Shown here in pieces: positions 1-39,221 of a stretch of 39,221 nt of DNA (position 1 is its first letter; each line of letters begins with the position of its first letter). This stretch comes from Gammaproteobacteria bacterium (GTDB lineage Bacteria > Pseudomonadota > Gammaproteobacteria > Pseudomonadales > JAHEGP01): the NCBI GenBank assembly GCA_030618705.1, contig JAUXCW010000003.1, positions 1-39,221 on the forward strand, given 5' to 3'. The translations under genes and the position numbers were made by a program. The notes under the pieces were generated by a model. That model saw nothing but the letters and a program-made list of their open reading frames with translations, had not been told where the DNA came from and did no database searches.

Positions 1-1445
1 ACAGGCGTGCTGATTTCGAGTCCCTGTTCGCCAGTCTGGAAGGTTTTGGCATCAAGCGAGATACGCTCTACTTGAGCTGGGACTTCACCGTCGCCTCCAC
101 CACCAACACCACCCGCCGCATCTTGCATATGCGAGATAGCTCCCTCGCGAACCTCGCCGCAGCCGCACCAGCGATAAGCATCGACAGTGTGGAGGAAAAT
201 ACCGTGGCGGAAGACCCCAATTGGGCCAGGTTTATCAAAGGCACTATCACCGTGCCGAATTTCCTCGATAGCGTCGATGGCGCCAGCGGCTCGAGATTGA
301 ATTATGCCGACAGTGACCCCGATGCACTGCCGGCGCAGTTTAACGGCGATGGCATGGTGGAAGTCCCCTTTGATTGCGGGATTCCCCACGCGGCGTTGGC
401 CGATGCGGGGGTCGGCACGGTAGATACCCGCGCGGTGGTGGTCGGGCACGGCTTGTTCGGCTCGCGAGAAATGGTCGCCCGCTTTGGAGAGATGGCCCAG
501 GAGCAGAACCTGTTTCTTTGCGGCATGGACTGGTGGGGAATGTCGTCCGCGGACTTCGGCACGACCTCCAACATCCTCGGCAATATCAACCTGTTCCCCT
601 CCCTCCCCGACCGGCTGCAACAGAGCTTCCTCAATATCATATTCCTGTCAGAGACCATGGTCAGGGCCGGTGGCTTCCAGGCGATGACTGAGTTCCAGAA
701 CGGCGCCGGGGTCGCCTTGTTCAAAACCGGCGAAGTGCATTTCGACGGTGTCTCCCAGGGTGCGGTACTCGGCGGGGCGCTTAGCGCCCTCAATCCCAAC
801 TTCAAGCGCACGGTACTCAATGTCGCCGGAACACGATTCAGTTTTTTATTGCGCCGCAGCAACGCCTGGAGCGATTACTCCAAAGTCTTCGATCCGGCCT
901 ATCCCGATGAGCTGGAACAACCGCTCATATTGTCGCTGACACAAATGCTGTGGGACCGGGCCGAAAACAATGGCTACGTCAACCATCTTACCCGTAACCC
1001 ACTGCCCGGCAGCGGCCTCACCCGGGTATTGATACACGTGGCGCTCGGGGACCAGACGGTAACGGAAACCAGTTCCGAAATACTGTCGCGTACACTCCAG
1101 GTTCAACGGCACAATCCCACCATCGTCGAGGGCAGGCACATCGCGGTCGAGCCCTATGTCGGCATCGAACCCATTTCGACCTATCCCCACGTGGGCAACG
1201 CGCTGGTGGTCTGGGACTCGGGGCCGTTCCCCACCGGGGGACATGACGGTACGCCACTGCAAACCGGCACCAACCAGCCGCAAACCGAGGGCTACAATAC
1301 CCACGCCATGCCGTTTTTCCAACGGGAGGCCCGCAATCAGAAAGCCCTTTTCTGGCGTAGCGGCCAGGTGGAAAACGTGTGCGGTGCAGCCCCGTGCTAC
1401 GGCGACGGCTACGACGGAACTCCCGGGGAGTACACGGCGCCGTAG
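1..1445 (+). CDS. Alpha/beta hydrolase (lipase/esterase-like), 5' truncated by window edge
   Basis: The frame is open from base 3 to the TAG at 1443, about 480 codons, so the TTG at 72 in the ORF track is not a convincing start and the gene begins upstream of the window. An alpha/beta-hydrolase core is visible: an oxyanion-type GHGLFG stretch, then the nucleophile elbow GVSQG (Ser at codon 228 counted from base 72), and a possible acid residue in ALGDQTV. The catalytic His is uncertain; THAMPF near the C-terminus is one candidate. The tail carries two close cysteines (VCGAAPCYG), which would suit an exported protein with a disulfide, but the N-terminus that would show a signal peptide is missing. 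It lies 142 bases upstream of a wax ester synthase, so a lipid substrate is plausible, but this is inferred from context. Confidence 0.7.
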   Translation, partial: RRADFESLFASLEGFGIKRDTLYLSWDFTVASTTNTTRRILHMRDSSLANLAAAAPAISIDSVEENTVAEDPNWARFIKGTITVPNFLDSVDGASGSRLNYADSDPDALPAQFNGDGMVEVPFDCGIPHAALADAGVGTVDTRAVVVGHGLFGSREMVARFGEMAQEQNLFLCGMDWWGMSSADFGTTSNILGNINLFPSLPDRLQQSFLNIIFLSETMVRAGGFQAMTEFQNGAGVALFKTGEVHFDGVSQGAVLGGALSALNPNFKRTVLNVAGTRFSFLLRRSNAWSDYSKVFDPAYPDELEQPLILSLTQMLWDRAENNGYVNHLTRNPLPGSGLTRVLIHVALGDQTVTETSSEILSRTLQVQRHNPTIVEGRHIAVEPYVGIEPISTYPHVGNALVVWDSGPFPTGGHDGTPLQTGTNQPQTEGYNTHAMPFFQREARNQKALFWRSGQVENVCGAAPCYGDGYDGTPGEYTAP

Positions 1446-1587
1446 TTTCTTCTGATCGCCCTATTCGGCATCGACATGGCGAGCGACCCAAATTCGCCCG
1501 CCCGCCGGGGGCGGCATTCACCTATTGTCACCGCCCACTGTTTCTCGTTATGCTTCCAGGTCGCGTATACAGTTAAAGGACAAGACT

Positions 1588-3177
1588 ATGCAACAGCTAA
1601 GTGGCCAGGATGCGATGTTCCTCCATGTCGAGCTCGACGGGCTGCCCCAGCACATCGGCGGTGTCAGTATCTACGACCAGTCCACCGCCCCCGGCGGCAA
1701 GGTGCGCTTTAAACAGATTCTCGCATTGCTGAAAAGTCGCTTGCATCTCTCGCCGATCTTTCGCCGCAAACTGCTCACTGTGCCCTGGGGGCTGGATCGG
1801 CCCTACTGGATCGAAGACCCCGATTTCGACCTTGAGTACCATGTCAGGCATATTGCCTTACCCGCCCCGGGGGATTGGCGACAACTGTGTATATTGAATT
1901 CGCGCCTGCACTCGCAGCCCCTGGTTCGCGATAAACCGCTTTGGGAGATGTATGTCATCGAAGGGCTCAACAATGTCGAAGGCCTGCCGCCAAATTGCTT
2001 TGCTGTTATGACGAAAATACACCACGCCGCCATGGACGGCGCCTCGGGAGCGCAGATGTTCGGGCTGATACACGACCTCAGCCCGGAAGTACAAGAGGTA
2101 GAACCCGGTCCGCTGCACACCGAGAGACAGCCCAATAATATTGAACTGCTCACCCGCGCCTACGTCAACGGGCTGCGCAAACCCAAACAGGTATACAAGC
2201 TTTTACAGCAAGCCGCTCCCGCTTTCAGGCGGATTCGTCAAGGCAAGACAAAGCAAGACTTCAAAAGCCTGGAAGACAAACAGACAACCCGCTTCCAGGG
2301 AGATATATCCCCCCATCGTGTGGTCGACTCGGCAAAGTTTGATTTTCAACAGATACGCGCCATCAAGAATAGCCAACCGGGCACGACGGTGAACGATGTC
2401 ATGCTGACTATCGTTTCCGGCGCACTGCGCCAGTACCTGGCCAGCAAGAATGAGCTGCCGGAGCAAACCCTGGTCACTGGCTGCCCCATCGATGTTCGCT
2501 CCGAAGACGAGCGCAATGCAGGTGGCAACATGGTCGGCTTTATGAATGTTTCCCTGTGCTCCGACATCGAGGATCCGGCTGAGCGCATGGCTGCCATCCA
2601 TCAGGAGGCCGTCGAGGCCAAGGCCTACGCCCAGGCTCTGGGCCCACGCATCATGATGGATCTGACGGACGTCATTCCCGGCAATGTACTCTCTCTTGCC
2701 CTCAGGGGAGCCGCTGCCACCAATTTGACCCAGGCCAATGTGGTTCACAACACCATCGTCACCAATGTTCCTGGCGCCCCGTTCCAGCTCTATTTTTGCG
2801 GGGCGCGATTGGTCGACGCCATCAGTTTTGGCCCGTTACTACCCAATGTCGGCCTGTTTCATATCGTCTACAGCTCGGTAATGAATAAGCAGGGCACTAT
2901 CAGTATTTCGATTACCGCCGATCGCAATATGATGCCCGACCCCGCTTTTTATACCCAGTGTCTGCTGGATTCATTCGCCCTGCTGGAACAGGCGACCCTC
3001 GGCACCCGCAAGCGAAAAAAGTCTTCTACCACTAAGCGCAAAAAGGCGCCGGCAAAAAGCCGCACTCAAGCCGCCCGCAAAGCCGCCGCCAGGCCCCGCA
3101 GCAAGTCTGCCACCAGCGTAAAACCCAAGGCCAAGCCCAGGGCCAGGTCAAAAACCAGGGCGAAGGCCGGCGCATAA
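1588..3177 (+). CDS. Wax ester synthase/diacylglycerol acyltransferase (WS/DGAT) with histone-like basic tail
   Basis: This enzyme family joins acyl-CoA to a fatty alcohol or diacylglycerol to make wax esters or triacylglycerol at the inner membrane and on lipid inclusions. The active-site motif HHAAMDG is at residues 145-151, preceded by a PLW segment (RDKPLWEMYVIEGL) and followed by the conserved ND motif (TTVNDVMLTIVSGAL). I chose ATG 1588 (529 aa) over the tracked 1525 start because AAAGGA lies 7 bases upstream and the product then starts MQQLSGQDAMFLHVE, as is usual in the family. After the enzyme core, about the last 57 residues are almost only K, R, A, S, T and P, unlike ordinary WS/DGATs and similar to histone H1 or PhaF/AlgP tails. 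A thioesterase follows after 45 bases, probably in the same transcript. Confidence 0.93.
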   Translation: MQQLSGQDAMFLHVELDGLPQHIGGVSIYDQSTAPGGKVRFKQILALLKSRLHLSPIFRRKLLTVPWGLDRPYWIEDPDFDLEYHVRHIALPAPGDWRQLCILNSRLHSQPLVRDKPLWEMYVIEGLNNVEGLPPNCFAVMTKIHHAAMDGASGAQMFGLIHDLSPEVQEVEPGPLHTERQPNNIELLTRAYVNGLRKPKQVYKLLQQAAPAFRRIRQGKTKQDFKSLEDKQTTRFQGDISPHRVVDSAKFDFQQIRAIKNSQPGTTVNDVMLTIVSGALRQYLASKNELPEQTLVTGCPIDVRSEDERNAGGNMVGFMNVSLCSDIEDPAERMAAIHQEAVEAKAYAQALGPRIMMDLTDVIPGNVLSLALRGAAATNLTQANVVHNTIVTNVPGAPFQLYFCGARLVDAISFGPLLPNVGLFHIVYSSVMNKQGTISISITADRNMMPDPAFYTQCLLDSFALLEQATLGTRKRKKSSTTKRKKAPAKSRTQAARKAAARPRSKSATSVKPKAKPRARSKTRAKAGA

Positions 3178-3222
3178 TTAAAATGCGCCGGGGCCAGGCT
3201 CTCGATCACCCGGAGATGACAG

Positions 3223-3600
3223 TTGCCCGCTACTGAATACACCGAGCACCTCGACATTATCGATGTCGGGGTTCAGGAAAACGGCGATTACTGCGTCGAA
3301 ATTCGCTTGCAGCCCCTGCACCTGAGTCGAGCGGGCCTGGTTCACGGTGGCATGGTATTCACCCTGCTCGATGCCGCCATGGGCCGTGCGGTTATCCACA
3401 CGCTGGAACCCGGATTCACCAGCCCCACCATCGAGATGAAAATAAATTTTTTTCGCCCTGCCGATAGCGGTATGCTCCTCGCCCGGGGCAGAATCATCAA
3501 CCGCAGCAAACAGCTCTGCTATGCGGAGGGCGAAGTTCGCAGCGGTGCCGACAAGTTGATTGCCCGCGCCACCGGCACCTTTTTTATCAAACCGCTTTGA
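3223..3600 (+). CDS. PaaI-family hotdog thioesterase
   Basis: A 125-residue single hotdog domain, the normal size for PaaI/YdiI-type acyl-CoA thioesterases. The hallmark is LVHGGMVFTLLDAAMG: the HGG turn and the Asp/Ala helix that form the thioester site. It also has the typical later strands (SPTIEMKINFFRPA and YAEGEVRS). The start is TTG: an in-frame TGA lies at 3217-3219, and GGAG is placed 7 bases before the TTG. It sits just downstream of the WS/DGAT and is probably co-transcribed, so it may hydrolyse acyl-CoA and balance the pool used for neutral lipid synthesis. The substrate itself cannot be read from the sequence. Confidence 0.88.
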   Translation: MPATEYTEHLDIIDVGVQENGDYCVEIRLQPLHLSRAGLVHGGMVFTLLDAAMGRAVIHTLEPGFTSPTIEMKINFFRPADSGMLLARGRIINRSKQLCYAEGEVRSGADKLIARATGTFFIKPL

Positions 3601-3713
3601 CCCTCATCCCGCAATTGTAAATAATCAGGCAAAGCGGGAATGTCAATTGCCACCGATGCTCGTTACTATCGCTCTATGGTTTTAATGGACTAAAACTACT
3701 GCACAGGGATGTC

Positions 3714-5864
3714 ATGCCTCACCTGGTAGATTACCGTAATGGACGAGAGTCGGCCTTTGCCTGCCTGGCACTGATCGCACACTTTCACCAGATAGCCGCC
3801 GATCCGGCTCAACTGCTCCACGAGTTCGGGGGAGTCGATCCCACACCGGGCACCGATGAATTACTCCGTTGCGCGAAAGGACTCGGACTGAAAACCCGGC
3901 TTTTCCGCAATCTGGAAACGAAGAAGCTCTCGACCGCGCCACTGCCGGCGATTGCGCGGATGAGCGACGGCCATTTCGTCGTCATCGCCAAATTTGGCGG
4001 CGATAAAATCCTCTTGCAGGACCCCCGGGAACAGCGCCCGCAGAGCGTACCCCTGCAACTGTTCGAGAAAAACTGGACCGGCGAGTTACTCCTCCTTACT
4101 CACCGACACCGCCCCGCAAAGGCGACCGGACGCTTCAATATCCGCTGGTTCCTGCCCACCATGTACAAGTACCGGCGCTATTTCGGCGAGGTCTTACTGG
4201 CATCGTTTTTCCTCCAGCTGTTCGCCCTGGCGACTCCCCTATTTTTCCAGGTTGTCATCGACAAGGTGCTGGTACACGGCGGGCTCACAACCCTCGACGT
4301 CCTCGCCGTGGGCTTGCTCGCAATTTCCGTCTTCGAGGTGCTTTTAACCACGCTGCGTAATTTTTTACTGGCACATACCAGTAACAGAATCGACGTAACA
4401 CTAGGCGCAAAGTTGTTTCAGCACCTGCTCTGCCTGCCCACCAGTTATTTTAAAGCCAGGTGTGTAGGAGACACCGTGGCCCGCGTCAGGGAACTCGACA
4501 CGATTCGCCAGCTGATAACCGGGTCCAGCCTGACGGTGGTGATCGACCTGCTGTTCACTGTCATCTTTTTCGTGCTCATGTATTGCTACAGCCCGCGACT
4601 GTTCCTCATCGTGTTGTTGTCCCTGCCGTTCTACATCGTTCTTTCCCTGATACTGACGCCCCTGCTGCGCGACAAACTGCAGAAAAAGTTCCAACGCGGG
4701 GCCGAAAACCAGGCGTTCCTGGTGGAAGCGGTGCACGGCATCGATACCGTTAAATCCATGGCGGTAGAGCCCCAGATGCAGCGCCACTGGGAAAACCAGC
4801 TCGCCGCCTATGTCAGTGCCTCTTTCAGTGCCAGCAAACTCGGCAACATAGGCAGCCAATTGGCCGGCCTGGTCAGCAAACTCTGTAGCATCCTGATCCT
4901 CTGGTCGGGCGCGACACTGGTCATAGGGGGTTCACTGTCGGTCGGGCAGTTAATCGCTTTTAATATGTTCGCCGCAAGGGTCAGCGCTCCGGTGTTGCGC
5001 CTGGTGCAGCTATGGCAGGATTTCCAGCAGGCCGGAATAGCCATTGAAAGGCTCGGCGATATTCTCAACGCCCCGACAGAGCCGGGCTATAACCCAAATC
5101 GGAACTCCCTGCCACGACTGCAGGGCTGCATCGAACTCGATCACGTCAGCTTCCGCTACCAGGCGGATAGCAGTGACGTCTTGCAGGACATCAGCGTGCG
5201 GCTGGAGGCAGGTGAAGTCGTGGGTATCGTCGGCCAATCCGGCTCGGGCAAAAGCACCTTGACCAACTTGATTCAACGACTCTATACCCCCTGCCAGGGG
5301 CGCGTGAGTATCGACGGTATCGACCTGGCGCTGGTCCAGACCGCCTGGTTGCGCCGCCAGATTGGTGTGGTACAGCAGGAGAGCTTTTTGTTTAATCGCA
5401 GCGTAAGGGAAAACATAGCGCTGGTGAATCCGGATACCGGTCTGGAGACAATCATCGCCGCGGCAAAAATAGCCGGCGCCCATGAATTTATCTGCGAGTT
5501 ACCCGAGGGTTACGACACCCTTGTCGGCGAACAGGGCGGCAGGCTCTCAGGCGGTCAAAAACAGCGCCTCGCTATCGCACGCGCCCTGATCGAGGATCCA
5601 CGCATCCTGATATTCGACGAGGCCACCAGCGCGCTCGATTACGAATCGGAATTTAAAATACAGCAGAATATGAACAGTATCTGTAAAGACCGCACGGTAC
5701 TGATAGTGGCCCATCGCCTGTCGACGGTGCGCCATGCGGATCGAATCCTGGTGATGGACAAGGGCCGAATCGTCGAGCAGGGGAGTCACCAACAACTCCT
5801 CGCCCGCGGGGGAATCTACGCCAGGCTTTATGCCTACCAGGGCGGGCTCGCGGAACGGGCTTAG
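3714..5864 (+). CDS. Type I secretion ABC transporter with inactive C39-like N-terminal domain (HlyB/LapB type)
   Basis: Inner-membrane ATPase/permease of a type I secretion system, 716 aa, the usual HlyB length. Residues 1-130 are a C39-like domain. The catalytic Cys position of C39 peptidases aligns with Ser13 (ESAFACLALI), while the His (DGHFVVIAK, His87) and the following LQDP are kept. It is therefore probably a substrate-docking domain, as in HlyB, not a leader peptidase. A six-helix membrane region spans about 150-450. The ATPase has Walker A GQSGSGKST (507-515), LSGGQ (611-615), Walker B ILIFDEA (Asp635, Glu636) and H-loop His667. Start ATG 3714 has AGGG about 5 bases upstream. The adaptor gene follows after 80 bases. 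No substrate gene is in the window. Confidence 0.93.
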   Translation: MPHLVDYRNGRESAFACLALIAHFHQIAADPAQLLHEFGGVDPTPGTDELLRCAKGLGLKTRLFRNLETKKLSTAPLPAIARMSDGHFVVIAKFGGDKILLQDPREQRPQSVPLQLFEKNWTGELLLLTHRHRPAKATGRFNIRWFLPTMYKYRRYFGEVLLASFFLQLFALATPLFFQVVIDKVLVHGGLTTLDVLAVGLLAISVFEVLLTTLRNFLLAHTSNRIDVTLGAKLFQHLLCLPTSYFKARCVGDTVARVRELDTIRQLITGSSLTVVIDLLFTVIFFVLMYCYSPRLFLIVLLSLPFYIVLSLILTPLLRDKLQKKFQRGAENQAFLVEAVHGIDTVKSMAVEPQMQRHWENQLAAYVSASFSASKLGNIGSQLAGLVSKLCSILILWSGATLVIGGSLSVGQLIAFNMFAARVSAPVLRLVQLWQDFQQAGIAIERLGDILNAPTEPGYNPNRNSLPRLQGCIELDHVSFRYQADSSDVLQDISVRLEAGEVVGIVGQSGSGKSTLTNLIQRLYTPCQGRVSIDGIDLALVQTAWLRRQIGVVQQESFLFNRSVRENIALVNPDTGLETIIAAAKIAGAHEFICELPEGYDTLVGEQGGRLSGGQKQRLAIARALIEDPRILIFDEATSALDYESEFKIQQNMNSICKDRTVLIVAHRLSTVRHADRILVMDKGRIVEQGSHQQLLARGGIYARLYAYQGGLAERA

Positions 5865-5903
5865 CGCTGTAGGGCAAAATTTATTTGTTTCGATTAAGTA
5901 AGC

Positions 5904-5921
5904 ACCACTGGATCCAGTGGT
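5904..5921. repeat. 18-bp perfect palindrome between the ABC transporter and HlyD-type genes
   Basis: ACCACTGGATCCAGTGGT is its own reverse complement over all 18 bases, centred on GGATCC. It lies 39 bases after the transporter stop and 23 bases before the adaptor start. As RNA it could fold into a 7-bp stem with a GATC loop. It could be an operator or an mRNA processing or attenuation element. No T-run follows, so it does not look like a Rho-independent terminator. Confidence 0.55.
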
Positions 5922-5944
5922 TGTAAATATCACGGGAATAGAGC

Positions 5945-7345
5945 ATGTCAGCACAGGATCATCAAGGTAGTAAGAAAATCGAGCGGGCTGGCGACGACAA
6001 GCAATTCTATGCGTTTCTCCCCGCGGCTATCGAAATCGAGCGAACGCCCCCACCCGTCTATAGCCGGCTAATTCTCTGGGGTATTCTCAGCCTGGTGGTA
6101 TTGAGCCTGGCATGGGCCTGGTTCGGCAGGGTGGATATCGTCGCGGTAGCGCCGGGAAAAATCATTCCATTGGGGCAGGTAAAAATTATCCAGCCAGCCG
6201 AACGTGGCGTCATCAACCACATCCATGTGCGTGAGGGCCAGGCGGTAAAAGCCGGCGATGTGTTGCTCAGCCTGGATGCCGCGTCGATCGATGCGGACGT
6301 CAAACGCCTTGGCCACGACTTGAATGAAGCCCGGGCGCTATGGTTAATCGAATCGGCCTACAGGCAATACATCGAGAATCCCCATGACAGGCCCAGCGGG
6401 CCCGACGAGTTGGCAACCATGGCACGAACCCTGGACCTGCCCATGCCCATCGAGAACATCGAACATGCGAGCCTTGTACTGGAAGAACGAGTGGCGGAGT
6501 ACCGGTCGGGGCTCGCCGTTCTGGCAGAGCAGCGTTTAACGCTGGAATCGGAAAAAAACGCCGCTTCGACCTCGCTGCACCGCTACCAGCTAACGCTGCC
6601 AATTGTCCGCGAGCGCGCCGATTCCCACAAAGCACTGTATGCGCGTCACCTGGTGTCGAAAGACCTCTACCTCCAGTTAGAGCAGCAACACATCGAACAG
6701 CAGCAGGCCTACAATGCCGAGCAATTCAAAATCGCGGCGCTAGGGGCCCGCATAGCGGAGATCGATGCCAATACATCCCTGCTCAAGGGGCAACAGTCCG
6801 TGCGCAATCTCGAAGCGCTCAGCGAGCACAGGGGGCAGGCCTATGCGCTGCGCCAAACCCTTGGCCAGGCACAGATCAGGCAGCGGCAAACCCGCTTGCG
6901 GGCGCCAATCGACGGCACGGTACAGCAACTGAAGATTCACACCATCGGCGGGATCGTTACGCCCGCGGAAACGCTGATGTTGCTGATACCCGACAGCGCC
7001 ACCCTGGAAATCGAAACCTGGATCAGCAATCACGACATCGGCTTCGTCCATGAAGGCCAGCTCACCGCGGTTAAAGTCGATACCTTTGACTTCACCCGGT
7101 ACGGCGCAATCGAGGGCGAACTGAGACTGCTGTCTGCGGATGCCGTGGTAAAAGAAAACCAGGGGCTGGTCTATCCCGCCAGGGTCAGCCTGTCAAAAAG
7201 CAGCCTTGCCATCGGCGATAAGGATATCGAACTGAGCCCCGGCATGGCGGTGACGGTGGAAATCAAAATCGGAACACGGCGTATTCTCGAATTCTTTATG
7301 GCGCCGCTACTCAAGTTTACCAGCGAAAGCCTTCGTGAGCGCTAG
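5945..7345 (+). CDS. HlyD-family type I secretion membrane fusion (adaptor) protein
   Basis: Periplasmic adaptor linking the ABC transporter to a TolC-like outer membrane channel, 466 aa, a usual length for HlyD/PrtE proteins. A short cytoplasmic N-terminus is followed by one membrane helix at about residues 41-60 (RLILWGILSLVVLSLAWAWF). Next comes the first half of the lipoyl/barrel-sandwich domain (VAPGKIIPLGQVKIIQPAE, then VREGQAVKAGDVLLSLD), a long helical hairpin (about 95-310), the second lipoyl half (RLRAPIDGTVQQLKIHTIGG) and a C-terminal beta-barrel ending near GTRRILEFFMAPLLK. Start ATG 5945 has a weak purine-rich site (GGGAATAG). The next gene is convergent and ends 16 bases beyond the stop. 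Confidence 0.93.
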   Translation: MSAQDHQGSKKIERAGDDKQFYAFLPAAIEIERTPPPVYSRLILWGILSLVVLSLAWAWFGRVDIVAVAPGKIIPLGQVKIIQPAERGVINHIHVREGQAVKAGDVLLSLDAASIDADVKRLGHDLNEARALWLIESAYRQYIENPHDRPSGPDELATMARTLDLPMPIENIEHASLVLEERVAEYRSGLAVLAEQRLTLESEKNAASTSLHRYQLTLPIVRERADSHKALYARHLVSKDLYLQLEQQHIEQQQAYNAEQFKIAALGARIAEIDANTSLLKGQQSVRNLEALSEHRGQAYALRQTLGQAQIRQRQTRLRAPIDGTVQQLKIHTIGGIVTPAETLMLLIPDSATLEIETWISNHDIGFVHEGQLTAVKVDTFDFTRYGAIEGELRLLSADAVVKENQGLVYPARVSLSKSSLAIGDKDIELSPGMAVTVEIKIGTRRILEFFMAPLLKFTSESLRER

Positions 7346-7361
7346 TGCGCCAGGACACCCG

Positions 7362-9173
7362 CTACCACGCCGTATCACCAGCCGGTGCGGAATCGAGATA
7401 CTCATTGTGAGTGGCGACCGATAATTCATCCAGTCGGCGCTCGAGTTGTTCGAGAGAGGGCAGGCAGGGCAAGGCCGGGCCGAATGCGACGATCACCCCC
7501 CTGCCCTGTTTCCCGTCACGCTCGACCGGCCCCTGAATATCGTGCAGGTAGAACGGTACTATCACGGCCTCGCCCAGGGCACTGGCGATTGTATAATCCT
7601 CTTTAGTCAGCAGGCACACCGTTTCGCCCCGCGCCAACAGGCCGCTGATTGTTGCCCCGACCCCGCCGGGATCCGCTCCATCTTCGACAGGGATGACCCA
7701 AATCAATTTAAAGTACCAGCCAAGGCGCCAACGCCTGCAGACGTCGACTGCCATGACAAAACGAATGGGCCGCGGCGAGGCGATCTGCAAATACGTCCAG
7801 TCCAGCCAACTTATGCTATTACCCAACAAGAGCATACCGCCTCGCTCCGGGATATTGCGCATTCCCTGGACGCGCAGCCTGCACCGCCTGGAGGTCCGGT
7901 AGCCGAGTAGCAGGCGCACCAGCGACAGTGGCAGCTTGAACACGGTGTACAAGCTCCCGGCCAGGGCAACCAGCACCAGCAGGCCGAGGATCAATACGGC
8001 ACTGGCGCCCAGGTAAGAAAGCAGGACAGTCAAGGTTAAAAACCCCAACATGCCGATATTCTGTATCAGGTTATTGCCGGCAAGTACCTTGCCCATCTCC
8101 TGGTCTTTTGCATGGAACTGAATCAGTGCGTTGAGGGGCACGATAAAGAATCCACCCATGACGCCAATCATGATGAAGTTCAGGACATGCACCAGGTTGG
8201 TTTCGATTTGCGGGATAAAAACCAGGCCAAGGGTGAAACCGGCCGCCCCGAGGGGAATCAGCCCGACCTCGATATGGTGGCGGGACCATCGGCCGGCAAG
8301 TAATGATCCGAGCATGATGCCGATCCCGCTCGCCGCCAGGGTTCCCTGGATCACCACGGTATTGGTCTGGCCGAGGGATTCCTTGGCAAAGGCGGGAAAG
8401 GTCGCCAGCATCACCTGGCTGATCGACCAGAATATCATCAGGCCGCCGATGGAATACCGAATCATGGGTTGCCGCCATACCGGCCTGAGATTTTCCGCAA
8501 TGTCACTACCTCGCATGTAGCCCCGCCAATCAAAACTCATGTTGCTCTCTTCCCGCTCCAGCTCAGGCACCCGATAGGCAAAAAACAACTGGATCAGGCT
8601 GTTGGCCACCAGCATCCAGCCCACCGGAGCAATCGCACGAAGGATGGCGTCCTCGCTGCCGCGCATGGATGGGTCATAGCGGTATTCGAACAGGATGGAG
8701 TAGGCAAAGGTTCCCAGCAGGATGGCGATAATGGTGACGGCTTGCACGGCGCCGTTGCCCTCACCGAGGCGCTCTTTCCCCAGCATGATTTTTATATAGC
8801 CGTATTTTGCCGGGGAATAAAAAGCACTCTGTACGGCCAGCAGGAATGTCATGCAGAAAGCCGGGATAAACCAGCCCTGGTAATAACAGGCGGTTATCGC
8901 CAGTGTCAGCCCCACCGCAGCCCACGCCGCTATACGCATCACCCGGTTTTTCGGATATTTGTCGGAGATAAACCCCGCCGGGCTGAACAGCAGGATAAAC
9001 GGCAGCAGGATCAAGGCGTTGACGATGGCCGTCAACATGATCTGGGTATCGCCGTCGTAGACCTTGAATACCGTATTCTGGATGATGATCTTGTGCCCAA
9101 GATCGATAAAGGCGTTGAGGAATACCACGGCGATGTACGAGACAAAACCCGTGGTTCGAAGCAGAGTCCTCAT
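7362..9173 (-). CDS. LplT-like MFS transporter fused to a degenerate PlsC acyltransferase domain
   Basis: 603 aa. Residues 1 to about 410 are an MFS permease of the lysophospholipid transporter (LplT) type with about 12 membrane helices (e.g. SPAGFISDKYPKNRVMRIAA, the loop motif after helix 2). The C-terminal about 190 residues resemble the PlsC/Aas acyltransferase domain. Two catalytic motifs are damaged. The HX4D histidine is Ser453 in GNSISWLD (family form NHxSxxD). The FPEG motif is gone: VCLLTKEDY runs almost directly into IVPFYL, about 13 residues shorter than in E. coli Aas. The frame is continuous, so this is not a frameshift. Fused transporter-acyltransferases normally import and re-acylate lysophospholipids; here the flippase may survive without the enzyme. 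It starts 3 bases after the cysS stop, so it is in the glnS-cysS operon. Confidence 0.85.
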   Translation of the reverse strand: MRTLLRTTGFVSYIAVVFLNAFIDLGHKIIIQNTVFKVYDGDTQIMLTAIVNALILLPFILLFSPAGFISDKYPKNRVMRIAAWAAVGLTLAITACYYQGWFIPAFCMTFLLAVQSAFYSPAKYGYIKIMLGKERLGEGNGAVQAVTIIAILLGTFAYSILFEYRYDPSMRGSEDAILRAIAPVGWMLVANSLIQLFFAYRVPELEREESNMSFDWRGYMRGSDIAENLRPVWRQPMIRYSIGGLMIFWSISQVMLATFPAFAKESLGQTNTVVIQGTLAASGIGIMLGSLLAGRWSRHHIEVGLIPLGAAGFTLGLVFIPQIETNLVHVLNFIMIGVMGGFFIVPLNALIQFHAKDQEMGKVLAGNNLIQNIGMLGFLTLTVLLSYLGASAVLILGLLVLVALAGSLYTVFKLPLSLVRLLLGYRTSRRCRLRVQGMRNIPERGGMLLLGNSISWLDWTYLQIASPRPIRFVMAVDVCRRWRLGWYFKLIWVIPVEDGADPGGVGATISGLLARGETVCLLTKEDYTIASALGEAVIVPFYLHDIQGPVERDGKQGRGVIVAFGPALPCLPSLEQLERRLDELSVATHNEYLDSAPAGDTAW

Positions 9174-9176
9174 AGT

Positions 9177-10580
9177 CTATTCACGGGTCCAGCGCGTACC
9201 TTCCCGGGTATCCTCCAGCACCACGCCCTGGTCGGCAAGCTGTTGCCGTATACTGTCCGCCAGCGCGTAGTCGCGATCCTTTTTCGCCTGCTCTCGCTGC
9301 GATATCATCGCCCCTATCTCCTCATCGGCGAGACCGCCCTCCCCGCCGCTCCTGAGAAACGCTTCAGGATCGTCACCGAGCAAACCCAGCACGCCACCAA
9401 GACTTTTCAGCAGTGTCGCAAGGGTATCGACTTCGGCTGACGATTGTTGCTGGCGCGCGGAATTCAAATCCTTTCGCAGTTCGAACATCACCGCCAGCGC
9501 CACCGGCGTATTGAAATCATCGTCCATGGCTCTGCGAAACCGTTTGACGCAGTCGCTATCTCCGGGCAGATCCGACAGCGCCAGCACCGCCACATCGCCC
9601 AGGCCTCTCAGTGCGGTGTACAGTCCCCGCAACGCCTGTTTCGCCTCTTCCAGGTTATCCCGCGAGTAATTAATCGGGCTGCGGTAGTGGCTGCTGGTCA
9701 GCACATAGCGCACCACCTCCGCATGGTATGAGTCGAGAATCTCGCGAATGGTAAAAAAGTTGCCCAGGGACTTGGACATCTTCTCGCCATCCACTCTCAC
9801 CGCTCCCGCGTGCATCCAGTAGTTGACGAACTTGCAGGCGTTGGCGGCCTCTGATTGGGCAATTTCGTTTTCGTGGTGGGGAAAAGGCAGGTCCGGGCCG
9901 CCACCGTGAATATCAAAGTGATCCCCCAGACAGCTCCTGGACATGGCGGAACATTCGATATGCCAGCCCGGTCGCCCCCTGCCCCAGGGCGAAGGCCAGG
10001 ATGCCTCGCCCTGGGGCACGGCCTTCCACAGGGCAAAATCGCGATGATCACGCTTTAGCTCACCGGTCTCTATACGTGCGCCGGCCAATAATTCATCCGG
10101 GTTTTTACCCGACAGTTGACCGTAGTCGGCAAATTTATGCACCGCGTAATAGACATCGCCATTGCTTACGACATAGGCGTAGCCCCTCTCGACCAGAACT
10201 TCGATCATGGCGATGATATCGTCCATATGGGCGGTGGCGCGGGGTTCCTGATCCGGCGGCAACACACCCAGCCGGCTCTCGTCCTCGTGCATAAAATCGA
10301 TAAAGCGAGCGGTCAGCTCGCTGAAAGCCTCATGGTTATCACTGGCGCGATTGATGATCTTGTCGTCGACATCGGTGATATTGCGCACGTATTCCACCTG
10401 GTAGCCGACGGCCCGCAGATAGCGGGTGATGACATCAAAGGCCACTAAGACGCGAGCGTGACCGAGATGGCAGTAATCGTAAACCGTCATACCACAGACA
10501 TAGAGCCGTATTTTATTTGGCTCTATGGGCTCGAACAGCTGCTTGCTGCGAGACAGGGTGTTATAGATTTTCAGGGGCAT
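9177..10580 (-). CDS. cysS: Cysteinyl-tRNA synthetase
   Basis: Class I aminoacyl-tRNA synthetase that charges tRNA-Cys in the cytoplasm. 467 aa, close to the 461 of E. coli. The class I signature is HLGHAR (HIGH type) after the conserved [18 protein letters not shown], whose Cys is a zinc ligand. The second zinc Cys is in WHIECSAMS, and the remaining ligands are in the [20 protein letters not shown] region. KMSKS is present unchanged ([13 protein letters not shown]). The C-terminal anticodon-binding helices end [20 protein letters not shown]. It follows glnS by 24 bases and precedes the MFS gene by 3 bases. The order glnS-cysS near ppiB and lpxH matches Pseudomonas. Confidence 0.98.
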
Positions 10581-10604
10581 CGCTGGCTTGCTCTCGCATA
10601 GGGT

Positions 10605-12275
10605 TCACCGCCGGGCAGTATCCTTCAGCCCGATGGTGCGATTAAAGACCGGATGTTGCTCACTGTGCGACCGGCGATCGGCAACAAAATAACCCACCCG
10701 CTCAAACTGAAAACCCTGCTCGGGGGTGGCCCGGGCGAGGCCCGGCTCGATGCGGCAGTTCTCCAGCACCTGCAGGGAGTCCGGGTTGATGTGCTCCGTC
10801 ATATCCTGGTCACCACTGCCCGGCGTTTCGCTCAGAAACAGCCTGTCATACAAATTGACGGTGGCCGTTTTACTGTGGCTCGCCGACACCCAGTGAATGA
10901 CGCCACGGGGCCTGATGCCCTCTGGAGGACTCTGGCCAACGGTGTCCGCCACCAGGCTGACCTCGAGCTCGGTAATCTCGCCGTTTTCACTTTTAACTAC
11001 TCGCTCGGCCTTGATGATGTAGGCGCCTCGCAGTCGGACATATTCACCCAGAACCAGACGCTTGAACTTTTTGCGTGACAGCGTGTTGTCCTCGCTGAAG
11101 TCCGTGCGCTCGATATACAACTCGCGGGTAAACGGCAGCTCTCGCTCTCCCAGCTCGGAACGGTCCGGGTGTGCCGGGGCGGAAATCAACTCGACCCCGC
11201 CATCGGCAAAATTGCTAACGATAATTTTTAGTGGCGAAAGAACACACATCGCTCGCGGTGCATTCTTGTTGAGGTCGTCACGAATGGCGAACTCCAGCAT
11301 ACCGACGTCTACAACCCCATCCGAGCGGGTCACTCCGATCATATCGCAGAAAGCTCGAATAGCCGAGGCGGTATAGCCGCGCCGTCGCAGGCCGGAAATG
11401 GTCGGCATGCGGGGATCATCCCAGCCGTCTACCCGCTCTTCATCGACGAGGCGCCTCAATTTTCGTTTGCTGGTCATGGTATAACTGAGATTGAGCCGGG
11501 CAAATTCGTACTGCACCGGTGTGGAGGGTACCGGCAATTCGTTGATAAGCCAGTCGTACAGGGGGCGATGGTCTTCGAATTCCAGCGTACAGATAGAGTG
11601 AGTAACGCCTTCGATCGCATCCTCCTGGCCGTGGGCGAAATCGTAGGATGGGTAGATATTCCACTTGTCCCCGGTTCGGTGATGGCTCGACTTCTTGATG
11701 CGATACAGCACGGGATCCCGCAGGTTCAGGTTGGGGGATGCCATATCGATTTTTGCACGCAGGGTAGCTGCCCCCTCGTCAATTTTTCCGACCCTCATCT
11801 GCTCCAGCAAATCCAGGCTCTGCTGCGGGCTGCGATCCCGGTACGGGCTGTTCACGCCGGCCTCGGTCAGTGTGCCGCGGTGCTCACGCATGGCCTGCGC
11901 ATCGAGTTCACAGACATAGGCCTTGCCCTGCTCTACCAGGTACTGGGCCCACTGGTACAAGGTATCAAAATAATCGGAGGCAAAGCGCACCTCTGCGCGC
12001 CACTCAAAACCGAGCCAGCGCACATCCTCCTCGATCGAGCGAACGTAGCGCTCCTCTTCCTTTTCCGGGTTGGTATCATCGAAGCGCAGGTTGCAGCCGC
12101 CGTTATACTCACGGGCCAGGCCGAAATTGAGGCAGATCGCCTTGGCGTGACCGATATGCAGATAGCCGTTCGGCTCCGGCGGAAAGCGTGTCAGCAGGGC
12201 ATCGATGCGGCCGGACTCGAGATCATCGGCAACAATTTGCTGGAGGAAATTAAGCGGTTTTTCAGTCTCACTCAT
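10605..12275 (-). CDS. glnS: Glutaminyl-tRNA synthetase
   Basis: Class I synthetase charging tRNA-Gln, 556 aa (E. coli 554). The HIGH motif is in [20 protein letters not shown]. The second class I motif is MTSKRKL, in place of MSKRKL in E. coli ([13 protein letters not shown]). The family stretch [18 protein letters not shown] follows, then the two C-terminal beta-barrels for the anticodon. Presence of GlnRS supports a gammaproteobacterial origin. The gene is divergent from ppiB across 220 bases (12276-12495) that must hold promoters for both. In that gap I see no strong -35/-10 pair and no operator-like palindrome. Confidence 0.98.
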
Positions 12276-12495
12276 GGAGATTCCAGTTTCCGATGGTTTG
12301 AAAGAGCGCGATTATAGCGGTACTGGCCGGGCCATTAAACCACGAAAGCCACGGCATGGAACGGTTCAGCGGGGTTTGGGGCAAATCCGCCGGATTTTAG
12401 ACCGGGGCCGGCGTCAAAAATCGGGCGACAGATTTTCCTTTTACAGTGCCAGGGCTTATCATCTGCCCGCTCAATCAACCACGGGAATAGCCTGT

Positions 12496-13005
12496 ATGAT
12501 CACTCTACACACCAATCACGGCGATATCGTCATCGAACTGGATTTCGACAAAGCGCCGGCCAGCTCAGCCAATTTTCTCGCCTACGCCCGGGACGGCTTT
12601 TTTGACGGCACCATTTTCCACCGGGTGATCAATGACTTTATGATCCAGGGTGGCGGATTTGACCCCCAAATGAACCAGAAGGCGACCCGGGAAAACATCG
12701 AAAACGAGGCCGACAATGGACTGAAAAACGATATCGGCACCATCGCCATGGCCCGCACCATGGAACCCCACTCCGCCAGTGCGCAGTTCTTCATCAATAT
12801 CAAGAATAATAATTTCCTCAATCACACCGGCAAGAACAGCCAGGGCTGGGGTTACGCCGTCTTCGGCAAAGTGACCGATGGAATGGACACGGTCGATTCC
12901 ATCAAAGCCGTTGCCACCGGTAATAAGGGTGGTCACCAGGACGTACCCCTGGACGACGTGCTTATCGAAAGCGTCACGATCAGCGATGCCTATGCCGATA
13001 AATGA
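12496..13005 (+). CDS. ppiB: Cytoplasmic peptidyl-prolyl cis-trans isomerase B (cyclophilin)
   Basis: Cyclophilin that speeds proline isomerisation during folding. 169 aa from ATG 12496 (E. coli PpiB 164). The tracked start at 12205 lies inside glnS on the other strand and adds unrelated sequence. The product begins [16 protein letters not shown], and GGAA lies about 9 bases upstream (ACGGGAATAG). Active-site segments are present: [15 protein letters not shown] (catalytic Arg), SASAQFFIN and [10 protein letters not shown]. No signal peptide, so cytoplasmic. The stop overlaps the lpxH start (ATGA), indicating translational coupling, as in the Pseudomonas ppiB-lpxH pair. Confidence 0.97.
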
Positions 13006-13748
13006 GCGCTCTGCTTATCGCTGACCTGCACCTGTCCCCGGAGCGCCCGGCGGTGAGCCGGGCGTTCCAGGATTTTTTGCAGCAGCGAGCCTCCGGCGCC
13101 GAAGCGCTGTATATACTCGGCGACCTCTTTGAAGCGTGGATTGGCGACGACGACCCCTCGCCCCTCTCTCGAGAAATCGTCTCCGGCCTGCGCCGTCTCA
13201 GCGACCGGGGCACGGCATTATATTTTCAACAGGGCAACCGCGATTTCCTCGTCGGCCGTCGCTTTTGCCGGGAAACCGGCGCCACACTGTTACCCGACGA
13301 GTATATTGCGGACATCAACGGCCAGCGGGTTTTATTGATGCACGGGGATACGCTGTGTCTCGACGACCAGGCCTATCAGCGATTTCGCCGCAAAGTCCGC
13401 AACCCGGCTTATAAGTGGGTACTTTCCCATCTACCGCTTAAAAAGCGGCTGAAAATCGCCGCCGACTGGCGCGCGCGAAGTATGTCCGTCAACTCCAACA
13501 AGGCAACGGGCATAATGGATGTCAGCCCACAGGAGGTTGTGCGACTGATGCAATTGCACGGTGTGCAAACCCTGATTCACGGCCATACCCACCGGCCGGC
13601 AATTCACCAGGTCCCATTAGGGGGCGAGACTACAGGCACACGCCTGGTACTGGGCGACTGGGGAGAGAAGTGCTGGGCCATCGAAGCGGATGGAAAACAC
13701 TTTGACTTGCAGAGTTGGGCTATCGAGGGTGAACACACCTTCCTTTAG
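13002..13748 (+). CDS. lpxH: UDP-2,3-diacylglucosamine pyrophosphohydrolase
   Basis: Fourth step of lipid A synthesis: cleaves UDP-2,3-diacylglucosamine to lipid X and UMP at the inner face of the inner membrane. 248 aa. The dimetal calcineurin-like site is complete: Asp8 and His10 (IADLHLS), Asp41 ([12 protein letters not shown]), Asn79 (QGNRDF), His114 (MHGDTLC), and His195/His197 (HGHTHRP), the same numbering as E. coli LpxH. The ATG lies in the last codons of ppiB with a 4-base overlap. Downstream, 13749-13842 contains a short stem-loop (13779-13795) and then the SD of the next gene. Confidence 0.97.
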
Positions 13749-13778
13749 TCAAATAATGCTTCCTTAAACCAGAGTACC

Positions 13779-13795
13779 GACAGCGGGAAGCTGTC
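13779..13795. other. Short stem-loop downstream of lpxH
   Basis: GACAGC and GCTGTC form a perfect 6-bp stem around GGGAA, 30 bases after the lpxH stop. No T-run follows, so it is at best a weak terminator or an mRNA 3'-end stabiliser. Confidence 0.3.
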
Positions 13796-13842
13796 CGCGG
13801 CCATCGCCCGGGCTTTGATTCTTCCAGGAGGCTATCACCACT

Positions 13843-14286
13843 ATGATTGACACCTCGACCAGCAGCCTGAAAATACTGGCGGCGGTGCTGTGGTATAGCG
13901 GTGGCCTGGTGTTATTGTTCAAGGGCGGCAGTTTACTGTGGCAGGCTGTGGCCCTGCGCCAGGGGCTGGGCTGGCCTGCGTTAGCGCTGATAAGCGCACT
14001 GCTGATCGGCAGCCTGAAGGTGCGCTTTATCTTCAGTAAGAGTTGTCGCAATAACCTCAGGCGCATTGACCAGCTGCCGCGACCCCGGTGGTGGCAGTTT
14101 TATCGGCCCGGATTTTTGCTGTTTTTGTGCGCTATGATTGTGCTGGGCCGTTACTTGTCGGTCTCCGCCCAGGGTAACTACGCCGGCCTGCTTGGGATGG
14201 CCACCCTGGATTTGTCACTGGCAACAGCCTTATTGGGTAGTAGCTACGTGTTTTGGCAAGCTCCCGTGCAAGCATCTTCCCGTTAG
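13843..14286 (+). CDS. Small integral membrane protein, function unknown
   Basis: 147 aa with about four hydrophobic helices: around residues 9-28 (ILAAVLWYSGGLVLLFKG), 42-58 (GWPALALISALLIGSLKV), 84-104 (FYRPGFLLFLCAMIVLGR) and 113-138 (GLLGMATLDLSLATALLGSS). A short basic loop (SKSCRNNLRRIDQLPRPRW) separates the second and third helices. AGGAGG lies 11 bases before the ATG, a strong if slightly distant site. I do not recognise the family. It lies 94 bases after lpxH on the same strand and could be read through from it, but nothing ties it to lipid A. Confidence 0.75.
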   Translation: MIDTSTSSLKILAAVLWYSGGLVLLFKGGSLLWQAVALRQGLGWPALALISALLIGSLKVRFIFSKSCRNNLRRIDQLPRPRWWQFYRPGFLLFLCAMIVLGRYLSVSAQGNYAGLLGMATLDLSLATALLGSSYVFWQAPVQASSR

Positions 14287-14328
14287 ACCCTGGTAATAGC
14301 AGGGTCAACACTGCACAGTAATTTTTTT
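14286..14328 (+). terminator. Possible terminator: 7-bp hairpin with a distal T-run
   Basis: GACCCTG (14286-14292) pairs perfectly with CAGGGTC (14300-14306) around a 7-base loop, starting at the last base of the preceding stop codon. Seven T follow at 14322-14328, 15 bases after the stem, further than in a classic intrinsic terminator. It may still end the lpxH-side transcript. Confidence 0.35.
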
Positions 14329-14332
14329 GCAT

Positions 14333-14533
14333 CTAGCGGGGCTTGCTTCGGTCGACTCGATACTCGCGCTCAACATAGTCCACCCGCAGCCACCAGAGCC
14401 ATGAGTCAGAGAGAATTTGCATGCAACGTCGCTCGAGTTCTTGCCGTCGGCAAATCACCTCATCTGAAACATCGTCCGCCAGGCGGCGTTCAGAGATTCT
14501 TCGGTCTGTGAAAATGTCGTATACCATAGCCAT
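14333..14533 (-). CDS. Possible small protein, 66 aa, unrecognised
   Basis: An ORF of 66 codons between the four-helix protein and miaE. It is rich in Arg and Glu with a run of tryptophans (DSWLWWLRVDY) and begins MAMVYDIFTDRRISERR. A second in-frame ATG is two codons in. No clear Shine-Dalgarno site is upstream (closest GGGAC about 13 bases away). Nothing overlaps it on the other strand, so it is not a shadow, but short ORFs arise by chance. It has no membrane helix or signal. Not recognised. Confidence 0.35.
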   Translation of the reverse strand: MAMVYDIFTDRRISERRLADDVSDEVICRRQELERRCMQILSDSWLWWLRVDYVEREYRVDRSKPR

Positions 14534-14630
14534 ACGCTAACAAAAGTCCCGTTGGCTGTCAGCGGAAATAGATCACACTTTCCATGGTAACTTCCGACAT
14601 TGATCACGCGTGCAAGGGTGTCGCCGACCC

Positions 14631-15248
14631 CTATGCGGGAACACCGCTATGGAAGCGAAATTCCTCGTCCACCGACTCTATGAGCTCCCCTTCGACCTGT
14701 CGGAACAAGGCAATTCGCGGCTCAAGTTCTTCATCGGCGTACTTGCGCGCAAGTTCCAGGTAGTCCAGGTAATGGCGTGATTCGGATTTGAGCAGGGACA
14801 GATAAAAGGTTTGTAATTCCTCGTCCAGCAGTGGGGCCAGGGCCGCGAAGCGCTCGCAGGAGCGCGCCTCGATAAAAGCGCCGACCACCAGCATATCGAC
14901 CAGCCGTGCGGGCTCATGGGTGCGGATGTGCTGGCGCAATGAACCGGCGTAGCGTGAGGGCGAAACATGCACGTAGTCCACGTCACGGGCCATCATCAAG
15001 GCCAGGACTTGCTCGAAATGACGCAGCTCCTCCCGGGCCAGGCGGGACATCCTGTTCAACAGGTCGCCGCGGTCGATGTAGCGGTAGATCATGTTCAGCG
15101 CGGTGCTGGCCGCCTTCTTTTCACAATTCGCGTGGTCTATCAGCAATATTGACGGGTTCGCGAGCGCCCACTCGAGCCACGGTTCCGGAGTAGCACAAGC
15201 GAGAAACCGGTGAATTTCCTTTAACTGGGTCATAAGATGGCCGGCCAT
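14631..15248 (-). CDS. miaE: tRNA-(2-methylthio-N6-isopentenyladenosine-37) hydroxylase
   Basis: Ferritin-like di-iron monooxygenase that hydroxylates ms2i6A37 in tRNAs reading UNN codons. The ligands are visible in order: Glu in DHANCEKKAAS, Glu..His in REELRHFEQV, Glu in GAFIEARSCERF, and Glu..His in KSESRHYLDYL. The tracked start (15317) lies inside a TATAAT box (15316-15321) and adds a tail that does not fit the family. ATG 15248 (205 aa) or ATG 15233 (200 aa, MTQLKEIHRFLAC) is more likely; neither has a strong SD. This is the short form, as in Pseudomonas, rather than the longer Salmonella protein. It is divergent from acnB. Confidence 0.9.
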   Translation of the reverse strand: MAGHLMTQLKEIHRFLACATPEPWLEWALANPSILLIDHANCEKKAASTALNMIYRYIDRGDLLNRMSRLAREELRHFEQVLALMMARDVDYVHVSPSRYAGSLRQHIRTHEPARLVDMLVVGAFIEARSCERFAALAPLLDEELQTFYLSLLKSESRHYLDYLELARKYADEELEPRIALFRQVEGELIESVDEEFRFHSGVPA

Positions 15249-15315
15249 TGTTCCGGGGGCGCAGTATACCGGCCGGCTTCTCGCAGGGGAACCCTCTACA
15301 CGATCAATAACTAAC

Positions 15316-15321
15316 ATTATA
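15316..15321 (-). promoter_or_regulatory. Probable -10 box of miaE promoter
   Basis: On the minus strand the sequence reads TATAATG, a consensus -10 whose last base is the middle of the upstream candidate start codon region. The -35 17 bases upstream is poor (ATAACA). Transcription would then begin near 15309, so translation must start further in, supporting ATG 15248 or 15233. Confidence 0.4.
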
Positions 15322-15369
15322 TATATTCTGTATCATATTGTTATATATGTGTTTTATATAATCACATAT

Positions 15370-15387
15370 TTAATACCATGGTATTAA
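15370..15387. repeat. 18-bp perfect palindrome, candidate operator for miaE/acnB
   Basis: TTAATACCATGGTATTAA is identical to its reverse complement across 18 bases. It lies about 120 bases upstream of the acnB -35 and 50 bases upstream of the miaE -10, suited to bind a dimeric regulator. The half-site TTAATACCA is not one I can assign to a known regulator. Confidence 0.55.
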
Positions 15388-15505
15388 CCAGCCGCTGCCC
15401 GAAGAGCCTGTCAGCGAGCACTCACACAATCGACCACGATGCCGCGCCTGGCCGTGCCCTGCAGGGAGCCGCAAGAAAAGTAGTGGCGAATTTATCAGGA
15501 CCGCC

Positions 15506-15534
15506 TTAACTTGAAGCCCTCGTTTCGTTATAAT
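15506..15534 (+). promoter_or_regulatory. Sigma70-type promoter of acnB
   Basis: TTAACT (15506-15511) and a perfect TATAAT (15529-15534) are separated by exactly 17 bases. The expected start near 15541 leaves a leader of about 60 bases before the acnB ATG at 15605. Confidence 0.55.
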
Positions 15535-15604
15535 TTCGCACCGCTTTTGATGGCCGCACCTGCACCCCGGGTATCGGCTGCCAACCCGTCAACCAGAGGA
15601 AACC

Positions 15605-18199
15605 ATGGTGCTTAAAGCCTATCGCAAACATGTAGCAGAACGCGCAGAATCCGGAATCCCCCCTGTGCCCCTCTCACCGGAGCAAGTGGCCGACCTGGTT
15701 GAATTGTTGAAGAACCCTCCCACCGGGGAGGAGCAGACCCTGGTAGACCTTATCACCCACCGCGTACCGCCGGGAGTCGATGAGGGCGCCTACGTCAAGG
15801 CGGGCTTTTTGTCTGCCATCGCCCGCGGCGAAGCCCGGTCACCGTTGATCGACAGGGAAGCCGCCGTCGTGCTGCTCGGCGCAATGCACGGCGGGTATAA
15901 CATCGAGACACTTATCGACCTGCTGGACGACAAGCAACTGGCCCCCCTCGCCGCAAAGGAATTGAAACATACACTGCTGATGTTTGATGCCTTTCATGAC
16001 GTCCAGGAAAAAGCCGATGCCGGCAATAAGTATGCGCAAGAGGTGATGCAGTCATGGGCCGAAGGCGAATGGTTTACCAGTCGCGAGGCGGTGGCCGAGT
16101 CGACCCGCGTAAGCGTATTTAAAGTTTCCGGCGAAACCAATACCGATGACCTCTCCCCCGCCCCCGATGCATGGTCGCGACCGGATATTCCTCTCCACGC
16201 CCTGGCCATGTACAAAATGCCCCGGGACGGCATCAGCAACGCTAAACAACAGATAGAAGAACTCGCAGCCAGGGGTTACCCGGTCGCCTTTGTCGGCGAT
16301 GTGGTCGGCACCGGCTCCTCGCGAAAGTCCGCCACCAATTCCGTACTTTGGTATATCGGCGACGATATGCCCGGCGTGCCGAACAAGCGCAGCGGCGGTA
16401 TTTGCATCGGCGGCAAGATCGCCCCGATCTTTTACAACACCATGGAAGATGCGGGCGCCCTGGTGTTTGAAGCCCCGGTGGAAAAACTCGAGCATGGCGA
16501 TGTGATCGAGATTCGCCCCTATGAGGGAAAAATTCTCAAGGTCGAAAGCGGCGAGGTCATATCGGAATTCGAGCTCCGCTCGGAGGTACTGCTTGATGAG
16601 GTGCAGGCCGGTGGACGTATCAACCTGATTATCGGCCGCGGATTGACCGAGCGCGCCAGGGAGGCCCTGGGCCTGGGGGCCACAGAACTGTTTCGCAAGC
16701 CCGCCGTGCCCGGTGCCAGCAATAAGGGCTTCACCCTGGGCCAGAAGATGGTCGGTCGCGCCTGTGGCGTCGAGGGTATTCGCCCCGGTGCCTACTGCGA
16801 ACCCAAGATGACCACGGTGGGCTCCCAGGACACGACTGGCCCCATGACTCGGGACGAATTGAAAGACCTCGCCTGTCTTGGTTTCTCAGCGGACCTGGTG
16901 ATGCAGTCTTTCTGCCACACCGCCGCCTACCCCAAACCCATTGATATCGAAACCCAGCACACGCTCCCCGATTTTATCAGGAACCGTGGCGGGGTATCCC
17001 TACGCCCCGGTGACGGGGTTATTCATAGTTGGCTCAACCGCATGTTGTTGCCGGATACCGTCGGCACCGGCGGTGATTCACACACTCGATTCCCAATGGG
17101 TATCTCCTTCCCCGCCGGTTCCGGACTGGTCGCGTTTGCCGCCGCCACCGGCGTCATGCCGCTGGATATGCCCGAATCCGTCCTGGTGCGATTCAAAGGC
17201 GAAATGCAGGCCGGTATCACCCTGCGCGACCTGGTACATGCCATCCCCTACTACGCCATCCAGCAAGGCTTGCTGACCGTCGCCAAGCAGGGGAAAAAGA
17301 ATGTTTTTTCCGGTCGCATCCTCGAGATCGAAGGGCTCGACAAGCTGAGCATCGAGCAGGCCTTTGAGCTTTCCGATGCCTCGGCCGAGCGCTCCGCCGC
17401 CGGCTGTACCATCGCCCTGTCCGAGGCGTCCGTCACTGAGTACCTGAAATCCAATATCACCCTGCTGCGCTGGATGATCGGCGAGGGCTATGGCGACCCC
17501 CGCACCCTGGAGCGCCGCGCATGCAAGATGGAAGCCTGGCTGGATCAGCCCGAATTACTGAAGGCCGACAGCGATGTCGAATACGCGGCGGTGATCGAGA
17601 TCGACCTGTCGGAGATCGTGGAACCCATTGTCTGCGCGCCCAACGACCCGGATGATGCTCGGCTGTTGTCCGATGTCGCGGGCGACAAGGTCGATGAGGT
17701 GTTTATCGGCTCTTGCATGACCAATATCGGCCACTTTCGAGCCGCCGGTAAATTGCTGGAGGCGCACGGCGGTGGCATATCCACTCGCATGTGGATTACT
17801 CCACCGACAAAAATGGACGAGCATATCCTTATGGAGGAAGGCTACTACAATATTTACGGCCGTGTCGGCGCCCGTACCGAGATGCCCGGATGCTCTCTTT
17901 GCATGGGGAACCAGGCGCGCGTCGCCCCTGGAGCAACGGTATTGTCGACATCGACTCGCAACTTCCCCAACCGTTTGGGTGATGGCGCCAACGTCTACCT
18001 GACCTCCGCCGAGCTGGCCTCTGTGGGCGCGATACTGGGCAAGTTGCCGACACCGGCCGAGTACCAGGAATTCGCCGGCAAGATAGACTCGCAAGCCAGC
18101 GAAATCTATCGCTATATGAATTTTAACGAAATCGCGGAGTTCCAGCGGGGCGCGGAAAAAGGCAAGCAGATTATCGCGGTGGAGATCGTCGAAGCTTAA
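15605..18199 (+). CDS. acnB: Aconitate hydratase B
   Basis: Main TCA-cycle aconitase, converting citrate to isocitrate with a [4Fe-4S] cluster; many homologues also hydrate 2-methylaconitate. 864 aa against 865 in E. coli. The three cluster cysteines are Cys704 (IGSCMTNIG), Cys763 and Cys766 (PGCSLCMGN), equivalent to 710, 769 and 772 in E. coli. The N-terminal HEAT-like domain begins [20 protein letters not shown]. The swivel domain ([34 protein letters not shown]) precedes the catalytic domains, the domain order typical of AcnB. AGAGGA sits 4 bases before the ATG. The gene has its own promoter and ends 9 bases from the convergent tgpA. Confidence 0.99.
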
Positions 18200-18208
18200 A
18201 TCGGGCTG

Positions 18209-20245
18209 CTACGGGGTTGCGCGGGCCGGTCGTCGCAACTTGAAGGCGAACACCTGGGCCGCCAGCACGATCACCAGCCGGTGCAGATTCAAGCGCCGGC
18301 CCCAGTGGTAGCGAAGATCCGCGTAGGACAACGCCGAGTAAACCGCCGCGAAGTCGGTAAGGGTTTCCGCCAGCTCGGGATAGACTTGAGCGACGCGGGC
18401 GCTGTAGTTGACCATGGTTTCCGAGGGCTGGCGCTTTGAGCCCAGCAAGCCCAGCAACCAGGTAAAGCCGACCGCGGCAGCATGGGCCGGGGGTCGCTTG
18501 CGAAACAACAGATTCCTGAACATCCAGATCACTAACAACAGCATAACGGCGGACAGGGATATCGCCAGAAACTGTATCAAAGCCCCCATATCGCCACGAC
18601 CAAACCAGTTCTTCATCCAATCCAGCTGGGCAGTGCGATTGTAGTTCAGGAACCAGTGGGCCCAGCCATAGTTGACGGCGTCCCACCACAATCTCATCCC
18701 CCGCGCCCATGCCAGGTCATCGTACCCGAGGAAGCCCATCAGGCCACCCGGGTCGAACTCGTTGCGCTGGCGCAGCATCGATTCGACGCCGTCGATAACA
18801 CGTTCCGGAGCAACCTGGGCCGTCGGATCGAATCGCTCCCAACCCCTGCCCTCGATCCACGCTTCGGCCCAGGCATGGGCATCCATCTGCCGAACACTGA
18901 GATACTCCTCGAAGGGATTCGGCTCACCACCCAGGTATCCGGCAACCATGCGGGCAGGAACGCCCGCGGCACGCATCAGAAAAACGAATCCCGCTGCATA
19001 GTGCTCGCAGTAGCCTTGTTTGCTGTGCAGCAGAAAACCATCAATGCTGTCCCTTCCAAACAACGGCGGGTTCAATGTGTAATAGTATTCCTGCTGGTTG
19101 AACATCCCCATGACAGCCGCGGCAATTTTTCGCGGTGCTTGATAGCGCTGGGCAAGCTCCTGGGCAAGCTCCCGGGCTTGCGGATTTTGTCCCCCCGGCA
19201 AGGCCAGGTTGCGCTGCCTGGACTCTACTGACAACACCGGTTCAAGGTCACTGTAAGCCAGGGATGCAAGCTTGTACTGGAAGCGCCCCTGCTGTATATC
19301 GGGCATTCGCAGGGTATATCCCGCAGTTGCGAGCAAGCCCGTTCCCCGGGGTTGCGCCACTGGCAGCGCAAACAACCAGGTCTTTTCGGACGGTTCGAGA
19401 ATAACACTATAGCTGTAACCACCGGAGCGCTTTCGATATTGCCAACTGGCGGGCTTCACCGGCTTTTCAGAGGCTGGAGAAATATGCCAACTCACACCGT
19501 CGAAGTTTTCGAACACCACTCCACGCCAGTAGAGCTCGCTCATCGGCGGGATGCCGCTTTCAAAGGCCACCCTGAAGGCAACTTCATTGGTCCGCGCAAG
19601 CGCGCCGAACGCGCCCAGGGTAACCGTATCGCTCAGGCCCGGCCGTTTATCCGGGCTGGGCATGGGCACCCTCCACAGCGGTTCGACCCGGGGGAAAAAC
19701 AGGAACAAAACCAGCAATACGGGTATTCCCTGCAACATCAACGAGCCAGTGCGAATAATCGGGACGCTAAAACTACCCAGGTCCCGATGATGCAAGGCCA
19801 ACAGTGAGACCGAGAGCAGTAGGTAACACGCCAGTGCATAGACCATGGCGAGTATGGACTGGTCGTAGAGCAACTGCGTGGCAGCTACGAAATAGCCGAG
19901 GAATATTGTCACATACATATCCCTGGCGTGGCGGGTCTCGAGCAGCTTGAGGAAAAAAATCAGAATCAAAAAGGTGACCGCGGCATCCAGCCCGAGATGA
20001 TCCATATAGCTGAATACCACCACGATCATCGACGCGGTGATCATGATCACGCGGGTAAGCCCGCTGGCAAAGGGGAATTTTCCACGGTAGATCTGGATGC
20101 GCCAGAATCCACAGAACAGGCAAACGCCAAACAGCCACGGGGGCAAACCGAAAACGTGAGGCAGGATCAGGGCAAATTGCGCCGAGAGCAGCCAGAATAA
20201 ACTGCCACGGGAAATCTGGCTGTCGTAACTAACCGAAGTACTCAA
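18209..20245 (-). CDS. tgpA: TgpA-type membrane transglutaminase-like protein (DUF3488-transglutaminase-DUF4129)
   Basis: 678 aa. The N-terminus has about six membrane helices (LFWLLSAQFALILPHVFGLP to YALACYLLLSVSLLAL and VLLVLFLFFP). A periplasmic transglutaminase core follows with the full triad: Cys413 (QGYCEHYAAGF), His457 (MDAHAWAEAW) and Asp473 (RFDPTAQV). A further helix (IQFLAISLSAVMLLLVIWMF) leads to a cytoplasmic DUF4129 tail. In Pseudomonas aeruginosa the homologue (PA2873) is essential in the laboratory strain; its substrate is unsettled. The start is TTG, overlapping the upstream stop as TTGA, with GGAG 8 bases upstream. Last gene of moxR-DUF58-tgpA. Confidence 0.93.
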   Translation of the reverse strand: MSTSVSYDSQISRGSLFWLLSAQFALILPHVFGLPPWLFGVCLFCGFWRIQIYRGKFPFASGLTRVIMITASMIVVVFSYMDHLGLDAAVTFLILIFFLKLLETRHARDMYVTIFLGYFVAATQLLYDQSILAMVYALACYLLLSVSLLALHHRDLGSFSVPIIRTGSLMLQGIPVLLVLFLFFPRVEPLWRVPMPSPDKRPGLSDTVTLGAFGALARTNEVAFRVAFESGIPPMSELYWRGVVFENFDGVSWHISPASEKPVKPASWQYRKRSGGYSYSVILEPSEKTWLFALPVAQPRGTGLLATAGYTLRMPDIQQGRFQYKLASLAYSDLEPVLSVESRQRNLALPGGQNPQARELAQELAQRYQAPRKIAAAVMGMFNQQEYYYTLNPPLFGRDSIDGFLLHSKQGYCEHYAAGFVFLMRAAGVPARMVAGYLGGEPNPFEEYLSVRQMDAHAWAEAWIEGRGWERFDPTAQVAPERVIDGVESMLRQRNEFDPGGLMGFLGYDDLAWARGMRLWWDAVNYGWAHWFLNYNRTAQLDWMKNWFGRGDMGALIQFLAISLSAVMLLLVIWMFRNLLFRKRPPAHAAAVGFTWLLGLLGSKRQPSETMVNYSARVAQVYPELAETLTDFAAVYSALSYADLRYHWGRRLNLHRLVIVLAAQVFAFKLRRPARATP

Positions 20246-21204
20246 GCGCGGTACTCCGTACTGCGATACCGCGCCAGCAGGGCGAGCAACTGGTGCAGGT
20301 GTTCCTCACCCTCCGCCGGGGCGAGCTCCCAGCTGCCGAGCTTCAAACCGTAAAGTACTTCCTGCTGGTTGAGCTGCAAGGCCGCATAGCACAGGCGCGA
20401 CAGTCGCTCTTCGAGGTCAGCACCCGGAGTGAGCGCTTCATCGAGCCATACTTCGACGAGTAATGACTCGGTAAATTCCATCGTCATCAGCGGTTGTTGT
20501 TTGGCATATGCCTTCCAGAGAATATGTCGGGGCGGATCGTGCTCGCGCCAGGGCCGAATGTTGGTGAATTCGTCCTGCTGCTGGAAGCTCATCCGCTCGC
20601 TGACCCCCGCATCCCGCTCGATGATCGGCAAGGGCCGCGTAAGCAGGGGCCGGGGGTAAACCCAGGACTCCATATTCAGGTCCAGCCAGGTCCATGCGCG
20701 CAACAAACCAAAGGGGTAAACGGTTTCCAACAGCACCCGCCGGGGTTTTAGCAAGCCCCGCTGCGGTGCGTGATGATACAACTCGACAACCGACTCGGTC
20801 TGCAGGTCCAGGCTGGTCTGTACCATACCCTGCCGCGGCCAACCCGCCTTGATAGACAGATACTTTTTCTCCGGGGAACGTTTGAATATCAGGCGAAACG
20901 TTACCCGGTCACCGGCGAAACCCGGCACATGGTTCGCCTTGCGCACTTGCAGCCCGGCCAGATTGGAATACGTCGCCAGTATCGCCACCACAAATTGCCC
21001 CGCCAGCATAAAAGCCAGCAGGTAAATAGCATTGTTCTGATAGTTAATCGCCGTGATCAACAATAATCCCAGCAGTGCAAAGTAGACAAACCCGGCCCGG
21101 GTGGGAAAAATGAAAATGCGCTTCTGGTCGAGCCGAATTTCAGCTGCCGGCGGGATGCGGCGATCCAGCCATTGCTCATAGCGTGACCTGATTGCAGCCC
21201 TCAT
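20242..21204 (-). CDS. DUF58 membrane protein (PA2872-like)
   Basis: 320 aa from ATG 21204; a TTG at 21249 would give 335 aa, and neither has a clear SD. Two adjacent hydrophobic helices near the N-terminus (TRAGFVYFALLGLLLITAIN and NAIYLLAFMLAGQFVVAILAT) anchor a cytoplasmic DUF58 domain whose signature WREHDPPRHILWKAYAKQQ is clear. DUF58 proteins have a von Willebrand A-like fold and occur with MoxR ATPases. It lies 48 bases after moxR (or 3 with the TTG start) and overlaps tgpA by 4 bases. The trio probably acts as one unit at the envelope, with the ATPase remodelling a complex that contains this protein. That role is inference. Confidence 0.92.
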   Translation of the reverse strand: MRAAIRSRYEQWLDRRIPPAAEIRLDQKRIFIFPTRAGFVYFALLGLLLITAINYQNNAIYLLAFMLAGQFVVAILATYSNLAGLQVRKANHVPGFAGDRVTFRLIFKRSPEKKYLSIKAGWPRQGMVQTSLDLQTESVVELYHHAPQRGLLKPRRVLLETVYPFGLLRAWTWLDLNMESWVYPRPLLTRPLPIIERDAGVSERMSFQQQDEFTNIRPWREHDPPRHILWKAYAKQQPLMTMEFTESLLVEVWLDEALTPGADLEERLSRLCYAALQLNQQEVLYGLKLGSWELAPAEGEEHLHQLLALLARYRSTEYRA

Positions 21205-21252
21205 GACGATAGCAAGAGAGCAGTGGCCAGGCCAACGGGCCGGCCGCAAAAA

Positions 21253-22170
21253 TTACGCGAGCACATCGACTGCAGACATTACGCGATGAACAATAGCGCC
21301 GTCGGCAGGCAGCAGATTGGCGCCGTCCCGCAAACGGTGCCCTCCGACAGCGGGAAACACGTGCTGCACATCCTCGGGAATGACGTAGTCCCTCCCCTCC
21401 ATAACAGCCCAGCTCCTGGCCGCATGCAACAAAGCCAGCACCGCGCGGGGCGACAGTCCGACGCCGATATCGTCATCCTGCCGGGTAAAAGCCACCAGGC
21501 GCTGTAAGTAGTCCAACAGACTCTCGCTGACTTTGACAGCCTGCGCCTGTTGTTGCAGGTCAAGCAATTCATCCTGCGATAATAGTGACTTCATCTGCTC
21601 CAGTTTTTCCTGCCCCGATAAACCGGTGAGCATCTCACGCTCTGCCGTGGGGTCGGGGTAGCCCAATTGAATACGCATGGTAAAACGGTCCATCTGTGAT
21701 TCCGGCAGCGGAAAGGTACCGCCCTGATGCTCGGGATTCTGGGTCGCGATAACGAAAAACGGGCTCTCGAGTCGCCGCGATTCACCATCGGCGGTTATCT
21801 GCTGTTCGGCCATGGCTTCCAGCAAGGCGCTTTGCGTCTTGGGCGTCGCTCGGTTGATCTCGTCCGCCAGCAATACCTGGGTAAAAATCGGCCCGGGATG
21901 GAAGACGAAACGCGACTCATCCCGCTCAAAAATAGAAACCCCGATAATATCGGCGGGCAATAAGTCACTGGTGAACTGGATACGCTGGAACTCAAGCCCC
22001 AGGGCCTGCGCCAGTGCATGGGCCAGGGTCGTCTTACCCATTCCCGGCAAGTCCTCGATAAGCAAATGGCCGCGGGCCAGCAGACAGCACAGCGCCAACC
22101 TGACCTTGTCTTCCTTGCCCACCAATACCTGACCTATCGACCGAACTACCCGGCTGACCTGTTTACTCAT
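21253..22170 (-). CDS. MoxR-family AAA+ ATPase
   Basis: 305 aa from ATG 22170. The tracked start at 22257 adds 29 residues without family match, whereas ATG 22170 has GGGAG about 5 bases upstream and gives MSKQVSRVVRSIGQVLVGKED. Walker A is DLPGMGKTTLA, Walker B VLLADEINRATPKTQ, sensor 1 FFVIATQNPEHQGGTFPLPE with the arginine-finger region PESQMDRF. The C-terminal lid has GLSPRAVLALLHAARSWA. MoxR ATPases act as chaperones for VWA or DUF58 partners and for metal or envelope enzymes. Here the partner is encoded next, followed by tgpA. Confidence 0.95.
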   Translation of the reverse strand: MSKQVSRVVRSIGQVLVGKEDKVRLALCCLLARGHLLIEDLPGMGKTTLAHALAQALGLEFQRIQFTSDLLPADIIGVSIFERDESRFVFHPGPIFTQVLLADEINRATPKTQSALLEAMAEQQITADGESRRLESPFFVIATQNPEHQGGTFPLPESQMDRFTMRIQLGYPDPTAEREMLTGLSGQEKLEQMKSLLSQDELLDLQQQAQAVKVSESLLDYLQRLVAFTRQDDDIGVGLSPRAVLALLHAARSWAVMEGRDYVIPEDVQHVFPAVGGHRLRDGANLLPADGAIVHRVMSAVDVLA

Positions 22171-22366
22171 GAACGCTCCCGATGACACCACAATCGTTAA
22201 AAAGCCCCCGCTCGCGGAGGCTGTGTGCTGTCTTGATAGTATAGACCACCCGACCATACCGAGGCCGGGGTCGATTCCGTCACCCCATCACCGTTGTCAA
22301 CAAGCTCTTCCCCTCATCGGGGGGATGGAGTATTGTCGTGGACGATAACATTGCAGGGAAATACCG

Positions 22367-22765
22367 ATGAGCATGACTGGAGGTTGTTACTGCGGCGCAC
22401 TGCGCTATGAGGCAGGGGATATCATGGCGAAAGCCCAGTGCAGCTGCCGTGAATGCCAGTACTTTACCGGGGGTAGCCCCAATGTCATTGCCGGAGTGGC
22501 CGAGGACAGTTTCCGTTACACCCAGGGAGAACCGCAACAAATCAGCGGCAAGGGCGGCTCACCGACCCGGGAGTTTTGCGGCGACTGCGGAACCCATATC
22601 GTGGCGCGCTCTCCCGACCTCGGTGGCATGGTAATGGTCAAGGTCGGCACCCTCGACAAGCCTGAAGAGTTCGGCAGCCCGGAAGTAGCGGTATTCACCA
22701 GTGAAGCCTATAGCTGGCACTCCGTGCCCGAGGGCTGCGCGAGTTTTGAAAAATTTATGGGCTAG
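22367..22765 (+). CDS. GFA/CENP-V family zinc-binding protein
   Basis: 132 aa, a single GFA (glutathione-dependent formaldehyde-activating enzyme-like) domain. The zinc ligands are clear: CYC near the start (GGCYCGALRY), CSCRECQ, and FCGDCGTH. The usual end VGTLDKPEEF...SEAYSWH follows. GFA proteins bind glutathione or other thiols, but most paralogues have no proven reaction, so no activity is claimed. AGGGAA lies about 6 bases upstream of the ATG. It is divergent from moxR (196 bases, no obvious operator) and convergent with the LRR gene. Confidence 0.88.
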   Translation: MSMTGGCYCGALRYEAGDIMAKAQCSCRECQYFTGGSPNVIAGVAEDSFRYTQGEPQQISGKGGSPTREFCGDCGTHIVARSPDLGGMVMVKVGTLDKPEEFGSPEVAVFTSEAYSWHSVPEGCASFEKFMG

Positions 22766-22796
22766 CGGGGAAATTTTACGAATGGGGTGGTTGAAC

Positions 22797-22840
22797 GGCG
22801 GAAATTCGTCCGCCTCCTGTATGCTCATGCGACATGCAGG
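22797..22840. terminator. Two stem-loops between convergent GFA and LRR genes
   Basis: GGCGGA/TCCGCC (22797-22802 with 22809-22814) is a perfect 6-bp stem. CCTGTATG/CATGCAGG (22816-22823 with 22833-22840) is an 8-bp stem with one T:G wobble that abuts the LRR stop codon. Neither is followed by a T-run. The placement suggests a shared 3'-end structure. Confidence 0.35.
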
Positions 22841-24568
22841 CTAGGGACCGGCACACTCGATATAGCCCAGCTGAACAACTTCACCTAGCGCTGCAATCAG
22901 TGTTTCCAGCTCGCTACAGGAAAGGTTATCTGTCCAGAAACCGAAGGCCAGTGCCTCCAAGTTGTGCAGCACTGCTAAGTCGTCGATATTCCCAACGCCC
23001 AAACCACCAATCGGATTCATACCAATCGACAATAACCGCAGCTCACTTAAGCTAGCCAATGGACTGACATTCACTATTTCATTGGCTTCAAGCCAAAGAT
23101 AATTTAGACCTGATAGATTCGAGAGTTGGCTAACGTCAGAGATAGAATTGTACTGCAGCTCTAGAAGCTTCAAATTCGATAAGTTTGCCAGTGGGCCAAT
23201 GTCAGATAGGTTTTCACTGCCTATGATAACCAGTCTCTTAAGCTTTACGTGCTCAGCGATGGGGGCTAAGTCGGCTACAGAAGTGTAAATTAACTTAAGG
23301 TCTTCCAGGCGTACAAGATCGGAAATTGCCGAAAGGTCACCTAGCGCCCTCCCCCTTAGCTCCAGCTCTTGGAGATTGACTAGCTCCGCAAGCGGCGTGA
23401 AATCGGCATTCGTATTCTCGTCTAGAATTAACTTGTCAAGTTTCTTTAAGTTTGCCAGAAAAGATATATCAAGGATCGGCGCGCGAATGTTAAGTTCGCG
23501 CAGACTTTCCAGACCGGAGAGCGGACTTAGATCTTGAGGCGCATGGGGAAGCTCAAGCGACAAGACCTCTAGTTTCTTTAACGATTGTAACGCCGAGATA
23601 TCCAACGGCCCCTCCTCTGGCGACGCCTCAGATTGAATTGAAAGTCCTCTGAGATTGGTAAAGTCGGACAACCAGCTGAGCTCTAATGGGTAGTAGTAAT
23701 TTTGACAATCTGCGAAAGCCAGCCGCTCAACGTTAGCTATAACAGGTCGCCAGTAGGGATTTATCCAAGTCGTGCAGCCTTCAAGTTTAACGCCATCCAG
23801 ACGGGGAAGTTGCGATAGCCATTCTTTCGGTCTGCTGGTCGATATATTTACCTTTGTAGATTCTGGCAGATTTTCTAGCCACGAATAATCATCCTCTTGT
23901 TCGACAGTGACCGTCAGCCAGTTGAGTTTCAAGCTCAATAATTGGGTGTGATCAACAATAGCGTTTTTAGAAATATCGAGTTCCGACAGGAAAGGTACAG
24001 ATGCTAATGGTGAAAGATCTGTGATTTCGTTTTTTGGGGCTTCGAAACTTCGAAGACTCGTTAGGTTTTCTACGCCACTGAGCGATGCAATTCTACGATT
24101 GCTGCAGTCGAGTTCCTCTACTTCATAAACATACACGGATCGGGCGGCCGCTACGCAAGCCTTAATACCTTGATCTTCAAATTCGAGTTCCGACAACGGT
24201 TTTGTTTCACCGAAAATGGCTGTTAGCGGGAAGGTATGACCCCACGCGGCTTTAACAGTATCGGCTGACACAGCAAAAGTACAACTTGGATGGTTGATTT
24301 GCTCTTCGTTCGGGCATCCCTCCCAGCGTACAAATGTCCAGCCATCTCGCGGAACAGCTGTGTAGGTCTCCTGATAATCCTCAATAACCATATTCTCGCA
24401 AGGCTGAGATTCAAGCACGCAATTTCGGCCGCCCGATGCCGAGACAATATCGCCTTCTCCTGCAATCTGAAGGGAGTGATCACAGCCGAACAAAAGAAAA
24501 AAGAAGATAAAAATAGTTAATGTCTTCAAGCTGGGCGAAAAATCCTTGATATGACATTCGTGGAACAC
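22841..24568 (-). CDS. Leucine-rich-repeat lipoprotein with InlB-B-like repeat domain
   Basis: 575 aa. The start is GTG 24568, supported by GGGAG 7 bases upstream. A lipoprotein signal is clear: a very hydrophobic LTIFIFFFLLFGC with lipobox LFGC. Residues about 32-115 form one bacterial InlB B-repeat-like domain (GEGDIVSASGGRNC, then GWTFVRWEGC, CTFAVSADTV, FPLTAIF) with paired cysteines. The rest is about a dozen 22-residue leucine-rich repeats of the internalin type (e.g. LSNLKLLELQYNSISDVSQL). It ends with a Cys-containing cap (LSCSELETLI). Predicted surface or periplasmic binding protein; the ligand is unknown. Two sampled 60-base lines count 35% and 50% G+C against 60% in metZ, which suggests transfer. 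Confidence 0.85.
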   Translation of the reverse strand: MFHECHIKDFSPSLKTLTIFIFFFLLFGCDHSLQIAGEGDIVSASGGRNCVLESQPCENMVIEDYQETYTAVPRDGWTFVRWEGCPNEEQINHPSCTFAVSADTVKAAWGHTFPLTAIFGETKPLSELEFEDQGIKACVAAARSVYVYEVEELDCSNRRIASLSGVENLTSLRSFEAPKNEITDLSPLASVPFLSELDISKNAIVDHTQLLSLKLNWLTVTVEQEDDYSWLENLPESTKVNISTSRPKEWLSQLPRLDGVKLEGCTTWINPYWRPVIANVERLAFADCQNYYYPLELSWLSDFTNLRGLSIQSEASPEEGPLDISALQSLKKLEVLSLELPHAPQDLSPLSGLESLRELNIRAPILDISFLANLKKLDKLILDENTNADFTPLAELVNLQELELRGRALGDLSAISDLVRLEDLKLIYTSVADLAPIAEHVKLKRLVIIGSENLSDIGPLANLSNLKLLELQYNSISDVSQLSNLSGLNYLWLEANEIVNVSPLASLSELRLLSIGMNPIGGLGVGNIDDLAVLHNLEALAFGFWTDNLSCSELETLIAALGEVVQLGYIECAGP

Positions 24569-24613
24569 TGATTAACTCCCTGTACGATTGCTCGAATACG
24601 ACCCATAAATTGA

Positions 24614-24763
24614 ATGGCGACAGGTATGAGTATAGATTTAATCAAGGAAGATACTCCGTACATACTGCCAGAACAAAAGCAACGAAGAGATCCGGGCAAC
24701 AATATTTGGGAATATGTGAATGAAATCACAAGCTATGGCGAGCATATGAGCAAGAGGAGTTGA
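24614..24763 (+). CDS. Possible 49-aa ORF in the low-GC islet
   Basis: Too short for the ORF track. From ATG 24614 it reads MATGMSIDLIKEDTPY and ends EHMSKRS before TGA 24761; an in-frame TGA at 24611 limits it upstream. A second ATG at 24626 is preceded closely by CAGG. It is hydrophilic with no signal or helix pair. Divergent from the LRR gene. It could be a remnant of a mobile gene; not recognised. Confidence 0.22.
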   Translation: MATGMSIDLIKEDTPYILPEQKQRRDPGNNIWEYVNEITSYGEHMSKRS

Positions 24764-24798
24764 TCATAGTCAAGGTTCTTCCCTTGATCTGTCGCTAA

Positions 24799-24852
24799 AT
24801 AAATGGGGACGCAACCCTTTTCCCCTGGGAAAAGGGTTGCGTCCCCATTTAT
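24799..24852. repeat. Perfect 26-bp inverted repeat (REP-like hairpin) next to metZ
   Basis: Arms 24799-24824 and 24827-24852 are perfect reverse complements with only CT between them. The arm core is GGGGACGCAACCCTTTTCCC. It begins 9 bases beyond the metZ stop, so it may end or protect the metZ transcript. Its length and symmetry are beyond an ordinary terminator and resemble repetitive extragenic palindromes or the ends of IS200/RAYT-type elements. No T-run flanks it on the metZ side. Confidence 0.7.
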
Positions 24853-24861
24853 GAGTGCCAT

Positions 24862-26082
24862 TTATGAAAGCGCTGATAGACCTCGGCTGATATCCGCCTC
24901 GATGTCCTCGATAGCCTCGAGGCCGACCGATATGCGAACCAGGTTCTGCGTAATCCCGGCCTCTGCACGCTCTTCCTCGCTCAGGCGACCATGAGTGGTG
25001 GTTGCAGGATGCACGATGGTGGATTTGGCATCACCGAGATTGGCGGTGATGGATAATAGTCGGGTCGCATCGATCAGTTGCCAGGCCTGTTCGCGCCCCC
25101 CGCGCACACGAAAGGACAATACACCACCAAAGGCCGTCTGCTGTCGTCGGGCCAGCTCGTGCTGGGGGTGGCTTGCCAGGCCCGAATAGAAAACCTGCTC
25201 GACCTGCTCCTGCTGCTCTAACCAATGCGCCAATTGCAGCGCACTAGCGCTATGGGCCTCCATGCGCAGGCGCAGGGTCTCAAGACCCTTCAGAAACACC
25301 CAGGCGTTGAACGGGCTCATAGTCGGGCCACAGGAGCGCAGAAAGCCGAGTACCTCGTCCATGTGCGCCGCAGACCCCACGGCGACGCCACCGACACAGC
25401 GTCCCTGCCCGTCCAGGTATTTGGTCGCCGAATGCACCACGATATCGGCGCCCAGCTGCAGGGGTTTTTGTAGTGCCGGGGTACAAAAACAATTGTCGAC
25501 GATCAGCAGGCTGTCGTTGCGACGAGCGAGATCGCCGATGCGCTGGATATCGACGATTTCGGAAAGCGGGTTGGAGGGTGTTTCCAGAAACAGGGCACGG
25601 GTCTGCGGTGTTATCGCGGACTCCCATGCCTGGTAATCCGTCGGTGCGACGAAGGTGACGGCAACGCCGAACTTGGACAGGTACTTGTTGAGTAGCGTTG
25701 TGGTGGTGCCGAACACACTGCGTGAGCACACGACATGATCACCGGCCTGCAGCAGGGCCATAAAGGTGCTCAGTATCGCCGCCATACCGGAGGCCGTCGC
25801 CACACCGCGCTCCGCGCCCTCGAGGGCGGCAATTCGCTGTTCGAATATATTGACCGTGGGGTTGGTATAGCGCGAGTAGACATTGCCGGGCTCGTCGCCT
25901 GAGAAGCGGTCGGCGGCGCTGCGAGCGCTGTCGAATACATAGCTCGAGGTGGTGTAGATGGGTTCGCAGTGCTCGCCCTCCGGCCCACGCACCTGCCCGG
26001 CTCGCACTGCCAGGGTATCGAGGTGAGCGTCGCGCAGGATGTCCTGCAATTGGGCCTGTTTATCCTTGTTGTCCACTGTCAT
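24862..26082 (-). CDS. metZ: O-succinylhomoserine sulfhydrylase
   Basis: PLP enzyme making homocysteine directly from O-succinylhomoserine and sulfide. 406 aa from ATG 26082, near the Pseudomonas MetZ length of about 403; the tracked start 26238 runs into purF. The product begins MTVDNKDKQAQLQDI and then LDTLAVRAGQ. The PLP lysine is Lys221 in VVHSATKYLDGQGR, with the Cys/Met-metabolism family stretches YSRYTNPTV and ETPSNP. It follows purF by 20 bases, exactly as in Pseudomonas. MetB- and MetC-type enzymes belong to the same superfamily; the neighbourhood and the C-terminus (LVRISVGLEAIEDIEADI) favour MetZ. Confidence 0.94.
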   Translation of the reverse strand: MTVDNKDKQAQLQDILRDAHLDTLAVRAGQVRGPEGEHCEPIYTTSSYVFDSARSAADRFSGDEPGNVYSRYTNPTVNIFEQRIAALEGAERGVATASGMAAILSTFMALLQAGDHVVCSRSVFGTTTTLLNKYLSKFGVAVTFVAPTDYQAWESAITPQTRALFLETPSNPLSEIVDIQRIGDLARRNDSLLIVDNCFCTPALQKPLQLGADIVVHSATKYLDGQGRCVGGVAVGSAAHMDEVLGFLRSCGPTMSPFNAWVFLKGLETLRLRMEAHSASALQLAHWLEQQEQVEQVFYSGLASHPQHELARRQQTAFGGVLSFRVRGGREQAWQLIDATRLLSITANLGDAKSTIVHPATTTHGRLSEEERAEAGITQNLVRISVGLEAIEDIEADISRGLSALS

Positions 26083-26102
26083 TCCCGGGTAAGCGGTTAT
26101 TT

Positions 26103-27608
26103 CTAGATAACGGTGCTGTCGGCATCCAGTATTGTATCTTGCTGGTTGCGGGTGGCATCGTTGCGCAAATCGTGAATGTGGTCGAGGTAGCTTTGATCCA
26201 CGTCGCCGGTAATATACTCCCCTTCGAACACAGAGCACTCAAACCGCTCGATGTCCGGATTGCCCTCCGCCGAGCTGGAGACCAGGTCCTTCAGGTCCTG
26301 GTATACCAGCCAGTCCGCACCGATCAGCTCACCGATCTCATCCGGGGTGCGGTTGTAAGCAATCAATTCATCCGCCGAGGGCATATCGATGCCATATACA
26401 TTGGGGTGCCGCACCGGCGGCGCCGCCGAGGCAAAATAGACCTTGTTGGCCCCCGCCTCCCGTGCCATTTCGATGATCTGCCGGCAAGTAGTGCCGCGGA
26501 CAATGGAATCGTCCACCAGCATGACATTTTTCCCCTTGAATTCCAGATCGATGGCGTTGAGTTTACGGCGCACCGAGCGAGCCCGCATTTTTTGCCCCGG
26601 CATGATAAAAGTGCGGCCGATATAGCGGTTCTTCATCAAGCCCTCGCGAAATTTGACTCCCAGGGTCTGGGCCATGGCCTGGGCCGCGACCCGACTGGTA
26701 TCGGGAATGGGAATGACGACGTCGATATCGTGATCCGGCCGCAGGCGCATGACCTTTTCCGCCAGGCGCTCACCCTGGCGCAGGCGCGCCTTGTATATCG
26801 ATACCCCGTCGATGATGGAGTCCGGCCGGGCAAAATAGACATGTTCAAAAATGCAGGGGGCCAACTGCGGCGCGTCGGCACACTGGCAGCTATGTACTTT
26901 GCCGTCAACATCGATATAGAGCGCTTCACCCGGCTCGAGATCCCGCACCAGGCGGAACCCCATAACGGACAGGGCCACACTCTCCGAGGCGATCATGTAT
27001 TCCTTCCCCTGCGGGGTGTCTTTCTCGCCGTAAACCACCGGACGAATGCCCATCGGGTCGCGAAAGCCGAGTACGCCGTAATCGGCGATCAGCGCGCAAG
27101 CCGCATAACCGCCTCGACAGCGACGGTGCACCGCCTTTACCGCAGCGAAAATATCCTTTTCTGATGGGCGAAGCTTGCCCAGGCTTTGCAATTCATGGGC
27201 AAAAATATTTAACAGCACTTCGGTATCGGAATCGGTGTTGAGGTGGCGCAAGTCCGCCTTGTAAAGCTCCTCCGACAACTGCTCCGTATTGGTCAGGTTG
27301 CCGTTGTGGGCCAGGCTGATACCGTAGGGTGAATTGACGTAAAACGGCTGGGCCAGGTCCGGACTGGAACTGCCGGCGGTGGGGTAGCGAACGTGGCCTA
27401 TCCCCATGTTACCCACCAGGGCTTCCATATTGCGACGGCGAAACACATCGCGTACCAGACCGTTGGCCTTGTGTTGATGAAACAGTCCATTGTTGTCGCA
27501 GGTAACGATGCCGGCGGAGTCCTGTCCACGATGCTGCAACACTGTCAACGCATCGTACAAGGTCACGTTGACATCAGACTTGCCTACAATACCGACTATA
27601 CCGCACAT
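26103..27608 (-). CDS. purF: Amidophosphoribosyltransferase
   Basis: First committed step of purine synthesis: PRPP plus glutamine gives phosphoribosylamine. 501 aa. The start is ATG 27608, placing the nucleophile cysteine directly after Met ([14 protein letters not shown]) as the Ntn-hydrolase mechanism needs; GGAG lies 8 bases upstream. The glutaminase domain includes RYPTAGSSS and [10 protein letters not shown]. The phosphoribosyltransferase domain has the PRPP loop [13 protein letters not shown]. No cysteine-rich cluster ligands as in the Bacillus type are obvious, consistent with the E. coli type. Preceded by cvpA at 112 bases, the classic cvpA-purF pair. Confidence 0.98.
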
Positions 27609-27720
27609 AAATCGCACTCCACCGGTCGATCAGGCCCCACTCCGGGCCCGATTACATCACCCTGTCTCAAACCCCGTCATTGTCAGCAGATACGGCGCGC
27701 TGTCAACAGCCAGGCCCGCA

Positions 27721-28257
27721 TTAAACCTGTATCCACTCCAGTACACGGGCAGTACTGTCCCTTGCCCAATTCTCCAGCAGCATCAGGTGTGGCACCAGGA
27801 CCGAGCGACCGAACCAGTCGGGTTTGGCCGTGCCACTCGCCTCCAGCGCCAGGTCCGCCACCAGCACCAGGGCCAGGGCCAGCACGACGCCACGGACAAA
27901 ACCAAATGCCATTCCCAGCACCCTGTCGGCCAGGCTCAGCCCGGTCACCTTGATCAATTGGCCGATAAGAAAACCCGCCATCGAGCCCGCCAGCAAGGTC
28001 AGGATAAAAAGAATTAGAAATGATGCGATCTGGCGCGGTTGTTCAGCTTCGATCACATCCTGCAGCATCACCTGCATCGACGGGCTGAACATGGTGGCGA
28101 TCATAAAAGCGAGCACCCAGGCACCAAGCGAGATGGCTTCCCGTGCGAAACCGCGCCACAGGCTCAGCAGCGTTGACAGGGCTACCACACCCAGGATTAT
28201 CCAGTCGGCAAGTGTCAGTTCAGCCACCGACCCGGCCCCGCGGCAAACCGGCGTCAC
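27721..28257 (-). CDS. cvpA: CvpA family membrane protein
   Basis: 178 aa inner membrane protein with four hydrophobic segments (LADWIILGVVALSTLLSLWRGF, ISLGAWVLAFMIATMF, ASFLILFILTLLAGSMAGFL and MAFGFVRGVVLALALVLVADLAL). The motif LWRGFAREAISLGAW is typical. In E. coli it was named for colicin V production; its general role is unsettled. The GTG start at 28257 overlaps the dedD stop as GTGA. A second GTG at 28227 (VAELTLADWII) would match the usual N-terminus better. Located just upstream of purF as expected. Confidence 0.93.
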   Translation of the reverse strand: MTPVCRGAGSVAELTLADWIILGVVALSTLLSLWRGFAREAISLGAWVLAFMIATMFSPSMQVMLQDVIEAEQPRQIASFLILFILTLLAGSMAGFLIGQLIKVTGLSLADRVLGMAFGFVRGVVLALALVLVADLALEASGTAKPDWFGRSVLVPHLMLLENWARDSTARVLEWIQV

Positions 28258-28799
28258 TCATTCGGGGGGATAAACCGGACCAGCTTGGGCGACAAATCCT
28301 GCTGCCTGGCAATTCTATCGAGATTGCGCTGGGCGATGGCCTTGTCGATATACGGCCCGATAAAGACCCGCGTGAGCTTGCCGTTTTTGGCCAGCTGCGG
28401 ACGATAGCCCATCTTCTGCAAGCGTAGTTTCAGTTTAGTGGCGTTTTCTTTCCGCCCAAAACTGCCGACCTGTATTTCCCAGCCAACCGGCAAGCCCTGT
28501 TCGTCGAGACTCGGTTTGCTCCTGGGCTTTGCGATGGGCTCATCCGCCTGCGGCTCTGGCGGCTCCTGCTGCTCCACCTCCTCCACGACCTTACGCTGGT
28601 ATTCGCCGATGGGCGACATATCGTCCCGCGTCTTCGGCTGTACGATCGCACTGGGCCCGAGGTCCGGCTTATCCGGAATATCCGATTGGAGGACAAAGGA
28701 CTGGTCTCGCTGCGGCCCCATCACCACCGGCCAGAGGATCAGTGCCAGTGCAAACAAGACGACAGCACCGACCAGGCGCTGCTTAAAGCTGTCATTCAA
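28254..28799 (-). CDS. dedD: SPOR-domain protein, DedD-like
   Basis: 181 aa from TTG 28799. The tracked start (28916) lies deep in folC, and its first 39 residues look like out-of-frame folC. The TTG gives [24 protein letters not shown], a short cytoplasmic tail and one membrane helix, with GGCGGGG about 8 bases upstream. A Pro/Glu-rich linker follows (EEVEQQEPPEPQADEP). The C-terminal SPOR domain (WEIQVGSFGRKENATKLKLRL to TRVFIGPYIDKAIAQ) binds denuded septal peptidoglycan. DedD takes part in cell constriction. The start overlaps the folC end by 8 bases; cvpA overlaps its stop by 4. Confidence 0.92.
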   Translation of the reverse strand: MNDSFKQRLVGAVVLFALALILWPVVMGPQRDQSFVLQSDIPDKPDLGPSAIVQPKTRDDMSPIGEYQRKVVEEVEQQEPPEPQADEPIAKPRSKPSLDEQGLPVGWEIQVGSFGRKENATKLKLRLQKMGYRPQLAKNGKLTRVFIGPYIDKAIAQRNLDRIARQQDLSPKLVRFIPPNE

Positions 28800-30069
28800 A
28801 ACTGATACCCCGCCTGGCCAGAGACGCCATCGTCTCGGATACTGTATAAAAAGAGCCGGCAACCAACAGGCGGTCCCCCGCTTCCAGCGCTGACAAGGCA
28901 CACTCCAGCGCTTCATCCGTACTGGTCATACACCGATACCTGCACGGCGCTATATCGCTCGCCACGTCGCCGCAGGATCTGGCGCGGCCCGCCCGCAACT
29001 GCGGCAACCACCAATCACCATCGATGTACAGCTGCAATGCAGCGGCGCATTCAGCCACCCGTTTTCCCTCTAGCATAGCAAAAATAATATGGGTTTTACC
29101 GCTGACCGGTGAGGCCTTCAAAACCTCGGCCAGGCGCTTCATCGCCGCCGGGTTGTGGGCGACATCCAACAGGATGCTCCCGTACCGCGTGTCCAGGAAC
29201 TGGCAGCGACCGCCGAGGTCAAGCCCCTCGAGCGCCTGGCTCACCAGGGCTGGCCGGGGCTGTTCCAACAACAGGTAACAAGCCTGTATGGCGGCCGCAA
29301 GCGCATCCGGGTGGAGTGCGAGCTGACCCTGTCCACACACCTCATGCGAGCTACCAGCGGAGTCCCGGCCCCGCCAGCGCCAACCGGCGGAATCCTGCTG
29401 CAAGAAAAAATCCACCCCTTTCTGTAACCAGTTTACGCCCTTCTCCGAGGCGGCATCCAGCAGGCCCTCGGGCGGTTCTGCCTCGGCGCAGATTACCGGC
29501 ACACCGGTGCGAAAGACACCGGCCTTCTCCCGTGCGATCGCATCGCGATCGGTTCCCAGCCAGTTCTCGTGGTCAAGTTGGATATTAGTCACCACGACCA
29601 GCTCGGCATCGACGATATTGACCGCATCGAGACGACCACCCAGGCCGACTTCCAGCAGACAGATATGGGGTTGATACTGGGAAAAACAATACAGTGCCGC
29701 CAGGGTGGTAAATTCAAAATAGGTCAGCGCCACACCGTTCCGCGCTCGCTCGACCTCGCTGAAGGCGTGGCATAGCGTATCGTCGTCTACCGGCTCGCCG
29801 TCGAGGACGATACGCTCATTAAAAACCTGCAAGTGCGGCGAGGTATAGGAGGCGACAGACAGGCCGTGTTTTAACAGAATCGACTGCAGTGCAGCGACAG
29901 TACTGCCCTTGCCGTTGGTTCCGGCCACAACCACCAGCTGCGGTGCTCGTAAATCCAGAGCCAGCCTTTGCGCCACCGCTTGCACTCGCTCCAGGCCGAG
30001 TTCGATTTCCTCCGGATGCAATTGCTCGATGCGTTCGAGCCAAGCCGCCAGTGTCAATGCCTGACTCAA
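28792..30069 (-). CDS. folC: Dihydrofolate synthase/folylpolyglutamate synthase
   Basis: Adds glutamate to dihydropteroate and then to folates using ATP. 425 aa (E. coli 422). Mur-ligase-type P-loop [15 protein letters not shown], the substrate segment [14 protein letters not shown], the metal/ATP stretch [28 protein letters not shown] with the carbamylated-lysine region [11 protein letters not shown], and the C-terminal [12 protein letters not shown]. The start is TTG 30069, overlapping the accD TGA as TTGA; the N-terminus [18 protein letters not shown] fits the family. No strong SD, so coupling to accD is likely. Confidence 0.96.
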
Positions 30070-30953
30070 GCGGCAGGTAACTTGCTGAGCTTTCTTAACA
30101 AGCCCCCCACCGTGGGCTTTATCTCCTGGCGATGCAGGATCATATCGATGGCGCCGTGCTCAAGCAGGAACTCGCTGCGCTGGAACCCCTTGGGCAGTTT
30201 CTGGCGGATGGTCTGCTCGATGATGTTGGGCCCGGCAAAACCGGCTCGAGCGCTGGGCTCAGCGACATTGATATCACCGAGCATGGCCAGGCTGGCCGAT
30301 ACACCGCCGTAGGTGGGGTCGGTAATTACCGACACGTAGGGCACCCCCGCCAGTTTCATTCTCTCCAGAACGGCACTGGTTTTGGCCATCTGCATCAGCG
30401 AAATCAGCGCTTCTTGCATGCGGGCGCCGCCGGTGGCGGTAAAACAGACGAGGGGCATGCGCTCCTCCAACGCAAGTTGCGCCGCGCGGGTGAACCGCTC
30501 GCCCACGGCGTAACCCATGGAGCCACCGTGAAAATTGAATTCGAAGGCCGCAGCCACGACGGGCATTCCGTCGACCATGCCGCGCATTGCTACCAGCGCG
30601 TCTTTTTCGCCGGTGGCCTTCTGCGCGGCGGCGAGACGGTCGCGGTATTTTTTGACGTCCTTGAACTTCAGGGTATCCCTGGGCTCTATCTCGACCCCCA
30701 CTTCCTCACGTCCCTCCTCATCGAGGAAGGTATCAAGCCGCCGGCGGGCCCCGATCCGCATGTGATGATCGCACTTGGGGCAGACATTCAGATTGCGTTC
30801 CAGCTCCGGCCGGTACAACACCGCCTCACATTTGACGCACTTTTTCCACAGCCCCTCCGGAACGGCAGAGCCCTGTCGCGCATCGGAGTCCTGCTGCTCT
30901 TGGTCAGATTCACTTTTAACGATGGACGGAAGTATTTTGTCTATCCAACTCAT
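30066..30953 (-). CDS. accD: Acetyl-CoA carboxylase carboxyltransferase beta subunit
   Basis: Beta subunit of the carboxyltransferase that makes malonyl-CoA with AccA. 295 aa from ATG 30953 ([15 protein letters not shown]); the tracked start 31127 overlaps trpA. TAGGG is about 8 bases upstream. The zinc ribbon is complete, CVKC and CPKC separated by 15 residues. The crotonase-type core has [27 protein letters not shown] and [16 protein letters not shown]. It lies 32 bases after trpA and overlaps folC by 4. The trpA-accD-folC order is common in gammaproteobacteria. Confidence 0.97.
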
Positions 30954-30985
30954 GGGCGGCCCTACCTGATCGTGAGATGTGTATT

Positions 30986-31813
30986 CTACACTGTGTCGAT
31001 GGCGCTGCGAATAGCCGATAGTAAACCGGTCATCGGGTCGAGCATGGCTTGTATTTCGGTGACGCCGGCACTCGCCTGCCGGGAAACGCTGTCCACCAGC
31101 GCACTGCCGACGACAACGCCATCGCACAAGGGCGCAATGGCTCTCGCGCTGTCCGCGTCCCTGATACCAAAGCCCACGGTCACCGGCAGGTCGGTGTACT
31201 GCCGTATCAGCGCCAGTTTATCCCGCACCGAATTCACATCCAGGTGAGATGCACCGGTAACGCCCTTCAAGGAGACATAGTAGAGATAACCGGAGGCATG
31301 CTTGCAGAGATACTCCACCCTGGCCTCGGTCGTCGTCGGCGCCAATAACAGGATAGTGTCGATGCCGTGGGAAGCGAGTATCTGGCGGGCTTCACACCCC
31401 TCCTCCGGGGGTAAATCGACCGTCAGCAGGGCATCCACACCGGCATCGGAGGCCAATTCGGCAAACACCCCGGGACCCATCACCTCAACCGGATTGGCGT
31501 AACCCATCAAGACCACCGGAGTATCACTATCGCGCTGGCGAAACTGCGCCACCATGGCAATGACGTCCCGCAGGCTGACACCGTGCTCGAGGGCGCGCTC
31601 ATGGGCGAGTTGAATCACCGGCCCCTCCGCCATGGGATCGGAAAAAGGTACGCCCAATTCGATGATATCCGCTCCGGCGGCAACCATCGCATGCATGGCC
31701 GGTACCGTGACCTCCTGCCGGGGGTCTCCCGCCACCAGGTAGGGAATGAGCGCCTTGCGCTGCGCCTGCTGTAGTTGAGTAAATCGTGTTGCGATACGAG
31801 ACAAGTGGATCAC
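30986..31813 (-). CDS. trpA: Tryptophan synthase alpha chain
   Basis: Cleaves indole-3-glycerol phosphate to indole, which is channelled to TrpB. 275 aa TIM barrel. The catalytic Glu is in [11 protein letters not shown]. The second acid, Asp60 in the Salmonella enzyme (SDPLADG), is Glu here (SDPMAEGP, codon GAG). The phosphate and substrate loops LKGVTGA and [11 protein letters not shown] are normal. The start is GTG 31813, or more likely TTG 31804 ([10 protein letters not shown]), which has GGGTGA 5 bases upstream. It follows trpB by 22 bases. Confidence 0.95.
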
Positions 31814-31835
31814 CCGCTAAATGTTGTGGTGGTGT

Positions 31836-33044
31836 TTAAAACTCGATACCGTCGATATCGGCGACGGTATGAATATCCTTGTCACCGCGACCCGAAAGAT
31901 TCACCACGATCACCTCGTTGGAGGTCATGCGGCGGGCGAGCTTGTCAGCGTAGGCCAGTGCGTGGCTGGACTCCAGTGCGGGTATTATCCCCTCGACCAG
32001 GGTAAGCTCACGGAATGCGTTCAGCGCCTCGTCGTCGGTGATACTGACATACTCGACCCGACCGACATCTTTCAACCAGGCGTGTTCCGGGCCGACCCCC
32101 GGGTAATCCAACCCCGCCGAAACGGAGTGTGTGTGAATAATCTGGCCGTTGTCGTCTTCCATCAGGTAGGTGCGATTGCCATGTAGTATCCCTGGTCGCC
32201 CCGCGCAAAGCGGTGCCGCGTGCCGGCCGGTCTCCAGTCCGTCACCCGCGGCCTCTACGCCGTACATCGCGACCGAGGCATCATCCAGGAAGGGATAAAA
32301 CAAACCGATGGCGTTGGAACCGCCACCGACACAAGCAACCAGCGCATCGGGCAGTCCGCCCGTCTGCTCCAGGCACTGCAGCTTCGTTTCCCGACCGATG
32401 ACCGACTGGAAGTCTCGCACCAACATGGGGTACGGATGCGGCCCCGCCACCGTGCCGATAATATAAAAGGTATCGTCGACATTGGTGACCCAGTCGCGCA
32501 TCGCCTCGTTCATGGCGTCCTTGAGGGTTTTGGAGCCCGAGGTCACCGGGATGACCTCGGCCCCCAGCAGTTTCATGCGATAGACATTGAGCGACTGGCG
32601 CCGAATGTCCTCTTCGCCCATATACACCTGGCAGCTCAGGCCGAGACGCGCGGCAATCGTGGCGGTGGCCACGCCATGCTGTCCGGCTCCGGTTTCCGCG
32701 ATCACCCGGGTTTTACCGGAGTATTTGGCCAACAGCCCCTGGCCGACGGTGTTGTTGACCTTATGGGCCCCGGTATGATTGAGATCCTCGCGCTTGAGAA
32801 AGATGCGAGCGCCGCCCGCGCGCTGGCTCCAACGCTCGGCAAAATACAGTGGTGACGGTCTGCCGACGTAGTGCGCCAGGTCGTGGTCGAGTTCCCGGAG
32901 AAAGGATGCACTAGCCTTCAACTCCGCGTAACTGCGCTCCAGCTCGTCCAGCGCGGCGATCAGGGTTTCCGACACAAAGCGCCCGCCATAGGGCCCGTAG
33001 TGACCGCCGGCGTCCGGCTGATTGGTGTAGCACTGCTGGGTCAT
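31836..33044 (-). CDS. trpB: Tryptophan synthase beta chain
   Basis: PLP enzyme condensing indole and serine into tryptophan. 402 aa (Salmonella 397). The PLP lysine is in [16 protein letters not shown]. Other marks are [20 protein letters not shown] (substrate loop), [12 protein letters not shown] (phosphate-binding), [18 protein letters not shown] and the closing [12 protein letters not shown]. The N-terminus [15 protein letters not shown] is the standard TrpB1 form. ATG 33044 overlaps the trpF stop as ATGA, so trpF, trpB and trpA are one coupled unit. Confidence 0.98.
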
Positions 33045-33694
33045 TGCCTTTTCACTCCCGAGATCGACTGGTCCGCCGCCTGGACCTGCTCTATAAAACG
33101 CCTTATCTTCTCCCCGTCCTTGATGCCTTTTCCCCGCTCCACGCCACCACTGACATCCACCGCGTAGGGTTGAAGCGTTCGAATCGCCTGGCCGACGTTG
33201 TCAGCATCGAGGCCCCCCGCCAATACGAAGGACTCGCGCAGGGAGGCGGGAACCAGCTTCCAGTCGAAGGTCACGCCGGTGCCACCGGGCATGCCGGGCT
33301 GGAAACTATCGAGCAATAAGCCGCGGGCGTCCTGGTAGCAGGCCGCCTGGCCTTCGATATCGGTCTCCCGCTGGACACGCAGCGCCTTGATATAGGGGCG
33401 ACCGAAGCCACGGCAGTAGTCTGCCGCTTCGTCACCATGGAACTGCAATAAATCCGGTTTTACCGTGTCCAGCACCCGACACACGTCCTCCTCCGCCGCA
33501 TCGACGAACAGTGCCACGACATCGACAAACGCCGGCACCAGCCGGGCTATCTTCGCCGCGGACTCGACATCGACATAGCGAGGGCTGGGCTCATAGAAAA
33601 CCAGCCCGATGGCATCGACGCCCTCGGCGACGGCGCGGGCGGCGTCCTCCTGGCGAGTCAGTCCACAAACCTTGATGCGAGTTCGATACGGCAT
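33041..33694 (-). CDS. trpF: Phosphoribosylanthranilate isomerase
   Basis: Third step of tryptophan synthesis, an Amadori rearrangement on a TIM barrel. 217 aa from ATG 33694 ([14 protein letters not shown]); the tracked start 33889 intrudes on truA. The catalytic Cys is in KVCGLT and the catalytic Asp in VDVSGGVE. Family stretches [34 protein letters not shown] and [10 protein letters not shown] are all present. No clear SD is seen. It lies 88 bases after truA and overlaps trpB by 4 bases. Confidence 0.97.
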
Positions 33695-33782
33695 AATGCG
33701 GGAAAACGATTCGCCCATGGGAAAAGCGGCGCATAATACCAGAAACAGGGTCGGGTTGTTACTTGGCGCCCGGCGAAAAGCC

Positions 33783-34601
33783 CTATATAAAGCCCAGGTC
33801 CGGCGCGGCGGCATAAGCCGGCAATCCGCAATCCCGGGGGTACAGCGCGCCCATAAAGTAAAGGCCATGGGGAGGCGCCGTGACGCCACCGAGCCTCCGG
33901 TCCCTGGCTTGCAGAACCTCCAGCGCCCATCCCGGCGCCTGCCTGCCGCCGCCCACCGCCATCAACACCCCGGCGATATTACGGATCATATGCATGAGGA
34001 AAGCGTTGGCCTCGATATCCAGCACCACCAGGGAACCCTCTCGCCGCACGGTGATGGCGTCGACATCCCGGATTGCGCTCCGGGATTGGCAGGCCGCCGC
34101 CCGGTAAGCGGTAAAGTCATGGCTCCCGACCAGGTGCTGGGCCTCGCTGTGCATCAATTCGGCGGACAGCGGCAAGCATTGCCAGGTAACCTTGCCCGCC
34201 AGTACGGCGGTGCGCACCGGATGATTGTAGATAACATAGCGATAGCGCCGTTTAAAGGCATCGAAACGGGCGTGGAAATCCGGCGATACCGACCTCACCC
34301 AGCGCACACAGACGTCGGCGGGCAAGGCCGTATTGGTGCCCATCAGCCACGCCTTGTCCGGCCGCGCGGCGGTGGTATCGAAGTGGATGACCTGGCCCAT
34401 GGCGTGAACGCCGGTATCGGTGCGCCCGGCGCAATGGGTTCTCACCGGGTGATCGGCAACGCGGGAGAGGGCTTGTTCGAGGCTGGCCTGTACTGTCGGC
34501 AGCTCCGGGTCCTTCTGCAGCTGCCAGCCATGGAAGGCGCTGCCGCAGTACTCAATGCCAAGTGCGACGCGCTGGGGCGTCGCACCGGTATCGCGGGTCA
34601 C
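33783..34601 (-). CDS. truA: tRNA pseudouridine(38-40) synthase
   Basis: Makes pseudouridine at positions 38-40 of the anticodon stem. 272 aa (E. coli 270). The catalytic Asp is in CAGRTDTGVHAMGQV. Other conserved parts are IEYCGSAFHGWQLQ, FDAFKRRYRYVIYN, HDFTAYRA and ANAFLMHMIRNIAGVL. The start is GTG 34601, since no in-frame ATG precedes the conserved core; no clear SD. It follows fimV by 11 bases and precedes trpF by 88. Confidence 0.97.
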   Translation of the reverse strand: MTRDTGATPQRVALGIEYCGSAFHGWQLQKDPELPTVQASLEQALSRVADHPVRTHCAGRTDTGVHAMGQVIHFDTTAARPDKAWLMGTNTALPADVCVRWVRSVSPDFHARFDAFKRRYRYVIYNHPVRTAVLAGKVTWQCLPLSAELMHSEAQHLVGSHDFTAYRAAACQSRSAIRDVDAITVRREGSLVVLDIEANAFLMHMIRNIAGVLMAVGGGRQAPGWALEVLQARDRRLGGVTAPPHGLYFMGALYPRDCGLPAYAAAPDLGFI

Positions 34602-34612
34602 CGGGAGAAAAT

Positions 34613-36958
34613 CTAGCTGGCGATGTCGCGCAGCAGGGTATTGGCTTCCTCGACTTGCACCTCGGAGCCGTCTTGCAGCACTTCTTCGAGGATATCCCGC
34701 GCACCATCGACATCACCCATGTCGACATAAGCGCGAGCCAGGTCGAGCTTGGTCGCGATCTCGTCACCATCGACCATTTCGCTGAGATTGTCGTCGAGGT
34801 CATCGCCGGCATCGAGCATATCCGCCAATGCCGAGGCATTGTCCCCTTGCCGGGTATCGCCGTCATCCGGCTGGATATCAAAATCCAGGTTGTCCAGCTC
34901 GGCATTAGTCTCGGCATTGGTTTCGGCATTGTCCGGGCTGACCCCGGTAGAATCCGACGGCAGGCTGATGTCGAAATCGAGACCGGCATCGTCTTCCAGG
35001 TCAAGATTGTCCACTGCCAGGTCCAGGGCTGTGTGCTGGGCAGTGTCATCCAGGCTGTCAACGTCGGACAGGTCGAAATCGAGGTCAAAATCGAGGTCAG
35101 TGTTGTCGATTTCCTCGTCCAGCGCCGCTTCCTCATCGCTCTCACCGGTAGTTGAAAACAGTGTGCTATCCGTTTCCGAACCCGCCTGCAGCCAGCCCTT
35201 GCCCACCGCCAGTTCATCGGCCAGATGCAGGCTGTCATTGTTCCCCGACGCTGCGAGGCCGGCATAGACTTCATTGAATTCTGACTCGCGATCCAGTTCG
35301 GCAAAAATCGACATCAATTTCAGTTGTAGCTCATCACGGCCCGGTTCTTTTTCGATAGCCTTTTGCAGCATCACCACCGCGTCGTCATGGCGATCATAAC
35401 TGCAGTACATTTCCGCTTCGGCAAGCGGGTCGAATTGCGCCGCATCGCTGTCGTCCTGTTCCGGCCCGGCGTCCAGGGTACTGAGTTGCGGCTCCTCGCT
35501 ATCGAGCTCATCCGCAGCCTGTTCACCGCTGGTATCTCCGACAAGGGTGGCAAAAACAGCGGCGGTATCATCTTCTGGCTGGTCTTCGTCCTCAGCCACG
35601 GCGAGTGCTTGCTGCCAATCTCCGTCGTCGCCGTCTTCTGCGGAACGTCGTTTCATCATCAGGCCGGCCGCGGCCAATAGCACCAACAAGCCAAATCCCC
35701 CGAGGTAGAGCGGGCTCATCAGCCTATCCATAATGCCCGGCTGGCTCTCTTGCTCCACGATCTCGCTTGCCGGCATATCCGCTGGCGCGGAATCCTCGGC
35801 GAAATTTCTGTCTACCGGCGCAGCTTCACTGGCGCTTGCCTCCTGCTCCAACCGGCCTTGCAACGACGCCAGCTGTGAATCCTTGAGTTCGATCAGCTTT
35901 TCCAGGGTATCGATCTGGCCTTCCAGGTCGGAGAGCCGACCATCGAGCTCGTTATTCTCCCGGCTGGCCCGGTCCAGCTTTTCCTGGGCCGCATTGAGAT
36001 CGCTGCGCACTGCCTCGACATCAGCCGCCTCGTCGCTGCCGCCACTGCTGCCGGCGACACTGGAGTCGGCCGTCGCGGCGCTGGACAGCTTCATATAGCC
36101 TTCATCCGCCGCCTTGGCCTGTGAACTCTGGACTGCGGCGGTATCACCAGCCTCCAGCGGTGCTGTCGAGCCGGTTTTCCACGCCTCGTTCTGCATCGCC
36201 ACCGCCTGGATGGCTTGCTGTTTACTCAATTCGTCTAATTGCTCGGCGCTGGGCAGGCGCAACACCTGGCCACTGCGCAGACCATTGATATTCTGGCGGG
36301 CAAAGGCCCTGGGGTTATTGCGGTAGATCGCCATCATGGTTTGCTGCATGCTGGCTCCGGCAGGCCTGGCGCGAGACGCCAGACGCCACAGGGTATCGCT
36401 CTTCTGGGTGACGATCTCACCCTCTACCGGCGCCGGCAGCGGCAGTGCAGCCGCACTAGATGCGGGCGCAGGGACTCGCGCCCTGGCAGGAGCGGGTTTT
36501 ACCGCCGATTGCCTGGCCTGGGTATTGACCGCGGGGGCCGGTGTGGCCGTCGCCTTATCGGTAAAAACCGGCAGGTCAACCAGCACGGTATACTCTCGCA
36601 ACATGCGCCCGGCGGGCCAGCGGGCTTCGAGAATAAAATCGAGATAGGGTTCCCGCACCAGCCGCTTGGAGCTGATTTTAACGATCCCGTTACCCTTGCC
36701 GTCCAGCTGAACCGTAAATTTCAGATCGCTGAGAAAAAAGACTCGCTCCACTCCGGCGCGGTCGAAATCCTCCGAGGCCGCCAGTTTGACGGCGATTTGC
36801 TGTGCGTTCAAATCACCCAGGTTGTTGAGGGAAACCTCGGCCTGGAAGGGTTGATTGAGGCCGGATTTCAGCTCCATTTCCCCCAGACCCAGTGCGCTGA
36901 CCACCGACGCGTGCAGCGTACTAACCGCAAAGACAACTCCGGCAAGCTTTCGAACCAT
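34613..36958 (-). CDS. fimV: FimV-type polar hub/pilus assembly protein
   Basis: Inner membrane protein that organises the cell pole, type IV pili and type II secretion in Pseudomonas. 781 aa, shorter than P. aeruginosa FimV (about 919). Layout: signal peptide (1-22), FimV N-terminal domain (about 23-135, GLGEMELKSGLNQPFQAEV), Pro/Ala linker, LysM (about 182-237), coiled coil (about 312-374), membrane helix (about 415-435, SPLYLGGFGLLVLLAAAGLMM), a highly acidic cytoplasmic stretch with DLDFDL repeats, a TPR near 505-570 and the conserved FimV C-terminus (KLDLARAYVDMGDVDGARDIL). First gene after a 270-base gap, so it probably has its own promoter. Confidence 0.96.
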   Translation of the reverse strand: MVRKLAGVVFAVSTLHASVVSALGLGEMELKSGLNQPFQAEVSLNNLGDLNAQQIAVKLAASEDFDRAGVERVFFLSDLKFTVQLDGKGNGIVKISSKRLVREPYLDFILEARWPAGRMLREYTVLVDLPVFTDKATATPAPAVNTQARQSAVKPAPARARVPAPASSAAALPLPAPVEGEIVTQKSDTLWRLASRARPAGASMQQTMMAIYRNNPRAFARQNINGLRSGQVLRLPSAEQLDELSKQQAIQAVAMQNEAWKTGSTAPLEAGDTAAVQSSQAKAADEGYMKLSSAATADSSVAGSSGGSDEAADVEAVRSDLNAAQEKLDRASRENNELDGRLSDLEGQIDTLEKLIELKDSQLASLQGRLEQEASASEAAPVDRNFAEDSAPADMPASEIVEQESQPGIMDRLMSPLYLGGFGLLVLLAAAGLMMKRRSAEDGDDGDWQQALAVAEDEDQPEDDTAAVFATLVGDTSGEQAADELDSEEPQLSTLDAGPEQDDSDAAQFDPLAEAEMYCSYDRHDDAVVMLQKAIEKEPGRDELQLKLMSIFAELDRESEFNEVYAGLAASGNNDSLHLADELAVGKGWLQAGSETDSTLFSTTGESDEEAALDEEIDNTDLDFDLDFDLSDVDSLDDTAQHTALDLAVDNLDLEDDAGLDFDISLPSDSTGVSPDNAETNAETNAELDNLDFDIQPDDGDTRQGDNASALADMLDAGDDLDDNLSEMVDGDEIATKLDLARAYVDMGDVDGARDILEEVLQDGSEVQVEEANTLLRDIAS
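34898..34933. repeat. Three tandem imperfect 12-bp repeats inside fimV
   Basis: Units CTCGGCATTAGT, CTCGGCATTGGT and TTCGGCATTGTC lie head to tail and encode the AETNAETNAE stretch. Nearby, GGTCGAAATCGA/GGTCAAAATCGA (35071-35094) is a second 12-bp pair encoding DLDFDLDF. In-frame repeats of this length can expand or shrink by slippage without breaking the gene. Confidence 0.7.
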
Positions 36959-37228
36959 GACTCTCTACCCTATTATGTGGTTTCTGGAAACTGCCAGAAA
37001 ACGTGACACCTTCCCCTTATTGGCTGTGGCCATGTAAACAATACCAGCGCCAGCAACCGGACACTTTTCGTATATTTGTACTCAAGTATTCATTACGCGC
37101 AGGTTTTTCGCAAGAAATTGACCTTATCCTCGGCAAGAATGCGAAACAACGCAGGTTAATGGCTTGATTTCCGGATCAAGCCTAACTGTACACTCCAGGC
37201 CAGGCCGCCCGTTTTCACCCTCAAACGG
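36959..37228. other. asd-fimV intergenic region with a stem-loop
   Basis: 270 bases without a gene. A perfect 8-bp stem GGCTTGAT/ATCAAGCC (37161-37168 with 37175-37182) with loop TTCCGG lies about 50 bases beyond the asd stop and may end that transcript, though no T-run follows. The fimV-proximal part should hold its promoter, but I see no convincing -35/-10 pair. Confidence 0.45.
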
Positions 37229-38341
37229 CTAGAGCCGCCCTCTTATTATCGCCAACATGCGTCTCAGTGGCTCGGCGGCCCCCCATAACAACTGATCACC
37301 CACGGTAAACACCGACAGGTACTGCGGCCCCATATTGAGTTTGCGAATGCGCCCCGCAGGTACCCTCAAGTGTCCTGTCACCGCTGTCGGCGTCAGGTGT
37401 TCGAGGCTTTCAGCGCGGTGATTCGGTACGACTTCCACCCAATCATTGGCCTGCCCGATGATTGCCGTCACTTCATCGAGGGGCACATCACGCTTGAGCT
37501 TAACGGTCAAGGCCTGGCTATGGCAGCGCATGGCGCCGATGCGCACGCAGGTGCCGTCCACCGATACCGGTTGGGACTGCAGCCCCAGCAACTTGTTGGT
37601 TTCGGCCTGTCCTTTCCATTCCTCCCTGCTCTGGCCGTTTTCCACCTCGCTGTCAATCCAGGGCAGCAAACTACCGGCCAGCGGTGCGCCAAAGCAATCG
37701 ACGGGAAATTCCCCGGCGCGCATACACGCCAGCAGCTGGCGGTCGATGGCGAGAATATCCGACTCGGGGCTGTCCAGCTGTTGCGCCACCGAGTGGTGAA
37801 TGGCTCCCATTTGCCGGATGAGTTCCCGCATATTGCGCGCCCCCGCGCCGGAGGCGGCCTGGTAGGTCTGGGAGTTCACCCACTCGACCAGGTCGGCCTG
37901 GAACAAACCGCCAATCGCCATCAGCATCAGGCTTACCGTACAATTTCCGCCCACGTAGGTACGCACACCCCGCGCCATGGCCTCGTCGATCAGGCCCCGG
38001 TTGACCGGGTCCAGCACAATGACTGCAGTATCGTCCATGCGCAGGCTCGACGCCGCATCGATCCAGTAACCGTTCCAGCCACTTGCGCGCAGCGCGGCGT
38101 AGACCTCGCCGGTATAATCGCCACCCTGGCACGACACCACCACGTCCATTGCCGCCAACCGGGCAATATCTTTCGCATCTTGCAACGGTCCCGCGGCAAC
38201 ACCCACCCCGGGGCTGTCACCGCCGATATTTGATGTGGTAAAAAAGGTCGGCGCCAGGCCCTGAAAATCATTTTCGGCCCGCATTCGCTCCAGCAATACC
38301 GAGCCGACCATGCCCCGCCAGCCAGTGAATCCCACTTTCAT
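37229..38341 (-). CDS. asd: Aspartate-semialdehyde dehydrogenase
   Basis: Reduces aspartyl phosphate to aspartate semialdehyde for lysine, threonine, methionine and diaminopimelate. 370 aa from ATG 38341, where GGAGGG lies 8 bases upstream; the tracked start 38404 runs into leuB. NADP-binding N-terminus [20 protein letters not shown], catalytic Cys in [17 protein letters not shown], and catalytic His in [13 protein letters not shown]. Length and motifs match the E. coli/Pseudomonas class. It follows leuB by 25 bases, as in Pseudomonas; the asd-like usg gene found next to it there is absent. Confidence 0.97.
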
Positions 38342-38366
38342 TCTGCTTACCCTCCAGTCGTCGCGG

Positions 38367-39221
<855 letters not shown>

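Follow-up and report, generated by a model that had tools for sequence, protein, structure and literature searches.

The tail of PhaF from Pseudomonas putida binds DNA non-specifically, and PhaF positions polyhydroxyalkanoate (PHA) granules (PMC5658603). In Rhodococcus jostii RHA1, the C-terminal lysine-rich region of MLDS links lipid droplets to DNA, and DNA binding is lost when its C-terminal lysines are replaced by glutamate (PMC5504291). A histone H1-like K/P/A tail of AlgP is needed for the even spacing of polyphosphate granules in Pseudomonas aeruginosa (PMC9239181), and in Ralstonia eutropha PhaM couples a histone-like DNA-binding region to granule placement (reviewed in PMC13052382). 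The 2025 review of organelle positioning that describes PhaM covers PHB and polyphosphate granules, lipid droplets, wax ester and MLDS being absent from it by term search (PMC13052382). The placement of lipid droplets in bacteria, and their sharing at division, are poorly known outside Rhodococcus.

The window analysed here, a stretch of 39,221 nucleotides corresponding to contig C12 of a 3.40-Mb draft genome of a marine bacterium that is 97% complete, carries a gene for a wax ester synthase/diacylglycerol acyltransferase (WS/DGAT) at 1588-3177 on the forward strand, reading from an ATG at 1588 to a stop codon at 3175-3177 (included in the coordinates) and giving a product of 529 amino acids. 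In a comparison based on this protein, the nearest named relatives fall in the Halieaceae (for example Haliea, Halioglobus and Seongchinamella). The protein matches TIGR02946 at 394.5 bits (cut-off 310) and both WS_DGAT domains (PF03007 and PF06974) above their curated cut-offs, a Pfam search returning no other domain; it is assigned to WS/DGAT by family, with wax ester/triacylglycerol (TAG) synthase activity predicted. The catalytic motif HHAAMDG (HHxxxDG) is read directly at residues 145-151 (2020-2040, forward strand), and its H145, H146 and D150 are invariant across the WS/DGAT alignment. Profile matches, reaching residue 469 for TIGR02946 and residue 466 for WS_DGAT_C, and an AlphaFold2 model place the folded core at residues 1-471 (1588-3000, forward strand), the last helix spanning residues 452-471. 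The nearest solved structures, both by sequence and by fold, are 6chj and 7nxg.

Beyond this core the chain continues for 58 residues (472-529; 3001-3174, forward strand) as a polycationic tail of net charge +24, in which 14 lysines and 10 arginines make up 41% of the residues and aspartate and glutamate are absent; K, R, A, S, T and P together account for 54 of the 58. The original prediction of an ordinary WS/DGAT core followed by about 57 residues of these six kinds is confirmed, and the predicted end at 3174 stands, the start moving from 2998 to 3001 since 2998 falls in codon 471, the leucine that closes the core. The excess of K+R is marked against the sampled proteome (binomial p = 1e-9; K+R 10.5% in the proteome), and the last 40 residues carry a net charge of +15, the proteome mean being +0.6 (sd 4.7). 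AlphaFold2 gives good confidence for the core and pLDDT below 50 for residues 476-529, and the tail is predicted to be disordered, as such low values would lead one to expect. Neither a frame artefact nor the expansion of a tandem repeat accounts for its origin, the five other frames of the same DNA giving no such protein and the tail DNA holding just two weak pairs of 12-17 nt. Its basic residues form three lag-3 pairs where 9.2 are expected, and it contains one AA[KR]P word, no KPAA, no regular AAKP/KPAA repeats and no PAKKA motif.

A gene for a hotdog-fold thioesterase (3223-3600, forward strand; TIGR00369/PF03061) lies 45 nt downstream of the WS/DGAT gene and is possibly co-transcribed with it. 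At 3714-7345 on the forward strand follow type I secretion genes for an HlyB that contains a C39-like domain and for HlyD, no obvious substrate gene adjoining them. A conserved operon with either the thioesterase or HlyB was considered and rejected, neither being found beside any of 90 related loci.

The original prediction handled this gene as special, a view that gives way to a family-wide one. Counted by catalytic domain, the source genome has 14 WS/DGAT genes, six tailless and eight that end in a basic tail of between roughly 20 and 95 residues: L003, L007, L008, L010 (the window gene), L011, L013, L014 and a gene whose pieces on contigs C243 and C246 are taken, from their overlapping sequence, to be one split gene. 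Most WS/DGATs of the same clade in relatives are tailed too, in Halieaceae (among them an orthologue, L087, from Haliea salexigens), Woeseiaceae, Sphingomonas, Parvibaculum and others, and the net tail charge is +5 or more in 95 of the 140 WS/DGATs compared. Tail length ranges from 20 to 170 residues across the family, and the orthologues L066, L070 and L075 have very short tails of about 10 residues with 6-8 K/R. On a core-only tree of the 140 proteins the tail was gained or lost at least 23 times, a rough count, the tree being a FastTree one with several long branches. Five orthologues that are 67-70% identical have no tail (L065, at 70%, L071, L074, L079 and L080). Because these orthologues end exactly where the tail begins, and a search beyond their stop codons for a decayed tail gave no K/R-rich remnant in line with it, the tail is, by sequence comparison, a modular add-on, and catalysis is probably independent of it. 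Close homologues without the tail had been named, jointly with the lack of a phenotype, as counting against the original prediction, and the first half of that pair is thus present. All five actinobacterial WS/DGATs sampled (plasmid copies; Rhodococcus, Mycolicibacterium and Nonomuraea) are tailless, and actinobacterial enzymes were set aside as candidate tail carriers. Within the wider Pseudomonadota just 20 of 199 genomes have a WS/DGAT, and the copies examined outside the clade are mostly tailless. Two lone tailed WS/DGATs, L204 (genome G200, of another family of the class) and L213 (genome G139, of another class of the phylum), suggest broader spread or independent acquisition.

A genome-wide habit of basic C-termini is ruled out by two background samples. 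Gene calling over about 239 kb of the source genome, in stretches that by design include WS/DGAT and phasin contigs, gave 164 genes, nine of them with strongly basic ends; six of the nine are WS/DGATs, two are phasins, and one is an ORF with scattered charges that resembles an AMP-dependent ligase at its start and end. Around 80 named loci, where gene calling was crude, a strict tail test picked out 27 of 74 WS/DGATs and 4 of the 414 ORFs next to them (p = 1e-20), one of the four being a DUF3336-patatin lipase and the remaining three looking like wrong-frame ORFs. Basic tails are concentrated on storage-lipid proteins.

The two phasins of the source genome are small PF05597-type proteins encoded in tandem on contig C77 (L153:196-627(-) and 736-1197(-)), each with a K/A/P-rich tail, one lying over the Pfam cut-off for PF05597 and the other just under it. 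A profile search of the same genome returned no match to PHA synthase (PF07167) and none to Phasin_2. Across 57 genomes of the order, PF05597 is present in 22 of the 25 with a WS/DGAT match compared with 3 of the 32 without (p = 1.5e-9), and with one genome per family alone, as a control for kinship, p is 8e-8; in the same 57 genomes PF05597 and PhaC show no association (p = 0.76). PF05597 phasins of this order may serve wax ester/TAG droplets. DUF3336-patatin lipases, relatives of eukaryotic droplet lipases, also co-occur with WS/DGAT (21 of 25 versus 2 of 32 genomes), and a few carry similar K/R/A/P/S/T tails (L093:6526-8175(+), L237 from the same genus as the source genome, and L252). The genome's own DUF3336 lipase, considered as a third tailed protein, is tailless although L237 is tailed. 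On a Caballeronia plasmid (L263), an annotated phasin gene (114-608) immediately precedes a WS/DGAT gene (680-2275), physically linking the two families, and neither protein carries a strongly basic tail. Because similar tails occur on several WS/DGAT paralogues and on two phasins, PHA synthase being undetected, we infer that the source genome holds the equivalent, for neutral lipids, of the PhaF/PHA-granule system.

By analogy with PhaF, AlgP and MLDS, the tail may be a nucleoid-tethering one fused to the lipid synthase itself, a reading to which we give about an even chance. The ordinary WS/DGAT core would make wax ester and/or TAG at the membrane or droplet surface, and the flexible K/R/A/P/S/T tail would bind nucleic acid irrespective of its sequence, mainly the DNA of the chromosome, in the manner of the PhaF and MLDS tails. 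Because the enzyme would sit on the growing droplet, the tail would moor the droplet to the nucleoid, with the result that droplets would be spaced, their fusion limited and the droplets shared between daughter cells. DNA binding, droplet location and a part in segregation are inferred for the tail, and tethering appears its most likely function; MLDS, PhaF and AlgP are storage-granule proteins in which tails of this kind serve DNA binding or granule spacing. Counting against a tether are the tailless close orthologues, the six tailless paralogues and tailless DUF3336 lipase of the source genome, the lack of PAKKA and KPAA in the window tail, the five tailless actinobacterial enzymes, and the ability of polycationic tails to bind anionic membranes, RNA and polyphosphate as well.

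The evolution of the tails bears on this choice. In 20 tail pairs, each tail sequence being used once and the expectation being taken from single-base changes at kappa 3, codons for K or R switched to the alternative basic residue in 42 cases against 19 expected and to D or E in two against 14 expected; by these counts tail charge is under constraint while tail sequence diverges. Charge kept without sequence is also what the strongest rival to a DNA tether would produce, namely binding to an anionic membrane or droplet surface, in which the tail is an electrostatic anchor on the anionic phospholipid of the inner membrane or droplet monolayer, boosting activity there and making DNA irrelevant. 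WS/DGAT acts at the membrane, the tailed patatin lipases likewise work on lipid surfaces, and the tails of about 10 residues in L066, L070 and L075 are enough for membrane attraction and short for a tether. We nonetheless regard such an anchor as unlikely, though a serious contender, as hydrophobic and aromatic residues are almost missing from the tails, the composition fits that of tails with demonstrated DNA binding, and the K/R spacing in 53 non-redundant tails is depleted at lag 3 (z -6.0) and enriched at lag 6 (z 8.5). This spacing, together with [KR]PAA and AA[KR]P words enriched about threefold over the family tails (z >5), is unlike that of an amphipathic helix and reminiscent of PhaF/AlgP tails. 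The at least 23 state changes, the spread of lengths from 20 to 170 residues and the close orthologues without a tail would also suit a nearly neutral low-complexity extension, easily gained and lost and of little function beyond solubility, an explanation made improbable by the avoidance of acidic substitutions, the non-random K/R spacing and the presence of tails on many paralogues and almost never on neighbouring genes. That the tail binds another polyanion, such as polyphosphate, RNA or ribosomes, or drives the condensation of storage proteins, DNA placement being secondary, is likewise improbable, for while polycations are promiscuous and AlgP with its similar tail associates with polyphosphate granules, phase separation being discussed by the authors (PMC9239181), the tails are concentrated on neutral-lipid proteins and no data point to polyphosphate or RNA.

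A nucleoid tether borne by the synthase would, if true, explain droplet positioning from birth, and the like tails on many sister enzymes and granule-coat proteins suggest that fat droplets may be moored to the chromosome in these bacteria. More tentatively, the synthases of Halieaceae and of several further lineages of proteobacteria might make up a nucleoid-tethered neutral-lipid organelle with PhaF-type phasins that carry tails and, in some cases, with tailed patatin lipases, in which the builder of the droplet also moors it and PF05597 phasins serve lipid droplets instead of PHA. The suggested assignment of the order's PF05597 phasins to wax ester/TAG storage rather than to PHA would, if true, change the annotation of many genomes.

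The likeness to PhaF and MLDS in the original prediction holds for composition, predicted disorder and the family-wide KPAA/AAKP enrichment, fails for the PAKKA and KPAA words missing from the window tail, and gains strength from the tailed phasins in a genome without a detected PHA synthase and from charge-preserving evolution. The window tail shares with PhaF and AlgP predicted disorder, a K/A/P-rich C-terminus and few acids, though not regular repeats, and no histone H1 globular winged-helix domain was found by Pfam in the window protein. PhaF, like the window protein, ends in a positively charged K/A/P-rich tail and is a storage-granule protein; it acts as a structural phasin of PHA granules, whereas the window tail sits on a synthase, for wax ester/TAG, that lacks the phasin domain PF05597, a PF05597-type domain being encoded by two further genes of the source genome. 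MLDS is a small, non-enzymatic, actinobacterial droplet-coat protein with PAKKA motifs, in contrast to a WS/DGAT enzyme without them. AlgP differs in serving polyphosphate granules, in its regular KPAA repeats and helical N-terminus and in missing an enzymatic domain, and PhaM is a separate granule protein, whereas the window tail is part of the synthase. The Marinobacter WS/DGAT (6chj) and AbWSD1 of Acinetobacter baylyi (7nxg) are homologous to the window protein in catalytic core and fold, but their chains of 455 and 463 residues are too short for a tail of this type. No report of basic tails on WS/DGATs was found in the literature searched, which left most subscription journals out of reach. 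The tail type and the enzyme are each known from described systems; their combination, its spread and the link to phasins appear to be new.
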